Positions 1-64,000 of a DNA stretch of 64,000 nucleotides are shown here, one piece after another (positions within the stretch are counted from its first letter, which is position 1; each line of letters begins with the position of its first letter). The notes beneath the pieces are model-generated. The model was not told the DNA's origin. It searched no databases and saw nothing but the letters and a program-made list of their open reading frames with translations. Source of the DNA: Symploca sp. SIO3C6. Its GTDB lineage: Bacteria; Cyanobacteriota; Cyanobacteriia; Cyanobacteriales; Coleofasciculaceae. Made by a program: the position numbers and the translations under genes. The stretch lies in NCBI GenBank assembly GCA_010692425.1, contig JAAHHJ010000001.1, forward strand, positions 557,127-621,126. The letters run 5' to 3'.

Positions 1-157
1 CTGAGAGTACATCATCACCAGCGATGGCAACTCCAACATCTAGTAAATCGAGACCTTCCTTAACTACCACCACAACATCACGTTTGGCATGAGGAACTAA
101 CCATTCCCATGCTGCCTCATCCAGTGCTTCTGCTAGTTGTGTTCTCAAATCTTGCAT
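1..157 (-). CDS. DUF2288-like protein, N-terminal fragment
   Basis: The minus-strand frame opens at an ATG (155-157) and runs off the left edge, giving 52 residues that begin MQDLRTQLAEALDEAAWEWL and continue with a PHAKRDVVVVV strand and a DLLDVGVAIAGDDV segment. This pattern matches my memory of the small cyanobacterial DUF2288 family, whose function is unknown. The C-terminus lies outside the window. No database search was possible, so the family name rests on recall. The decayed transposon remnant begins about 20 bp upstream of the start codon. Confidence 0.6.
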   Translation of the reverse strand, partial: MQDLRTQLAEALDEAAWEWLVPHAKRDVVVVVKEGLDLLDVGVAIAGDDVLS

Positions 158-179
158 TTTTACCTAATCGCTTTTCAAG

Positions 180-912
180 TTGACGCTCCCCTCCCTTGCA
201 TGAAGGGGATTCTTAGATCAGTCATAGAACTTACCATTGATGAGTTTCCCCATCCAGACAGCGGCTCCGAAGTCACGCAGAGCATGACTTCGGAGCATGC
301 TCTGCGGTAGCTCTAATCTAGAAAGCTCGCTTCATGATTCCAGCCCTTGTTAAGAATATTGATAGCGGCGTTGTGGGCTTGATCTAAAACCGTATCTATG
401 CAGAATTGGACAAAATACCCTTTGGCGCGACGGACAATTATAACTCGCTTTATTTGCTGTTTTGTATACCAACTTAAATCGTGAGTTCCTTTCAGGCAAG
501 AAGGTGCCAGCGTTGAAGTCATCAGTTAAGGTTAATTTTTTCCTATCTTTTGACAGGTTCGATCCTGTTATGAGTTTACTCTACACTGCGAGAGTTTTTC
601 TTGAATTTGGGATAATCCTTCTTAGGAGGCACCTTATTTCTGGCAGTTGTCAAAGAACCTAGAGATTATACTCCACGCCCTTTCTGCATGAACTTGAGCC
701 GCTTGCGAGTTTAGTTTGCTAGCCCACTCATACTCTTTTTTTAACTGCAAGGCAACCTTTGTTAGCCTGCTCCTATTAACTTGCTCATCTCGCAATTATC
801 CAATCCAATAGGCGAGGCATTTATTACGGATAAACTGACCAGTAATAACAGCTTGATCAAGCTGTTATTACTGCCACTTTTTGCCGACTAACTTTGCCTC
901 AAGTACTAACAT
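180..912 (-). mobile_element. Decayed IS200/IS605-type element (tnpB only)
   Basis: This is a degenerate transposon read on the minus strand. Its 3' end carries the hairpin motif AAGAATCCCC...GGGGAGCGTCAA (180-214), which resembles the right-end hairpin seen in cyanobacterial IS200/IS605 elements. Between this hairpin and the tnpB stop lie about 100 bp with the inverted arms TCCGAAGTCATGCTCTGCG and CGCAGAGCATGACTTCGGA (near 266-305), in the place where the guide (omega) RNA of TnpB elements is normally encoded. No tnpA gene is visible. The left end is not defined; the tnpB start at 912 is used as the limit. Confidence 0.6.
313..912 (-). pseudogene. tnpB: tnpB remnant, frameshifted and internally deleted
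   Basis: Piecing frames together from the ATG at 910-912 gives MLVLEAKL, then QLDQAVITGQFIRNKCLAYW, LKKEYEWASKLNSQA, AERAWSIISRFFDNCQK, KKDYPKFKKNSRSVE, LSKDRKKLTLTDDF, IKRVIIVRRAKGYFVQFCID and finally HNAAINILNKGW. These are the successive N-terminal blocks and the extreme C-terminal block of IS605-family TnpB proteins. In-frame stops occur after KLVGKKWQ, after YWIG and at FFDNCQK. The middle, including the first RuvC aspartate, the glutamate and the zinc finger, is deleted: only about 200 of roughly 400 codons remain. The gene is dead as a nuclease. Confidence 0.82.
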
Positions 913-998
913 TTTTGTTGCCGTATTTGTGCCTGCTATTGTACCATCTCTCTGAGTGGTTATTTACAGAGTGTTACGCGCGCCTTTAGGGGCTCTCA

Positions 999-2084
999 CT
1001 ACATCCGGCACCTGGAAGGAAGGGGCTGGGCTCGAAATTTGGGTAAGGAAACTGTGACTAGTTGACCTCCCAGTTGGAGAGATTGCTGTAGACACTGAAG
1101 AATATGCACCAGTTCAGTTCCAACCCAGCCAGAGGATACTGGCGAAGGTTGGCAAGAGTCAAGATGAGCAAGAAAGTGGTCGCAAACAAATTCTAGCGGT
1201 TGACCTGCTTCTATTTCCAGGACTTGGCGACTTTGACCAGCAGGGGTAAAGTAGTTACCGTTAGACTCAAGACACCCATGCTCGATGGTAAGGGGTGCCT
1301 CTGGGGACATTTCATCAAAAATCAAGGTTCCTTCCGTTCCTACAACGCTAAGACGTCTTTGTTTGTCAGGATTAAGCCAACACAGGTGAATAAAAGCCTC
1401 GAAACCAGTGGCATAAATTAGCGTGACTTGAACTAAGTCAGCCAAATCCTGATCTAGAGGTGAATTTTTCCCTATACTCCTCTGTAGCCAGACCTTACCA
1501 CTAGCTTTTACCTTAATGGGCATCTGCCCCAACCAGCTATTGAAAATTGCCAGGTCATGAATTGCCAAATCCCACAAGGCATTAACATCCCAGCGCACTG
1601 GGCCTAAATGGGTACGAGCAGCATAACCATAGCGCAATTCTCCTATGCCCCCAGACTTAATTACCTCGCCAGCACGCCAGACGGCTGGATGAAACAAATA
1701 AGTATGATCAACCATCAACTGTCGTTGCTGTTGTTGGGCAAAGCAGCACAGTTCTAGGCACTCATTGACATCAAGGGTCAAGGGCTTTTCTGCTAGAACA
1801 TGATAACCCCGTTGTAGTGCTTCCTTAATTAGAGTGTAGTGGGTAGAAGCCGGTGTGGCGATCGCTACCGCCTCAATTTGGGTGCTTTTGGGTATAGATG
1901 CCAAATCAGTTGCTAATAAGATGCTATTATTAAGTTCCAAGCTGGCTCCTAGTGCTGCTAAACGTTCTGTTTGCCGATCAACTACTGCGACTACCACAGT
2001 CTTGGGATGTTTTAAAAAGTTTCGCACTAAATGCGTACCCCAACGACCTGCTCCTAGTACTGCAATTTTAGTCTTGTTCACCAT
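999..2084 (-). CDS. Gfo/Idh/MocA family oxidoreductase
   Basis: This 361-residue protein is a predicted NAD(P)-dependent sugar or cyclitol dehydrogenase. It starts with a Rossmann nucleotide-binding motif (VLGAGRWGTHLVRNFL, about residues 9-24) and contains the family hallmark EKP (AEKPLTLDVNECLEL, about 97-111). The second half, with IHDLAIFNSW, is the expected substrate-binding domain. Length fits the family. The start codon overlaps the end of rnc by 17 bp, so the two are probably co-transcribed, downstream of rnpB. The substrate cannot be deduced from the sequence. Confidence 0.85.
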   Translation of the reverse strand: MVNKTKIAVLGAGRWGTHLVRNFLKHPKTVVVAVVDRQTERLAALGASLELNNSILLATDLASIPKSTQIEAVAIATPASTHYTLIKEALQRGYHVLAEKPLTLDVNECLELCCFAQQQQRQLMVDHTYLFHPAVWRAGEVIKSGGIGELRYGYAARTHLGPVRWDVNALWDLAIHDLAIFNSWLGQMPIKVKASGKVWLQRSIGKNSPLDQDLADLVQVTLIYATGFEAFIHLCWLNPDKQRRLSVVGTEGTLIFDEMSPEAPLTIEHGCLESNGNYFTPAGQSRQVLEIEAGQPLEFVCDHFLAHLDSCQPSPVSSGWVGTELVHILQCLQQSLQLGGQLVTVSLPKFRAQPLPSRCRM

Positions 2085-2799
2085 GTTTACCTTGTACTGC
2101 CAATAATGCCTGTTTCGCAGCAGCTTGTTCAGCTGCCTTCTTAGAGCGCCCTTTCCCTTCGCCTAGTTGCTGCTTGTGAAGCCAGACTTGGGCAGTAAAT
2201 CGGTCAGCTGTACCGTGTACCCTACTGGTTTCCTGGAGACGGTATTCTGGTAAAGTTTTGTAGCGGGCTTGAGTCCATTCTTGGAGGGCATCTTTGTAAT
2301 TTTGACGGGCTGGATCTTTGCGAACTTCAGCTGCCAATTCCTGCAAATGAGAGTCCAGCCAAGGGCGAACTAGTTCCAGGGTGTGGGTGCTCAGATATAG
2401 CGCTCCCAAAATTGCTTCAAAGGCATCTGCTAACCTCGACCTCTGACCAGCCAAATCATTGGCAGCAGAGCTAGAAACAAGCAAATACCTTTCTATTCCA
2501 TAAGATTGAGCTAACTGGGCAAGGATGCGATCGCTAACCAAAACTGAACGAATAGCAGCAAATTCACCTACCGAAGAGTTGGGATAAATCTCAAACAACA
2601 ACTCTGAAGCCGCCATGCGCACTACTGCGTCACCTACAAACTCCAACTGCTCATAGTTTGCCTCAGCTGAAATACTAGGGTGAGTCAGTGCTAGGTCTAG
2701 GAGTTCCCATTTTACTCGGGAGTGTTCAGGTAATCCTAGTTTTTGCACTAACTTCTGTAGTTGCTTCTTACGGCGAGAGTCATTGATTATATAGCTCAT
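2068..2799 (-). CDS. rnc: Ribonuclease III
   Basis: RNase III cleaves double-stranded RNA during rRNA and mRNA processing. The signature YEQLEFVGDAVV (about residues 49-60) is the family's NERLEFLGDSVL block, and DAFEAILGALYL carries the second pair of catalytic acids. A double-stranded RNA-binding domain follows (about 165-240, ending with GKGRSKKAAEQAAAKQAL). A longer frame begins at 2826, but that ATG lies inside the 3' end of rnpB, so I chose the next ATG at 2797-2799 (243 residues). Cyanobacteria often have more than one RNase III-like gene; this is a full-length one. Confidence 0.88.
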   Translation of the reverse strand: MSYIINDSRRKKQLQKLVQKLGLPEHSRVKWELLDLALTHPSISAEANYEQLEFVGDAVVRMAASELLFEIYPNSSVGEFAAIRSVLVSDRILAQLAQSYGIERYLLVSSSAANDLAGQRSRLADAFEAILGALYLSTHTLELVRPWLDSHLQELAAEVRKDPARQNYKDALQEWTQARYKTLPEYRLQETSRVHGTADRFTAQVWLHKQQLGEGKGRSKKAAEQAAAKQALLAVQGKHGEQD

Positions 2800-2821
2800 T
2801 GAAGGATTGGGGAGAGAGCAG

Positions 2822-3238
2822 GTCATAAGCCGGGTTCTGTTCTCCTACAGTAGTCTTTAGACTAACTTAGAGGGCAGTTATCTATCTGGGATGTCTGTTA
2901 CCAGACACCTCAAGCGGTTCTATTGAGTGAAACTGGTAAAAGACCAACCATAGTTCCATTGTGCCTTGCTCCCAACCGGGGTTTACCGAGCCAGCACCTC
3001 TCGATGCTGCTGGTGACGCTCTTACCGCACCTTTGCACCCTTACCTGTACAAATAGAAGCTATCTAGTGCTTCTATCAGCCATTGGCGGTATGTTTCTGT
3101 GGCACTATCCTCACGGTCACCCGCACTGGGCGTTACCCAGCAAGTCTGGTCTTTCGGGAGCCCGGACTTTCCTCAGACAGGGTCAATCGCCACTGTCTGC
3201 AACTGCCTGCGCCTCCTCTCTCCCATATCTAGTCTAGT
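2822..3238 (-). ncRNA. rnpB: RNase P RNA
   Basis: Read on the minus strand, the region contains the two most conserved blocks of bacterial class A RNase P RNA: GAGGAAAGTCCGGGCTCCC near the 5' side (around 3160-3180) and ACAGAACCCGGCTTATG at the 3' end (around 2824-2840). These pair to form the P4 core. Length of about 415 nt fits cyanobacteria. The exact ends are estimated. Some heterocystous cyanobacteria have heptamer STRRs inside this gene; I see none here. The 3' end abuts rnc, so both RNA-processing components are linked. Confidence 0.92.
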
Positions 3239-3342
3239 CATCAAGGGGCTTTTAAGGCGAGGACTTAGGTAAAAAATTTAAGCTGTTGTGTCTCTGGCAC
3301 GAAGCAGCTTTGAGTGCTTCAGGATAACTTGCTTTACTTGTT

Positions 3343-3382
3343 CCCCCCATCTCCCCATCTCCCCATCTCCCCATCTCCCCAT
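3343..3382. repeat. (CCCCATCT)n tandem repeat
   Basis: About five copies of the octamer CCCCATCT lie between rnpB and the next gene. The same unit, or its complement GGGGAGAT, recurs near 27800, 45390, 46590, 51361 and 60551. Confidence 0.9.
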
Positions 3383-3400
3383 TAAAGTTTTGATAACTTA

Positions 3401-4063
3401 TTACTTCTTAGGTCTCAAGAGCAAGTCAGCGGCTTTTTTCCAGTGAACTCTTTTGACGCTTAATGGGCAGCGTAGTACGCAGAAACGCTGTTGTTTACCA
3501 TCTTTAGGATTAGCTTTTTGATCGGCAATATTGAAGACTAACTGAACGTGAAAATTATTTGCCGTTAATGCCTCTAATTTGAGAAGCCTTTCACTATCTA
3601 GATTAGATTTTTTTTTAACAGAAACGTTCTTGGAGTGTAAGGGAGACACTAATTTCTCATCACTGAGTTTTGCTTCAATAGCTTGACCAGGAAGAATGGT
3701 AGTATTTACTTGTTCTTGAGGTGTTTCATCCATGTTATCAGTTTTTCTAATTAGTCGTCCTGACTTCTTTTTCAAGTTAGATATAGAACTATCATCCCAA
3801 AATAATTCAATTTTATGTTGTTGGGATTTATTAGCAATTTCAACAGGGATGTTTTCTAACTCTTTATCCATTTTTTCAAGATGATAGCCTGGTTTGAATT
3901 TAAATTTAACCTCAATAAAATTCTTAAGATTATCCTCTTCTAGTTGTCGATTTAGTTCTTCTTTGTCAGCTTCAACTGTTACCATACTGTCTATAAACAA
4001 GAAGGCATTGTACAGAACGTAAGTAACGCAGATCAAGTAAACTGTGAAAATCAGTAAATTCAT
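3401..4063 (-). CDS. Membrane-anchored protein of unknown function
   Basis: This is a 220-residue protein I do not recognise. A single hydrophobic segment (residues about 2-26, LLIFTVYLICVTYVLYNAFLFI) suggests an N-terminal anchor or uncleaved signal. It is followed by a charged, Lys/Glu-rich region and a C-terminal part with paired cysteines (RFCVLRCPL, about 193-201) and the ending KKAADLLLRPKK. It stands alone between rnpB and groEL with no overlapping partner. The codon-like continuity and clean start support a real gene, but no role can be assigned. Confidence 0.6.
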   Translation of the reverse strand: MNLLIFTVYLICVTYVLYNAFLFIDSMVTVEADKEELNRQLEEDNLKNFIEVKFKFKPGYHLEKMDKELENIPVEIANKSQQHKIELFWDDSSISNLKKKSGRLIRKTDNMDETPQEQVNTTILPGQAIEAKLSDEKLVSPLHSKNVSVKKKSNLDSERLLKLEALTANNFHVQLVFNIADQKANPKDGKQQRFCVLRCPLSVKRVHWKKAADLLLRPKK

Positions 4064-4153
4064 GATGTATTGTGCTAGCTAGAATTAAATTTTAGGAAAG
4101 TCTCCAACCAGTAAAGCTATTGAATTTAGATTTTTGCAATTGATCGTAACAGA

Positions 4154-4254
4154 TATAGCAGTACGTATTAAGGTTAGGACAAGCTAAATCGCTAAAACTT
4201 TGTCAAATTCTGCCTTGGAGCCTTCTGCCCTTGAGCCTTGCGCGTAGCGCTATA
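4154..4254. repeat. MITE-like TATAGC repeat, copy A
   Basis: This 101-bp element begins TATAGCAGTACGTATTAAGG and ends CTTGCGCGTAGCGCTATA. The ends are imperfect inverted repeats (TATAGCAGTACG against TATAGCGCTACG). The middle holds CCTTCTG-type units related to the GGCAGAA heptamer. Other copies are at 7537, 49922 and 55103. Confidence 0.8.
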
Positions 4255-4267
4255 AGGGAACAGGGAA

Positions 4268-4304
4268 CTAAAAAGCAGCCTGTTCCTTAGGAACAGGCTG
4301 CTTT
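4268..4304 (-). terminator. Rho-independent terminator after groEL
   Basis: A 15-bp perfect stem (AAAGCAGCCTGTTCC, 4272-4286, with its complement at 4290-4304) has a 3-nt loop. On the minus strand it continues into a T-run (TTTTTAG). It lies 28 bp beyond the groEL stop codon. Confidence 0.85.
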
Positions 4305-4331
4305 CAGGGTTAAGCTCAGCAAGTCAGCGGA

Positions 4332-6023
<1,692 letters not shown>

Positions 6024-6049
6024 CTATCTTCGTGTCTCCAATAGCAAAT

Positions 6050-6076
6050 TTAGCACTCAAGTCCGTCGAGTGCTAA
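6050..6076 (-). promoter_or_regulatory. CIRCE operator of groEL
   Basis: The sequence TTAGCACTC, nine spacer bases, GAGTGCTAA is a perfect 9-9-9 CIRCE inverted repeat, the known binding site of the heat-shock repressor HrcA. It sits 42-68 bp upstream of the groEL start codon. Confidence 0.95.
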
Positions 6077-6242
6077 CTATTTAGAAAAACTATAGCGCTG
6101 GAGTGAATAGTTTAGGGTATCTTAAGGGTGCCAAGGTCTAGTCCAGAGATGGGGATTGGCGGTTGATGGTTGATGGCTCCTGGTTGATAGTTCATGGTCA
6201 ACTAATGACTAAGTTGACTAAGTTGACTTTTGTTGCTTAGCG

Positions 6243-7523
6243 TTGCATTTAGTGAGGTACTCGATGCGGAATCACCGCCTACAGATTGCTGAGTATGTCT
6301 TCCTGGCTAGCTCTTTAATTGGTTTAGCAGTGGCGGTATTATCAGGGCAGTTAATTTATGGGGCTCTGCCAGTGGCTGTTTCTCTAACGTTGAACTTAAT
6401 TAATCGTCAGCGTTTGGAGCAAAAAATTCAGCATCGAATTAATCTTGCCAATAGCCAACTACATCAGCAAATCTCAGAAGAACTACAAGCCTTTTCTCAA
6501 CAGCAACTAGAAACAGGTAATAGTTCAGTTAATCAAAAGCTAACAGGGAATCTTCTGCTGACAAAGTACCCTAAGACTGAACCTGAAGTACAGCAAAGTT
6601 ATCAAGCAATACCACAAAACTGGAGTGAACTCTATACTCTGCAAGGACACTCAGACTGGATTGGTTCTCTAGCAATTACTCCTGATGCTCGAACTCTTGC
6701 TAGCGGAGGTTTTGACGGTACAATCAAGCTTTGGGATCTTTCCACTAGCGAACTAATTTACACCCTATCTAAACAGGAACAGGGAGTATTATCCCTAGTC
6801 ATTAGTTCAGATGGAAAAACCCTTGCCAGTGGAGGTTTTGACGGTACAATCAAGCTCTGGCATCTAGAACGGAAAGAATTGATTGATATTCTAAGGGTTC
6901 ATACTAGTTCCGTGCGTTCACTCGCTATCATTCCAGATGAGCAAATTCTAGTTAGTGGTAGTTTCGACCAAACAATTAAGCTCTGGCATCTAGACACTGG
7001 AGAATTACTTGCTAACCTGATTGAGCAGGCTGGACTAGTGTCAGCGATTGCTCTAAGCTCAGATGGGCAAATCCTTGCTAGTGGTAGTCAAGACGGCATT
7101 ATTAGACTCTGGCAACTAAATCCTGCTGATGCAGTTAAGAAATTTACTCCTCTAGGCACTTTCACAGGTAATCTCAGTTTGATTTGCTCACTTGCCATTA
7201 ACCCAGTTGCTCAGCTTTTCGCTGCTGGTTGCAGTGACGGTAGTGTCAAGCTATGGAAGCTGGGTAAATTAGAATTGCAGTGTACTTTTCAAGGTCACTC
7301 AGGGCAAGTGATAGGTGTCGCTTTTAGCCCCGATGGACAAACACTAATTAGCGGTAGTGCTGACGGCACAATTAGGATTTGGCATCTTCAAACTGGTCAA
7401 CAGTTAAATGTCCTCACCGATGAAACAGCTAATTCAGTGACTGCTATTGCTATTAGTACTGATGGTGAATTAATCGCTAGCGGTAGTACTAATGGTACTA
7501 TTAGAGTTTGGCAGAGTAATTAA
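6243..7523 (+). CDS. Membrane-anchored WD40 repeat protein
   Basis: The 426-residue protein has two N-terminal hydrophobic segments (about residues 17-36 and 40-56), a Gln-rich helical linker (about 58-105) and seven WD40 repeats (about 130-426), enough for one seven-bladed propeller. Blades 1 and 2 share the block LASGGFDGTIKLW almost identically, pointing to recent duplication. It is probably a membrane-tethered binding scaffold; no enzymatic domain is present. An alternative start is the ATG at residue 8. Partners are unknown, and the gene stands alone. Confidence 0.8.
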   Translation: MHLVRYSMRNHRLQIAEYVFLASSLIGLAVAVLSGQLIYGALPVAVSLTLNLINRQRLEQKIQHRINLANSQLHQQISEELQAFSQQQLETGNSSVNQKLTGNLLLTKYPKTEPEVQQSYQAIPQNWSELYTLQGHSDWIGSLAITPDARTLASGGFDGTIKLWDLSTSELIYTLSKQEQGVLSLVISSDGKTLASGGFDGTIKLWHLERKELIDILRVHTSSVRSLAIIPDEQILVSGSFDQTIKLWHLDTGELLANLIEQAGLVSAIALSSDGQILASGSQDGIIRLWQLNPADAVKKFTPLGTFTGNLSLICSLAINPVAQLFAAGCSDGSVKLWKLGKLELQCTFQGHSGQVIGVAFSPDGQTLISGSADGTIRIWHLQTGQQLNVLTDETANSVTAIAISTDGELIASGSTNGTIRVWQSN

Positions 7524-7536
7524 AAGTGAACAAAAT

Positions 7537-7630
7537 TATAGCAGTACGTATTAAGGTTAGGACAAGCTAAATCGCTAAAACTTTGCCAAATTCACCCCTT
7601 CTGCCTTGGAGCCTTGCGCGTAGCGCTATA
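7537..7630. repeat. MITE-like TATAGC repeat, copy B
   Basis: This 94-bp copy is nearly identical to copy A over its first 50 bp and over its last 30 bp (GGAGCCTTGCGCGTAGCGCTATA region). It lies 14 bp beyond the stop codon of the WD40 gene. Confidence 0.8.
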
Positions 7631-7793
7631 TGATTAAAGTATACAAATCTTGGTTCTAAGAAAGTATTTTCTGGGGCATTAATTAAATGTATTGCATCAA
7701 ATTGCAATAAATGATCACTTGGTATTTGTTAAAGACAAAAATCTAACGAGTGCTGGGAGAAAAGCTTAGGTTTTAGTGCTACTCCTACATAGG

Positions 7794-7919
7794 GCTCCAG
7801 CAAATATTTTCTCTTACAATGCTATAACTTTAACCAATCGAGAAATTGTTCACCTAGATTATTTTGATGCTAAGTCAATTACTGACAAAGTCGTAGAGAT
7901 TATCATCAAGCCCGATTGA
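7794..7919 (+). pseudogene. Possible glycosyltransferase family 4 C-terminal remnant
   Basis: A 41-codon open stretch without a start reads TLTNREIVHLDYFDAKSITD and then KVVEIIIKPD before a stop. This resembles the C-terminal VDFFDP-AIA-RV-EVL block of GT4 glycosyltransferases. Nothing recognisable lies upstream, so if real it is a relic. The match is by eye and short. Confidence 0.35.
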
Positions 7920-7925
7920 ACTGGA

Positions 7926-8171
7926 CTAAAGCTCAGAGGTAGTTTCTGGAGCAATAATCTTGCCCTTTGGTGCTGGTAGTAAATCTTGTTGGCTGATCAA
8001 ATTACTACTATCGACGCCCATGCTGTCGCAAGCTTTTTCAAGTTCTTGCTTGAAGGTGTTAATATCTTCGCCATAGCCACACAGCTGAGCAGTAGTTTCG
8101 ATTCCCTGCTTAGCATTAGCTCTGACACAATCGACCAAGTCTGTGCCTTTGAGTGGAACTGGAGATGTCAT
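7926..8171 (-). CDS. Small conserved protein of unknown function
   Basis: This 81-residue soluble protein begins MTSPVPLKGTDLVDCVRANA and has three cysteines (in DCV, LCG and ACD) and a Pro/Lys-rich C-terminus. It has no membrane segment. I believe similar small proteins with the PLKGTDL-DC-A block occur in other cyanobacteria, but I know no function. It stands alone, between a gene-poor gap and the amidohydrolase. Confidence 0.6.
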   Translation of the reverse strand: MTSPVPLKGTDLVDCVRANAKQGIETTAQLCGYGEDINTFKQELEKACDSMGVDSSNLISQQDLLPAPKGKIIAPETTSEL

Positions 8172-8270
8172 AGTTCTAACATTATGTATTTTGTACGCTA
8201 TCAGCTTAGCTCAGTCAAAACTGCTAGTACAACTCATCTGTCAACAGTTATAGTTTTAAGTTAACCGTTT

Positions 8271-9449
8271 TTACCTACTATGCTGCCAGTATTGGTAGAT
8301 GGTGTAAGCAAGTGTAACTACGCCAGTCACGATTGCTGATTCTTCGACATCAAATTGGGGGTGATGTAGTGGGTAATTGGGTTGATCCTTGAACCCGACA
8401 CCAAGGCGAAACATTGTACCAGGAGTATGTTCTAAATATACAGAGAAATCTTCAGCTCCTAGAGATGGTTCCTGTAAGATGTGAATATGCTCAGAACCCC
8501 AGGCTCGTTTAGCTGACTCTTCTAATAACTGAGTTAGCGCTAAGTCATTTTGTACTGAAGGCACTCCCCTCCGATAATTCATTTCATAGCTAGCACCGTA
8601 AGTGTGACAAACATTTGATACAATCTTTTCAATCCATGCTGGTAGGCTAGCATGAGTTTCTGGGTGAAGCGATCGCACTGTCCCTGTCATTCGCACTTGG
8701 TCAGCAATCACATTGGGAGCCCGACCACCACTAATTTGCCCAATTGTTAATACTATAGGTCGTAAAGGATTATGAGTACGACTAATTGCCTGCTGTAGAG
8801 TTGTAATCACTTGGGAGGCAATCCAAATAGCATCTATTGCCTCATGGGGGCGAGCTCCATGACCAGATTCTCCGATAATGATTATTTCCACATCATCTGC
8901 TGCCGCTGTAAGTGCCCCATAGCGGATGCCTATAGAACCAGCTCTAATTGAGGGGAAAACGTGAACCCCAAATACGGCACTGACATCATTCATTGCTCCA
9001 GCTTCCACCATCCAGCTAGCACCTTTAGCAATCTCCTCTGCTGGTTGGAACAAAAAGCGCACATTTCCAGGCAGTGCTTCCCCCAACTGAGATAGTACCA
9101 TCGCTGTGCCTAAACCCAAGGTAGAGTGAACGTCGTGACCACAGGCGTGCATTACTCCTTGGTGGCGCGAGGCGAATTCAAGATTAGTACATTCAGTGAT
9201 TGGTAGGGCGTCCATATCGGTGCGCAGTGCCACTAACCGTTCATCGGTGCCGCCAACTAGTTCTCCAATGACACCAGTTTTACCTACAGCCTCTTGTACG
9301 ACTATACCACAGGAGGAGAGTACCCCAGCAATGTAAGCTGCTGTTTGGGATTCTTGACCACTCAATTCTGGGTGAGAGTGAATGTGACGGCGGATTTCAA
9401 TTAGGCGTGGTGCTAGTGCTTGGGCTAAATCTTTAATTTTGGTAAGCAT
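8271..9449 (-). CDS. M20 family amidohydrolase (N-acyl-amino acid/hippurate type)
   Basis: The 392-residue enzyme is a metal-dependent amidohydrolase that would release amino acids from N-acyl conjugates. It has the metal-binding HACGHDVH motif (residues 101-108), the RTDMDALPI block (about 77-85), the catalytic-glutamate region PAEEIAKGASWM and the dimerisation-domain block GHGARPHEAIDA. The C-terminal GAEDFSVYLEHTPG is also typical. Length is normal for the HipO/IAA-amidohydrolase group. It is not in an obvious operon. The natural substrate is not determined. Confidence 0.9.
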   Translation of the reverse strand: MLTKIKDLAQALAPRLIEIRRHIHSHPELSGQESQTAAYIAGVLSSCGIVVQEAVGKTGVIGELVGGTDERLVALRTDMDALPITECTNLEFASRHQGVMHACGHDVHSTLGLGTAMVLSQLGEALPGNVRFLFQPAEEIAKGASWMVEAGAMNDVSAVFGVHVFPSIRAGSIGIRYGALTAAADDVEIIIIGESGHGARPHEAIDAIWIASQVITTLQQAISRTHNPLRPIVLTIGQISGGRAPNVIADQVRMTGTVRSLHPETHASLPAWIEKIVSNVCHTYGASYEMNYRRGVPSVQNDLALTQLLEESAKRAWGSEHIHILQEPSLGAEDFSVYLEHTPGTMFRLGVGFKDQPNYPLHHPQFDVEESAIVTGVVTLAYTIYQYWQHSR

Positions 9450-9620
9450 AGACTGATTATCAGTGCTAACTAAGCCTATTAATATTCAGTAGTAAGCTTT
9501 ATTGTCGGCACACTCGTGTGCAATTAGCAAGTTATTTCAATTGGGGGAAAGGGGGAGCGATAAGACTCCCAGTTCAATCTTTGATTTACCAAGATTTACC
9601 GGGGTGGGAAGTTCCTGCTT

Positions 9621-10178
9621 TCAAAGTACAACGAAGTTGAACCCATTCTCTGTACAAACACCTTGCAAGGATGTGTCCCAATCATCAATTGGTAGCTGGG
9701 GAAGATAGGCTTGTTCAAAAATAATTCCAATTGTTGGTTTAGACTCCCATTCAGATAAACTAAGCATGCGATCATAGAAACCTCCACCGTAGCCGAGTCT
9801 ATATCCACGCTGGTCACAAGCAACAGCAGGTACAATAATTAAATCTACTTCAGATGGCTCTAAAGTAGGAGCATCCCCACAGGGTTCAAAAATGCCATAT
9901 TTTCCTTTTTGTAGAGCTTCACCAGGCTTCCAGCTATGCCAACAGAGGGATTTGCCAACGCAGCGAGGAAATCCCCATCGGCGTTCAGTATCCTCAAACA
10001 TAGTGCTTAAATCTGGTTCTTTTCGAAAGCTAAAATACGCAAGAACAGTCTGCGCTTGAGTAAATAGAGGTGAAAATCGTAAGTGCTTGACAAGGCATTC
10101 ACTCTTCTGCTGCCATTCTTCAGATGACATTGACTGGCGTTTTTTGAGTAGCGATCGCCTTAACTTTGATTTATCCAT
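9621..10178 (-). CDS. 5-formyltetrahydrofolate cyclo-ligase
   Basis: This 185-residue enzyme (MTHFS, YgfA/Fau family) converts 5-formyl-THF to 5,10-methenyl-THF with ATP, returning stored folate to use. The N-terminal KSKLRRSLLKKRQSMS substrate-binding helix and the C-terminal signature IVPAVACDQRGYRLGYGGGFYDR (about residues 113-135, given here by its ends IVPAVACD and YGGGFYDR) are diagnostic. Length matches the family. The gene is separated from the amidohydrolase by about 170 bp and from the fucose genes by a repeat-rich gap. Confidence 0.92.
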   Translation of the reverse strand: MDKSKLRRSLLKKRQSMSSEEWQQKSECLVKHLRFSPLFTQAQTVLAYFSFRKEPDLSTMFEDTERRWGFPRCVGKSLCWHSWKPGEALQKGKYGIFEPCGDAPTLEPSEVDLIIVPAVACDQRGYRLGYGGGFYDRMLSLSEWESKPTIGIIFEQAYLPQLPIDDWDTSLQGVCTENGFNFVVL

Positions 10179-10228
10179 TCCCAGTAGTTAAATAACTGGA
10201 CAAAAATATAAGATTACTGGTTGAGGCA

Positions 10229-10259
10229 GGGTGTGGGGTGTGGGGTGTAGGGTGTAGAG
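10229..10259. repeat. (GTGTGGG)n heptamer repeat
   Basis: Four tandem heptamers drift from GTGTGGG to GTGTAGA. They lie upstream of the cyclo-ligase gene in a 290-bp gap that I otherwise find empty apart from the TTATTAC tract. Confidence 0.8.
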
Positions 10260-10384
10260 TAACCTCAGTCACTTTCATAATTTTTACACAGTCCACTTTA
10301 TTTATTTCCGACTACTGAGCTGTGTGCTACAAATCCTTTTTAATTAAATGAGTAATAAGCAAAAATAATAAATGTTCTTGTTGT

Positions 10385-10431
10385 CACTTATTACTTATTA
10401 CTTATTACTTATTACTTATTACTTATTACTT
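10385..10431. repeat. (TTATTAC)n heptamer repeat
   Basis: Six to seven perfect copies of the heptamer TTATTAC lie about 40 bp beyond the stop codon of the GDP-fucose synthase gene. The same unit recurs near 27889, 38411, 47926 and 55216. Confidence 0.9.
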
Positions 10432-10468
10432 GTGGAGACTACCACTGATTCCCTGTTAAAAAATAGCT

Positions 10469-11413
10469 TTACTTACCTCTGATAGAACTATAGTTGTCTA
10501 AAAACCATTTGTAAGTAATTTCAATACCTTCTTTTAAAGAAGTTTCAGCTTGCCAACCAAGGGCATTTAATTTCGATGTATCTAACAGCTTACGCGGAGT
10601 TCCATCCGGCTTAGATGTATCGAACTTCAACTCGCCTTCATAGCCAACGACTGCTTTAATAATCAATGCCAATTCTTTGATAGCAACTTCTTCACCGGTG
10701 CCGACATTAATAAATTCTATATCTTGATAGTTCTCCATCAAGAAAATTAGTGCTTTCGCTAAATCGTCAGCGTATAAAAATTCTCTTAGAGCTGAGCCAG
10801 TCCCCCAGACTTCAACATATTGTGAATTTGAGATTTTAGCCTCATGGAATTTCCTGATTAATGCAGGTAATACATGGGAGTTAGCCAAATCGAAATTATC
10901 TTGGGGACCATAGAGATTAGTTGGCATGGCAGAAATAAAATTCACGCCATACTGACGACAATAATTTTCGCAGAGCTTAATTCCTGTAATTTTAGCAATG
11001 GCATAGGGTTCGTTGGTTGGTTCTAGAAAGCCTGTGAGCAAATAGTCTTCTTTCATCGGCTGTGGACACAATTTAGGATAGATACAAGATGAGCCGAGAA
11101 ATAGAAGTTTTTTTACTTTGTGTAAATAGGCGCTGTTAATAATATTTGCCTCAATCATGAGGTTGTCATAGAGAAACTCAGCACGGTAAATATTATTGGC
11201 GTTGATCCCGCCTACTTTTGCTGCTGCTAGAAACACATAATCTGGATGTTCTTGAGCAAAAAAAGCTTCGACTTCTGTCTGCTTTCTCAAGTCAAGTTCT
11301 TGACTTGTCTTGAGGATAAGATTGTCATAACCATTGGCGCGCAAAGTTCTGACAATGGCGCTGCCAACTAATCCTCTATGTCCCGCTACGTAGATTTTTG
11401 ATTCTTTGTTCAT
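10469..11413 (-). CDS. fcl: GDP-L-fucose synthase
   Basis: The 314-residue short-chain dehydrogenase performs the epimerase-reductase step from GDP-4-keto-6-deoxymannose to GDP-L-fucose. It has the NADP-binding motif [13 protein letters not shown] (residues 9-21), the serine block [10 protein letters not shown], and the catalytic YAIAK tyrosine-lysine pair (about 137-141). Gmd, the preceding pathway enzyme, lies 294 bp upstream on the same strand, which fixes the assignment. The product would be used for fucosylated surface polysaccharide, in line with the glycosyltransferase genes upstream. Confidence 0.95.
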
Positions 11414-11707
11414 CAGACTTTTACCATTGATTTTTATGTCACAAATTACCCCTTAATCTGCTTTCCCCGATTGAAGTTGTATGATTGCTAGTTATTGAGT
11501 ACTTGTTGATCAGACCCAAGAGCCAGACTAAATCTTATCTAGCGATTAGCTCTTGTCTTGCACTCATTAACTAATTTTCAACTGCCCTTAGCAAAACACA
11601 ACCTAATCAGGGGATGGAAATCACTAACCATAATCAGCCTTGAATCAATGCACATAGTTAGATTTATTTATGCTTCCCTCACCCCTTCAATGATTGTGTT
11701 TCTAAAG
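11414..11707. other. gmd-fcl intergenic region
   Basis: This 294-bp gap is longer than usual for the pair and suggests that fcl may have its own promoter. I see no gene, strong hairpin or repeat in it. Confidence 0.5.
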
Positions 11708-12781
11708 TCAATCAACTGTAGTGCCGCGAACAGGAAGAAAAACTTTATCTGAGGATTGCCGCCCATTGCCGTTAGGTGAAGTGAGCCCCACAGCTTGCAA
11801 GTCTGCATCCACCATTAATTTCACCAGTTCCTCAAAAGTCACAGAAGGTTCCCAACCAAGCTTCTGCTTCGCCTTAGTGGGATCACCAATCAATAAATCT
11901 ACTTCGGCAGGGCGTAGATAACGTGGGTCAAACTCCACGAAATCATGCCAATCAAGATTGACGTAATTAAAGGCAATATCCAAAAATTTTCGGATTGAGT
12001 GGGTTTCGCCCATAGCAATGACATAATCATCTGGTTCATCTTGCTGTAGCATCATCCACATTGCCTTGACATAGTCTTTGGCATAACCCCAATCTCGCTG
12101 AGCATCAAGATTACCGAGGTAAAGTTTTTTCTGCTTGCCAACCATAATTCGAGCAAGTGCCCTAGTAATCTTGCGAGTCACGAAGGTTTCACCACGGCGC
12201 GGCGATTCATGGTTAAAAAGTATGCCATTGCAGGCGAAGATACCATAAGATTCGCGATGATTGACTGTCTGCCAGTGGGCATAGACTTTTGCGCAAGAAT
12301 AGGGACTGCGAGGATAGAAGGGAGTTGTTTCCTTCTGGGGTACTTCCAGCACCTTACCGAACATTTCAGAAGAACCGGCTTGATAAAAACGTACATCAAC
12401 ACCAGTGCGATGGACATAGTCTCGTATTGCTTCGAGCAGACGCAGTGTACCCATAGCTACAGAGTCAACAGTGTACTCTGGTGAGTCAAAACTGACGCGC
12501 ACATGGGATTGAGCGCCTAAGTTATAAATTTCTTTTGGTCTAACTTCCTCTAAGATGCGGCGCAAAGTTACACCATCAGTCAAGTCACCGTAGTGGAGGA
12601 AAAACCTAGCTCCTTCCTTGTGACGATCCTCATAGATATGATCAATGCGATCAGTGTTGAAAGTAGAAGTTCTACGGATAATACCGTGAACCTCATAGTC
12701 TTTTTCCAGTAGCAATTCACTTAGGTAAGAGCCGTCTTGACCAGTAACTCCAGTGATTAGTGCTCGCTTGCGTAGCGTCAT
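11708..12781 (-). CDS. gmd: GDP-mannose 4,6-dehydratase
   Basis: The 357-residue enzyme converts GDP-mannose to GDP-4-keto-6-deoxymannose. It has the Rossmann motif [14 protein letters not shown] (about residues 8-21), the GSSEMFG threonine/serine region and the catalytic YSCAK motif in [14 protein letters not shown]. Length and order are typical. It feeds GDP-L-fucose synthase downstream. The 5' leader region contains a 9-bp-stem hairpin (TTTAGGTTA/TAACCTAAA, 12862-12893) that could lie in the transcript leader. Confidence 0.96.
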
Positions 12782-13293
12782 ACTTAAATCTTCCTGTAAC
12801 GAATATGTGAACCTAAGATAGGTGCAGATTAAAGGGAAAATCCCACAAGTATTGGCTGGGGTTTAGGTTAATCAATTCCTAAGCTAACCTAAAATTTTAG
12901 TAATGGCTCTAGTTTAGTAGGCATAAATCTGTCTGTGGTTATAACAATGTTGACGCTTACGAAGCCTGATCAAAGAAAATTCTCTCATCGAGAGTATTTG
13001 TAAATCTCGATAGTTCTTGAAGGACAAGGAGACTGTCTCCAGAATCCCGAGGCAGATAAGTTAAATAGCTTGAGCAAGAGATAACCGCTGTTTTTTTGTT
13101 CCTTACCTCTAGACTCTCTTCCTAAGTCCTATCTACTTACCTCAGTGTCATTTAGCATAAGGCATAAAGCAAGACAGTGATCCTCTCCTCGTCCCCTTGG
13201 CAGCACCATTACCCAAGATGTTAAACAGTTCTCTTAGTAGAGAAGAGCCTTAGAAGGCTCAAATAAATAATTAAACTGTCTGCGTATCTCCAT
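12782..13293. other. Intergenic region between gmd and the sugar transferase
   Basis: This 510-bp gap contains the gmd leader hairpin (12862-12893) and the probable terminator of the upstream transferase gene (13245-13260). I see no coding potential in it. Confidence 0.55.
13245..13260 (-). terminator. Short hairpin terminator after the sugar transferase
   Basis: GAGCCTT-AG-AAGGCTC forms a perfect 7-bp stem 34 bp beyond the stop codon. On the minus strand it is followed by CTTCTC rather than a long T-run, so the call is moderate. Confidence 0.5.
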
Positions 13294-14025
13294 TCAATAA
13301 GCACCATTATTTTGGGGAAAGATAATCACACCAATTGTCTTCACAACTAGCAATAGATCTAGCCAGAAATTTCTGGAATTTACGTAGTAAACATCCATTT
13401 GTACGCGACGGTTATAGGGTATATCATTACGCCCTGACACTTGCCATAAACCAGTAATACCTGGTCTAATTGTTAGTACTTTATCCATGTGACGCCCATA
13501 TTTGTGGATTTCCTCTGGCACTAAAGGTCTCGGTCCAACAACACTCATATCTCCCTTCAAAACATTCCAAAATTGAGGAAATTCATCAAGGCTAGTGAGC
13601 CGCAAAAATCTTCCGATCCACGTAATTCGAGGGTCTTTTTTGAGTTTAAAATTCTCCTCAAATTCTTCACGTAGAGCAGGTGATGTTGCGATCATATCTA
13701 ATAAAATTTCGTCAGCATTATTGACCATAGTCCTGAATTTAATGCAGCCAAAAGGTTTATAATTTTTACCTACACGTTCCTGGATATAAAAAATTGGGCC
13801 AGGGGAACTAATAGCAATCAGCATTGCTAAGAGCAGGTAAATTGGCAGCAACAAAATCAGAACTGATAACGAAAAAATGACATCAAACAGCCGCTTGGCT
13901 AAATTTCCGTCTAAGCGATGTCGAGCTAGACCTATTTGTCCGCTGCGCGAAGCAGGTAGCTGAAAACCTCGCTTCACCAACACTTGCAACATCTTGACGG
14001 AGATAAGTTGGCTTTGAGCAGTCAT
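13294..14025 (-). CDS. Polyprenyl-phosphate sugar phosphotransferase (exopolysaccharide initiating)
   Basis: The 243-residue protein belongs to the bacterial sugar transferase family (PglC/WcaJ C-terminal type). It transfers a sugar phosphate to undecaprenyl phosphate at the membrane, starting a polysaccharide repeat. It has one hydrophobic segment (about residues 45-72), the catalytic block SSPGPIFYIQERVGKN, the KFRTM motif, LTSLDEFPQFWNVLKGDMS, VGPRPL and the RPGITGLWQ signature. It lacks the extra membrane segments of full WcaJ, so it is the short, single-domain form. It belongs with the neighbouring fucose and GT4 genes. Confidence 0.92.
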   Translation of the reverse strand: MTAQSQLISVKMLQVLVKRGFQLPASRSGQIGLARHRLDGNLAKRLFDVIFSLSVLILLLPIYLLLAMLIAISSPGPIFYIQERVGKNYKPFGCIKFRTMVNNADEILLDMIATSPALREEFEENFKLKKDPRITWIGRFLRLTSLDEFPQFWNVLKGDMSVVGPRPLVPEEIHKYGRHMDKVLTIRPGITGLWQVSGRNDIPYNRRVQMDVYYVNSRNFWLDLLLVVKTIGVIIFPQNNGAY

Positions 14026-14390
14026 CTTACTCCTTCACTTCACACACCACACGTCATGATCATAAAGCCACAAGAGGCTGGCTATGGTGAATAAGCCTCT
14101 GAACAACAACAAGTTGTTGAGACAAGCATGATACCAAACCCGCTTCTATCAATCCTTCTCAAGGAGTGAGCTTTTTTCTTCTATACTCCTCTACTTCCAG
14201 GAACTTTCCCAGCTTGCTCATGCTCAAATGCTCCATAGAGGGCAATCAACTAGATTGGGTATTAATTTTGTTTCCCCCTCTCTCAGGGAACCGTCGAGGG
14301 ACTACCTGCTAGCAATGCCTCTCCTAATTGATCATATTTCCTCGACCTAGATAAAGACTTGTTCATTGGGGAACATTTCCGTAGGTAAAA
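14026..14390. other. Intergenic region upstream of the sugar transferase
   Basis: A 365-bp gap. It contains a small inverted repeat (AGAGGCT/AGCCTCT around 14070-14097) and otherwise nothing that I recognise. Confidence 0.4.
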
Positions 14391-15527
14391 TCAACACTGG
14401 TATTCTCGATAGTATCGCTCTATAAAAGCCAAATAACGCTCACTAAATATTTTTGGAGAGAATCGGTCGGCGTTTAATCTGCTTGTTTCGGGACTAAACT
14501 CTCTTTTAACAGACTCAAAATAATTCACGGCTTCCCTCAGGGCTAATGAAGTTTGGTCTCTAAAAAATAGACCTGTAGCACGATCCGGATGTTGCCTAAA
14601 TTCCCAAATAGTTTCGAGGGCTCCACCTGCGCCATAGGCAATTACAGGTGTACCGCAGGCCTGTGCTTCTACCAGAGCAATACCAAAATCTTCACAGGCA
14701 GCATATACAAAAGCTTGGGCTCTTGCCATATACTGTTCAACTACGGAATCTGGCTGAAACCCCAATATTTGCACATTGGCTCGAGCCAGTTTGCTGATTG
14801 TTGTCAACTCTGGTCCATCACCAATTACTACCAGCCGATGTCCAAGTTGATTGAAAGCTTCAACAATCAAATCGACTCGCTTGTAACTCACTAGCCTGGA
14901 AACTGTCAAATAAAAGTCTTCTTTTTGAACTTGGAAGGGGAATCTTTCAATATTGACTGGTGGGTAAATTACTTCTGCTTGACGCCTGTAGCAACGCCAG
15001 ATGCGCTTTGCTGTGTGTTTAGAGTTAGCAATAAAGTGGTCTACTCGATTTGCCGAAATCGCATCCCACAGGCGCAACTGATGCAGGAAATAACGTGTGA
15101 GCCAACCCAGAGCCCCTCGCCCCATGGGACTACTGCGTAGGTAATCAAAAGTCAAGTCCCAGGCATAGCGCATGGGCGTATGGCAGTAGCAGATGTGTAA
15201 TTGTTGTGGACTGGTGAGGACTCCCTTGGCAACAGCATGGGCAGAGGAAAGAATGACGTCATACTCACGTAAATCAAGCTGTTCAATCGCCAAGGGTAGC
15301 AGTGGCAGATACTTCTGGACGCCGCTACCTGCAAAGGGGAAATTTTGCAAGAAAGTTGTACCAATCTTGCTGCCAAACAAATAACTTTGAGGATTTGTCG
15401 ATTCAAAATCAATTAGGGCATAAAGGTCGGCATCAATGTGCTTTAAAATTTCTTGAACCACTAGTTCAGAGCCACCAGTGGCTTTGGGGGTTAACCACTC
15501 ATGAACCAAGGCATATTTCAACGACAT
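14391..15527 (-). CDS. Glycosyltransferase family 4 protein
   Basis: The 378-residue protein is a GT-B fold, nucleotide-sugar-dependent glycosyltransferase. The donor-binding domain shows VVIGDGPELTTISKLA (about 235-250) and the signature CEDFGIALVEAQACGTPVIA with GAGGALETI, which holds the E-x7-E type motif. The N-terminal VHEWLTPKATGGSELV is the acceptor-side glycine loop; the start resembles WbaZ-like mannosyltransferases. The genomic neighbourhood supports a role in assembling the surface polysaccharide. The exact sugar is not determined. Confidence 0.9.
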   Translation of the reverse strand: MSLKYALVHEWLTPKATGGSELVVQEILKHIDADLYALIDFESTNPQSYLFGSKIGTTFLQNFPFAGSGVQKYLPLLPLAIEQLDLREYDVILSSAHAVAKGVLTSPQQLHICYCHTPMRYAWDLTFDYLRSSPMGRGALGWLTRYFLHQLRLWDAISANRVDHFIANSKHTAKRIWRCYRRQAEVIYPPVNIERFPFQVQKEDFYLTVSRLVSYKRVDLIVEAFNQLGHRLVVIGDGPELTTISKLARANVQILGFQPDSVVEQYMARAQAFVYAACEDFGIALVEAQACGTPVIAYGAGGALETIWEFRQHPDRATGLFFRDQTSLALREAVNYFESVKREFSPETSRLNADRFSPKIFSERYLAFIERYYREYQC

Positions 15528-15665
15528 TTATCCAGAATACTTCTCAGAGTAAGAGCTTACCCCAAGGTGAGGCACTAAGGATTTGATTGGCTCTGATGTT
15601 CCGATAAGAGCATGTTTGGGTCTACTCCTGTAGGATCTTCAGTCATTGCCTAAGGATGCTCTATA

Positions 15666-16103
15666 CTACTCTGAGCAGTAAGAATCAAAGTCTGCCAGTA
15701 ATTGCTCTTCAGGGGTAGTAGCTTTAAGAAGATCGTTCTTGGCTAGCTCTGCTGCTTCCCTGTCTTGCTTCTTGTATGCGGCGATGAAATCCTTTGTAGC
15801 TTGGCTGGTATCACGATACATTTTCACAAAACCTGTCTGATAGTATTTGAGCTTTTTGTCTTGGACTTCTACTGCCTCCATTTTTTGAGAAGCCTCTTCC
15901 ATCGCCTCAGCTGCTTGGAGAGCTGCCTTGGGGTCTTTTGCCTGAGCACCTTTGGCATGAGATGTGACTTCATTTACTGCATCTCCTGCAATTTTATTTA
16001 TTTTTGCACACTGAACAATCCTGCTTTCACTACAGCTAGCGCTCAACAAGCTCATGGCAGCAGTAATTTGCACCAAAAAAAAGTATCGCTTGGGAAAATG
16101 CAT
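15666..16103 (-). CDS. Putative exported lipoprotein of unknown function
   Basis: I start this 145-residue protein at the ATG at 16101-16103, because AGGAGA lies 9-10 nt upstream; the frame is open further to 16190. The N-terminus MHFPKRYFFLVQITAAMSLL followed by SASC is a signal peptide with an imperfect lipobox. The mature part is Ala/Lys/Glu-rich and probably helical (KDPKAALQAAEAMEEASQKM and FIAAYKKQDREAAELAKN), with a final cysteine near the end. No known domain is recognised. Confidence 0.6.
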   Translation of the reverse strand: MHFPKRYFFLVQITAAMSLLSASCSESRIVQCAKINKIAGDAVNEVTSHAKGAQAKDPKAALQAAEAMEEASQKMEAVEVQDKKLKYYQTGFVKMYRDTSQATKDFIAAYKKQDREAAELAKNDLLKATTPEEQLLADFDSYCSE

Positions 16104-16576
16104 CAACCCTCTCCTAATGAGTTGTAAGCACTTTCGTTGTCGTAGCATATTCTCCCCATGCTGATTACCTTGATCTTTATGAAGCTGCACTATATTTTAC
16201 CCCCTGTCTATCAACGCCCCCCCTTACTAAGGAGGGAATACATGAGGAAAGTCTGGGGACAAACAGACAGAGGGAGGGAAGAGGGGGAGGACAAGGGGGA
16301 ATGAATGTATACAAAAATCTTTCCACACTTCCCCATCTCTGTTTCTCCCCTCATACTCCCCCCTGCCTCTGCAAGCTACCTCTGATCATCTTTCAATGTT
16401 GCCAGTGGCAGGTATAATGCCTCATATTAAAGGAATTAAACTCCTGCAATGAGCAATTGAGGGTCTCAGGACAGGAGATGCTATCTGTTGTTATTTTTTT
16501 GTTGTTATTTTGATGTGGTTGGACTAACAACTAACCAGAAAACAGCTAACAACCAATAACTCACAATTTCTTAACT
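16104..16576. other. Divergent intergenic region
   Basis: This region separates a minus-strand lipoprotein gene from a plus-strand YdcF-like gene and must hold both promoters. It contains purine-rich G/A stretches (16255-16305). I see no further gene. Confidence 0.45.
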
Positions 16577-17647
16577 ATGTTTCTACTACTGACTCAAGTA
16601 CTGCTGTGGCTACTAATTACATTCATTCTTTACAATCTTTTGACCAAAGTGATCCCGAAGCAATACTTTACTTTGCTTGGGGGTCTGTTTCTGTTTGCAG
16701 TCATTGTACTGGCGTTTTTCTTCCCTGATGATCCCCTTGTTTCGGCAGCATGGCGAGTTCTCTCTTTTCCCCTAACACCAGTAGGAGCTTGTATCTTGCT
16801 ATTGGCTATTAGCATGCGCAATGGTCTTGAGAAATCCAAGAATTATATTTTGGCAGCACTACTGATTTTGCTGATCTCAAGTACACCTTTGGTTTCTAAC
16901 CTATTGGTTCAAAGTGCTGAGATAGATGCCCTCAGTGCTGAACAAAGAAGGCAGTTGGCAATTCAGCGTGAGAGCCCTGGAACCCCACAAACTCAAGTAG
17001 CAGATGCTATTGTCTTGCTGGGACAGGGAACAACCCAGGCAAGGGTTCTACCAGATGGTCAGAGGCAAGTTCAACTAACAGAGAAAAGCGATCGCATCCT
17101 TCATACTGACCGCATCTTTCAGCAACAGCGAGCCTTGGGTGCTAACCCAATTATAATCGTCAGTGCTGGGCCTAGACCAGCTTGGCAAGGAAATGGCAGC
17201 CAGATTTCTGAGGCTAATGATATTGCTCAAGTGCTAACGCAATTGGGTGTTCCTCAAGACAGGATTGTACCTGAACCCTTTAGCCTCAACATGCACAGTA
17301 GTGCTGAACAGGTAAAGAGAATTTTGGAGGAGCGAGGACTAGTCAACGGTAGGATTTTTGTGGTCACTTCTGGTATAAATAGCCGTCGTTCCAGGTTAAC
17401 TTTTGCCAATGTTGGTCTTACTGTTGTTCCTCAACCTACTGATTTTCAAGGATCTCAGTTAGCTGCTAGGCCAGAAACTACTGTAACTGCACAACCATTC
17501 CTAGGGTCGAATTTCTTACCTCCTATTCGGGTAGAATCTTTTGTGCCTAGTGTCGAAGCTTTGACAGTAACTACAAAAGTTTGGGAAGAGACTTTGATTC
17601 GGATTTACTACATCTTACGAGGCTGGACAGGGCAAGAGCCTTTGTAA
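16577..17647 (+). CDS. YdcF/ElyC (DUF218) family membrane protein
   Basis: The 356-residue protein has four hydrophobic segments in the first 115 residues and then a DUF218 domain (about 139-300). The domain shows ADAIVLLGQG, VSAGPR, the acidic SEANDIAQVLTQLGVPQDRI block, NMHSSAEQ and FVVTSGINSRRS. Related proteins (ElyC, SanA, YdcF) influence envelope or peptidoglycan metabolism; the biochemical activity is not settled. The gene ends with a strong terminator at 17692 and seems monocistronic. Confidence 0.82.
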   Translation: MFLLLTQVLLWLLITFILYNLLTKVIPKQYFTLLGGLFLFAVIVLAFFFPDDPLVSAAWRVLSFPLTPVGACILLLAISMRNGLEKSKNYILAALLILLISSTPLVSNLLVQSAEIDALSAEQRRQLAIQRESPGTPQTQVADAIVLLGQGTTQARVLPDGQRQVQLTEKSDRILHTDRIFQQQRALGANPIIIVSAGPRPAWQGNGSQISEANDIAQVLTQLGVPQDRIVPEPFSLNMHSSAEQVKRILEERGLVNGRIFVVTSGINSRRSRLTFANVGLTVVPQPTDFQGSQLAARPETTVTAQPFLGSNFLPPIRVESFVPSVEALTVTTKVWEETLIRIYYILRGWTGQEPL

Positions 17648-17691
17648 TTTTTGGCAACCCCCCTACACTTATTAATTGGTAAATAATCAGT

Positions 17692-17740
17692 AAGGCGATT
17701 GATCACACTTCTAGAAGTAGTTATGATCAATCGCCTTTTT
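17692..17740 (+). terminator. Rho-independent terminator
   Basis: A 14-bp perfect stem (AAGGCGATTGATCA, 17692-17705, paired with 17724-17737) with an 18-nt loop runs into TTTTT. It lies 45 bp after the YdcF-like gene and faces the convergent PTOX gene. Confidence 0.88.
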
Positions 17741-17773
17741 CGTGTATGAGAACTCAATCGGTAGAGCTAATTT

Positions 17774-18433
17774 TTATACAAGCTCTTTCTTCGAATTTTG
17801 ATTAGCTTTGAAATCTAAATCCGTACCTGGCTCCTGACATGCTGTCATCGTTTTAACATGTTCGAGTTCATCATCTCTGATTGCTACGAAGACATCATAG
17901 AGGTTATTGATTGTAGGGCGTCGTAGCTCTACTGCTTGAGCTGTTTGAAAGGCGTCAAACATGTAGATATCGCCTTCGCCGTAGTACTTGAGGGCAACTT
18001 CTGGTGCTGGCTGAGTTTTTAGTTCCTCCCCATGCTGTCTGACAAATTTGTCGTAAGTATGGTAAGCATGAGATTCTACTTCCTCCATAAATTGGTAAGC
18101 TGCCATCGGCGCTACAGCGTACACAACTACCAGAATCCAGAAGTATAAAGTGGCGCAGAAGTGAGCTAAGAAACGGTCAATCAAGTATTTGTCACCGCCT
18201 AGTGACTCCATAATCAGAAGGTGGTGCATCTCATTCCAGGATTCGGCAAAGTGAACCTTGAGCCAGTTGCATTTACGCCATAGCCCAACTGTTTCATAAA
18301 AATGCAGTACCGAAGTATAGGCAAAGTATGGAACGCGAGCAACTGTCTCTAGTACATAAAATCGCGGATAAGAACGATCCTTGTAAAGATTATCTAAGAC
18401 AAAAACTAGAACGTTTACGAGGAATTTGATCAT
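17774..18433 (-). CDS. ptox: Plastoquinol terminal oxidase (alternative oxidase family)
   Basis: The 219-residue diiron membrane protein oxidises plastoquinol and reduces oxygen to water, relieving over-reduced photosynthetic electron flow. Diiron motifs are visible: LET (E29), NEMHH (E68-x-x-H71), the MEEVESH region (116-122) and DDELEH (E189-x-x-H192). It lacks a plastid transit peptide, as expected for a cyanobacterium. Hydrophobic helices lie near 33-50 and 90-115. It is a single gene with a 700-bp upstream region. Confidence 0.93.
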   Translation of the reverse strand: MIKFLVNVLVFVLDNLYKDRSYPRFYVLETVARVPYFAYTSVLHFYETVGLWRKCNWLKVHFAESWNEMHHLLIMESLGGDKYLIDRFLAHFCATLYFWILVVVYAVAPMAAYQFMEEVESHAYHTYDKFVRQHGEELKTQPAPEVALKYYGEGDIYMFDAFQTAQAVELRRPTINNLYDVFVAIRDDELEHVKTMTACQEPGTDLDFKANQNSKKELV

Positions 18434-19140
18434 TTCCTGTCCTTGTAAATAAATACATTAATCGTGAGTTTAAATTCACGATTTTTGAGCTAATAAATCT
18501 GTCAACTTGTTCAGATAAACCGCAGTTATGTTGCCAGAGGTGTGATAATTCATCATTCATTCGCGACAACACTCAAATTGTTACACAAAGTTAAATCTTA
18601 ATCCTGATAAAAATGTTACATTTTTAGATTTTGCGGGCAGTTTAATGATTAAATATTTATGCTTTTCTTGACAAAAATTACAGATATTAGTATCAAGTTT
18701 ATCTTTTTTTAAATCTTTAACTAAACGAAAAAATAGTTTTTATTCATTCAAAATATATATTAAATTAGTTAGAATTTTAAGTGTTAATAAAGTCAAGAGT
18801 ATAGTAAAATTAAGCCTTCATTTTTACAAAAAGTGTCAGGAGTATCAAAGTAAAGGGAACCATCGAGACTCATAGACAAATAGACCTTAGTTTTTTCTAA
18901 ACGGTTGTGCATCTGCATGGCAATTTATGATCCTTTCTAGAAAGGAAGAGAACCCAAAACAGGTGGGGAATGGTTAATCAACAACTTCTCCCCATCTCAC
19001 CCTCCAATAATTGCGGCTAAAGCATAGCTGTTAAGGTAGGTAGCAAGCCTATCCACAACTTTGCCAATTTGAGAAAATGCTAATTAGGTATAGAATCAAC
19101 AGCATTTTCTCCAAGCAGAAAAAACTGTTACACTTATCTA
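18434..19140. other. AT-rich divergent intergenic region
   Basis: This 707-bp region lies between the ptox and ABC exporter starts. It is strongly A/T-rich at 18580-18830 with runs of A and T. It must carry both promoters. I see no open frame, RNA gene or repeat family. Confidence 0.45.
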
Positions 19141-20886
19141 ATGGTTAACTCGCGTCTACAAAAACTGCTGGGTTACCTGCGCCCTTATTGGCGGCAGGCA
19201 GTGCTAGGTATTCTAGCCCTACTTATAGTTAATGCCTTTGGTGTCTACATTCCTCTACTGATTAGGGATAGTATTGACGAACTGCGTACAGCCTTCAACT
19301 CTGATCAGCTCTGGCGCTTGGCTTTGTTCATCCTCATCCTCGCCTCTTTGATGTGGGTAATTAGGATAACATCACGCATTTTGATCTTTGGGATTGGACG
19401 TAGAGTAGAATTTGACCTCAAGCAAAAGATTTTTCAGCATTTGCTGAGGTTAGATCCTTCTTACTTCTCTAAAAATACGTCAGGGGATTTGATCAATAGA
19501 GCCACTAGCGATGTTGATAATATCCGGCGTTTGTTGGGGTTTGCGGTTTTGAGTTTGGCAAATATAATCTTTGCCTACGGCTTGACGCTGCCGATTATGA
19601 TTGCGATCAATTTACAGTTAACTCTGAGTGCGCTGGTAGTGTACCCGTTGATGCTAATTACTGTACAGTTATTCAGCAAGAAGTTGCGCTCTCAACAGCA
19701 GTCAGTTCAGGAAGAACTTTCTAACCTGAGTGAGTTGATTCAGGAAGATATGAGTGGTATATCCCTGATTAAGATTTATGCTCAGGAGGACAATGAACGC
19801 CGCGCCTTTCAAAACCTCAATGGAAAACTATTAAAGGCAAACCTCGATTTGGCGAGAACTCGGAATACACTATTTCCTGTCATTGAAGCTCTTGCCTCTG
19901 TTAGTTTACTAATCTTACTGTGCCTTGGTCCTGGAGCGATCACTTCTGGCAAACTGGATATTGGAGATTTTGTGGCACTGATTCTCTATGCAGAACGTCT
20001 AGTTTTCCCCACGGCGCTACTAGGTTTTACTATTACTACCTATCAACGGGGTGAAGTTAGTATTGATCGCATTGAGTCAATTCTGTTAACCAAACCCCAG
20101 ATTCAAGATGCCCCAGATGCCATCAAACTACCTTTACCAGTTAAAGGTGAAATCACTGCTGTTAAACTAAGTTACACTTACCCCGGTTGCGCAAAACCGG
20201 CGCTCAAAGACCTGAATTTCACTATTAAAGCTGGTGAGAGGGTGGCGATTGTAGGCTCAATAGGTTCTGGCAAATCGACTCTTGCTAATGCATTACCTCG
20301 ACTACTGGATATTGGCGCCAATCAGCTGTTTTTAGATGGCTGTGATGTTACTAAGCTCAAGGTGCAGGACTTACGCCAAGCAATTGCCTATGTTCCCCAA
20401 GATAGCTTCCTATTTAGCACCAGTATCAAGAATAATATTCGCTATGGCAATCCCTTATCTGAACAGTTAGAAGTAGAATCTGCTGCCAAGCAAGGGCAAA
20501 TCCATCCAGAAATCCTTAAGTTTCCCAAGCAATATGAAACAATTGTGGGGGAAAGAGGAATTACTCTTTCTGGGGGACAACGACAACGCACAACTCTTGC
20601 GAGGGCGCTACTATTGGAAGCACCAATACTGATTCTTGATGATGCCCTTTCTAGTGTTGACAATCAGACAGCTACTCAGATTTTAGATAATCTCTCGGCA
20701 GGGTCTAAACACAAAACTGTGATTTTTATCTCCCACCAACTTTCGGCGGCTGCTACTGCTGATCGTATCTTGGTTATGGATGCTGGTAAAATCGTCCAAA
20801 TCGGTACTCACCAAGAACTCTTGCAAAGTCCTGGGCTTTACCAGTTGCTTTGGAGGCAACATCAATTAGGGGAGGTTTTGAATTAG
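19141..20886 (+). CDS. ABC exporter, fused permease and ATPase
   Basis: The 581-residue half-transporter has a six-helix membrane domain (about residues 1-320) and an ATPase domain (about 335-575). The ATPase has Walker A GSIGSGKST (about 372-380), a Q-loop in AYVPQDSF, the signature LSGGQRQR, Walker B LILDDALSSVD and the switch histidine in ISHQLS. It resembles the MdlB/MsbA class that exports lipids, peptides or drugs as a homodimer or heterodimer. No partner is adjacent. The transglutaminase-like gene follows after 7 bp and is probably co-transcribed. Confidence 0.9.
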   Translation: MVNSRLQKLLGYLRPYWRQAVLGILALLIVNAFGVYIPLLIRDSIDELRTAFNSDQLWRLALFILILASLMWVIRITSRILIFGIGRRVEFDLKQKIFQHLLRLDPSYFSKNTSGDLINRATSDVDNIRRLLGFAVLSLANIIFAYGLTLPIMIAINLQLTLSALVVYPLMLITVQLFSKKLRSQQQSVQEELSNLSELIQEDMSGISLIKIYAQEDNERRAFQNLNGKLLKANLDLARTRNTLFPVIEALASVSLLILLCLGPGAITSGKLDIGDFVALILYAERLVFPTALLGFTITTYQRGEVSIDRIESILLTKPQIQDAPDAIKLPLPVKGEITAVKLSYTYPGCAKPALKDLNFTIKAGERVAIVGSIGSGKSTLANALPRLLDIGANQLFLDGCDVTKLKVQDLRQAIAYVPQDSFLFSTSIKNNIRYGNPLSEQLEVESAAKQGQIHPEILKFPKQYETIVGERGITLSGGQRQRTTLARALLLEAPILILDDALSSVDNQTATQILDNLSAGSKHKTVIFISHQLSAAATADRILVMDAGKIVQIGTHQELLQSPGLYQLLWRQHQLGEVLN

Positions 20887-20893
20887 CTGGGAT

Positions 20894-21508
20894 ATGGAAG
20901 ACTATCTGCAAGCGAGTGAGGTTATTGACTGTCAACATCCCTCAATTACTGGACTTGCCCAGAAAATCGCCTCACAGTATCAAACTCAAGAGGCGATCGC
21001 TAAAGCCTGTTTTGAGTGGGTTCGGGACGAAATTTACCATAGTTGTGATTATCAAATCAATCGTATAACCTGTTGTGCTTCTGAGGTACTTAAGCACAAA
21101 ACTGGTTTGTGCTATGCCAAGAGCCACTTATTGGCAGCACTACTGCGGACAAACGGCATTCCAGTCGGTTTTTGCTATCAGCGATTGAGTATTGATGGGC
21201 TAGGTGCACCCTATAGTTTGCATGGTTTTAATGCAATTTACTTACCTGCAAGCGGTTGGTATCGCGTTGATGCTAGAGGTAATCGTCAGGGCATTAATGC
21301 TCAATTTACACCTCCTGTTGAGCAACTTGCTTATAAAATTCAAGTGCCGGGAGAAGCGGAGTTTGAGAATATTTGCTCTGAACCACTGCCAGTAGTAGTA
21401 CAAGGGCTACAGGCTTATTCTTCCTTAGATGATCTAGGCTTCCAACTTCCAGACGTTTCCCTGGAGTCATTAGAACAGTATGGTCTGATTCTACGACATA
21501 AAGCTTAG
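20894..21508 (+). CDS. Transglutaminase-like cysteine protease-fold protein
   Basis: The 204-residue protein has a transglutaminase core domain. The catalytic cysteine lies in TGLCYAKSHLLAALLR (about residues 71-86), the histidine in LHGFNAIYL and the aspartate in WYRVDARGN, giving a full Cys-His-Asp triad in the expected order. Such bacterial proteins are peptidases or amidases rather than true cross-linkers. It starts 7 bp after the ABC exporter. Its TAG stop shares bases with the TAA of the convergent Clp-N gene (21505-21508). Confidence 0.87.
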   Translation: MEDYLQASEVIDCQHPSITGLAQKIASQYQTQEAIAKACFEWVRDEIYHSCDYQINRITCCASEVLKHKTGLCYAKSHLLAALLRTNGIPVGFCYQRLSIDGLGAPYSLHGFNAIYLPASGWYRVDARGNRQGINAQFTPPVEQLAYKIQVPGEAEFENICSEPLPVVVQGLQAYSSLDDLGFQLPDVSLESLEQYGLILRHKA

Positions 21509-21945
21509 GAATTTGAAGAGTGATCGGTTTGGAGGAGTTGAGTAAGTAATTTCTCGGGCTCAATTCCCAAATTTTTCAAAACTGAAATCACCTTTTTATC
21601 TTTTTGTCTAATTAGAGCTAGTAGTATATGCTTGGCAGTGATAAATTTTTCTCCTCGTTTATCAGCTTCTTGTAATGATAGCATCAGAGCCTTTTTCGCA
21701 TTTGGAGTGAAGGGAGTTTCTTGATTATATAACTTGCTAGACCTGCTGATATATTTTACCTCAAACCGAGCACTTTCCAGATTGATCCCTTGGGAAGCAA
21801 AAACTTTGGCTACACAACCTTTGCCTTGCCTGATTAAACCTAGCAATAGTAATTCTGGAGAAACTACATAATAATCTAAATCACGACTTTCTTCTCTGGC
21901 TAAAATAACAACCTCAACTGCTTCTTCAGTAAAAAGCTCAAACAT
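21505..21945 (-). CDS. Stand-alone Clp N-terminal domain protein
   Basis: The 146-residue protein begins MFELFTEEAVEVVILAREES and contains two copies of the Clp repeat helix pattern (VSPELLLLGLIRQG at about 26-40 and ITAKHILLALIRQKDKKVI at about 102-120). This is the substrate/adaptor-binding N domain of ClpC-type unfoldases, here with no AAA module. Such proteins (ClpS- or ClpT-like) may modulate Clp proteases. The frame extends upstream to 21990, but the ATG at 21943-21945 matches where ClpC homologues begin. Confidence 0.82.
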   Translation of the reverse strand: MFELFTEEAVEVVILAREESRDLDYYVVSPELLLLGLIRQGKGCVAKVFASQGINLESARFEVKYISRSSKLYNQETPFTPNAKKALMLSLQEADKRGEKFITAKHILLALIRQKDKKVISVLKNLGIEPEKLLTQLLQTDHSSNS

Positions 21946-22357
21946 TTGACTTGACTTAAGATATAGCAATAAAAGACAAGAAAACAACAAGTAATTGTTG
22001 ATGAAAAAAGTCTAATCCCCCCTGCATCTCCTTCAGCAAGGGGGATTTCCTTATTATTTAATTTGAAAGCACATTAGCTAATACCATTAGTGAGAGAGTA
22101 CTCACCTACTAGAGTTAAGTTGGTGCCCCACTAGTCAAAACTCAGCTTTTGATTTTGGAAACTGCCTCTATCAATAGTCTTTAAGCTAGTTGCTTCAATC
22201 CCAAAATACAAGAGATATGGAACCAATTGCATGATTTCAACAATCCTTGATAGCTTTTGTAAAAGCTACACACTTGCTGTTAATTCCTGTTTTGAGAATA
22301 ACATTATAAAGTTACCCTAACTTGTGGTTAAAGTTGTATTTATTTTAACGGAATAAT
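21946..22357. other. Intergenic region with C/G hairpin
   Basis: AATCCCCC near 22013 and GGGGGATT near 22041 can pair around a 20-nt loop containing CTGCATCTCC. It could end transcripts from the pentapeptide gene, but lies about 300 bp beyond it. Nothing else is recognised. Confidence 0.4.
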
Positions 22358-23092
22358 TTAAACAAAACCTTCATCGTATTTTGCTAATTCCCAATGTTTT
22401 GCTTGTTTTATTTGATCTGGCTTTAAGTTACGAGTTTTCCGTAAATCAGCTCCTTCCAGATTACTTTCAAGAAAGTTAGCATTGTGTAAATCACTACCTC
22501 TGAAATCTACTCCTCTAAGATCTGCTCCTGCTAAGTTAGCTTGTGCCAAGTTAGTGTCTAGGAGACTTGCATCTTTAAGAATTGATAGTTGTAAATCTGC
22601 TCTTTGTAAGTGTGCAAAATCCAGTTTTACTTCTTGGAGGTTAGCTTCAGATAAATTTGCTCCTTCTAACTTAGAACACATTAGGTCAGCTTTTTCCAAA
22701 TAGATCTTTTTCAAGTTAGCCTTGATGGCGTTAATCTCTCTTAGAGGAATATTATCCCGGTTCAAAAGTTGCATTGCATCAATGCGACTAGGACTCATTT
22801 CCTTACTTTCGGCATCCTCAATTACCTTCCAAGCTTCTCGGTGCTTGCGTGTTTTTTCTTCTCGATAACCTTTTTGGATATAGATAATCAGAGCTGACAT
22901 AATACTGACACTACTGATAACTTCAAGGAATTGTGAGTCCTCCAGTCGCTTTGTAAAGTTTTCACCCCATGGTTGTGTTTCTACCTTAGCTTCAATATAT
23001 GGTATTCCCACTAAAGCCAAAACTACCAAGGCTACTAGCACAAGAGTTGAGAGACCTTGATTTACCTCTTGGGGAAAGGGTTTAACCTTCAT
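22358..23092 (-). CDS. Membrane pentapeptide-repeat protein
   Basis: The 244-residue protein has two hydrophobic segments (about residues 14-32 and 58-72), a charged region, and a right-handed beta-helix of about 18 pentapeptide repeats with A(D/N)LxxA pattern (about 125-225: ADLMCSKLEGANLSEANL, ADLRGVDFRGSDLHNANF). Such helices act as binding scaffolds; the function here is unknown. It reads away from the hicAB-like operon and its promoter region abuts the palindromes at 23137-23184. Confidence 0.85.
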   Translation of the reverse strand: MKVKPFPQEVNQGLSTLVLVALVVLALVGIPYIEAKVETQPWGENFTKRLEDSQFLEVISSVSIMSALIIYIQKGYREEKTRKHREAWKVIEDAESKEMSPSRIDAMQLLNRDNIPLREINAIKANLKKIYLEKADLMCSKLEGANLSEANLQEVKLDFAHLQRADLQLSILKDASLLDTNLAQANLAGADLRGVDFRGSDLHNANFLESNLEGADLRKTRNLKPDQIKQAKHWELAKYDEGFV

Positions 23093-23136
23093 TTGTTTCG
23101 CTCCATGTAAGTCTAGTACTGAGATGAGATATAAGT

Positions 23137-23184
23137 GGTATCACAATATGATACCATAAACTCTGATATCATTTTATGATATCA
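23137..23184. promoter_or_regulatory. Two palindromic operators upstream of hicAB
   Basis: Two perfect inverted repeats stand 8 bp apart: GGTATCA-5-TGATACC (23137-23155) and TGATATCAT-TTT-ATGATATCA (23164-23184). Both contain the half-site TGATA(T/C). They lie 45-95 bp before hicA and after the divergent start of the pentapeptide gene. HicB antitoxins with a ribbon-helix-helix domain repress their own operon, so these are the likely sites. Confidence 0.65.
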
Positions 23185-23229
23185 TTGCTAATGAAGGCAC
23201 AAAAAGGATGAATTCATTTACTCTGGCAA

Positions 23230-23490
23230 ATGCTTGAAGATGAAGATCACAGGACATTACAGGCAATTTTCGAGGATCCTGCCCGCTCTGATATTCCCTG
23301 GTCCAAGGTTAAAGATTTGTTAGAGAGTTTAGGAGGACTGGTTAAAGTACACAAGGATGATACTTGCGTTGCCCTAGGTGGAGAAATTGCCATTTTTTCC
23401 CGTCCTCGTAGTAGAAAACGAGTCAGACATCATAATTTAGTCAACCTGAGATTGTTATTAAGGAGAAGTAATTGTAAAGATGTTGATTAG
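23230..23490 (+). CDS. hicA: HicA-like toxin
   Basis: The 86-residue protein aligns by eye with the HicA variety whose pattern is HR-TL-AIF-P-I-W--V-LL-LGG...V-L-G--A-F-RP: here HRTLQAIFEDPARSDIPWSK, LLESLGG, VALGGEIAIFSRPRSRKR. HicA proteins are double-stranded RNA-binding-fold ribonucleases. In relatives that I remember the motif reads FHRPHP; here it is FSRPRS, so the first of these histidines is missing. The gene overlaps hicB by 11 bp, which supports translational coupling. Confidence 0.72.
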   Translation: MLEDEDHRTLQAIFEDPARSDIPWSKVKDLLESLGGLVKVHKDDTCVALGGEIAIFSRPRSRKRVRHHNLVNLRLLLRRSNCKDVD

Positions 23491-24073
23491 CTATAAAGGT
23501 TACACGGGAAACATGGATGTAGATATAGAAGAAAATATTATTTATGGAGAAGTTATCGATATTAAAGATATCATTACCTTTGAAGGTAAGACCCCCCAAG
23601 AAGCTAAAAAAGACTTTGAGCGACGTGTTGACAGATATTTAGAATTTTGCAGAGACATTGGTCAGGAACCAGATAAGCCTTTTTCTGGCAAGATTCACTT
23701 GAGAACAACAGGGGAAAACCACCGGAAGATTTCCTTGGCTGCTGCTAAAACTGGCAAGAGTATTAATTCCTGGATAGATGAAGCCTTAAGTAGGGCAGCA
23801 GAAGAAACTTTAAGGGGTAATGATAACCAGGAAAGCAAGCTTACTAAATTTACAGAGAAAGACAAAGCAATTATCAAGGAACAGCTATTCAACGAGCAAC
23901 GAAGTAGAGTTAACGATTTTTATGAGGGAATCAAATCTTTTCTTAAATATGATGATGAAGATACTCATCTAGAGGTAATGTGCAAACTTGAGCCTCTAAT
24001 AACTGGAAATTCCAATCCTGAAAATGTGGAAACGAGCAGAGAATCTAAACCAAAAGTGGCTAATACTCATTAG
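23480..24073 (+). CDS. hicB: HicB-like antitoxin with C-terminal extension
   Basis: The 197-residue protein begins YKGYTGNMDVDIEENIIYGE and continues ITFEGKTPQEAKKDFERRVD, the partial RNase H-like fold of HicB. A short ribbon-helix-helix follows (KISLAAAKTGKSINSWIDEA, about 85-104), which would bind the operators upstream. Usual HicB length is 110-140 residues; here about 90 extra charged residues follow, unrecognised. The overlapping upstream gene is the cognate toxin. A long hairpin at 24192 follows the operon. Confidence 0.85.
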   Translation: MLISYKGYTGNMDVDIEENIIYGEVIDIKDIITFEGKTPQEAKKDFERRVDRYLEFCRDIGQEPDKPFSGKIHLRTTGENHRKISLAAAKTGKSINSWIDEALSRAAEETLRGNDNQESKLTKFTEKDKAIIKEQLFNEQRSRVNDFYEGIKSFLKYDDEDTHLEVMCKLEPLITGNSNPENVETSRESKPKVANTH

Positions 24074-24191
24074 TGTAAATTTTAGTTATTGCCCTCTGTC
24101 TCCATTTCCTTTTCCTCCTTTTACCATCTACTTGTTATCTTTATACAAACAAAGTTTTTTGCAGGAAACTAGTTTGGTCAGACTATTAAAT

Positions 24192-24228
24192 GTAGTTCGG
24201 ATAAAAAACTTTTTTTTATCCGAACTAC
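24192..24228. terminator. Bidirectional hairpin terminator after hicAB
   Basis: GTAGTTCGGATAAAAAA (24192-24208) pairs with its perfect complement (24212-24228) around a 3-nt loop, giving a 17-bp stem with internal A/T runs. It lies about 120 bp after the hicB stop. Confidence 0.75.
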
Positions 24229-24548
24229 TTTACAATTAAAAAAAACTTGAGCGTTATTTAGCTATATAACGATAAAAATTATCAAGACTTGAATATGAAC
24301 CGTGATTTTATGCAATAAGTATAAACACTCAAAAATATATGTGCCAATTAAACAAGTGTACAGACCTGGCTGACAGAATTTTTGGCGGATGCGAAAGTCA
24401 ACCCATAGTATAAGTTCAAAAAATTTTTTGTTGTTATCCTGATCGCCTGTTTTAAGGTAATTGTTGGCTTTAGAGCATGAACACATCAAATTTTAATGAC
24501 TTATGATGTAAGGGAGTCTCAATAAAGTGCGAGATTTGGAGCAGAGGA
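24229..24548. other. AT-rich intergenic region
   Basis: This 320-bp region precedes the mosaic acidic protein gene. I see no gene or repeat here. Confidence 0.4.
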
Positions 24549-26720
24549 GTGAGCAGAGGAATCAGAGGAATGGCAATCCACAATCAGGGGAGGCATTGGT
24601 GTATTGTTATAAGCAGACAATTATTTCGATATCAATTTCGGGGTGCAGCAAACAAAAATGACTTGGAAAGCACGCTAAAACTGATTGAGGCAGAAGATCG
24701 AGTTAGGGGCATTGTATCGGAAGAAAGTTTGGATTTCGCTTTTAAGTTATTTCTTAATCACAGAAAAAGCAGAGATGACTTTGCAGTTTTTTTAGATAAT
24801 TTAAAGCAGCGGAGTATAGAAATACCGCCTGGTTATGAACCCAGTAGATCCGAACTTACTAACGAAAAAATTGATGAAGCAGATATCTCTTGGGGAATTA
24901 AAAATAAAGCAGACGCTTTGATCTTTGTTTATCCTGGTACAATTGCCAATTGGGAAAGAGAAGATATAGTAGCTTGGACATTGAATTCTTTCAAAAATCG
25001 TCTAGATTTGGAGAGGGATTTGAATCAATACTCTATACCTGATACTGAAGAGTTTACTGAAACTACTGTAGATACCACTGTTTCCCCAAATAATGATGCC
25101 CCAGAAGAGTACAACACTATAGAAGAAAATTCACAAAGTTATAACCCTCAGAAGATTAACAAGATTCGTTCATTTTTGAGAAACTTCGCTAAAAAGTTAT
25201 TCAAACATTCTGTGAGTGCAGTCATCTCATTCAACGAGGGGAAAGGTGAGATCATAAGTTATAGAGTTGGTGCTTATTCTACTCTTTACTCTCAAGCAGA
25301 ACCTTTGATCATTTCTACTTTCGTTCAAACTTCTATACCACAAGTAGGAAATTTCATACAAAAAACTACTAATACACAAAATCTATCTCAATTACCAAGG
25401 ATAGATTTGCTGGTGGATATCAATAATCGCCAGGTTATCAATAGTAATGGTCTCCAACTAAAGATAAACAATAGTAAAAAAAGAGATCTTTTGATACCTG
25501 TTAATGAATTTTCTCGTATTAGTACAACAACACCAGAAAATTCATTAACTTCGACTCCGACTATTGAGAGAGACAATAGCCAATCTATAGCAAGCCAGCC
25601 AGCACTATCAGAGGTAACAGAAAACCTTGAACAATTTGAGCAATCTACTCTCCCAGAAACATTTGATATTGTTTCTATAACTGTAGAAAATTCTAATACT
25701 TTAATTTTCAATGACGAAACCACAAATGAATTAGAGGTTGTCTTGGAAAAAGAATCTGATTCTATGCCAGAAGAACAAACGAGTATAGAATTTAAGCAAC
25801 AATCTAAGTCTAAATCACAAGAAGAAAACCTATCTGAAAATAACGATGCCTCTGCGAATGATTCGGAAAATAATTCTCAAAAATTAGAAGAAGATGTATC
25901 TATTAATAATGATAATAGCAACTTAGATATTCCCATAGAACCTGAGCCGAAAGAAGTCAATGAGGAGGAAAACCTAACTGAATCCGATTCAGATCCTAGC
26001 AAAGTTGATGATTCAATAACACCGGAAAAGTTGGTTATTATTGAGGCATCTAAATCTGAGAATAATGAAGAAGAAACGGACATGGAACCTGAGCAAGAGT
26101 CTTTTTATTTCTCAGAAAAAGAAGTTAATCTACCTGAAAATAACGATAACTCGGAATCAGAAGAAAAGATTATTGAAGTATCAGATGCTCCGGATAATGA
26201 TGTTAATTTAGATGTAATTTATACTGATGATCAACTTGACTCTTCAATAATCAGAATTGAAGCTGAAGACTTACTCTTATCTAATTACCGAGTTGAAGAA
26301 AGACCAGAAATGGTTGCTTCAGATGGAAAAGTAATTACTTTATTACAACCTGGTGCCCCCGAAGATAGACCTTTAGTTGGAACAGCTTCTGTGCTAGTTG
26401 GTGACTTTATCAATGCACCGGGAACATACGATCTCAATATAGGATTCTATGATGAATTTGATGGCAATGGTCAACTACAAATACTCGTGGATGGGCTTTT
26501 AGTAGAGACAATTGAACTTGACAATAGCCCTGGCGATGGCATTGCTACAGCTAGGAACTTTAACACCCAGACTATTAGTGAGCTTAATTTAACAACTGGT
26601 AGTACAATCACAATACAAGGATTCGTTAATGATGAGGAATACGCCAGATTAGACTACATTGAATTAATCCCAACTTCTAGCTCTTTCGATAGTCAACACC
26701 CTGACTCATCTTGGCTCTAG
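24549..26720 (+). CDS. Large acidic mosaic protein with a C-terminal carbohydrate-binding-like domain
   Basis: I do not recognise this 723-residue protein as a whole. The N-terminal 165 residues form an unknown globular domain (MAIHNQGRHWCIVISRQLF... ADALIFVYPGTIANWERED). A second folded stretch lies near 200-310. Residues about 315-575 are low-complexity and very rich in Glu, Ser, Asn and Asp. The last 150 residues start IRIEAEDLLLSNYRVEE and end YARLDYIELIP, the pattern of CBM6/CBM35 or malectin-like beta-sandwiches. There is no signal peptide. The ATG at residue 8 is an alternative start. Stop codon overlaps the convergent gene in a shared CTAG. Confidence 0.65.
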   Translation: MSRGIRGMAIHNQGRHWCIVISRQLFRYQFRGAANKNDLESTLKLIEAEDRVRGIVSEESLDFAFKLFLNHRKSRDDFAVFLDNLKQRSIEIPPGYEPSRSELTNEKIDEADISWGIKNKADALIFVYPGTIANWEREDIVAWTLNSFKNRLDLERDLNQYSIPDTEEFTETTVDTTVSPNNDAPEEYNTIEENSQSYNPQKINKIRSFLRNFAKKLFKHSVSAVISFNEGKGEIISYRVGAYSTLYSQAEPLIISTFVQTSIPQVGNFIQKTTNTQNLSQLPRIDLLVDINNRQVINSNGLQLKINNSKKRDLLIPVNEFSRISTTTPENSLTSTPTIERDNSQSIASQPALSEVTENLEQFEQSTLPETFDIVSITVENSNTLIFNDETTNELEVVLEKESDSMPEEQTSIEFKQQSKSKSQEENLSENNDASANDSENNSQKLEEDVSINNDNSNLDIPIEPEPKEVNEEENLTESDSDPSKVDDSITPEKLVIIEASKSENNEEETDMEPEQESFYFSEKEVNLPENNDNSESEEKIIEVSDAPDNDVNLDVIYTDDQLDSSIIRIEAEDLLLSNYRVEERPEMVASDGKVITLLQPGAPEDRPLVGTASVLVGDFINAPGTYDLNIGFYDEFDGNGQLQILVDGLLVETIELDNSPGDGIATARNFNTQTISELNLTTGSTITIQGFVNDEEYARLDYIELIPTSSSFDSQHPDSSWL

Positions 26721-27700
26721 ATCGCAGATTCAAGAGTCATCTCTACCGATAATTTTGAACCCATCACCGTTTCTTGATTAGAGCCAGCCTGTTTAAACTG
26801 CATCTGGGTATTAGAAATCATCGAAAAACTAGAACTAAGTGGCATGATTTGATTCAGCGGCATCTTAACATTGCCTTGACCTTGAGCATCGTGGGAAGTT
26901 AAAGTTAAAATAGTACCAGAAGGCATGCCTGGTGGGTTCAATTCCTGTGGTTCTGCTTGTTGTTGCATACTCACCTCCAAGATAGCAACATCATCTTCAA
27001 AACTCACTAACTCATAGTGAGCAGTTTGATTTAGGTTCATACTGTTTAGATTGAGCAAATTAGAAACTCGCCACTTAGCTCCTATTCCTACTGCAGCTTC
27101 TGGAAGTGGATAGGAAAACTGCTCTAGGGAATTTGACATTTGCTTGAGCATTGGTTTAATGTTTTCGTCAATACCCTCAGGTACGACAAAATTACCTTGC
27201 TTAGTGCGCCCTCGGTTATCAGCTACAAAAGAGCCACCAAGACCAATAATCTGTTTAATTTGCTCTTGCATCGCCTTACTTACTTCTGGCGGCACATTAT
27301 CATCAACTACCACATCTGCGTCAGTGCAAGAAGATTGATAGTGAATATCTCCATTGGCATCTATCTTGGTAACTATCGTTTCCATAGTCATCACCATTGT
27401 CGGTAAATTAACCCCAGACATAGGGTTATTTGCCAAAGACATTGCCATGTTCATCTTCATGGTCATGATGCTAGTCTGTTTGAGATTAACCTGAGGTTGA
27501 AAACGTAATTCTTGTCTAGGCTCAGCCCCAGAATCAAGCAGCTCCACTTCTGCCTCAACAGTGGCCGTAGGCTGTAGAGAATCATTAGTCAGCTGCGCAA
27601 TTACGGATGGTGTTTGAGTAGTAATTGCTGCTGGTGCAGGTTTTAGTGTTCCTATTGCTAGGAGAAGACAAGTAGAACCAGTGAATAGGGTGTTTTTCAT
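26717..27700 (-). CDS. Exported DUF6263-like protein
   Basis: The 327-residue protein starts with a signal peptide (NTLFTGSTCLLLAIGTLKPA PAA region, residues 2-25). The mature part has alternating beta-type segments, a Met-rich stretch (TSIMTMKMNMAMSLAN) and a later VGIGAKWRVS motif. These features match my memory of the DUF6263 family, exported proteins of unknown function. Cysteines are almost absent from the mature protein. Convergent with the acidic mosaic gene, sharing a CTAG at the two stops. Confidence 0.65.
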   Translation of the reverse strand: MKNTLFTGSTCLLLAIGTLKPAPAAITTQTPSVIAQLTNDSLQPTATVEAEVELLDSGAEPRQELRFQPQVNLKQTSIMTMKMNMAMSLANNPMSGVNLPTMVMTMETIVTKIDANGDIHYQSSCTDADVVVDDNVPPEVSKAMQEQIKQIIGLGGSFVADNRGRTKQGNFVVPEGIDENIKPMLKQMSNSLEQFSYPLPEAAVGIGAKWRVSNLLNLNSMNLNQTAHYELVSFEDDVAILEVSMQQQAEPQELNPPGMPSGTILTLTSHDAQGQGNVKMPLNQIMPLSSSFSMISNTQMQFKQAGSNQETVMGSKLSVEMTLESAI

Positions 27701-27888
27701 TAGATTTTATATGAGAAAAGCATTTACAGAGACTATCGCCGCTACCATGATGATACACTCATACAGTTTCAGTGTAAGGTTGATACATTCAGGCAAGTAT
27801 AAGGAGATGGGGAGATGGGGGGGATGGTTAAAAGCATCTTTAGATCATTTTTTTAAGTTAATTAGATAATTTATTTCTGGGAGATATC

Positions 27889-27917
27889 TTATTACTTATT
27901 ACTTATTACTTATTACT
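27889..27917. repeat. (TTATTAC)n heptamer repeat
   Basis: Four copies lie just after the 3' end of tamB. A short GGGGAGAT tract (27801-27826) lies 60 bp further on in the same gap. Confidence 0.88.
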
Positions 27918-27952
27918 TTTTTCAAAGACTTACTTCTATAATCATACAAAGA

Positions 27953-30900
27953 CTAAAATCGTGTTTCATATTCCAAAACAATTCTGCTATCATCGTCTAA
28001 GTTGGTGCTACCACGCAGCAGAAGATCCTCATCAACTCGATAGCGCAGATTGTACCGGAAAGGTCTAGGACTAGTCAATTCCTTAGAGACAGAGACAGAA
28101 AAACTACGACCAACATCAAGCCCTGCTTCTGCACTTAAACCTAGAGTGGAATTGCGTTCATCATCGTCACTAATTGTAGTCGGATAAAGACGAAACTCGC
28201 TCAAACCCAAAGCTTCGCCTATAAAATATCCTGCATTGCTTAGCAGTGCTGAACCGGCCAAGTTTGCTAAACCGAGTGTGGTTTCTCCTCTACCTAAAGT
28301 CTCCACAAAACCGCCCCCTAGGAGTGCAGCAATTTCTGTTTCGTTACGGGCAGGAGTGCTGGTAAGTTTGAGGGCATCAGTGGAATTCCCAGCTAAGGAT
28401 TCAACAAGTGCACTTGCCTTGCCTTGAACGTTTGCTTGCACGCGAACAGTTTGTACACTATCAAAGCTAGTTGGTTCTAAATCGCTAATCTCAGCTGAAA
28501 AGTCAGAGGGAGTTTGATTACGTCTTGTTGTCTCTGTCACTGACGCTAGTAACCGCACATCCAATTGAGGATCTAATCCTTGATTGGGGAAAAATTGTGC
28601 GGTATTTTCGTAGCGTCTATCTAAGCGTAACTGAGTAGTAAATAGGTTGACTCGGCCACGTTTTAAGTCAATTCTTCCCCTAGGTTTGATTTGATTAGGA
28701 TCCATGGAACCATCAAGGGTTAGCCTACCACTAGCAAGAAAATTAAATAATGGAGCATATCTAATTTCGATGTCTTCAAGCAGATTTAGGTTTAAATTAC
28801 TGAACTCTACTGGCTTAATACTCTCAGCTTCATCCTCATTTTCAGATTCACCTCTGCTAGGTTGACTCTGGCTGATGCCAGCAGCAGCACCTGCCAGCGA
28901 TACTCGACCATCAAACAGATCTACATTACCACTAATTATTGGAGCAACAGCAGTGCCTCCTACCTCAACTTCGCCTTTGACACTACCTTTGTAAAGTCCT
29001 TTTAGATTTAGTGCCAGTTGACCAATATTGACACTTAAGGGATTTTCTTGGCGTGCAGGTTTGAATATGGGGATAGTTCCTTCTGCATTGACGATACCAT
29101 CACTAAATTTACCCTCTAACTTTTTGACGTCAATACTGTCAAGGTTAAACAGGACTTTTCCGTTAATATTTTCTAGAGGCTCTCCCTGAAGTACAGAAGC
29201 TTCAATCGTGGCATTTTCGATTTCAGCGCTTCCTTGAGCAATAATGTTTGTCGGTAGATTGACATTTTGATCGAAACTTCCTTGAATATCGAGGTCTACT
29301 TTACCAGTTCCACCCTTCCAGCTAATCTGATTTCTGCTAAGTACGTTTAATAAAGCCAATCCCTCATTTTCGACATTGATTTTAAGGTTTAGTTGATCAT
29401 TCTCAGGTTTTACAGTTGCTACAGGTATTTTGTAGGGAAGGCTACCAGAAACTTTCAGGGGATCAGAATCTTCATCGAGGAAACTTGCGGCAGAGAAATC
29501 CAGGCGAGCATCAGTATAGTTAAAACTTCCTTGGGCTATCTTAATTGGCGTTTGGTTGAGAGTAGCATCACTAATATTTATCTCTCCTCTAGCTTGGGGA
29601 TTGTTAATGCTGCCGGAAATAGTTGCTGAGGCATTAACCCAGCCACCAAAGACAATTGCTGGCGGTAAGTCAACAAATTCTTTAACAAACTGTTGAACAT
29701 AGATAACAGGTATCTTATCTATCTTAAGTTGACCTGATTGCTCTTCCCCTCCAATCGTACCGACAAAGGTAGCTTTACTCTCCTCAGATTGAAAACGCAG
29801 TATGTCTAAAGTGAGGATGCTTTCTTGTAACTCGCCTTGGGCTGTGACATTTGTGGCACTATAAGAACCCCATTGCCAGTCTTCACCCTCTAAATTAAAC
29901 TCAGCACTAATAGCAGTATCCGGCTTACTTTCAACAGTAACCTCACCACTAAATTTACCTTTGGCTTGAGCAAGATCCGGTAAGGGAGAAGCTGCCTCAC
30001 GTTGTTGTTGCTGTTGAGCTAAAAGTACCTCTATTTCTGAAAAACGCTGCAACTGATTTTGCAGGGGTGCTTGGGGCATTCCTACTGGTTCAACATTGAG
30101 ATCCAAATTTTTATCGAATTTAGGAAATAGAGAATCCCTTGTTATGTCGTTAAGATCAAATATTTGTAAGGCAGTGAGGATGTCTTGAAGTTCTCCCTTG
30201 CCCTGGGAATTATTTTCATCTTTAGGAACTTTGAGTGTGGCTTTAAATTCTGGACCAGTGGGTGTGGGAGTTAGGTTAGCAGAGAGTTGGTATTGATACT
30301 CACCTTTTTGGAAGTTACCGTCTTCAAGTATAAAAGTTCCATCACTATATTGAATCGAACCAGTAAATTGATCTTCTTTTCCTTCACCTCTGAGGGAACC
30401 AAAAATAGGATTAGCGATCGCTACTTTACCAGAAATATCAAAGGTATCAAGTTCAACTTCCAACTCACCTGAGAGACTCCCCTCCAGTCTTTGGGAGGCT
30501 AATTCAGCTGGTAGGGGAGCAAAATCTTTGAGCATGGCAATGGGGAAGTTATCGGCATTAACTATTAGTTTTTCTCCTTGCCGAGAACCTTCAGCTTTAA
30601 TTGGCAGTTGTTCAGTTTGCCCAGACTCCTTAGAAACGACAGACTCTTGTAATGCAATCAAAAACGAATCTGGTTGATAGTCTGGTGTTAGTGCTAGTTG
30701 AATCTGGTCATTGTTACCCGATAACTTTAAGGAAGCTCCTTCTCCTGCAACTGCACTCACCTCACCTGTTAGCAGGGAGTCAAATTCTATCTTCGCAACG
30801 CTAAAGTTTTGCAGAGCTAGAGTTCCGTTAACCTGAGGGGCTTTGATTGTACCAACAAGACTACCATTAAAATTAGCTTTCCCAGCGATATCGACATTAC

Positions 30901-33559
30901 TTGCAGCAGTCGGTAGGGGAAGAGGTAGTTTCTCTAAATCAAAGTCATTTGCCTCAATATCCAGGTCAAAATCACCAATTGCTTCTGTAAAATTCTGTTT
31001 TTCTAAAGCAGCTAAGTTGACATCAATAAAGCCACTAGCTAATAATCCCTGAGCTTGTGCCTTTTGAATTTCTATACCTTCACCATTCCAGACAAACGAG
31101 GTATCAAGCTGGCGATCAAGTAGAGAAATACCTTCACTGAAATTAAGTTTACCATTGGCACGCAATGATTTACCCAGAGCAACTGGTGTCAAATTACCGA
31201 GTTTACCAGCAACCTCAACAGAACCATTTACATTACCTTGTAACTGTTGAGAAAAACTTCCCAAATTAATACCAACTGGTTTAATAACTGCCTGTAAATT
31301 ACCATCATTCAAGTTCACACTATTGGCTTCGACAATACCAACGGGCATCTTCAAACTGCCGCTACCATTAGCATTAATCATCTCTAGGGGCGCACGCTCT
31401 TGCCATCCCACTAGACTTCCTGAAAGATTAAAGATACCCTCTAAAGCACCAGAAAACTCCGGAGGCAGTTGGGGTAATAACTTCCCCAGTTTGACATCTT
31501 CTGCCTTTACATTTGCCCGCCAATTACCGTCTGCTACTACCAGATTTGAGGCTTGGACAGTACCATCAGCCAACTTGAGAGTACCACTGCCATTTCCAGT
31601 AATACCCTGAAGTGATAATTGCTCGAGATTTAACGCTAATTGAAATTGACCATTGAGAGGTACTTGTAACTGAGGCGGCACTTCAATTAAACGTCCTAGC
31701 TGCAATCCATCTGCCTGCACTAGTGCAGAAGCAAGACTATTATTAAAATCTACATTAGTGACAGTAACAAGACCACCAGCAAGATTCATATTACCAGCAC
31801 CTTTGGCACTAATCGATTCTGGTGCGAAGGAATCGAGACTCCCCGAGACATTAAATAAACCATTGAAACGTCCCTGCAATTGTTGAGGTAGGGGGGTTTT
31901 ACTAAAATCTTTAATTACTTCTGCCACAGAAATATTAGTAGCTCTTACTAATCCTTGCCAACGACCATTTTCTACTACGATATTCTCAGCCCTAACTAAA
32001 CCATCTGCCAACTTGAGACTAGCAGCAGCATTGGCACGGAGATTATTGAGGTTTTCAAGAGAAGTCGAAATACTTGTGCTTCCGGAAACTAAACCCACAG
32101 TAACTGGCAGTTTCAGATTATAGCTGCTAGCGATCGCCTCTGCTGGTACATCAGTTGCCTGGAAGTCAAATAACGCCTTCCCATTGGAACCTAGTTTCAC
32201 TTCACCCTCGCCTGTCACTATCCCGCCAGCTTTAGGTTTTGCCCGCAAATTATTAACAGCTAGGGTTAAGGTAGAGGAGGGAAGACTAAAGTCAGCGTTA
32301 ATCTGATTAAAGCTAACTTTATCAATTTGGGCTGGTTTGGTGGTAGCTACTTGACCATTAACTATGGGATTATTGAGAGCTCCAGTTACCTTTAAAGCCG
32401 CCTGCACCTCTGCTGAAGCTTCTACAGGTAAGTTTTTAAAATCAAAAGTCTGCAAAACCTGCTTGAGTGTCACAGTTTTAGTCTGCGCCGACAGATTGAA
32501 ACCAGACTGCAAATCAACTATTCCTTGAGCTTGAGCCCTAACTTGACCAAAAAGGGTGGTAATATTTTCTAACTGAATTTGTGTCCCTTGCAAGCGTAAC
32601 CTTCCCCTGGTTTTGGCAAAAGGCTTGGGCAACTGTGGCACTCGCGCCGCTACATCTTTAAGTGTTAAATCTCCTACAAACTGCGGCAATTGCTCTGGTT
32701 TAATCGCCACTTCCAGATTACCGCCGACTTGACCGCTTTGGAGTTTTATGGGAGCTTGGACTAATTGACCATTTGGGAGTTTTATAGGAGCCTGGGCTAA
32801 TTGAGCAACCTCGGCTATATTCAGCTCACTTACTGAAATTGCTAAATTTGTCTGTGCAGGCTGAAGGCTACTTTCGCCTTTTAACTCGAGATTACCCCCA
32901 CCAATTAAGTTTGCCAAGAAATCGTAACGAAACAGCTGGTTATTGTATAAGAGACTAACTTTACCAGAAGAAACATCAGCCTCTACTGGTGCCAGAAGAT
33001 TTCCTTGTATTCCCCTTGCCACCAGTGAAACTTTAGCATCACGAACCCTTACTACTTGTAAATCTACCTTAAGCCAGCCCTGCGGTTGAGGCTCAATTCT
33101 CGTTGAAATCCACCCGCCTTCCTCATCCTGTTCAATATAGGCATTAGGTTTAACTAAAGTGACATCTAATTCTAGGGTACGGTTAAATAAAAGTTTAATC
33201 GGGTTATAGGTTACATCCAACGCTTCTATAGAAGCCCTATCAGGATCAGTAGGTGTTGGTGGCAGTGCCGAAGAACCAAACCGTATACTATTGAGGGAAA
33301 AGCCTTCTACTTGTCCCAGTTGTAAATCTCGATTTAAAATATTTTCTACATTTTGCTCTACCATGGGAGCAAGTTTTCTGTTGATAAAGAGCCACGCCCC
33401 AGTCAAACCTGCCCCCGCACCCGAGAGCAAAAATACTCCTAGCCCTAGCCATAAGCGCTTTTGCCATTTACGCCGTGGAGTGTTAAGGGAACCAGATTTT
33501 GACTGATTACTTGCCTTTGGCTCTGGTTGTTGATCACAATTGCGGGCATTTCTGATCAT
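27953..33559 (-). CDS. tamB: TamB-family translocation and assembly module protein
   Basis: The 1868-residue protein has a single N-terminal membrane anchor (about residues 36-58) and then a long chain of beta-type repeats, many with the pattern 'G-G-L-L-DG-V-A-NL-V--G-W-A', as expected of the beta-taco groove of AsmA/TamB lipid-transfer proteins. The C-terminal 400 residues are the DUF490 domain (RGRIDLKRGRVNLF, DVRLLASVTETTRRN, ending LVLEYETRF-like IVLEYETRF). It bridges inner and outer membranes and aids lipid traffic or outer-membrane protein assembly. Length exceeds the E. coli protein (1259) but is normal for cyanobacteria. Confidence 0.92.
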   Translation of the reverse strand: MIRNARNCDQQPEPKASNQSKSGSLNTPRRKWQKRLWLGLGVFLLSGAGAGLTGAWLFINRKLAPMVEQNVENILNRDLQLGQVEGFSLNSIRFGSSALPPTPTDPDRASIEALDVTYNPIKLLFNRTLELDVTLVKPNAYIEQDEEGGWISTRIEPQPQGWLKVDLQVVRVRDAKVSLVARGIQGNLLAPVEADVSSGKVSLLYNNQLFRYDFLANLIGGGNLELKGESSLQPAQTNLAISVSELNIAEVAQLAQAPIKLPNGQLVQAPIKLQSGQVGGNLEVAIKPEQLPQFVGDLTLKDVAARVPQLPKPFAKTRGRLRLQGTQIQLENITTLFGQVRAQAQGIVDLQSGFNLSAQTKTVTLKQVLQTFDFKNLPVEASAEVQAALKVTGALNNPIVNGQVATTKPAQIDKVSFNQINADFSLPSSTLTLAVNNLRAKPKAGGIVTGEGEVKLGSNGKALFDFQATDVPAEAIASSYNLKLPVTVGLVSGSTSISTSLENLNNLRANAAASLKLADGLVRAENIVVENGRWQGLVRATNISVAEVIKDFSKTPLPQQLQGRFNGLFNVSGSLDSFAPESISAKGAGNMNLAGGLVTVTNVDFNNSLASALVQADGLQLGRLIEVPPQLQVPLNGQFQLALNLEQLSLQGITGNGSGTLKLADGTVQASNLVVADGNWRANVKAEDVKLGKLLPQLPPEFSGALEGIFNLSGSLVGWQERAPLEMINANGSGSLKMPVGIVEANSVNLNDGNLQAVIKPVGINLGSFSQQLQGNVNGSVEVAGKLGNLTPVALGKSLRANGKLNFSEGISLLDRQLDTSFVWNGEGIEIQKAQAQGLLASGFIDVNLAALEKQNFTEAIGDFDLDIEANDFDLEKLPLPLPTAASNVDIAGKANFNGSLVGTIKAPQVNGTLALQNFSVAKIEFDSLLTGEVSAVAGEGASLKLSGNNDQIQLALTPDYQPDSFLIALQESVVSKESGQTEQLPIKAEGSRQGEKLIVNADNFPIAMLKDFAPLPAELASQRLEGSLSGELEVELDTFDISGKVAIANPIFGSLRGEGKEDQFTGSIQYSDGTFILEDGNFQKGEYQYQLSANLTPTPTGPEFKATLKVPKDENNSQGKGELQDILTALQIFDLNDITRDSLFPKFDKNLDLNVEPVGMPQAPLQNQLQRFSEIEVLLAQQQQQREAASPLPDLAQAKGKFSGEVTVESKPDTAISAEFNLEGEDWQWGSYSATNVTAQGELQESILTLDILRFQSEESKATFVGTIGGEEQSGQLKIDKIPVIYVQQFVKEFVDLPPAIVFGGWVNASATISGSINNPQARGEINISDATLNQTPIKIAQGSFNYTDARLDFSAASFLDEDSDPLKVSGSLPYKIPVATVKPENDQLNLKINVENEGLALLNVLSRNQISWKGGTGKVDLDIQGSFDQNVNLPTNIIAQGSAEIENATIEASVLQGEPLENINGKVLFNLDSIDVKKLEGKFSDGIVNAEGTIPIFKPARQENPLSVNIGQLALNLKGLYKGSVKGEVEVGGTAVAPIISGNVDLFDGRVSLAGAAAGISQSQPSRGESENEDEAESIKPVEFSNLNLNLLEDIEIRYAPLFNFLASGRLTLDGSMDPNQIKPRGRIDLKRGRVNLFTTQLRLDRRYENTAQFFPNQGLDPQLDVRLLASVTETTRRNQTPSDFSAEISDLEPTSFDSVQTVRVQANVQGKASALVESLAGNSTDALKLTSTPARNETEIAALLGGGFVETLGRGETTLGLANLAGSALLSNAGYFIGEALGLSEFRLYPTTISDDDERNSTLGLSAEAGLDVGRSFSVSVSKELTSPRPFRYNLRYRVDEDLLLRGSTNLDDDSRIVLEYETRF

Positions 33560-34000
33560 TATTTAGTCAATCCTGAGGCTACGGGCAGATTTGGTCACAG
33601 TTGCAGCGATGCTAGTTGTTGCGATTGAGATCGACTTGATAAGAGTTTATTTCCTAAACAAATGTTATATCTTTTATTCGCATTGTGGCATTGTCCTCAG
33701 GACAGAAATTGCTTTCTCTGAAGATTTACAGGAGATACAGCAGTTACAGCTTACCTTCTGTATCTCCTGCATAGGGCTTGCTGAATTAATGTAAATGGTA
33801 TGCAAGACAAGGATTTTGAACTTTTTTGAGGCTTATAAGTGCAAGACTATAGCATTTAGAGGCTTAAAATCCTTGCACTTTTAAATTGTCTAGATTATTC
33901 TAAGTTTTTCTCCTGACTCGGAGTCTCAGAGTCTCCTCACCAAAAAACTTTTTCAACAAACCCTACATATGGTGTGTTTTTCCTTTAAAGGCACAACAGC
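33560..34000. other. Intergenic region with two structured segments
   Basis: A perfect 12-bp stem (CAGGAGATACAG/CTGTATCTCCTG, 33729-33769, 17-nt loop) is followed by a second segment (33800-33880) with the pairs CAAGGATTTT/AAAATCCTTG and AGTGCAAG/CTTGCACT, and the direct repeat GAGGCTTA. No gene is evident. Confidence 0.5.
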
Positions 34001-34387
34001 TCAATCGTCGTAGCTGAAATTCAAGACTACAAACTCGTCGGAGGAACCTGGTGCATTGCAAAATACTTCCTTTCTACTTGAACGCTCGTCTCTCATACAA
34101 GTAAACTGTCCCTTAAAGGCTTCCAAATTATTCTTGAATTTACCAGGATCGATTTTAAGTTGATCTCGAAACTGATTCCAGGCGACATCAACAATTTTGT
34201 CACCGCATACCATCTCTACTTCTCCGCCTTCAACATCAATGTCGCCGAATTCTACTTCAAACTCTGCATCTTCAATTTCAACAACTTTACAGGTTTCCAT
34301 TTTGGCGCGACTACCGCAAGCGCTAGTTAGCACCATATTTGCGATCAAAACACCACTAATAGCAATAATATAAGTTGACTTTCTCAC
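34001..34387 (-). CDS. Small putative lipoprotein
   Basis: The 128-residue protein begins MRKSTYIIAISGVLIANMVL and reaches a lipobox-like LTSAC at about residue 24, so it is probably a lipoprotein. The mature part is acidic with paired cysteines (ETCKVVEIEDAEF, VEMVCGDK, GQFTCMRDE, EVFCNAPG) that suggest disulfides outside the cytoplasm. No known domain. It lies 97 bp downstream of an amino-acid binding protein gene on the same strand. Confidence 0.68.
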   Translation of the reverse strand: MRKSTYIIAISGVLIANMVLTSACGSRAKMETCKVVEIEDAEFEVEFGDIDVEGGEVEMVCGDKIVDVAWNQFRDQLKIDPGKFKNNLEAFKGQFTCMRDERSSRKEVFCNAPGSSDEFVVLNFSYDD

Positions 34388-34483
34388 AATAGACCTCTTG
34401 CCAAAATACCTAGTGATTAGCAGATTTAGCGTAGGAGTAAATTACCAAATTCTGAGCTTCCTTATAGTGAAGTAATTGTCAAT

Positions 34484-35548
34484 CTAACGAAATGGTGGTG
34501 CATACATTAAACCACCTTTTTCCCAAATCTCGTTTTGACCACGCTCCAAATTGAAGGGAGTTTTGGCACCGAGATTACGATCATAAATTTCACCGTAGTT
34601 ACCCACTTTCTTAATTGCTTGTGCCATAAAGTCTTTACTGAGACCTAACTGTTCACCCAAATCTTCCTCTGTACCCAGAAAGCGTTTAACTACTGGATCC
34701 TTGCTACTGAGAAACTGATCGATATTTTGAGAATTGATACCGAGTTCTTCAGCTTCAATCAAACCATATATAACCCACTTAACGGTATCAAACCACTTTG
34801 AATCCCCCTGTTTAACTGCTGGTGCTAGAGGCTCTTTAGACATCACCGCCTCAAGGATGATATGTTGATCTGGTTGAGGTAGTACACTGCGGCGAGAAAC
34901 TAGCTGAGAACGATCAGTCGTGACTCCTTCGCAGCGCTCTTGCTCATAGGCAGCAAAAGTAGCATTGACTTCTTCAAAGACAAGCGGTGTATATTCAATA
35001 CCCAGCTTACTCATTTGGTCTGCTAGATTTTGTTCAGTTGTAGTTCCTGTCTGCACACAGATTGATTTATTTTGCAAATCTTGCAAATCGGTGATGCCAG
35101 AGGCTGTTTTCACCATCATTGCCTGACCGTCGTAAAATACAGTAGGTGCGAATTCTAGACCTGCTGAAGTATCGCGCTTGATTGTCCAAGTGGTATTGCG
35201 ACTGAGGATATCTACCTCCCCTGAGAGCAATGCTGCAAATCTTTCCTTGGCATTAAGGTTGCGAAATTCTACTGCCTCTGGGTTATTAAATATAGCAGCA
35301 GCGATCGCACGGCAGATATCTACGTCTAGTCCAGAATATTTGCCCTGTTGATTGACATAGCTAAACCCTGGTAATTCTCCACTAACACCGCAAAGGAGTG
35401 TGCCGCGCTCTTTAACTTTATTTAAAAGACTCGAACTTTGGGCAGTGCTACCTGCCGGAGTAGAGTTGCCATTGGAAAGGCTTCTACAAGCTGCTAGAGG
35501 AGTAGTCAGCAGCATCAATACTAGCAGCAGTGAACTGGATTTACGCAT
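34484..35548 (-). CDS. Amino acid ABC transporter substrate-binding lipoprotein
   Basis: The 354-residue protein starts with a signal peptide ending in a perfect lipobox LAAC (about residues 18-21). The mature part has the family-3 solute-binding pattern: GVSGELPGFSYVNQQGKYSG, DVDICRAIAAAIF, VDILSRNTTWTIKRD and GTTTEQNLAD. It resembles the general L-amino-acid binding proteins BztA/AapJ and cyanobacterial NatF. No permease or ATPase genes are next to it, so it is an orphan that must use a transporter encoded elsewhere. Confidence 0.9.
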   Translation of the reverse strand: MRKSSSLLLVLMLLTTPLAACRSLSNGNSTPAGSTAQSSSLLNKVKERGTLLCGVSGELPGFSYVNQQGKYSGLDVDICRAIAAAIFNNPEAVEFRNLNAKERFAALLSGEVDILSRNTTWTIKRDTSAGLEFAPTVFYDGQAMMVKTASGITDLQDLQNKSICVQTGTTTEQNLADQMSKLGIEYTPLVFEEVNATFAAYEQERCEGVTTDRSQLVSRRSVLPQPDQHIILEAVMSKEPLAPAVKQGDSKWFDTVKWVIYGLIEAEELGINSQNIDQFLSSKDPVVKRFLGTEEDLGEQLGLSKDFMAQAIKKVGNYGEIYDRNLGAKTPFNLERGQNEIWEKGGLMYAPPFR

Positions 35549-36225
35549 GACTTTCTTCGTATTTTCTTATTTACCAAAAACTATCGCTGTTAAGCCTCTC
35601 AATCGAGTGCTTCTGATCGAACTTGATACCTGACCCAGATAATGGTATAATTCGAAGTAGACTTAATAAAATTTTGATTACCACATAAGATAAAAAAAAT
35701 AGAAAAATAATTTAACTGAAACCTTTGTCTATTAAGAGTTTCAGAAGCTGGTGTTAAGCAACTAGCCCTTAACTGTGTGTTTGTAAATTGAACATACAGT
35801 GTCTATTCTAGTGTTTTCTTAAGGTACTTTCCGAGTAAGACTTCTAGAAGCATCTCTGGTAGATAGGAAGTCGGTTGGGTTTGCCTGATAGGAATATCTT
35901 AGCCGAGTAACCCAAAACTCAGCTGCTCAATAGTATCTCTAGTCAAGAATAGGCTTTTCATGACAATTGGCCATGAAATTAAATTTTTACAATTATTTAA
36001 CCATTGGGATAATTCCGAAAATGGCAGCAAACAATACTAGTGGCTTTCTTAAACACCACTACAGCAGAGGTATTAGGTTGAGCAGATTTTAGAAGATATT
36101 CATTTTTAGTTTTGACTAACGACTGCAAAACCTGAGAATATCCGCTGATTTAGATGGGGCATTGCTCAAGCAAGCTGCCAAGACTCAGTTTTCTCAAAGA
36201 GTCTGTTAATACACTCTTGCCTTGG
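35549..36225. other. Long intergenic region
   Basis: This 677-bp region is upstream of the binding-protein gene and downstream of a small gene. I find no reading frame, tRNA or repeat family. It probably includes the nitrogen- or stress-related promoter of the binding protein, but no clear NtcA-type GTA-N8-TAC box was identified. Confidence 0.4.
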
Positions 36226-36438
36226 CTAATAGCGCTGTTGAGCTAAATCTCGGATTAAGGATAATCGATTATGAAGATAGTCGCTTAAGATATGGGTTTG
36301 CTCATGGTTGAGAGTTTGATCTTGCTGGAGTTGGTTTAGTAGACACTGCACCAAGCTAGTATCATCTAGCTTGAGCAGAACATTTGCTTGAGTCTTTTCG
36401 ATTAAAGACCATAATTGACGCAGCATTGCGGGAGTCAT
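36226..36438 (-). CDS. Small protein of unknown function
   Basis: The 70-residue protein is predicted helical and soluble (MTPAMLRQLWSLIEKTQANV start, DYLHNRLSLIRDLAQQRY end). A strong ribosome-binding site, AAGGAGA, lies 6-7 bp upstream of the ATG, which supports translation. No domain is recognised. Isolated gene. Confidence 0.62.
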   Translation of the reverse strand: MTPAMLRQLWSLIEKTQANVLLKLDDTSLVQCLLNQLQQDQTLNHEQTHILSDYLHNRLSLIRDLAQQRY

Positions 36439-36842
36439 AACACATCTCCTTACTGGATAAACACTCTTACACAGCAGTGAAACTGGTCAACTGCTCTGTA
36501 AAAACTTCATGGTCATCAGTTTAACTACAGATCTTAAGAATTGCTTAAGAATTGATCCATCCTTCTTACGATAACTGATTTAAGGATCCCATGGGGAGAA
36601 TCTGACGAGATTGAAACAAGAGTTACCAGAAACTGAAACAAGAATAATCAAACCTTTAACAAAAGGATCAATGACTTGACTTAGGGCTTAAGTTGAGTTA
36701 AGAAAAACTAGTGCAGTGCTAAGAATTGTGTATGCCGCATTTATCTATATATTTAGCTTATCTGGCTGCGATGCTCTTTGGTGTTCTTAAGGTTTTTCCC
36801 TAAAAACTTAAGGATAGTCCCCTGCTTTTCCTGTTAAGCAGA
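36439..36842. other. Intergenic region before tRNA-Ala
   Basis: This gap contains the tandem direct repeat TTAAGAATTG at about 36533-36553 and related TTAAG-rich motifs to 36720. No gene is seen. Confidence 0.4.
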
Positions 36843-36915
36843 TGGAGAATAGCGGATTTGAACCGCTGACCTCTGCGGTGCGATCGCAGCGCTCTACCAA
36901 CTGAGCTAATTCCCC
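36843..36915 (-). tRNA. tRNA-Ala (CGC)
   Basis: On the minus strand, 73 nt fold into a full cloverleaf: acceptor GGGGAAT/ATTCTCC, D-arm GCTC...GAGC, anticodon stem CTGCG/CGCAG around loop ATCGCAC, and T-arm AGCGG-TTCAAAT-CCGCT, with discriminator A. The G3-U70 wobble pair, the alanine identity element, is present. The anticodon is CGC, reading GCG. CCA is not encoded. The HIP1 octamer GCGATCGC spans the anticodon stem and loop. Confidence 0.95.
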
Positions 36916-37038
36916 TGAAATTAACAATTATTCTAGCACTCGCACTCATCGATATCTATACACCGACTTTTTGATAGCTGCCTGAGAGTTTGTTGATATG
37001 CCATAACTGAAGCAGGCAGTTTTGACTCCACGTAGCGA

Positions 37039-38424
37039 ATGGTGATGATGCTAGACTTAGAACGATTTTTTGAAGCTTGTAACCCTGGCACAACAATAGA
37101 TATGGGAAAGGCTGAGCATCAGAGGTACTATATTGATTTTGCCACTGTGCGAGGTAGCAAGGCGATTAAGACACTAAAGCGAACTATCAGCCGTTTATTG
37201 CCTAATAAATCCACCTGTCAGTTATTTACCGGACATATTGGCTGCGGTAAGTCTACGGAGTTATTGTGCCTCAAAGCTGAGTTGGAAGCAGAGGGATTTC
37301 ATGTCGTCTACTTCCAGGCTACAGAAGACTTGGATGTGGCAGATGTTGATCTTACCGATATTTTACTAGCGATCGCTCATCAGGTTAGTGAAAGTTTAGA
37401 GAAGAGTAAAGTCGAGCTGCAACCCAAGGGTTTCCAGGCTTTCTTGAAAAAAACTGGAGAGTTTTTACAGACTCCCATAGAACTAAGTGCAGAAACTGAG
37501 TTGGCAGGAATTGGTATTAAGGGGAGTACGGAAAAAGGAGTAGAATTTTCTCTGCCTGTGGGCATTGGTAAAATTACGGCGAAAGCGAAAAATAGCCCGC
37601 AGACACGCTCTAAGCTCAGGCAGTACCTTGAACCACAAACTACTCAGATTCTGAAGTGTATTAATGAAGAAATTCTCAAGGTTGCCACAGAGCAGTTAAA
37701 ACAGCGTGGTCAAAAAGGACTTGTGGTGATTGTTGATAACCTGGATCGAATTGAAAACAAAAAAGGTTCATCATCGAGTAAGTTACTACCAGAATACCTT
37801 TTTGTTGACCGGGGAGAACAACTCAGTCAGTTAAATTGCCATGTAGTTTACACTGTACCACTGTCGTTGTTTTTCTCCAATGAGCGGGAAGCACTGAAAA
37901 ATCGCCTAGGGCATGGTGAAAGCCCAATGGTGTTGCCGATGGTGCCAGTACAATTACGAGATGGTAGTGAATGTGCTGAAGGAATAACTCTGCTAAGGCA
38001 GATGGCGTTAGCTAGAGCTTTTCCAGACGCTGAGCCTGAGGAGCGCCTCAGTTATGTGAGAGAGGTTTTTGACAGCCTGGAAACCTTAGACAGACTTTGT
38101 CGTATCAGTGGTGGTCATGTGCGAAACTTTTTGGGGATGCTCTATGGGTGTCTTCGGGAAGAGGATCCGCCTATTTCTCGTTCTGTTTTGGAAAGAGCAA
38201 TTCGGAAAGAGAGAGATGGCTTGCTATTGGCAATTGATGAGCAGGAGTGGGAGTTGCTGTTTCAGGTGGTGAAAGAGCAAAAAGTTAAAGGGGATATAGA
38301 ATACCAAACTTTATTACGAAGTCTGTTTGTATTTGAATACCTTGATGAGCAAGGGAGCTGGTTTTGTTTAAACCCGCTTTTGTTTGAAACGGAAAGGTAT
38401 AAGTCGTGGGCAAGTAATAAGTAA
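37039..38424 (+). CDS. AAA/P-loop ATPase paired with a STAND protein
   Basis: The 461-residue ATPase has Walker A GHIGCGKST (about residues 65-73) and Walker B LVVIVDNLDR (about 229-238). The C-terminal half contains a helical region (LCRISGGHVRNFLGMLYG) typical of KAP/AAA lid helices. A start at the second or third Met is possible. It is followed after 91 bp by the giant STAND protein on the same strand; the gap is mostly a heptamer tract. The stop codon TAA and the last residues SNK lie inside that tract (AGTAATA units). The substrate is unknown; a regulatory or defence role with the downstream gene is inferred. Confidence 0.75.
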   Translation: MVMMLDLERFFEACNPGTTIDMGKAEHQRYYIDFATVRGSKAIKTLKRTISRLLPNKSTCQLFTGHIGCGKSTELLCLKAELEAEGFHVVYFQATEDLDVADVDLTDILLAIAHQVSESLEKSKVELQPKGFQAFLKKTGEFLQTPIELSAETELAGIGIKGSTEKGVEFSLPVGIGKITAKAKNSPQTRSKLRQYLEPQTTQILKCINEEILKVATEQLKQRGQKGLVVIVDNLDRIENKKGSSSSKLLPEYLFVDRGEQLSQLNCHVVYTVPLSLFFSNEREALKNRLGHGESPMVLPMVPVQLRDGSECAEGITLLRQMALARAFPDAEPEERLSYVREVFDSLETLDRLCRISGGHVRNFLGMLYGCLREEDPPISRSVLERAIRKERDGLLLAIDEQEWELLFQVVKEQKVKGDIEYQTLLRSLFVFEYLDEQGSWFCLNPLLFETERYKSWASNK

Positions 38425-38474
38425 TAAGTAATAAGTAATGAGTAATAAGTGATAAGTGATAAGTAATAAGTGAT
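38411..38474. repeat. (AAGTAAT)n heptamer repeat
   Basis: About nine heptamers, some with G changes (AAGTGAT), fill most of the gap between the ATPase and the STAND gene and include the ATPase stop codon. Confidence 0.9.
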
Positions 38475-38515
38475 TATCCTCAATACCACACACTCTATTA
38501 TCAAGAAGTGCAAAT

Positions 38516-41500
38516 ATGAATGATTCATACAGAGCGGAAGATGTTGTTTCTGAAAATGAACGCTCACTGAATACTTTAGTGCGATCGCTAACTCGATTTC
38601 AAGGTAGATTTTCCTTGATTCTGGTGCGTTGTAATTATGCCAGTTTGCGAGATAGGATTCTGCAACAGGTGCGTGAGCGGTGCAGTATTCAGATTCGAGA
38701 TTTAATTCTCTTGGAGTCTGCTAAGACTCTTTATACTACTATTGTTAATGAGTTTGGGGAGCAGCCTACTGATGCTTTGATGGTTTTGGGTTTAGAGTCG
38801 GTGGTTGCTCTTGATGATTTGTTGGCTGCTACTAATAAGGTGCGAGACCAATTTAGTAGTTTTCCTTTTCCGGTGGTGTTGTGGGTGACGGATGGGGTTT
38901 TTAAAAAACTGGTGCGGGTGGCACCGGATTTTAGAAGTTGGGCTGGTCCTCCCCTTCAATTTATGCTTCCTGATGAGGAATTGACAGGTTTATTACGCCA
39001 ACAGGCAGAGCAAGTTTTTGCTGATGAGTCTAGCTTTAGGTTAGAGGGTGATGAACTTGAAGCTATTGAGCAGGATTTGCAGAGTAGGGGACAAGAATTA
39101 GACTCGGAATTGAAGGCTAGTCTGGCTTTTATGAGGGGTTTGATTCATGAGAGATGTAATCAGCTTGATGCTGCTCTTGACTGTTATCAGCACAGTTTAG
39201 CTTTTTGGCAGCAAAATAGCCATTTACATCAACAGGGTTTAGTTTTACTACATCTTGGCTTAGTTTACTACCGTAAGAGCGAACAAAATTGGCAGGAAAG
39301 TCGGAATTATCTACAGCGATGTCTTGATATTTTTGAGGGGGCGCAACGTTCAGATTTAGTCGCAAAATATATTAGTCAACTTAGTAAGGTGCTGCGAGGC
39401 TTAGAAGATTGGGAATCTTTACACAACCTTACCCAAAAAGCTCTGGCACTACACCAAAATCGCGGCTCTCCAAGTCAGTTAGCTGAGGATTATGGGTTTT
39501 TGGCAGAGGTTGCCCTCAGAAATAATCGCTGGCAGGAAGCGAATCAATCGGCGAAACAAGCACTGGAAATTTTAGATAACAGTCCCGATACTAAGCACCA
39601 TAATTGTGGTTTATATCATTTAATTTTAGCAAAGTCACAGCAAGAACTAGATGAAATCCAAAATGCTATCAGCAATTTAGAGAAAGCCAGAAATAAAAGT
39701 CAGCCTCATCAAGATCTAAACCTTTATCTTGAGATACTAGAAAAATTGCGATCGCTCTATTTTGAGCAAGGTAAGTATCGAGAAGCGTTTTACCTTAAGT
39801 TAGAGCAACAGGAAGTTGAGAGTCAGTATGGTTTGCGGGCTTTCATTGGCGCAGGGCGTTTGCAGCCAGCAGTTGTGAGTAGGGGAGAGTGGGGGAAGGG
39901 GAGAGGGGGAGAAGGAATAGTGGGGAGTTTGGGTAGCTCTGCACTAAGTCGGGTAACTGCCGAAGAGCAAGTAGAGATAGCCAAGGATACTGTAGCAGTT
40001 TGGGGACGGCAGCAGGATATCGAGCGCCTGATTGACAGAGTTAACCGTGCTGATTGCAAGCTGACGGTGATTTATGGGCAGTCGGGGGTAGGGAAAAGCT
40101 CGATTTTGCAGGCAGGGTTAGTACCAGCGCTGGAAGTTAACTATTTTGAAGGGCGTGATACTGTGCCTGTCTTTGTCGATGTCTATACAGATTGGGTTGA
40201 GGAATTGGGCAATGGTTTAGGCATCATTGATTCCACGGCGAATGAACACTCAGTTATAAAACCTCAGTTAAACCTGCAAACCATTCTGGAACAATTGCGC
40301 CAAAATGAACATCGCCATCTCTTTACGGTGCTAATTTTTGACCAGTTTGAGGAGTTTTTCTTCATTTACAAAGACCAAGCCAGCAGACAACCTTTTTATG
40401 AGTTTTTTGGCAAGTGTTTGGAGATTACTTATGTGAAGATTATCCTATCACTGCGGGAAGATTATCTCCATTACTTATTAGAGTGCGCTCGAACAACGAA
40501 GTTGCCAATCATTGATAGCGATATTCTCAGTAAAAATATCATTTATCACTTGGGTAATTTGTCGCAGGAGGATGCCAAATCTGTTATCCAAAGCTTAACG
40601 GAGCGTTCTCAATTTTACTTAGAACCGGCTTTAGTGGATGAATTAGTTAAGGATTTGGCGGGAGAAGTGGGAGAAGTGCGTCCAATTGAGTTACAGATAG
40701 TGGGGGCACAACTGCAAACAGAGAGAATTACGACACTGGAGCAATATCAGGAGCGTGGTTCTAAGGAAGAACTGGTTGAGGTATTTTTAGAAGAAGTCGT
40801 TAAAGATTGTGGTTCTGAAAATGAGAAGATTGCCACACTAGTTTTGTATTTATTAACTGATGAAAATAATACTCGTCCACTGAAAACTCGTGCTGATTTG
40901 GAATTGGAGCTAGAAGTCACAGATGAGAAACTAGACTTGGTTTTAGAAATTTTAGTGAAATCAAGGTTAGTGCTGAAGGTGCAAGCATTTCCAGCTGAGA
41001 GTTATCAATTGGTTCATGATTATCTAGTATCTTTTATTCGTACACAAAATCCGGAATCAGCGCGACTAATTGCAGAGCTAGAGAGGGAAAGAGAGCAACG
41101 CCGGATTAGCGAAGCGAAAATGAATCAGGTTTTGCAAGAGAAGCTGCTCAATTCAGAGCTGATCAATCTGGTTTTATCCTCAGCACAGAATAGAGAGCTG
41201 GATCGAGTCTTATCAGCTTTAAAAGCAGGAATTAAACTGAAGCAGTCAATAGAAGAAATTCATGAAGAAACTCAGCTAAGTGTTGTGACTGAGTTAAATA
41301 ATGCAGTTTACGGAGTCAGAGAACTCAATCGCTTAGAAGGGCATAGTGGTAGTGTTACGAGCGTTAGTTTCAATTCCAACGGTAAGTTAATAGTTTCCGG
41401 GAGTGAAGACAAAACAGTCAAACTTTGGAATATTGAGGGCAGTTTACTGGCAAGCTTAGAAGGGCATAATGGTAGTGTCACGAGTGTTAGTTTCAGTCCT

Positions 41501-44332
41501 GACGGTAAGTTGCTAGCTTCAGGAAGTAAAGATAAAACTGTTAAACTTTGGAATATTGATGGTAGTTTACTAGCAACTCTGGAAAGTCATACAGGTAGTG
41601 TTACATTTGTAATTTTTAGCCCCGACGGTAAGTTGCTAGCTTCAGGGAGCGAAGATAAAACTGTCAAACTTTGGAACTACGATGGCACTTTAATTAAAAC
41701 TCTTAAAGATCACAAGGGAAGTGTTAAAAGTATTAGCTTCAGCCCCGACGGTAAGTTGCTAGCTTCAGCAGATACAAGTGACACAGTTATAATTTGGAGC
41801 CACAAGGGCGAAAAGCTTAGAACTATCGATGACTATGGTGTTATCAGTGTGAGTTTAGCGGTTGATGCTCAAAATATTATTCTGGCTAATAAATATTACT
41901 TGCTGAAGTTTTTCGATATTAATGATAATCTAATCAAGAAAAAGCGTTTATCAACTAGATACTTTTCTTCAAAAATAACCGCCCTTAGTTTTAGTAGTGA
42001 TAAAAAAATAGTCTCTTTTGTAGAGAATAACTTTCGTTTATCCACAAAAAAAACAGTAATTATAAATAAGAGTCGAAATTGGGAATTGAGGAACTTAGAT
42101 TATGCTCTAAAAGAGTTAGATGGACACGGTGATAGTGTCAACTACCTAAGTTTTAGTTTCGATGGCAAGCTACTAGCTTCGGCTAGTAAGGATAATACAG
42201 TGAGAATCTGGAACATCTCTAGTAATTTTTTTTACTTTACTAGAGATAATGAGAATAAGTTCACAAAGGTGAAATTTAGTTTTGATGGCAAGACTATTGC
42301 AGCTGGCAATTACCAAGAAATTAAATTATTGAGTCGTGGTGGAACCATGTCTAGAACTATTCAGGGAAATGGCTCAGTTATGAGTTTAAGTCCTGACGCT
42401 AAAACTGTTGTTACTGGCAGTGTTGATAATGTTGTGAAGTTCTGGAATACTGACAGCGAAAAAATCAGAACTTTGCCTGTGCTTAGTAATAGTGTTAACA
42501 AAATTAAGGTTAGCCCTGATGGCAAGACTATTGCTACTGCTGATAGGGACAACATAGTACAAATATGGAGAATTTACGGTACTCTCATCAACACCTTAGA
42601 AAGTCATATTAACAATATTCAAAGCCTTACTTTCAGTCATGACAGTTCAATAATTGCCATTATTGGCAATAACAATGAAGTAAAACTATGGAGAATTGAC
42701 GGAACACTGATTAACAGTTTTACTGGGCATACTGAGAGCTGCGAATTTCTTAGTTTCAGTCCTGATAGCTCAATTATTGCTACTATTGGTGATGATAACT
42801 TAGTTAAGCTTTGGAAGAGTGACGGTACTCTTATCAAGACCTTAATTGGTCATGCTGATATGGTAGAAAGTATCAATTTCAGCTTTGATGGTCAAATTCT
42901 TGCCTCTGTTAGCACTAGTAAAAAGCAATTTTCTGGAGGTCGAAACAGCGAGATAAAACTTTGGCGTAAGGATGGTATTCTGCTCAAAACCATAGACTAT
43001 CATTATATCAAAAGCATCGGTTTCAGCCCTGATAGCAGGATAGTAGCTGCTATCAGTGATAACAATGTCGTCACACTCTGGAGTCTTGAGGGTAAATTAC
43101 TAGCAACTCTGAAAGGACACCAAGATCAAGTCAATGAGGTAAGCTTTAGTCCTGATGGCGAAACCATCGCCACTGCTAGTGATGACAATACAGTTAAACT
43201 CTGGAGCAAAGACGGTACTCTAAACAAAACTCTTGGGGAGCATAGTGATAGAGTAACAAGCGTTAGTTTTAGTTCTGATAGTCAGACTCTTGCTTCTGTT
43301 AGTGAGGATAAAACGGTGAAAATCTGGAGCAGAGATGGCCAGATACTCAAAACTCTCCAGGGGTTTAGTAGTAAAAATAGAACCGATATAGTCAGAGTAA
43401 GTTTTAGTTATGATGACAGGATAATTAACTGTGTCAGTGATAATAAAATGAGACTTTGGAACCGTGACGGCGAGGAAATCAAAGTACCCGGAGGTCAAAA
43501 TCTTAGTAAATGTAATAATATTAGTTTCAGTCTCGATAGTAGAACAGTTGCCTTTGGTGTAAAAGATACTTCTCTGAAACTCTGGGGTGTAGATGGGATT
43601 TTACTGGCAACTCTCAAAGGTCATAATGATGAAGTCAACAGTGTCAGCTTTAGTCCTGATGGTGAAACCATTGCCTCTGCCAGTGATGACAAAACCGTCA
43701 AACTCTGGAGGAGTGATGGTACTTTACTCCAAACTATGGAAGGACATAGTGATAAGGTTAATAGCGTCGGTTTCAGCCCTGATAGTCAAACCATTGCCTC
43801 TGCTAGCGATGACAAAACTGTCAAGCTCTGGAAGATTGATGGCACTCTACTTCAAACTATGGAGGGACATAGTGATAAAGTTAATAGTGTCAGTTTCAGT
43901 CCTGATGGTCAAACCATTGCCTCTGCTAGTGATGACGACATTATTAAACTCTGGAGCGGGAATGGTACTCTACTCAAAACCCTCAAGGTAGAGATGGAGA
44001 TGTTAAGTGACAGTAGTGGCAGTATAGATTTCAGCCCTGACTCCAAGATACTAGCCTGTGCTACTTGGACAGGTGTTACCCTCCATATCCTCAACGGTAC
44101 TTGGTTCAAAAAAACTAAGCTTGACAGCATCAAGAGAGTGGAGGATGTTAGTTTCAGCCCTGACGGTAAAGCGATCGCTGTTACTACCGAAGAGGGTATA
44201 GTAATGTTAAGTTTGGATCTAGAGGAGTTACTGGAGCGTGGTTGCAATTGGGTGCGTGGTTATCTAAAGAACAACCCAAATGTTGAAGAGAGTGATAGAA
44301 TCCTATGTGATAATATTGATACTCAGCCTTGA
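38516..44332 (+). CDS. TPR-STAND NTPase-WD40 protein (1938 residues)
   Basis: Order of parts: an unrecognised N-terminal domain (about 1-170); TPR-like helices (about 205-440); a linker with a G-rich tract (about 455-470, EWGKGRGGEG); a novel-STAND-1-type NTPase with WGRQQDIERLI, Walker A YGQSGVGKSS (about 519-528) and Walker B VLIFDQFEEF (about 604-613); winged-helix and coiled regions; and about 23 WD40 repeats (about 940-1905). It ends with LEELLERGCNWVRGYLKNN, a tail shared by many cyanobacterial WD40 STAND proteins. Several blades are near-identical at the DNA level. It overlaps the convergent mnmH by 10 bp. Likely signal-triggered oligomerising switch. Confidence 0.85.
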   Translation: MNDSYRAEDVVSENERSLNTLVRSLTRFQGRFSLILVRCNYASLRDRILQQVRERCSIQIRDLILLESAKTLYTTIVNEFGEQPTDALMVLGLESVVALDDLLAATNKVRDQFSSFPFPVVLWVTDGVFKKLVRVAPDFRSWAGPPLQFMLPDEELTGLLRQQAEQVFADESSFRLEGDELEAIEQDLQSRGQELDSELKASLAFMRGLIHERCNQLDAALDCYQHSLAFWQQNSHLHQQGLVLLHLGLVYYRKSEQNWQESRNYLQRCLDIFEGAQRSDLVAKYISQLSKVLRGLEDWESLHNLTQKALALHQNRGSPSQLAEDYGFLAEVALRNNRWQEANQSAKQALEILDNSPDTKHHNCGLYHLILAKSQQELDEIQNAISNLEKARNKSQPHQDLNLYLEILEKLRSLYFEQGKYREAFYLKLEQQEVESQYGLRAFIGAGRLQPAVVSRGEWGKGRGGEGIVGSLGSSALSRVTAEEQVEIAKDTVAVWGRQQDIERLIDRVNRADCKLTVIYGQSGVGKSSILQAGLVPALEVNYFEGRDTVPVFVDVYTDWVEELGNGLGIIDSTANEHSVIKPQLNLQTILEQLRQNEHRHLFTVLIFDQFEEFFFIYKDQASRQPFYEFFGKCLEITYVKIILSLREDYLHYLLECARTTKLPIIDSDILSKNIIYHLGNLSQEDAKSVIQSLTERSQFYLEPALVDELVKDLAGEVGEVRPIELQIVGAQLQTERITTLEQYQERGSKEELVEVFLEEVVKDCGSENEKIATLVLYLLTDENNTRPLKTRADLELELEVTDEKLDLVLEILVKSRLVLKVQAFPAESYQLVHDYLVSFIRTQNPESARLIAELEREREQRRISEAKMNQVLQEKLLNSELINLVLSSAQNRELDRVLSALKAGIKLKQSIEEIHEETQLSVVTELNNAVYGVRELNRLEGHSGSVTSVSFNSNGKLIVSGSEDKTVKLWNIEGSLLASLEGHNGSVTSVSFSPDGKLLASGSKDKTVKLWNIDGSLLATLESHTGSVTFVIFSPDGKLLASGSEDKTVKLWNYDGTLIKTLKDHKGSVKSISFSPDGKLLASADTSDTVIIWSHKGEKLRTIDDYGVISVSLAVDAQNIILANKYYLLKFFDINDNLIKKKRLSTRYFSSKITALSFSSDKKIVSFVENNFRLSTKKTVIINKSRNWELRNLDYALKELDGHGDSVNYLSFSFDGKLLASASKDNTVRIWNISSNFFYFTRDNENKFTKVKFSFDGKTIAAGNYQEIKLLSRGGTMSRTIQGNGSVMSLSPDAKTVVTGSVDNVVKFWNTDSEKIRTLPVLSNSVNKIKVSPDGKTIATADRDNIVQIWRIYGTLINTLESHINNIQSLTFSHDSSIIAIIGNNNEVKLWRIDGTLINSFTGHTESCEFLSFSPDSSIIATIGDDNLVKLWKSDGTLIKTLIGHADMVESINFSFDGQILASVSTSKKQFSGGRNSEIKLWRKDGILLKTIDYHYIKSIGFSPDSRIVAAISDNNVVTLWSLEGKLLATLKGHQDQVNEVSFSPDGETIATASDDNTVKLWSKDGTLNKTLGEHSDRVTSVSFSSDSQTLASVSEDKTVKIWSRDGQILKTLQGFSSKNRTDIVRVSFSYDDRIINCVSDNKMRLWNRDGEEIKVPGGQNLSKCNNISFSLDSRTVAFGVKDTSLKLWGVDGILLATLKGHNDEVNSVSFSPDGETIASASDDKTVKLWRSDGTLLQTMEGHSDKVNSVGFSPDSQTIASASDDKTVKLWKIDGTLLQTMEGHSDKVNSVSFSPDGQTIASASDDDIIKLWSGNGTLLKTLKVEMEMLSDSSGSIDFSPDSKILACATWTGVTLHILNGTWFKKTKLDSIKRVEDVSFSPDGKAIAVTTEEGIVMLSLDLEELLERGCNWVRGYLKNNPNVEESDRILCDNIDTQP

Positions 44333-45387
44333 GTGGTCAGTGGGGATTTGTCCTCTTCCCTGTTTTCAGTAAAAAGCTCTCTAGTTTTTTCGCGCAGTTT
44401 CTGTGTTCCTTCTTCTGGAGAAAGCCCGGAAACATCTAAATTATAAATAGGCACTTTTCGCTTTTGCAGGTCATAAGTATAAGTTTTATCATAATACTCT
44501 AGAATAATATCAAAAGCTTCAGCTAACTTACCCTGATGCAGTAGACTAAGAGCCTCTTTAGTACGCAAACCACCAAGCCGCTTGCTGATACGCTCTGTCG
44601 CTACCACTAACTCATTAATATCCTCACTTCCATAAATTTCTACTAGTAAGGCTAATCTTTCTGCCCTAGTTCTGCTAATCTGAATTACTGGAGCTGACTC
44701 CATCTGAGCAAAAATCCCATCCGGAATCCGACAAACTCCAATACGCTTGCTCTCAGCTTCAATCCACAAAGGTAATTGGCGATTAAAACTAGCCCATTTA
44801 ATACTAATTAAATTCCAAAATTGTTCATTAGTGGGTTGAGGTGGTTGACCCAAACTACCATAACTGCTGCCACGATGATTAGCAATACCTTCTAAATCTA
44901 AAACCTGTTCACCCTGAGAATCTAAAGCAGTCAGAAGATTAGTTTTACCAGTACCCGTCATACCACCAAGAATAATAATTTTCTGGGGTATTTGAAACAG
45001 AGAATGAGCCCAGCGACGAAAAGCTTTATAGCCCCCTGTTAATACAGAAACATTAAAGCCAGCAGTTTCTAGTACCCAAGCTACCGCACCACTGCGCATA
45101 CCTCCCCGCCAGCAATGGAGACGCACTTGGCGATTGGGTGCCAGAGCCTTAGCCTGAGTAATAAAGCTAGCAAATTTTGGTCCTGCGATCGCAAATCCCA
45201 ATTCTATCGCCTGCTCTTTTCCCTGCTGTTTATAGCAAATACCTACCTCTGCCCTTTCTTGATCATTGAAAAGGGGAAAACTCTCAGCACCAGGTATATG
45301 ACCTTGAGTATACTCACTAGGAGAACGAACATCCAGAATCACTCCTGGTGCTTTGAGAAATTCGGCAGTATCGAGGGCTTGGGGCAT
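44323..45387 (-). CDS. mnmH: tRNA 2-selenouridine/geranylthiouridine synthase
   Basis: MnmH (SelU) replaces sulfur by selenium in 2-thiouridine at the wobble base of some tRNAs, using selenophosphate. A rhodanese domain has the catalytic cysteine in VRLHCWRGGMRSG; a P-loop domain follows (GGMTGTGKTNLL). The open frame continues to 45462, but that part translates a repeat tract into Pro/Ser/Arg; I start at the ATG at 45385-45387 (MPQALDTAEFL, 354 residues). The selD fusion gene lies upstream on the same strand and supplies the substrate. Confidence 0.92.
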   Translation of the reverse strand: MPQALDTAEFLKAPGVILDVRSPSEYTQGHIPGAESFPLFNDQERAEVGICYKQQGKEQAIELGFAIAGPKFASFITQAKALAPNRQVRLHCWRGGMRSGAVAWVLETAGFNVSVLTGGYKAFRRWAHSLFQIPQKIIILGGMTGTGKTNLLTALDSQGEQVLDLEGIANHRGSSYGSLGQPPQPTNEQFWNLISIKWASFNRQLPLWIEAESKRIGVCRIPDGIFAQMESAPVIQISRTRAERLALLVEIYGSEDINELVVATERISKRLGGLRTKEALSLLHQGKLAEAFDIILEYYDKTYTYDLQKRKVPIYNLDVSGLSPEEGTQKLREKTRELFTENREEDKSPLTTQG

Positions 45388-45461
45388 GGGGAGGGGGGGA
45401 GATGGGGAGATGGGGGAGACACGGAGACGCGGAGAGGGGGAGACGCGGAGAGGGGGAGACA
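45388..45461. repeat. G-rich tandem repeat at the mnmH start
   Basis: Units GGGGAGAT, then GGAGACGC and GGGGGAGA, abut the mnmH start codon. No Shine-Dalgarno motif is visible on the mnmH strand, which is C-rich here. Confidence 0.85.
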
Positions 45462-45547
45462 AGATTAATTATTCTTTTGGGCTGTCCTTAAATATATATA
45501 ACTCTCTTTTCCATGAACCATGAGCCATGAACAATGAACCATGAACC

Positions 45548-47917
45548 TCATTTCTTGATTGTAATTGGCAGCACTCCTTGAGCTGGGTAATTGACTTGAC
45601 CGATAATACGGCTGTAAGTATATCCTAGTGTTTTGAGGCTACTTAGACAGGAATTAGCTTGTTGAGCGGGAATAGTTGCTAGTAATCCGCCAGAGGTTTG
45701 AGGATCGAATAATAGGGGGTAAATAGGGGAATTGCTCGCTTGCTCACGATTTTGAATTGCTTTAGATGTACGTAAGTTTTCAGGATATAGAGAGCTAAAG
45801 ATGCCCTGTTGTATAGTTTCCATTGCTCCCTTTAACACTGGAATTGCACTAAGTTCAATTTCTACAGAAACCTGGGAGGCTTGTATCATTTCCAGGAGAT
45901 GTCCCAGTAGCCCAAATCCAGTAACATCTGTGCAAGCAGTAGCTTGGTGTTGCTGTAAACATTCTGCTGCTGCCTGATTGGAGAGCAACATCGAGGCAAT
46001 TGCCTCTTCAAGCCAGCGCCCTTTGGCTTGCAGACGCATATCAGCAGCAAAGAGTGTACCTGTACCCAAAGCTTTTGTTAAAATTATTACTTGAGCTGGT
46101 TTCATGCCTCCTTTGCGCAATAATTTTTCAGGAGCAGCTAAGCCGTTACAGGTAAGTCCAAAAGCAAGTTCTTTTCCTTCTGTGGTATGTCCACCAATTA
46201 GCAGGGCTTGAGTTTGATTAAGAATTTTAGTTGCACCTGCTAGTAATTGATAGAGTGTCTCTTCCTGTTTAGCTGGTGGGGCATAGGGGATAGTGGCAAT
46301 TGCCAACGCACTCTGAGGTGCTGCCCCCATGGCAAAAATATCGCTTAAGCAGTGATTGGCTGTAATTTGTCCTAGTAAAAAGGGATCATCAAGCAAAGCT
46401 CGAAAGTAATCAATCGTCTGTACCATAACTTGATCCTCCCTGACTCTGACTACTGCTGCATCCTCTGCTGCTTCTAGCCCAAGGAGAATATCTTCTCGTT
46501 GATGTACTGTTTCTTTTTTAATACGTTTGAGTACCTTTTCCAGCACTGCTGGGGCGATTTTTGCCCCACAACCGGCACAGTGCATAGTGGGGAGATGGGG
46601 AGAGGGGGGGATGGGGAGAGGGGGAGATGGGGAGATGGGGGGATATGTTTTATAGGGTTGCTCAAAACTTTTCCCTATTTTCTGAATAAAGTGATGTTTT
46701 TCGTTGGCGACAGAGTTACCCATCTTAGAGGGGAATTTACTCAATTGCTCCATAAACTGGCGATCAATATAATCTTTCCAGTGCCAAATAAATTGATTTG
46801 GCCCAAAGTTTAACCAACCACGGGAAGCAATTGCTTGACGATTGCCGGTACTTATTAGAATTAGGAATTTTGTTTGTGGTATAAATCGCTTGAGAGGTTT
46901 ACCTAGTAGGAAACGCCGAAGATTCTCAAACAGTGGCTTGCCTTGACGAACAGCAAAAACCCCGGCTTTGGGGCGGGGATGGTTAACCATGGTGGCAATA
47001 TCCCCAGCTGCGAATACTTGGGGGTGAGAGACAGATTGCAAGGCATCGCTGACTTGAATAAAGCCTTTATTATCGGTTGCTAGCCCGGCTTGCCTTAACC
47101 ATGGTGCTGCCGATGCCTGAGTTACCCAAAAGATGCGATCGCATTCTACCTTTAGTCCGGACTGACAATGAATTATTTTTGGTGAGACAGTAACAGTATT
47201 GGTGTCAGTTGCTTCAGGGTTGGTATCCACTGCACTAACATTTTCGGACAAATGCAATTTAACTCCCCGACGCGATAAAATCTGTTGCAGGCGTTTACCT
47301 ACCCAAGGATGACGCTCTGGCAATAAAGAGTTACCCCGGTGGAAGAGGTGAATTTCCAGATTCTGAGTTGGTTGCTGGGCATGGCGAAAAATGCGGTGTA
47401 GATGTGTCTCAATAGCTAGAGCTAACTCTACTCCCCCTGCCCCACCACCAACAATTCCCAGACGTATTTTTTTATGAGGAAATTGAGTAACTTCTTGAGT
47501 AACTTGGCTCCAATAGTTGAGGAATTTAGAAATAGGTTTAACGGGAATTGTATGTGCTGCTGCACCCGGTACATTTATAGCTGTAGGTGTACTACCAATA
47601 TCAATTGATAGTAGGTCGAAAGCAACTGGGGGACGATTGGCACAGATAATATAGTTATTTTCTAAATCAAGGGCAATTGCCCTATCAACAAACATACGAG
47701 CTGAGGCAAACTGGGTCAGAGGGCGTAAATCAATGTGACATTGATCGAAGTTATAAAAGCCTGCTACATACCCTGGCAGCATTCCTGAATAAGGGGTATG
47801 GTAAACATCAGTAATTAGGGTTAATCTTACTCCTGGCAAGGGTTGCATGCCAAACTTTTTCAATGCGATCGCATGGCTGTGTCCTCCTCCAATTAGTACT
47901 AAATCTTTGAAGATCAT
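45548..47917 (-). CDS. selD: Fused FAD oxidoreductase and selenophosphate synthetase SelD
   Basis: The 789-residue protein has an N-terminal pyridine nucleotide-disulfide (NDH-2-like) domain (about 1-395) with LIGGGHSHAIAL, GIVGGGAGGVELALAIE and VFAAGDIATM, then SelD (about 440-789) with CAGCGAKIAP, the GGHTTEGKELAFGL and TDVTGFGLLGHL motifs. SelD makes selenophosphate from selenide and ATP. The active position is cysteine (both TGT), not selenocysteine. The linker is a translated G-rich repeat (PPISPSPPLPIPPSPHLP). It pairs with mnmH 160 bp downstream. Such fusions are known in cyanobacteria and others. Confidence 0.93.
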   Translation of the reverse strand: MIFKDLVLIGGGHSHAIALKKFGMQPLPGVRLTLITDVYHTPYSGMLPGYVAGFYNFDQCHIDLRPLTQFASARMFVDRAIALDLENNYIICANRPPVAFDLLSIDIGSTPTAINVPGAAAHTIPVKPISKFLNYWSQVTQEVTQFPHKKIRLGIVGGGAGGVELALAIETHLHRIFRHAQQPTQNLEIHLFHRGNSLLPERHPWVGKRLQQILSRRGVKLHLSENVSAVDTNPEATDTNTVTVSPKIIHCQSGLKVECDRIFWVTQASAAPWLRQAGLATDNKGFIQVSDALQSVSHPQVFAAGDIATMVNHPRPKAGVFAVRQGKPLFENLRRFLLGKPLKRFIPQTKFLILISTGNRQAIASRGWLNFGPNQFIWHWKDYIDRQFMEQLSKFPSKMGNSVANEKHHFIQKIGKSFEQPYKTYPPISPSPPLPIPPSPHLPTMHCAGCGAKIAPAVLEKVLKRIKKETVHQREDILLGLEAAEDAAVVRVREDQVMVQTIDYFRALLDDPFLLGQITANHCLSDIFAMGAAPQSALAIATIPYAPPAKQEETLYQLLAGATKILNQTQALLIGGHTTEGKELAFGLTCNGLAAPEKLLRKGGMKPAQVIILTKALGTGTLFAADMRLQAKGRWLEEAIASMLLSNQAAAECLQQHQATACTDVTGFGLLGHLLEMIQASQVSVEIELSAIPVLKGAMETIQQGIFSSLYPENLRTSKAIQNREQASNSPIYPLLFDPQTSGGLLATIPAQQANSCLSSLKTLGYTYSRIIGQVNYPAQGVLPITIKK
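46587..46645. repeat. G-rich octamer tract inside selD linker
   Basis: Units GGGGAGAT and GGGGAGAG are repeated about seven times within the coding frame, between the oxidoreductase and SelD domains. Confidence 0.88.
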
Positions 47918-47925
47918 GGTTTTTT

Positions 47926-48080
47926 AAGTAATAAGTAATAAGTAATAAGTAATAAGTAATAAGTAATAAGTAATAAGTAATAACCGTTCATTGTTCATTG
48001 TTGATTGTTCATTGGCCTATGAATTATGAGCAATGAACTATGAACTATGAGCAATGAACTATGAGCGATGAACCATGAAC
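47926..48080. repeat. Compound heptamer repeats upstream of the PhnE-like gene
   Basis: (AAGTAAT)n occupies 47926-47983. GTTCATT-type units follow (47986-48015), then ATGAACT/ATGAGCA/ATGAACC units (48019-48080). The last of these include the start codon of the permease gene. Confidence 0.88.
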
Positions 48081-49919
48081 CATAAAATTACCTGGAGGTT
48101 AATGTTTCTAGGAGCGATTACTTTATCAGTGTATCAGGCGGGACTATTTAATCAGGAGCTATTAAACCCCGGTGGTTTGCCGACGGTTTGGAGATTTTTA
48201 CGAGCTAGCGTTAAGCCGGAGTTGAGTGTTGAGTTTCTGCTCCTCACCCTCAATGCTACTCTTACTACTTTGGCTTATGCTGTCTGTGGTACTTTTTTGA
48301 GTATCATCCTGGGGCTGTTTGGTGGTTTATTCTCTTCTGAGGTATGGTGGGCAACGGTATTTCCTCGCTGGGCTGGGCAACAACCAATCTGGTTGGGAAT
48401 GCGGCTACTGCTTTCAATTCCCAGGGCAATTCATGAAATGATCTGGGGGCTGTTTTTCGTTAATATTTTGGGATTAGACCCTCTAACAGCAATTTTAGCG
48501 ATCGCTATTCCTTTTGGTGCGATTGTGGCTAAGGTTTTTTCTGAAATTCTCGATGAAACTCCGCGTCAGTCTCTGATGGCACTATTGGGTGCTGGGGTGG
48601 CACCGCTGACGGCTTTGATTTATAGTTTAATTCCTCAGGCGTTTCTGAATCTGCTATCTTATAGTTTCTACCGCTTTGAATGTTCGATTAGATCAGCAGC
48701 TGTACTGGGGATTATTGGTGCAGGTGGTTTGGGCTATCAGATTTTACTTAGTCTACAATCTCTACGCTATGAGCAACTTTGGACATTATTCTATGCCCTG
48801 TTTTTATTAAATGGTGCAGTGGATATTAGTAGCGCTTGGTTACGCCGTCGTCTTGGCTGTGCTAGTCGCCTTGATTTAAATGCAGGTAAGTTATTGAATC
48901 GAATAAGGGTAGTTGAAGAAGGCAGAAGGCAGAAGGCAGAAGGCAGAAGGCAGAAGGCAGAAGGCAGAAGGCAGAAGGCAGAAGGCAGAAGGCAGAAGGC
49001 AGAAGGCAGAAGGCAGAGGGCAGGAGGCAGAAGGCAGAGGGCAGGAGGCAGAAGGCAGAAGGCAGGAGGCAGAAGGAGTTTCCGAAGTTTCCCTGCCCCC
49101 AAGGGTGATCCTTTGGTAAAGATGGCGGGTTTGATAGTTATGCTGTTAGTGCCGTTTAGTTTTTGGTATATTGGTGCTGATTTTAGTAAACTGTGGTCAT
49201 CGCGCACCATAAAGTTGCTGGAGGATGTATTAACTGGACTATTGCTGTCTGAGTTAGATGGGGCGCAGTGGCAGTTACTGCTGAGTCTATCTATCCAAAC
49301 TTTAGCGATGTCAATTCTGGCAATTGCGATCGCTGGTGTGGGGGGTATATTATTATCATTCCCAGCTGCTTATAATTTCTTCTTGCCTGGTGGTTTGCTA
49401 AATCCTAATCGCCAAGATAGAAATAGTGGCTTTTGGGCTTGGTTGACATTGCTGCTGACGCGCTCAATTTTGCTTCTGTGTCGCGCTATTCCTACACCGA
49501 TTTGGGCTTTAGTACTGTTATTTGTCTTATTTCCAGGTATTTTACCAGGTGCGATCGCACTTGGGCTACACAATTTGGGAATTTTGGGGCGCTTGATGGC
49601 GGAAGTGACGGAAAATCTTGATCAACGCCCGTTGCAGGCTCTTAAAGCCCAAGGTACACCTAGCTCTCTTTTATTTCTTTATGGGGTATTGCCTTTAACT
49701 TTACCTCGTTTCTTGGCTTATATTCTTTATCGATGGGAAGTCTGTATGCGAGAGACGCTTATTGTTGGCTTGGTGGGGGCTGGTGGTTTAGGTTATTTGT
49801 TAAGGGAGCAATTGAGTAGTTTTGACTACCAGGGTGTAATTGCGACTCTTGGCTGTTTTGTGGTATTGACGTTTATGGTAGATGGAATTAGTGGGACAGT
49901 AAGAAAAGAATTAAGATAA
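48075..49919 (+). CDS. phnE: Tandem PhnE-like ABC permease (two fused permease domains)
   Basis: The 614-residue protein has two homologous membrane permease domains of phosphonate/phosphite type (about 1-265 and 345-614). Each ends with a matching loop: [19 protein letters not shown] and [18 protein letters not shown]. Between them, residues about 280-335 are repeats of EGRRQKA from a heptanucleotide tract. No phnC or phnD gene is near. The start ATG lies in an ATGAACC repeat; an alternative start at 48102 follows GGAGG. Loss or gain of one 7-bp unit would frameshift the second domain. Substrate class is inferred from the family. Confidence 0.85.
48916..49077 (+). repeat. (GGCAGAA)n heptamer tract inside the permease gene
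   Basis: About 22 heptamers GGCAGAA/GGCAGGA/GGCAGAG lie in frame in the interdomain linker. Three units make 21 bp, or seven residues, EGRRQKA. The later units diverge (GGCAGAG, GGCAGGA). Confidence 0.95.
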
Positions 49920-49921
49920 GT

Positions 49922-50006
49922 TATAACGCAAGGCAGAAGGCAGAAGGCAGAAGGCAGAAGGCAGAAAGCGATTTAGCTTGTCCTAACCTTAATACGTACT
50001 GCTATA
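49922..50006. repeat. MITE-like TATAGC repeat, copy C (inverted, rearranged)
   Basis: The right end is the complement of TATAGCAGTACGTATTAAGG. The left end is shortened (TTATAACGCAAGG). The middle is replaced by about five GGCAGAA heptamers. It begins 2 bp after the permease stop codon. Confidence 0.78.
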
Positions 50007-50414
50007 TTAGGTTGATGAAGTGAGGTTATGTCAAACCTCAAAACTGGAAACACTAATTTAGTCCATTTCAATGGACTTAAGCTATTAGACCGGAAATTGA
50101 TTTCCGGGCGGTAAAAGTAGCGATGCTATCAATAGTGAAAAATCTTCGCTAGCTCTGTCATTACCCTGCTAAACCACTTATGAATTCTAGTAAGATTTAT
50201 ACTCGAGAAGTTTTGATTTTTATCAAAATTAATATGGGTCAAATACCGCACCATCTATACGGTGTATAAAATTTGGTTGTGGTTAAATCCCCATCCAATT
50301 TGTCTCCGCGTCTCCGCGTTGACCTGTCCCCGCGTCTTTAACCCTGCCTAAAATATCCATACTTAAAATATCTCTGCTTAAAAAGAGAGGGGAAGAACGC
50401 CACCTTAACAAGTC
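50007..50414. other. Intergenic region with paired hairpins
   Basis: Beyond copy C, this gap has two adjacent hairpins (50060-50107), A/T-rich sequence, and a CTCCGCGTCTCCGCG tract near 50310. No gene is seen. Confidence 0.5.
50060..50107. repeat. Double-hairpin dispersed element
   Basis: AGTCCATT-TC-AATGGACT (50060-50077) is followed by CCGGAAA-TTGA-TTTCCGG (50090-50107). I recall similar paired hairpins elsewhere in Nostocales genomes, so this may be a dispersed repeat. Only one copy is present in this window. Confidence 0.55.
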
Positions 50415-51296
50415 CTACTTACTATTATCATCCAACAATTGATCAGGGTCAATTCCCGATTCCCGCAATCGCAATAGCAAAGTCTCTAATTTAGCCTCAG
50501 CTTGTTGAGCGCGCAGTCTTTCCTGTTGAGCATGCAGTCTTTCCTGTTGCGCACGCTGTCTTTCCTGCTCAGCCTCAGTCAGAATCAAATTTCCCTCAGT
50601 ATCATACCAACGCAACCACAATCGCTCAATTCCCTGAAACTCTCCTTGCCATAACCCCAAACCCAAATCTAGCTCAGCAATTGATACTCGTGACTCTTGT
50701 AACTCTAGCTCTTGGTAATATCCTCCCTCTAATTTAAATACTCGTAGCTGATTAGTATAACGACTGAAAACTACATAATAGGGAATCCGTAAAATCTGTT
50801 GGTAAACTTCCCATTTCCGCGCTGGCTTATCCTTACTCTGAGATACGATTGTTTGCTGATTATCAGCAATTTCTCCAGATGCAGAGGGCTGTTGCTCAAA
50901 TTCCCCTAAATCTTCTTTTTCTGTACCTGGAGAAAGTAATTCCACTACCACAAATGGATTTATACCCTCTTGCCAAACCACATAGGAAAGGCGCATATCG
51001 ACTCCATCATAAAGTCGAGGTACACCCACAACCCCAAACCAATCTGGTCGTTTATACCACAGAGGATGACGCACGTCATAGTAAAGATTCATGTCGCCAG
51101 CACAAAATACCTGCTCTGCCGGATAATGGGGCGGTTGAAAGCTGAGGCTCAACAATTGTGCTTGCCAGTTGTGGAATTCATCAGGCAAACCAGGATCCTC
51201 CGGGTATTCACTGGGAAGATCATACATTGTCGGTAGGGTTTCTCTAGGTGATTTGGGTGGATCAGTTTGAGGGGGAGGGTATGGGAATCGAAACAT
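50415..51296 (-). CDS. Uma2 family (DUF820) protein
   Basis: The 293-residue protein has the restriction endonuclease-like fold of the Uma2 family, greatly expanded in cyanobacteria. Core motifs are visible: YYDVRHPLWYKRPDWFGVVGVP, PFVVVELLSPGTEKEDLG and KWEVYQQILRIPYYVVFSRY, with candidate catalytic D, E and K residues. A glutamine/arginine-rich coiled coil (QERQRAQQERLHAQQERLRA) forms the C-terminus. Function in cells is unclear, often linked to mobile DNA. It lies alone between repeat-rich gaps. Confidence 0.85.
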   Translation of the reverse strand: MFRFPYPPPQTDPPKSPRETLPTMYDLPSEYPEDPGLPDEFHNWQAQLLSLSFQPPHYPAEQVFCAGDMNLYYDVRHPLWYKRPDWFGVVGVPRLYDGVDMRLSYVVWQEGINPFVVVELLSPGTEKEDLGEFEQQPSASGEIADNQQTIVSQSKDKPARKWEVYQQILRIPYYVVFSRYTNQLRVFKLEGGYYQELELQESRVSIAELDLGLGLWQGEFQGIERLWLRWYDTEGNLILTEAEQERQRAQQERLHAQQERLRAQQAEAKLETLLLRLRESGIDPDQLLDDNSK

Positions 51297-51360
51297 ATAG
51301 TCCTTACATACTCCGGTGTAATGGTGTTATATCTAAATCTATACTTAATGCTGAATACTT

Positions 51361-51427
51361 TCTCCCCATCTCCCCATCTCCCCATCTCCCCACCAAAGGC
51401 AGGAGGCAGGAGGCAGGAGGCAGAAGG
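51361..51427. repeat. Two adjacent tandem repeats
   Basis: (CTCCCCAT)n at 51361-51391 is followed immediately by four units of GGCAGGA/GGCAGAA at 51397-51427. A further CTCCCTAT-type tract continues to 51460. Confidence 0.85.
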
Positions 51428-51470
51428 TTTATAAAAATTATCTCCCTATCTCCCCATCTCTCTTCCTCAC

Positions 51471-54400
51471 TCAATCGATAAGCAAGTCGTATTGCTGCTG
51501 GGCATACTCCCGCACTTTCTCATCTGTGTCATTATCTATTCTGTTGCGCAATAGTGGTAGAATTTCAGTACGGTCTCGATATTGCTTGATGATTGTCTTC
51601 AGTGCAGTTAGCCGAGGGTTTTTTTCCCAGTCTCCCTTGCGCTCAAAGGGATCTTTTTTAGTGCGATCATACAAAAATTCAAACATTCCAGGCTCATCTT
51701 TCCAACCTTGGGCTATTTCTTGCACTGCTGCTCGTCGCACATCCGAATCCTCATCCTGTTGAGCCCATAGTTTGAGCAGGGGTAAAGTCTCAGTATCTTG
51801 TTTCCAACCTTGGGCTATTTCTTGCACTGCTGCTCGTCGCACATCCGAATCCTCATCCTGTTGAGCCCATAGTTTGAGCAGGGGTAAAGTCTCAGTATCT
51901 TGTTTCCAACCACGGGCGATTTCTCGCACTGCAGCTAGTCGCACAGCCGAATGCTTATCCTGTTGAGCCCATAGTTTGAGCAGAGGTAAGGTATCAGCAT
52001 CTTGTTTCCAACCACGGGCGATTTCTTGCACTGCAGCTAGTCGCACAGGCGAATGCTTATCCTGTTGAGCCCATAGTTTGAGCAGGGGTAAAGTCTCAGT
52101 ATCTTGTTTCCAACCACGGGCGATTTCTTGCACTGCTGCTCGTCGCACAATCACATCCTTATCCTGTTGAGCCGATAGTTTGAGCAGGGGTAAAGTCTCA
52201 GTATCTTGTTTCCAACCACGGGCGATTTCTTGCACTGCTGCTCGTCGCACATCCGAATCCTTATCCTGTTGAGCCGATAGTTTGAGCAGGGGTAAAGTCT
52301 CAGTATCTTGTTTCCAACCACGGGCGATTTCTTGCACTGCTGCTCGTCGCACAATCACATCCTTATCCTGTTGAGCCGATAGTTTGAGCAGGGGTAAAGT
52401 CTCAGTATCTTGTTTCCAACCACGGGCGATTTCTTGCACTGCAGCTAGTCGCACATTCCAATGCTTATCCTGTTGAGCCCATTGTTTGAGCAGGGCTAAG
52501 GTATCAGCATCCTCTTTCCAAGTTGTTGCGACTGCGGCGACTGCTTGAGTACGAATTTTTATAATTAATTCGTACTCATCATAATTGCCAGTATCAAGGG
52601 CATACTGCTCATCACCAAACCTGATTAAACCTTTGAGCTTATTCAACAGTTGCTCAGCACTTTTCTTAATCTCGCGGCGATTTCTCACCTCGGCAAGACA
52701 CTCAGCCGCTAGAAAAACATTCAATAATTTGTCAGCTTCCCCATCTTGCTCAATTAAATACTCAATAATCTTCCCAACAAACTTAACATCAATCAATCCA
52801 GCAATCAGTCGTAGTACTTCATGCCAAGACTCATCCTGCCAGTGCTTGCCAAACACTTCCATTTTCAGCTCATCTTCTGTCAGACTTTTTTCCTTCTCAA
52901 ATTTCCGCACAAATTCAGCAGCACAGAAATACTCTAAAAACGTCCGATGTATAAAGGCATAGGAATCAGCACCAAGGAAACATAAAATAAAATTGCGAGT
53001 GCGCAGCTGTTGAATCATTAACTTGGCAACTGCTCTCGCCTGAGAAACTTCTATCGATTTCAAATAGCCAGTTAGAATCTCTTCCAAATCATCTGCACTA
53101 ATCACATTGCCAACTAAACCCTTGTCATTAGCTTGCATGTGGTAGGCAACCTGACGCAACATCGCCTGCTTATCTTTATAATCAATAGTTTCTGGATCTA
53201 GTCTGACATCTTTGACTAAATTTTCCTTAGCTTCAAAGTCCCATTGATGTAATAGTACCTGCGAAGCTTGATTGTAAAGTTCCGGACGATCTCGCGGTAA
53301 TTCTCGATTACGATTAAGAATTGCCACCATTGTCAGTAGTAGGGGATTTCCTGCTAATTCACTAATCGCTTTTGAACTATTAATTGCCTTTTGCAGTCGC
53401 TTAAGCTTTCTTACTTTATCTGCCTCATCGTTGAAAGTTAAGTTATGCCATTTCTCGATAAAATCTTTAATCTGTTGCTCATCTAAATCTTGCAGCATAA
53501 AGTGATCAAACTGGGCATCTCTTAACCGCTGCGGCTTATAGCCAATGACGCGAGAAGTGACAATTACCCGCACCTGGGGATAGTCATTAGTGAAGCGATG
53601 GATATCAGTAATTACATCTTCTCGTTTCCCTGGCTCAAATACCTCATCCAAACCATCAAACATTACTAAAGCATTACCAGCTTTTAGCTGTTGGTGTAGT
53701 TGATGCTGATTGAGACGACAGATAATACCACTGCCTTGATGAAAAAATTCTAGAAAATTCTTACAGTCTCCAGTATCTCGATTGCGAATATAACTGCGTA
53801 ACTCAATTAGCAAAGGAATTGGTTTGGAAATAGCAGTGTGAACATAAGAATTTGCCCAAGCCAAAGCCAGATATTGCAATAATGTAGACTTGCCCGAACC
53901 TGGATCACCTAAAATTACTAGATAGCGATAACTATCCTTATCCTTAATAATTTCTCCAATAGGACGAATAGGCTGTTGCTCATATCTTCTTTTGTATTTT
54001 TCTAACTCCTCTAAGTCAATTTCCTCTTCCAGTTGATTACTTTCTCTCAGCCGCCTTTGATGCTCCTTGGGAAGTTCGTAAGCTTGTGGTAATAATTCAT
54101 GAACTTGGCGCACATTTTGGGGGATAAAAATACTCCACAATTGCAGTTTGTTATAAGCCGCACCATCAGTATCTAAACTGGACAAATTCAGATTACCGTA
54201 GCGCTCTAATAGTCCTTCCTGATACTTTCGCAAATCAAAATCAGGAATAATACCGGCAATTTCTTTAGTATTTCGCTCAATGGACTCCTGAATTTCTAAT
54301 TCCAGAACCGCCCTTAATTCCTGCGATTTTTTAATAATACGTTTTACTTCTCTGAGATAATTCTTGCCAAGCCTATCCCAGTCAAATTCTATAGGCATGG

Positions 54401-54794
54401 TTGGCGGATAATGCTCTATCCAGATTGTCCCTAATTTCCTAGCATCTATAGCACGGCAATCTTTTTCAAAAGCCTTACCCAAAAGTGGCTTAACTTCCTC
54501 ATTGCGGATAAACCGCTCAATCCTTACTTCATATCCATCTCTAATCTCAGCACCGGAAAGCCCACATTCAAATTCCAGCTCATCCTCTACTAACCTCAAG
54601 AATTGCTGTAGGGCTTCACCCAATGCCTTTTTCAGCTCACTAGGTTGAGCTGAAATTACACCCTCTTTAATGCATTCCTTAAAGAAATCCTTAACGTAAT
54701 CTTCCAACGCCTCCTTACCCAATTTCAGCAAGACTTCCTTAAATACCAAATCCTTCAAGATGGAAACACCCAAAGCTGCCCAAGGTTCCACCAT
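51471..54794 (-). CDS. NACHT NTPase with HEAT repeats
   Basis: The 1107-residue protein has an N-terminal helical region of unknown type (about 1-270), a NACHT-type ATPase with Walker A GDPGSGKST (about 296-304) and Walker B LVMFDGLDEV (about 376-385), a winged-helix/helical middle with LAGNPLLLTMVAILNRN, and a HEAT/PBS-lyase-like array (about 756-1027) of eight 34-residue units, then a divergent last unit. NACHT proteins with repeat sensors act as NLR-like immune switches in bacteria. The array is nearly identical at the DNA level. No effector nuclease domain is visible; the N-terminus may hold the effector. Confidence 0.88.
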   Translation of the reverse strand: MVEPWAALGVSILKDLVFKEVLLKLGKEALEDYVKDFFKECIKEGVISAQPSELKKALGEALQQFLRLVEDELEFECGLSGAEIRDGYEVRIERFIRNEEVKPLLGKAFEKDCRAIDARKLGTIWIEHYPPTMPIEFDWDRLGKNYLREVKRIIKKSQELRAVLELEIQESIERNTKEIAGIIPDFDLRKYQEGLLERYGNLNLSSLDTDGAAYNKLQLWSIFIPQNVRQVHELLPQAYELPKEHQRRLRESNQLEEEIDLEELEKYKRRYEQQPIRPIGEIIKDKDSYRYLVILGDPGSGKSTLLQYLALAWANSYVHTAISKPIPLLIELRSYIRNRDTGDCKNFLEFFHQGSGIICRLNQHQLHQQLKAGNALVMFDGLDEVFEPGKREDVITDIHRFTNDYPQVRVIVTSRVIGYKPQRLRDAQFDHFMLQDLDEQQIKDFIEKWHNLTFNDEADKVRKLKRLQKAINSSKAISELAGNPLLLTMVAILNRNRELPRDRPELYNQASQVLLHQWDFEAKENLVKDVRLDPETIDYKDKQAMLRQVAYHMQANDKGLVGNVISADDLEEILTGYLKSIEVSQARAVAKLMIQQLRTRNFILCFLGADSYAFIHRTFLEYFCAAEFVRKFEKEKSLTEDELKMEVFGKHWQDESWHEVLRLIAGLIDVKFVGKIIEYLIEQDGEADKLLNVFLAAECLAEVRNRREIKKSAEQLLNKLKGLIRFGDEQYALDTGNYDEYELIIKIRTQAVAAVATTWKEDADTLALLKQWAQQDKHWNVRLAAVQEIARGWKQDTETLPLLKLSAQQDKDVIVRRAAVQEIARGWKQDTETLPLLKLSAQQDKDSDVRRAAVQEIARGWKQDTETLPLLKLSAQQDKDVIVRRAAVQEIARGWKQDTETLPLLKLWAQQDKHSPVRLAAVQEIARGWKQDADTLPLLKLWAQQDKHSAVRLAAVREIARGWKQDTETLPLLKLWAQQDEDSDVRRAAVQEIAQGWKQDTETLPLLKLWAQQDEDSDVRRAAVQEIAQGWKDEPGMFEFLYDRTKKDPFERKGDWEKNPRLTALKTIIKQYRDRTEILPLLRNRIDNDTDEKVREYAQQQYDLLID
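51714..52529 (-). repeat. Eight 102-bp near-identical HEAT units
   Basis: The array is 8 x 102 bp (816 bp). Units share ARGWKQDTETLPLLKL and AAVQEI almost without change; differences cluster at residues 17 and 22-27 of the unit (for example SAQQDKDVIV, WAQQDKHSPV, WAQQDEDSDV). Units 7 and 8 are identical over nearly the full 102 bp. Confidence 0.93.
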
Positions 54795-54987
54795 ACTGCA
54801 ATTCCTTGTCCAAATATCAATCTACTCCAATATGGCACAGGAAAAAACAGGTTAGCTAATTATGATTTAGGCAAGACAATCCTTTAAACCCTAGTTGTTT
54901 GTAGTAGTAATTCATAAATTACCGCTACCTTAGACATTTTTTGTGTAAGTCACTTTTATTTTAAGCGATCGCTCACCAGGGAAGAGA

Positions 54988-55044
54988 GTAGGGGCCAGTG
55001 ATTTAAGTTACTTGCTGAAGGAGCAACTGAGTAGTTTCGACTAT
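54988..55044 (+). pseudogene. PhnE-like permease C-terminal remnant
   Basis: The translation [19 protein letters not shown] matches the end of the intact permease at 49776-49833 ([19 protein letters not shown]) with four differences in 19 residues. The DNA is also similar. It lacks any upstream part and is followed by unrelated codons. Confidence 0.8.
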
Positions 55045-55102
55045 CGAAGACGTCACCATAGTTTCTGGCACATCTGCCCAAGCCTCATCACTTATTACTT
55101 AT

Positions 55103-55217
55103 TATAGCGCTACGCGCAAGGCTCCAGGGCAGAATGCTCCAAGGCAGAAGGCAGAAGGCAGAATTTGACAAAGTTCTAGCAATTTAGCTTGTCCTAACCT
55201 TAATACGTACTGCTATA
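55103..55217. repeat. MITE-like TATAGC repeat, copy D (inverted)
   Basis: This 115-bp copy reads TATAGCGCTACGCGCAAGG at its left and ends in the complement of TATAGCAGTACGTATTAAGG. The middle includes two to three GGCAGAA units. TTATTAC-type repeats flank it on both sides. Confidence 0.8.
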
Positions 55218-55360
55218 CTTATTACTTATTACTTCTTACTTATTACTTATTACTTCTTACTTATTACTTCTTACTTCTTACTTATTACTTCTTACTTATT
55301 ACTTCTTACTTCTTACTTCTTACTTCTTACTTCTTACTTCTTACTTCTTACTTCTTACTG
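55216..55360. repeat. (TTACTTA/TTACTTC)n heptamer array
   Basis: About 20 heptamers alternate TTACTTA and TTACTTC and become pure TTACTTC at the right end. This is the longest heptamer array outside the permease gene. Confidence 0.93.
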
Positions 55361-55578
55361 AAAAAGTACAGATATTACTAACAGAAAATTATCTCCAAAA
55401 AAAATATATGAATTCTCGCTTAAAGCCCGTATTCTCAATTTTTGCTTTCGGAGGCTTTTAACGAAAGTTTTTAGAGCCAACTCAGCTTTAATCGCACGCC
55501 ACTAACATAAATCCCGAACAACCAAATTTGAGACAAGCTCGCGATAGACTATATCAAAGACGGTCTGAATCAAAAAAT

Positions 55579-56685
55579 ATGTCTAAACAGCGCGTCAATA
55601 ACTTCCTATCTAACCTGGCGCTAATTGTCGCCACTGGCTTACTACTGACGTTGCTATGGCAGTTGAAAAGTCTGTTAGTGATACTAATGATTGCCGTGGT
55701 ACTAGCTTCTACTCTAGCACCAACCATCAATGCTGCCGAAAAATTGAGGATTCCTAGGTGGCTAGGAGTCGTCTTCGTGTATTTAGGTTTACTTGCCACC
55801 TTAATTGGACTTGGTATACTAATAGGCCCAACTGTAGCTGAGCAAATTCAGCGCCTCGTGCGAAGATTACCAGGCTATTTAGAGGTTTTGGAAGTGCTGC
55901 TCGACAATTGGGCAATGCGCCTTGGTATCACAGAACCACTTGTTAGTCAACTGTTTGATACTCAAACCATTACCAATTGGGTAATTCGCTCCAGTCAGGA
56001 ATTGCTAGTGCGCTCCTATGGAGTGACGCGGGGCATCCTCGGTGTTGTCATTGCCCTGATTCTGGTAGTCTTCTTTTCCGGCTATATGCTCTCCGGCTCC
56101 CGCAAATTAATTAAAGGATTGGTGAGTTTATTTCCTAAACCCTGGGATGAGCGTTTGGCAGCACAGGTAGAACCGATGAGCAAACGTATGGGAGCTTATA
56201 TTCAAGGGCGAGTAGCAGTTTCAGGCATTTTAGCTATTGCAATTACCTTTGGTTTAGGATTCTTAGGGCTGTCAGAATTTGCTCTCGGCTTGGGAGTTAT
56301 TGCTGGCGTAACTAATTTAATTCCTTTCATTGGGCCAGTTTTAGGGGCAATTCCAGCTTTAATAGTAGCGATTGCTAAAGGAGGATGGACTTTCTGGTGG
56401 GTATTTCTGTTATTTGTAATTATTCAGAATATAGAAACTTATATCCTTGATCCTTTGCTAGTTGGTCCTCAAGTAAAAGTTCACCCTTTCTATCAACTAC
56501 TGGCAGTAATTGGCGGTACTCAAGTTTTGGGAATTATTGGTGCCTTGATTGTTCCTCCTTGGGTTGCCGGGACTGCCGTATTATTGGAGAATCTTTACTT
56601 GAAACCAAAAATATTAGCAGAGCAACAAACCATAGCCATTAATTCTCCTACTAATCAAGAAAAAACTCCCAGCTATCATCAATAA
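55579..56685 (+). CDS. AI-2E family (PerM/TqsA) membrane transporter
   Basis: The 368-residue protein begins MSKQRVNNFLSNLALIVATG and has paired N-terminal hydrophobic helices, a soluble loop (about 90-160) and about six C-terminal helices with GVTNLIPFIGPVLGAIPALI, the family's most conserved block. The family exports or imports small molecules such as autoinducer-2, or acts as an antiporter; the substrate here is unknown. I chose the ATG at 55579 rather than a TTG at 55528. It stands alone and ends in a repeat-rich gap. Confidence 0.87.
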   Translation: MSKQRVNNFLSNLALIVATGLLLTLLWQLKSLLVILMIAVVLASTLAPTINAAEKLRIPRWLGVVFVYLGLLATLIGLGILIGPTVAEQIQRLVRRLPGYLEVLEVLLDNWAMRLGITEPLVSQLFDTQTITNWVIRSSQELLVRSYGVTRGILGVVIALILVVFFSGYMLSGSRKLIKGLVSLFPKPWDERLAAQVEPMSKRMGAYIQGRVAVSGILAIAITFGLGFLGLSEFALGLGVIAGVTNLIPFIGPVLGAIPALIVAIAKGGWTFWWVFLLFVIIQNIETYILDPLLVGPQVKVHPFYQLLAVIGGTQVLGIIGALIVPPWVAGTAVLLENLYLKPKILAEQQTIAINSPTNQEKTPSYHQ

Positions 56686-56689
56686 AAAG

Positions 56690-56878
56690 AGTGTTCATGG
56701 TTCATTGGGAAAGAATGTTCATTGTTCATAGTTGATTGTTCATTGGGAATGTATACCACAACTATCGAATACAAACCCAATGAGCAATGAGCAATGAGCA
56801 ATGAACCATGAGCAATGAACCATGAGCAATGAACCATGAGCAATGAACCATGAGCAATGAACCATGAGCAATGAACCA
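56690..56878. repeat. Inverted-arm heptamer element with TACCACAACT core, copy 1
   Basis: Left arm is GTTCATT/GTTGATT units, right arm is ATGAGCA/ATGAACC units, and CATTGGG pairs with CCCAATG around a core containing GTATACCACAACTATCGAAT (56751-56770). The second copy is at 62105. Confidence 0.78.
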
Positions 56879-57625
56879 CTAACCCAACCAACCTAGAATC
56901 GCCCTGGCAATCCTATGTTCCCAGAGTTGGGATGATAACAAACTTGCCAATAGCCGACGTAAAGCCCAACGGCTAAAGACTGGTAGAATTGGAAGTAACA
57001 AGCGTTTAAAGCCTTGTTGTAATAACCACAACATTACTGGCGGTCCTAGCAGTAGCCAGGGGTTGTCAAGTATATTCTGCACGTAGGGAATTACCGAACT
57101 TGCTACACTCAGACCAGATAAACCCCAAGAGAGCCGATTCACGTTCAATAATGCCCCTATACGCAGCTTAGCCAGCAGTTGATCAATCAGCCAGTAATGA
57201 GCCGAAGCCAGCTGGTGGACAAAATCTGGATTCTCTAGACAATCGTTCCTAATTTGGTGCAATATATCTCCATCAATGCTAATAACACTGCGCATCATTG
57301 CTTCTTGAGAGTCATTTCCTGTATCATAATAAGTGCAAAATGTCAAATCAGATTGACGGAGATTACCAAAGCTAATTAGGGCATAATAGCGCAACTCTGC
57401 TAACCAATGCCTAGAAACCTCAAGTTTATAACCTATATCTTGTGCTTGTTGAATTTCCTTAAGGAGATTTTGATCTAAATTGAAGCGAATGCCGTGAAAC
57501 CGCACCCAAGAGCGACGAACTTGCTCTTTATCAAATGTTATGTATTGCTCTAGATTTAGACCGTTGCGATGTCCAACCTGTTGAGAGCGCTTTCTGAAAA
57601 TCCTTCGAAAAAAATTGTACCACAC
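56879..57625 (-). CDS. Protein of unknown function, DGDI module 1
   Basis: The 248-residue protein is not recognised. It begins basic (MWYNFFRRIFRKRSQQVGHR), has a RFNLDQNLLKEIQQAQDIGY helix, and then ISIDGDILHQIRND with a histidine 26 residues from the first aspartate (SAHYW). The C-terminal part has amphipathic or membrane-associated helices (PWLLLGPPVMLWLLQQGF, about 193-210). It is last of four genes on one strand with 24-bp gaps to the neighbour, so it is very probably part of one operon. No enzyme motif is known to me. Confidence 0.65.
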   Translation of the reverse strand: MWYNFFRRIFRKRSQQVGHRNGLNLEQYITFDKEQVRRSWVRFHGIRFNLDQNLLKEIQQAQDIGYKLEVSRHWLAELRYYALISFGNLRQSDLTFCTYYDTGNDSQEAMMRSVISIDGDILHQIRNDCLENPDFVHQLASAHYWLIDQLLAKLRIGALLNVNRLSWGLSGLSVASSVIPYVQNILDNPWLLLGPPVMLWLLQQGFKRLLLPILPVFSRWALRRLLASLLSSQLWEHRIARAILGWLG

Positions 57626-57649
57626 GGCAGAAAAATCCTTATTTTGCCG

Positions 57650-58525
57650 TTAATTTTTAGATGAATTCCAGGGCAATACATTCTGGACAAAAGGCTGTCT
57701 CAGTGAAGCTTGCACTAAACCAATAATAAACTGCAACAGTCCCCGCCACTGCTTTTCACCAGCAGAAACACCACTCCTGTGAATTTCTAGAATCATATCT
57801 CGATGAGGATGATCAAAAATCTCTTGAGAATAACGGTTGATAACATCACCATCTAATTGTACTACTGTTTGGGCGTATATTATATCTGTCTTCACAGCCT
57901 TTTGAATCACCTCTAAGTCAACATTACCAATTTGCTCATCCTGCTTTTTATGCAGTGCTTTGTTACGATTATCCAACGCTGATTTGAGTTCACTTAGCTT
58001 GCGTAAACTCCTCAAAAAGCGCCCATTGCTGAGAATTGCTTTTGCTTTCAAAATTTCATCAGAGTTAGTAGGATGAAAAGGGTCTGGTAATAGCGTTTGT
58101 ATTTGATCTAATTCTACTTCCGGGTCAGTTAAGATATGATTATCCTCTCCAGCTCTATTCAAAACCTTGGGTTCGTAGAACTCTGAGCTTGGGTCACTGA
58201 CAATTAAAGTGTATTCTAGTTCTAAGTTTTTGCGTAAATCAAGATAGCGTTCATGCAGAGATTCGTGAACATTATTGTTCTCAAGATACTGTTTCGAGAT
58301 CGGATAAAGATCCCGGTAAGCTTGCCAAGCAATGAACTTTTCACCAGTAATTTGTGCGACAACCATGGTGTTAACTTCTAAGGCGGTGATATCGATGAGA
58401 ACCTCACCCAAAGAATGCACAAACTCATTGAAACTTTGACCCAGATTAGATGCAACCGATTTTCTTTTAGTTGGCTGTGTGGTTTCAGTCATTTCTGTAA
58501 TATTGTTTTGCCTTGTATTGTTCAC
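57650..58525 (-). CDS. Protein of unknown function, DGDV module
   Basis: The 291-residue protein is not recognised. The N-terminus is polar, followed by GEVLIDITALEVNTMVVAQI (about 41-60), which resembles the GEAVDLRITTWVV strand of the two paralogues upstream. The C-terminal part has VQLDGDVINRYSQEIF with histidine at position 25 after the first aspartate (EIH), then QFIIGLVQASLRQPF. The middle is charged and helical (LRKLSELKSALDNRNKALHK). Spacing is 24 bp to both neighbours. It is probably a scaffold-like member of the same system. Confidence 0.65.
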   Translation of the reverse strand: MNNTRQNNITEMTETTQPTKRKSVASNLGQSFNEFVHSLGEVLIDITALEVNTMVVAQITGEKFIAWQAYRDLYPISKQYLENNNVHESLHERYLDLRKNLELEYTLIVSDPSSEFYEPKVLNRAGEDNHILTDPEVELDQIQTLLPDPFHPTNSDEILKAKAILSNGRFLRSLRKLSELKSALDNRNKALHKKQDEQIGNVDLEVIQKAVKTDIIYAQTVVQLDGDVINRYSQEIFDHPHRDMILEIHRSGVSAGEKQWRGLLQFIIGLVQASLRQPFVQNVLPWNSSKN

Positions 58526-58549
58526 AGCTTCCAGTTTGCTTATTCCTAA

Positions 58550-59851
58550 TTATTCTGAATTATCAGATTTTTCTGAATCTGTCTGAGTCGCTGGCGATTC
58601 ACTTTCTGCAGAAGACACTTCCCTGTTGTCACTTGATACTTCCTGAGACTGATTAGTCTTAGCAGAAGTATCGTTTGCTGGAGAAATCGAGTCTGTGGAA
58701 TTGAGTTGTTCTGGAAGGGTAGCTTGCTCAAAACCAGCATATTCTGCAAATTCATCCCAGTCCTCTTCAGTATCTAATTCAGCTGCTGAATCTTGGATTT
58801 CTGGTGCTAATTCCAAAGGATCGAATTCTTCAACTAACTCATTCCAACCTTCATCTTCTTCTAAATCCCAAGATTCTCCATCTTCAACTGAGGTATCCCC
58901 AGACTCATATTCTTCAAAAATCCAGTCATCCCAGTCTTGATCATTTTCAAAAACATCTATGGATGAAGTACTAGAAGTTGACTCCTCTAGGAGAGTTTGT
59001 TGTTCTGGTTCAACTACGTAGTCCCAGTCTTGGTCTAGAGGTGATTTAGTATTATCAATATCTTCTCCAGGGAAAGTCTCTATATCCTGATTAACCTGAT
59101 TTGATGGCGCTGATTCTAACCAGGATTCTTGTTGATCTTCCTCTTCCCAATCGTACTCCATATTTGAGTCTGGAGTCTTGGGCGTTGATGGCGGCATTGG
59201 AGGTAATGATTCGAGCCAATCCGAGACAGAATCATCGCTATCTTGCCCATAAGTATCTTCTTCAAAAACCTCTGGAGTATCTATCGATGTGGAAGGAAAT
59301 TGGTTAGATTCAATGAAGTTTGGTGATGGCACCGGAGCAACATCAACATCAAATACCTCATCCGTACCATAAACAGAATCATATTGCTCCCAATCTGGAG
59401 AATCGATTACCCATCCAGCCTCAGGAGCATCGTCTCCTGGTGGTAAGAGTTGCCCCTCAAAATCAGATGTTTCTGGGGTAAGAGAGGGAGTAGATGCACC
59501 TTGGCGGTGCATAGTTACCAAAACCTCAAAAATTCTTTGTAAACTCTTGAGGTTGCTATAGATAATCTCTTGCCCTTGAGCAACTTGATCTAGATGAAAT
59601 TGTCTTAACTCTCTGTAGGGACCACTGGCGATAAATTGATCCCCAACCTCATTATTAATATCGCCATCAATCATATTGATGCGGGTGCGCAAGCGATAGC
59701 CATGTCTTGCTTGTTCTGGATCCACATTATCTGGGCCGGAAACTACCCAGGTAGTAATTCTCAAATCTACAGCTTCACCCACTGCTAAGGCAAAAGCCTC
59801 AGCAATCTTGCCTGCCCTAAGTTTTCTTCTAAATTCGTCGCTCGATGCCAT
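58550..59851 (-). CDS. Protein of unknown function, DGDI module with acidic tail
   Basis: The 433-residue protein has a compact N-terminal domain (about 1-115) and a long tail very rich in Asp, Glu, Ser and Trp (DWDDWIFEEYESG, EEDEGWNEL), likely disordered. The domain reads DEFRRKLRAGKIAEAFALAV, ITTWVVSG, RINMIDGDINNEVGDQFI, ELRQFH, GQEIIYSNLKSLQRIF. It is clearly homologous to the next upstream protein (60024-60482). Trp-containing acidic repeats suggest short binding motifs for a partner. No membrane segment or signal. Confidence 0.7.
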   Translation of the reverse strand: MASSDEFRRKLRAGKIAEAFALAVGEAVDLRITTWVVSGPDNVDPEQARHGYRLRTRINMIDGDINNEVGDQFIASGPYRELRQFHLDQVAQGQEIIYSNLKSLQRIFEVLVTMHRQGASTPSLTPETSDFEGQLLPPGDDAPEAGWVIDSPDWEQYDSVYGTDEVFDVDVAPVPSPNFIESNQFPSTSIDTPEVFEEDTYGQDSDDSVSDWLESLPPMPPSTPKTPDSNMEYDWEEEDQQESWLESAPSNQVNQDIETFPGEDIDNTKSPLDQDWDYVVEPEQQTLLEESTSSTSSIDVFENDQDWDDWIFEEYESGDTSVEDGESWDLEEDEGWNELVEEFDPLELAPEIQDSAAELDTEEDWDEFAEYAGFEQATLPEQLNSTDSISPANDTSAKTNQSQEVSSDNREVSSAESESPATQTDSEKSDNSE

Positions 59852-60023
59852 GATTATAAGCTGTCACGCATTTTATTTGTGTATTCAATAAGAGATAGAA
59901 AAGATTTGAATAATCCTCCTGCAATGGAAAAATATAGACTTTAAATGCACAGTAGCTTATTTAAACAGGTCTCGGGGAGTTTGCCGAAAAAAAGCGCTAC
60001 ATTCTTGGTAATACCTGCCAAGA

Positions 60024-60482
60024 TCAGGGTAGCTTGTCTTGATTAGAAGGGTATAGGAAAGAACCTCGCTCTCGGAACTTACGCGAAATTTTCGGCAACT
60101 GGGTCATTGTTGTTTTGCTAGTCAAAATAAATAACTGTTGCAAGTTTCCCAGATTTTGATAAATAATCCGGCGTCCTTGTTGCATCTGCTCAATGTGAAA
60201 AGGTCGCAATTCAGTGTAAAGACCATTACCCACAAACTGAGAACCAACTTGGTTGTCAATATTACCATCAACGATATTGATGCGAGTGTGAATACTAGCA
60301 TCAGCAGTCGGTTGGGCTGGTGCAGTTGGATCCTGAATGTCTGGATTAGAAGAACACACCCAGGTAGTAATTTTCAACTCAATGGCTTCTTCCAATGCCA
60401 GATTGATGGCATCAAAAATTTCTCCTGCCTTGAGTTTGGCTTTGAATTCGTCGCTAATTCCCATAATGCTTCCTGAACTCAA
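60024..60482 (-). CDS. Protein of unknown function, DGNI module, first gene of operon
   Basis: The 152-residue protein shares its core with the following protein: DEFKAKLKAGEIFDAINLAL, ITTWVCSS, TRINIVDGNIDNQVGSQFV, ELRPFH, GRRIIYQNLGNLQQLF. It lacks the long acidic tail and ends in a basic segment (KISRKFRERGSFLYPSNQD). Start could also be at residue 7 (MGISDEF), which matches the paralogue's start. It heads a same-strand group of four genes (gaps 172, 24 and 24 bp). Family unknown. Confidence 0.7.
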   Translation of the reverse strand: MSSGSIMGISDEFKAKLKAGEIFDAINLALEEAIELKITTWVCSSNPDIQDPTAPAQPTADASIHTRINIVDGNIDNQVGSQFVGNGLYTELRPFHIEQMQQGRRIIYQNLGNLQQLFILTSKTTMTQLPKISRKFRERGSFLYPSNQDKLP

Positions 60483-60550
60483 GCTTAGACTAGACGTGAC
60501 TTGAATGTAGCAAAGATTCGCCTAAGTTTAACAAAATTATCTGGCACGGT

Positions 60551-60616
60551 GGGAGGGAGATGGGGAGATGGGGAGATGGGGGGAGGGGGAGACGGGGAGA
60601 GGGGGAGATGGGGAAA
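60551..60616. repeat. G-rich octamer repeat
   Basis: GGGGAGAT and GGGGGAGA units are repeated seven to eight times upstream of the four-gene operon. Confidence 0.88.
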
Positions 60617-60704
60617 GACAGATAGGGTGACACCAAATTGTCAATTGCTATATATTAACTGTTCAGTTTCAATTTACTGTGAACCATGAACTATGAATAA
60701 ATAC

Positions 60705-61232
60705 TCAGCGTTTTGGTCGAAAAACTTTGATCACATCTGGGTTACACTCTAGATAAGGACCTTCAATAAGATCGATGCAATAGGGAATAGCTGGAAAAAC
60801 TGCCTCCAAACATTCTTTAATTGATTTGGGTTTGCCTGGGAGATTGACTATTAAGCCCTTGCCTCGGATACCAGCAGTTTGTCGTGAGAGGATAGCCGTG
60901 GGGACATATTGTAAAGATACCGAACGCATTAGTTCCCCAAATCCTGGTAGCATTTTCTGACAAACTGCCTCAATGGCCTCTGGCGTCACGTCTCTAGGAG
61001 CAGGGCCAGTGCCACCAGTAGTAATTACCAAGCAACATCCGGCTTGATCAATCATATTTTTCAATTCTGTTTCAATGCGGTGTTGGTCATCTGGAACTAC
61101 TCTGTATACAGAATTCCACTCACTGGTTAAATACTCTCTGAGCAAATCAATCACTGCTTTTCCAGAGAGATCTTCGTAAATTCCTGCACTAGCACGGTCT
61201 GAGGCAGTTAGAATCCCTACTTTTATGCTCAT
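60705..61232 (-). CDS. moaB: Molybdenum cofactor protein, MoaB/Mog family
   Basis: The 175-residue protein adenylylates molybdopterin during molybdenum cofactor assembly. The hallmark TTGGTGPAPRDVTPEA (about residues 90-105) and the later GLIVNLPGKPKSIKE are typical, as is the N-terminal GILTASDRASAG. MoaB and Mog/MogA cannot be separated reliably by eye. A molybdopterin-fold protein gene lies 1 kb away at 62277. Confidence 0.92.
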   Translation of the reverse strand: MSIKVGILTASDRASAGIYEDLSGKAVIDLLREYLTSEWNSVYRVVPDDQHRIETELKNMIDQAGCCLVITTGGTGPAPRDVTPEAIEAVCQKMLPGFGELMRSVSLQYVPTAILSRQTAGIRGKGLIVNLPGKPKSIKECLEAVFPAIPYCIDLIEGPYLECNPDVIKVFRPKR

Positions 61233-61490
61233 TCTACAACTCTTTTTGGCTAATACTATTGTGCTTGATTCTGGCTAGAGTTGGATTACTGAAATTGTTT
61301 ACTGGTAAGACTTTTCCAATTCCAGCTCTCTAAGAATTTTGCAATAATCCCCATCTCCTCCTACCTTGGCTAATCCAAACTTCCAGAGTTACCTATTCTT
61401 TAACTTGCCATTCCCTCGATCAAAAGTTGTGGCATTTTTCGCAATAGTAGAGCAAGATAGTGGGCAGCACAGTAAATCAGGAGTTTAACG

Positions 61491-62075
61491 ATGGCGCAAA
61501 CTGCTTCAACAATGTTGCCTTTAGGCACCAAAGCACCAGAGTTTCAATTACCAGATGTTGTATCTGGCAAGACAATTGCTTTGGATAGCTTTGCTGGCAA
61601 GCTAGGATTACTAGTAATGTTTATCTGCCGCCACTGCCCATTCGTTAAGCATGTGCAGCAAGAATTAGCCCAGATTGGTAAAGACTACAACAATACTGAC
61701 CTCGGTATTGTTGCAATTAGCGCTAACGACGCCGCCAATTACCCAAATGATGCCCCTGATTCCCTCAAGGAAATGGCGCAACAGTTGGCATTTACCTTTC
61801 CCTTGTGCTATGACGAAACTCAGGAGACCACTAAAGCCTATACTGCAGCTTGCACTCCAGACTTCTTTGTCTTTGATAACAAACAGCAGTTAGTTTACCG
61901 GGGTCAACTAGACGACAGCCGCCCTAGTAATAATCTACCAGTCACCGGTAAAGATTTAAGAGCCGCCCTGGAAGCACTGCTCTCTGGTGAGACAATCAAC
62001 CCTGAGCAAAAGCCTAGTATTGGCTGCAATATTAAGTGGAAACCAGGGAACGAACCAGCCTATTTTGGCGTCTAG
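61491..62075 (+). CDS. Thioredoxin-like (AhpC/TSA/Redoxin) protein
   Basis: The 194-residue protein has a thioredoxin fold with PLGTKAPEFQLPDVVSGKTI at the start and a CRHC motif (MFICRHCPFVKH, about 45-56) in place of the usual CGPC. The C-terminal part includes TPDFFVFDNKQQLVYRGQLD and a second cysteine in PSIGCNIKW. The family resembles cyanobacterial thiol-disulfide or peroxiredoxin-like proteins. No signal peptide is seen, so it is probably cytoplasmic. The gene is monocistronic. Confidence 0.88.
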   Translation: MAQTASTMLPLGTKAPEFQLPDVVSGKTIALDSFAGKLGLLVMFICRHCPFVKHVQQELAQIGKDYNNTDLGIVAISANDAANYPNDAPDSLKEMAQQLAFTFPLCYDETQETTKAYTAACTPDFFVFDNKQQLVYRGQLDDSRPSNNLPVTGKDLRAALEALLSGETINPEQKPSIGCNIKWKPGNEPAYFGV

Positions 62076-62104
62076 AAAATCGATTCAGCAAGAAATATTT
62101 TGGT

Positions 62105-62282
62105 AAAGAATGTTCATAGTTCATTGTTAATTGTTCATTGGGAAAGACAGTTCCTAGTTCATTGTTGATTGTTCATTGGGGATGCATACCACAACTGCCA
62201 AATACTTTTCCCAATGAACCACGAACCATGAACCATGAGCTATGAGCTATGAACCGTCAACCATGAACCATGAACCATGAAC
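62105..62282. repeat. Inverted-arm heptamer element with TACCACAACT core, copy 2
   Basis: It has the same design as copy 1 at 56690: GTTCATT arms, CATTGGG/CCCAATG around a core with GCATACCACAACTGCCAAAT (62184-62203), then ATGAACC units. The last ATGAACC-like unit contains the start codon of the next gene. Confidence 0.78.
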
Positions 62283-63362
62283 AGGTTTCTGATTACTCCA
62301 GTGCCTGGTGCCCACAAAAAAGACAAAATAGTAAGCAAGAAGACTTTTACCTCCACTGTTTTGCTCTTTGCCTGCTTCAATTTGACAGCCTACCTGAGTG
62401 GATGTAACAAGCAACCAACAACTGATCAATTGCAGAAATGGCAGCAAGAGGCAATTGCTCGTAATCAGGAGATGGTTGCCACTCACCAACAAAATCCTCA
62501 ATCTAACTCAGAGTGGCAACTGAAGATTGAGGGAAAAAACTCAACGGGCCAGCAAATTCAATTAAGTTTGTCGAAACTTCAGACGCTGGCAAACACATCA
62601 ATCCAGACACAGGAGCCTCACAATACAACTACTCCTGAAGCAATTGTTAGCTTTCGTGGTGTTCCTGTCTCAACGCTGCTTGATGAGTTTGGGGTTGACA
62701 CTGATGTTAAGGAGGTGACTTTTGTTAGCTACGATGGTTATCGAGCTACAGTAAGTATCGAGGATTTGCGTCAATATCCGATTCTTATTGCCCTAGAGCG
62801 TAATGGCAAAGAAATTGCTCGCTCTGAAGGGGGGCCTCTTTACCTAGTATTTCCCTATAGTGACTTTCCGCAGCTCCAGTCCAAGTATCGAGAACGTTTT
62901 TGGGCATTTTATCTCACCAATATAGTTCTAGGCACTGAACCAATACAACTACAAGTTGGTAAACGTTTCTTAGACGAGACTTTCCTCCAACAATTGCCAC
63001 AAGTTACCATTGAAGAAGCTGTTGGCTACCGCATTGGTTGGCCAGTCAGTAAGACCAAACTCCAGGGAGTGCTAGTGCGCGATGTTTTAGCAGCTGCTGG
63101 TCTTCAAATTCCCAAAAATGGTGCAGTTATTATTCAGGGTAAGTCGCCAGTATACAGCGACGCTGCTAATCCGATTCGCATAGAGGCATCTGAACTCAAC
63201 AGCTGCGATATTCTTTTAGCCACCCATTGGGGCGAAGATGCTCAACCCATACCGGCGAAAATGGGCGGGCCTTTGACTTTAGCCCTCGCTTCTGATTGTC
63301 ACATTCAGTCTGACAATAATTTTTGGGTGACCTTTGTAGAGAAGCTAGAGGTTACACCTTGA
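62277..63362 (+). CDS. Lipoprotein with two tandem molybdopterin-oxidoreductase-fold domains
   Basis: The 361-residue protein has a signal peptide and lipobox YLSGC (about residues 38-42). Two similar domains follow: one with FRGVPVSTLLDEFGV, VSYDGYRATV and SEGGPLYLVFP; the second with LQGVLVRDVLAAAGLQ, ATHWGEDAQ and MGGPLTLALASD. They resemble the sulfite oxidase/YedY fold, but I see no cysteine where the molybdenum ligand should be, so it is probably not an enzyme. It overlaps the following sensor gene by 4 bp and may be its ligand-binding partner. The ATG lies in a heptamer repeat. Confidence 0.75.
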   Translation: MNRFLITPVPGAHKKDKIVSKKTFTSTVLLFACFNLTAYLSGCNKQPTTDQLQKWQQEAIARNQEMVATHQQNPQSNSEWQLKIEGKNSTGQQIQLSLSKLQTLANTSIQTQEPHNTTTPEAIVSFRGVPVSTLLDEFGVDTDVKEVTFVSYDGYRATVSIEDLRQYPILIALERNGKEIARSEGGPLYLVFPYSDFPQLQSKYRERFWAFYLTNIVLGTEPIQLQVGKRFLDETFLQQLPQVTIEEAVGYRIGWPVSKTKLQGVLVRDVLAAAGLQIPKNGAVIIQGKSPVYSDAANPIRIEASELNSCDILLATHWGEDAQPIPAKMGGPLTLALASDCHIQSDNNFWVTFVEKLEVTP

Positions 63363-64000
63363 AGGTCATTTTATTCCACTCCATCTGCACTAGAATTATC
63401 GCTGCCACTCTGCTGTTGATTTTGGCAATTGTTGGTGTCGTTGTCTGGACTTGGGCAGATGACGTCAGAGATGTCTATTACAGGCAAACACAACGGGAAG
63501 CTCGGATGATTGCAACTGCCCTCTCCAATGCCTGGACAAACGAACTGGTAAACCAGAATTGGGGTCAAATTCGTCTGGGTATAAATCTGCTGCTACAGCG
63601 AAACCGACAGTTTATCTACATTCTAGTTTCAGATACACGGCGCTCTAACCAGATTGTTGCTGCCGTGCCTAGTGATTTTGTTGATCAGTTCTTTCCCGAC
63701 ATTGTACCGGCCAAGATCACCGAGGCAGCGCTGGAGGTATACAATGATTCCCGCGTCCATAAAACTGTGATGCTGCGAGATCTTGAACTTTCTGAAGGTA
63801 AACTGCAAGCCCGTCGCGGTGAAACAATCCTGGAAGTTGCTTCAGACATTCGCCAAGCCTCTGGTGTCAAAGTTGGTACTCTGCGGATGGGCATGTCACT
63901 AAGGCGAGTTAGGCGTGCGGTAAGACGGGCTATCTACAAAGCCTTAGTGGTTGGTATTTTGGGACTGGGGATTGGTTTAATCGGTGCCTATATCCTAGCG
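63359..64000 (+). CDS. Membrane sensor protein, N-terminal part
   Basis: The frame begins at a TTG (63359-63361) that overlaps the upstream TGA and stays open to the window edge (214 codons). It has one hydrophobic segment near the start (CTRIIAATLLLILAIVGVVV, about 10-29), about 160 residues of extracytoplasmic domain (REARMIATALSNAWTNELVN, VASDIRQASGVKVGTLRMGM) and a second membrane segment (VVGILGLGIGLIGAYI). This topology is that of HAMP-linked histidine kinases, cyclases or phosphatases; the output domain lies outside. An ATG at codon 51 is an unlikely start because it loses the anchor. Confidence 0.75.
   Translation, partial: MKVILFHSICTRIIAATLLLILAIVGVVVWTWADDVRDVYYRQTQREARMIATALSNAWTNELVNQNWGQIRLGINLLLQRNRQFIYILVSDTRRSNQIVAAVPSDFVDQFFPDIVPAKITEAALEVYNDSRVHKTVMLRDLELSEGKLQARRGETILEVASDIRQASGVKVGTLRMGMSLRRVRRAVRRAIYKALVVGILGLGIGLIGAYILA

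Follow-up and report, generated by a model that had tools for sequence, protein, structure and literature searches.

A cyanobacterial four-gene set with a shared DG...His module and an acidic Trp-rich tail: a putative docking platform

Four adjoining genes of a Symploca genome (termed A~D) encode proteins that share a short DG...His stretch, one of which, B, extends into a long acidic tail. New here are the arrays of Trp-acidic motifs in this tail, built from lineage-specific tandem units, and the psbP-maf neighbourhood of the genes. We tentatively read A, B, C and D as co-inherited relatives that would form one hetero-oligomer via the shared module, sited at a membrane via D and bearing the B tail as a docking arm; this is the reading we favor, held at somewhat less than even confidence.

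Organization of the four-gene set

The four open reading frames that the first-pass annotation had placed at 56879-60482 were found there, all on the minus strand of the window, which is the whole 64,000-nucleotide stretch of DNA analysed (Table 1). The reading frame of gene A is open up to a TTG at 60482; the ATG at 60464 is the more likely start, because the homologues begin there. Intergenic gaps of 24 bp, as had been claimed, separate B from C and C from D, whereas the A-B gap is 172 bp. Promoter-like sites number 7 compared to 10.2 in shuffled sequence, and terminator-like sites 5 compared to 2.7; no RNA family reached the gathering score in 56600-61300. Compared to the near relative L001, the dN/dS ratio is 0.16 for A, 0.10 for the B module, 0.34 for the B tail, 0.155 for C and 0.26 for D, showing that all four genes are under purifying selection.

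Table 1. Features of the four-gene set, in window positions
Feature	Position	Strand	Description
Gene A	60024..60464	-	small single-module protein, 146 aa counted from ATG at 60464
A module stretch	60195..60269	-	Asp66-Gly ... His90
A-B intergenic gap	59852..60023	-	172 bp
Gene B	58550..59851	-	433 aa; module, then long acidic Trp-rich tail
B module	59498..59851	-	residues 1-118; paralogue of A
B tail	58550..59497	-	residues 119-433; 29% D/E, 2% K/R, 11 Trp
Gene C	57650..58525	-	291 aa
C stretch common to A, B and D	57716..57874	-	residues 218-270; QTVVQLDGDVINRY...H249...W260
Gene D	56879..57625	-	248 aa; shared stretch and weakly hydrophobic C-terminal region
D stretch	57197..57310	-	residues 106-143; RSVISIDGDILHQI...H143; family-level support, weak for the window copy alone
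D C-terminal region	56882..57163	-	about residues 155-248

The shared DG...His module

Profile comparison using hhalign aligned A with B over about 120 residues at an E-value of 2e-57, in line with the earlier view of the two as clear paralogues. The His follows the Asp of the DG by 24 positions in A, B and C and by 25 positions in D (25 and 26 by inclusive count), and the near-constant spacing of 25/25/25/26 first read by eye was thereby recovered by measurement, with the stretch in register. For C and D, whose tie to the module had been drawn from short matches, the profiles agree with that tie, modestly (E 1e-5 to 1e-2): single comparisons gave E-values of 1e-5 for C-D, 1.8e-4 for A-D, 7.7e-4 for B-C, 2e-3 for B-D and 1e-2 for A-C. 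Each of these five pairs aligns a DG or EG onto the DG, none of 60 column shuffles per pair reaches the real score, and the reversed-alignment control stays below it throughout, narrowly so in A-C (22.9 vs 24.9).

Family HMMs were run without iteration against 1591 ORFs. At E<1, the AB-HMM recovered 30/34 C and 3/30 D proteins, the D-HMM 32/34 C, 15/32 A and 5/39 B, and the C-HMM 11/30 D, 7/32 A and 3/39 B; the unrelated ORFs at E<1 among the best six matches numbered one (0.1), three (best 0.3) and two (best 0.23) for the AB-, D- and C-HMM, respectively. Window C and D alone score weakly with the AB-HMM (domain E 4 and 3), and thus the link of C and D to A/B rests on their families. These weak scores, the confinement of the likeness to 35-60 residues, and an A-C pair that is weak alone and close to its reversed control would all suit a reading in which C and D share no ancestry with A/B and have converged on a short hairpin-helix pattern. 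Such convergence appears unlikely to us, since it has to contend with five profile pairs that agree in register beyond every shuffle, with C-D and A-D scores that clearly exceed their controls, and with the genes themselves, which adjoin each other. As judged from sequence, homology of the shared stretch is strong for A-B, and for C and D it is modest. Inspection by eye had suggested that C holds the full-length module in split form, with the ALEVNT strand as its first half; the HMM matches, which cover the second half, do not support this, and it was rejected. In a tree of 87 module rows few forks are resolved, and A and B cluster, yet neither forms one side of a single branch; therefore, no duplication history was drawn.

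Conserved residues, family and fold searches

The His of the module is invariant in the alignments of A/B (33 rows) and C (25 rows) and at least 90% conserved in that of D (25 rows), and the Gly is conserved at 90% or above in all three. Two Thr residues are at least 90% conserved in A/B and invariant in C; none is listed for D. Conservation of this kind could mark a ligand or catalytic site, formed by Asp-Gly and His with the Thr pair of A/B and C, in which case the four proteins would be a small enzyme or sensor family diverged by duplication, with no scaffold. We give this reading a low probability: no enzyme family exceeds the Pfam or NCBIfam cut-off for the window proteins, no relative was found among solved structures, and the DG lies in a predicted hairpin turn in both of two low-confidence A/B models, where a structural role would explain the conservation too.

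The family had gone unrecognized in the first pass, and Pfam and NCBIfam likewise returned no family at or above their curated cut-offs for the four window proteins. Pfam searches with 25 C, 25 D and 33 A/B members gave matches in one or two members each (best 3.9e-4; cut-offs not listed), that best value being the match of PF24456, a reticulon-homology membrane hairpin, to one of the 25 D members. The two structure models, both of A/B, have pLDDT values of 65.6 and 58.4, and the alignment behind the first misplaced two N-terminal C rows; they are too weak to name a fold. Structural similarity search using the model of pLDDT 65.6 gave a best E-value of 0.73 with Foldseek and a best Z of 5.0 with VIA-align, i.e. 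no significant match among solved structures for a low-confidence model, folds absent from that set being outside its reach. A phage, plasmid or defence origin was also considered and rejected: the best PHROGs match of the four window proteins is a family of unknown function (E 0.018), PADLOC gave no match to them, the B module has no match among phage or plasmid records, and C has none in plasmids and no relative among viral contigs. A literature search, weak for want of locus tags, found no paper on the A-B-C-D cluster, which is no claim of its absence from print.

Distribution and genomic neighbourhood

The B module was matched in 78 of 148 genomes of the order; an A/B-type gene is thus present in about half of the genomes sampled, yet unnamed by the curated families searched. 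Of a 100-genome set, 55 carry the B module, 49 carry C and 47 carry both (Fisher p 1e-17, relatedness uncorrected), and the two C-bearing genomes that lack the B module are 61% and 77% complete. The first-pass annotation had named homologues in which the four genes never occur together as a refuting case, and had called for a survey of the neighbourhood across cyanobacteria. Instead, 47 of the 49 C-bearing genomes have the B module, and the order A-B-C-D was found in 23 of 41 loci of our choosing, the others being subsets, with order and strand constant in the mapped loci. Those subsets comprise A/M-C-D without B (2/41, and 7/14 in a second locus set), A-B only (4/41, one of them truncated where its contig stops) and B only (3/41), so the four-gene form is not obligatory.

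Upstream of the set, psbP (CyanoP-type) and maf recur as neighbours, and the cluster might work with them in photosystem or thylakoid maintenance. Pfam matches the two genes of L052 to PsbP (1.8e-61) and Maf (1.2e-55); maf lies upstream in 28/41 mapped loci and psbP-maf in 22/41, in the three single-gene B loci 18-27 bp separate B from maf, and in 51/78 genomes a module match lies less than 600 bp from maf on the same contig (coordinates compared by eye). In the other 27 genomes the module is unlinked to maf; these include the window genome, with maf and psbP on contig C222, the four genomes of family f33 and the eight of f5 (one of the eight without a maf match). Moreover, psbP adjoins maf also where the cluster is missing, e.g. 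in genomes G001, G005, G008, G009 and G017, so the site appears to be a long-standing chromosomal location. The neighbourhood is frequent but unspecific, and a shared role with psbP and maf seems improbable. A link to gas vesicles was dropped: among 148 genomes, the cluster and GvpA-type PF00741 occur together in 11, fewer than the 18.4 expected (Fisher p 0.006 for this shortfall, relatedness uncorrected).

Hydropathy of D and C

Possible membrane helices had been noted on one of the four proteins. This holds for the D family, in which 20 of 30 proteins have two hydrophobic segments in the C-terminal region, five have one and four have none; it does not hold for window D, one of the four, with no segment above threshold. 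The 34 C proteins likewise have none above threshold. From the hydropathy of the homologues alone, we infer that D may mediate attachment to a membrane.

Trp-acidic motifs of the B tail

The long acidic Trp-rich tail first noticed on one protein is that of B (Table 1). In the window copy, Trp residues are spread along the tail in Trp-acidic motifs, among them NDQDWDDWIFEE and TEEDWDEFAEY, and the last 40 residues contain no Trp. Across 39 B tails, which range from 60 to 1809 residues with 17-41% D/E and are probably disordered, the motif [DE]W.[DE][WFLYMI] occurs 101 times compared to 7.1 in shuffled tails, with at least one copy in 30 tails and none in nine; W..[WF] occurs 88 times compared to 21. 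Two tails, L065 and L062, supply 30 of the 101 motifs. Without these two, and with a single tail kept from each of three near-identical pairs, the remaining 34 tails hold 60 motifs compared to 5.1. The strict motif count hardly tracks tail length (r 0.18), compared to r 0.71 for the Trp count. The tandem units differ by lineage, being PVEEEEWGDFALEDD-like in L065, ELEDEDWGDIASEAT-like in L062, QLEEENWEETDHNLG-like in L072 and TEEESLWEETPATPS-like in L069, and 11/39 tails match themselves best at a period of 27-30 residues.

A DNA-level search for [DE][DE]W[GDE][DE]F led to a coiled-coil protein in 5/13 genomes, weakly HmpF-like, whose acidic tail bears a Trp-acidic site. B might act with this protein through a common partner, perhaps in motility. 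Twenty full-length tails of the protein from the best-scoring families (mainly f1 and f12) hold the B motif 11 times compared to 1.5, at a single conserved position in nearly every case, and the 10 coiled-coil tails with the motif all come from cluster-bearing genomes. Twenty further genomes of other families have the motif in 2/10 with the cluster and 1/10 without it (Fisher p 1.0), which leaves the pooled p of 0.013 dependent on related genomes. Cluster and protein co-occur at chance rate (39 genomes vs 41.6 expected), and the HmpF score of the protein is 21.2 bits against a cut-off of 200 in L125, with no match in L124. Joint action of the two proteins is thus very unlikely in our judgement. 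NCBIfam does not support the coiled-coil protein as HmpF, its NF038350 score being below the cut-off, and FcmB actin (PMC12645912) was considered as a possible link for a neighbour of the protein and dropped.

A putative docking platform

Returning to the favored hetero-oligomer, the shared module would join A, B, C and D, and D would seat the assembly at a membrane. The acidic B tail would then be a multivalent arm for docking: it would offer several Trp-acidic peptides to a partner whose pockets are basic and accept Trp. No such partner was found in this analysis. Taken together, the shared module, the kept gene order and an acidic tail of the Trp-docking type make the set look like an undescribed platform at the membrane. 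In this bolder form, which we regard as possible if rather doubtful, a hetero-oligomer of one duplicated module with D at the membrane would use the B tail, a tandemly expandable Trp-acidic array, to gather a client there, for example a condensate, the shell of an organelle or machinery for assembly. If true, the repeat expansions, independent in different lineages, would amount to natural shifts in docking valency. The set would thus present a docking scaffold of bacteria that changes its valency in evolution as peptide repeats expand. Its related natural variants, over the range of tail lengths given above, would be ready for comparison, and it would open a way into a membrane-linked process of cyanobacteria.

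Comparison with known systems

HmpF (NF038350; PMC9239167 and PMC7002697) is brought close by the coiled-coil protein described above, which is HmpF-like, is encoded in the same genome and has a Trp-acidic site in its acidic tail; that protein falls below the family cut-off and is found with the cluster no more often than by chance, and NF038350 gave no match to A, B, C or D. The other three systems are compared as described in the available parts of the cited papers; of these, WalK and McdB serve as precedents for docking by Trp-acidic motifs. The W-acidic motifs of kinesin-1 cargo resemble the B motifs in having a Trp or Tyr flanked by acidic residues, there recognized by a repeat domain, but are eukaryotic, with no link of descent in this analysis (PMC5450233, PMC6214655). 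The C-terminal tail of WalK is, like that of B, a disordered bacterial tail with Trp amid acidic residues, and is needed for partner binding; it differs in having a conserved Trp, on a histidine kinase of Gram-positive signalling (PMC9087282). By analogy, the carboxysome adaptor McdB may come near to B, being cyanobacterial and having Trp near acidic residues for docking. Compared by description, McdB has a single Trp at the C-terminus, whereas B has many along a long tail, and the invariant Trp close to the C-terminus of McdB has no counterpart in window B. The authors of the McdB study themselves liken its Trp-acidic docking to the Trp-acidic motif of kinesin (PMC11321042).

A common module in four neighbouring proteins

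The window lies on contig C1 of its own genome (G000), a cyanobacterial genome close to Symploca sp. SIO2E9. The first-pass annotation had described an Asp-Gly...His stretch (the module) in four neighbouring proteins, A to D, and pairwise hhalign comparisons, family HMMs and shuffle controls demonstrated that this feature is real. A and B align over ~120 residues (hhalign E 2e-57), and C and D have 35-60 residues in common with A/B, centred on Asp-Gly-Asp-Ile...His. Single hhalign comparisons of the five cross pairs gave E-values from 1e-5 (C-D) to 1e-2 (A-C), with the glycine of the DG turn in register across all five. None of 60 column shuffles per cross pair attained the real score, and the reversed-alignment control was below it for the five pairs, though narrowly for A-C (22.9 versus 24.9). 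With non-iterated family HMMs, the other module families outrank nearly all of 1591 ORFs, many individual E-values being weak; the window's own C and D have domain E-values of 4 and 3 against the A/B profile. An iterated search unites all four families, with C at ~1e-22 against the B profile; because iteration can drift, the non-iterated comparisons and the shuffle and reversal controls were taken as the basis for this homology. Every row of the A/B and C alignments has the histidine, which D conserves at 90% or more; the glycine reaches at least 90% in all three.

Coordinates of the four module genes in the window
Gene	Position	Strand	Type
A	60024-60464	minus	ORF
B	58550-59851	minus	ORF
C	57650-58525	minus	ORF
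D	56879-57625	minus	ORF

The intergenic gaps are 172 bp (A-B), 24 bp (B-C) and 24 bp (C-D). In the related locus L001, the match to B spans residues 1-433, with 84% identity in the best segment. Purifying selection acts on all four genes, since dN/dS against L001 is 0.16 for A, 0.10 for the B module, 0.34 for the B tail (the acidic, Trp-rich part after the module), 0.155 for C and 0.26 for D. A 14-bp unit, ATGAGCAATGAACC, is repeated in tandem directly downstream of D (7.1 copies, 97% match, 56780-56878), and an 8-bp unit, GGGAGATG, upstream of A (7.5 copies, 60555-60614). Elsewhere in the window (51471-54794), a 1107-aa ORF combines a segment resembling a P-loop (GDPGSGKST) with near-identical C-terminal repeats of ~30 residues (VQEIARGWKQDTETLPLLKLSAQQDKD); it may be a NACHT-type protein.

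Distribution and gene order

The B module was matched in 78/148 genomes of the order Cyanobacteriales, and the A/B profile in 39 genomes of a phylum-wide sample of 386, five of which belong to other orders. The genes are co-inherited: among 100 genomes, C was matched in 49 and the B module in 55, with both in 47. The two genomes with C and without A/B are 61% and 77% complete, and the eight with A/B and without C all belong to families f14 and f31.

Gene order was mapped in the window and in one region from each of 40 genomes among the 78, picked non-randomly to span families (L001 was dropped as a duplicate of L089). These 41 loci comprise A-B-C-D (23), B-C-D (5), A-C-D (2), A-B-C (3), B-C (1), A-B (4, including one at the end of a contig) and B only (3), a lone A/B-type gene being named A or B according to its length. 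Another 14 loci (four from f33, five from outside the order and five others) gave M-C-D (7), M-M-C-D (1), M-M-C (1), M-M (2), M only (1) and C-D (2), where M is an A/B-type module; the second M of L103 overlaps C and is visible in the hit list and absent from the map, and L104 is part of a genome with A and B on another contig. Strand and gene order are consistent among the mapped loci.

In L054 (10695-13472), ~2.8 kb separates A from B; the operon strand of this interval has ORFs of 335 and 78 aa, the opposite strand one of 83 aa. M-C-D in f44 genomes follows two small conserved genes of ~130 and ~87 aa, all on one strand (L094:7159-7968, L097:8143-8976). Three C homologues match across one stop codon (G043:C16:22044-22823, G016:C1:998938-999633, G002:C181:18039-18764), which may be match end effects or broken genes.

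Upstream of the cluster, maf was found in 28/41 loci and psbP-maf in 22/41 (Pfam identified both genes in L052), and at most 600 bp separate the module from maf in 51/78 genomes (coordinates compared by eye). This address says little on function, because psbP adjoins maf also in cluster-free genomes (e.g. G001, G005, G008, G009 and G017); in the window's genome both genes sit on a different contig, C222. A gas vesicle gene was found in 35/148 genomes, overlapping with the cluster in 11 versus 18.4 expected.

Predicted structure and known families

AlphaFold2 was run on alignments of 10 and 8 rows, of window and L001 sequences alone, the first containing two misplaced C rows. The resulting models have low confidence (mean pLDDT 65.6 for B residues 1-120 and 58.4 for A residues 1-123). 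Both are predicted as helix-helix-strand-strand-strand-long helix, the first (B) with one additional short helix, and place DG at the turn joining the last two strands. Searches with a low-confidence model gave no significant Foldseek match (best E 0.73) and a best VIA-align Z of 5.0, which may reflect just a common arrangement. Neither Pfam nor NCBIfam assigned the four window proteins to a family at its cut-off, and Pfam gave scattered weak matches on 33 A/B, 25 C and 25 D members. No relative by sequence was found among solved structures (best E 0.16), nor anything of note with PHROGs and PADLOC profiles against the window proteins.

Hydrophobic segments (Kyte-Doolittle mean of at least 1.6 over 19 residues) number two in 20, one in 5, none in 4 and four in 1 of 30 D proteins, and occur in 0/34 C proteins. 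The window's own D lacks such a segment even when the threshold is lowered to 1.3, so that attachment to a membrane, plausible for the family, is conjectural for this copy. One of 25 D members matched a reticulon-homology family (E 3.9e-4), a possible relationship that we treat as a lead only.

The Trp-acidic tail of B

The most interesting addition to the first-pass annotation is the array of Trp-acidic motifs in the B tail. Across 39 B tails (60-1809 residues, 17-41% Asp/Glu, 1-10% Lys/Arg), the strict motif [DE]W.[DE][WFLYMI] occurs 101 times versus 7.1 in composition-preserving shuffles, and W..[WF] 88 times versus 21. L065 and L062 hold 30 of the 101; when these two are set aside and three near-identical pairs are reduced to one tail each, the remaining 34 tails have 60 versus 5.1. 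The strict motif is absent from 9/39 tails, some of which have other Trp-acidic units, such as TEEESLWEETPATPS in L069. Trp number increases with tail length (r 0.71), the strict motif barely at all (r 0.18). Tandem units vary among lineages (L062, L065, L069, L072), and 11/39 tails match themselves best at a period of 27-30 residues. The window's B tail has 11 Trp and two strict motifs (0.14 expected), without a strong repeat period. Its composition suggests that the B tail is disordered.

A DNA pattern for the motif matched 18 times in 13 genomes, and the same pattern reversed 5 times. Of the 18, 10 are in B-type tails, including the L122 fragment, which lacks the module; 3 are in other frames and 5 in a coiled-coil protein located in this way. 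The latter (L124:5479-7659, L125:7069-10176) has an acidic tail with a conserved LLAEDWEEF-type site and is weakly HmpF-like, below the HmpF cut-off; its neighbour in L125 matches PilM below threshold. The coiled-coil protein is found together with the cluster about as often as chance predicts (39 versus 41.6 expected). Twenty full coiled-coil tails, mainly from f1 and f12, hold 11 motifs versus 1.5, nearly all at a single site. Each of the 10 tails with the motif belongs to a genome with the cluster. In 20 genomes of other families, the motif was found in 2/10 with and 1/10 without the cluster; the site is thus conserved in two related families, and a link to the cluster gains no independent backing from it.

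Proposed assembly and comparison with known systems

The earlier suggestion of one complex built from one module is a plausible hypothesis. Our preferred reading, which we rate somewhat short of an even chance, is a membrane-associated hetero-oligomer that would assemble through the shared module, with the B tail working as a multivalent docking arm. Homology, co-inheritance and motif enrichment come directly from the analysis, whereas assembly, the location at a membrane, tail disorder and docking are inferences. There are precedents for such a motif. A Trp-acidic motif in the WalK tail is required for binding WalR (PMC9087282), and the association of McdB with carboxysomes requires an invariant Trp with acidic residues nearby, for which its authors drew an analogy with kinesin (PMC11321042). 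The window's B differs from the McdB type in having no Trp near its C-terminus. WalK and McdB would resemble the B tail in the way of working, not in family membership.
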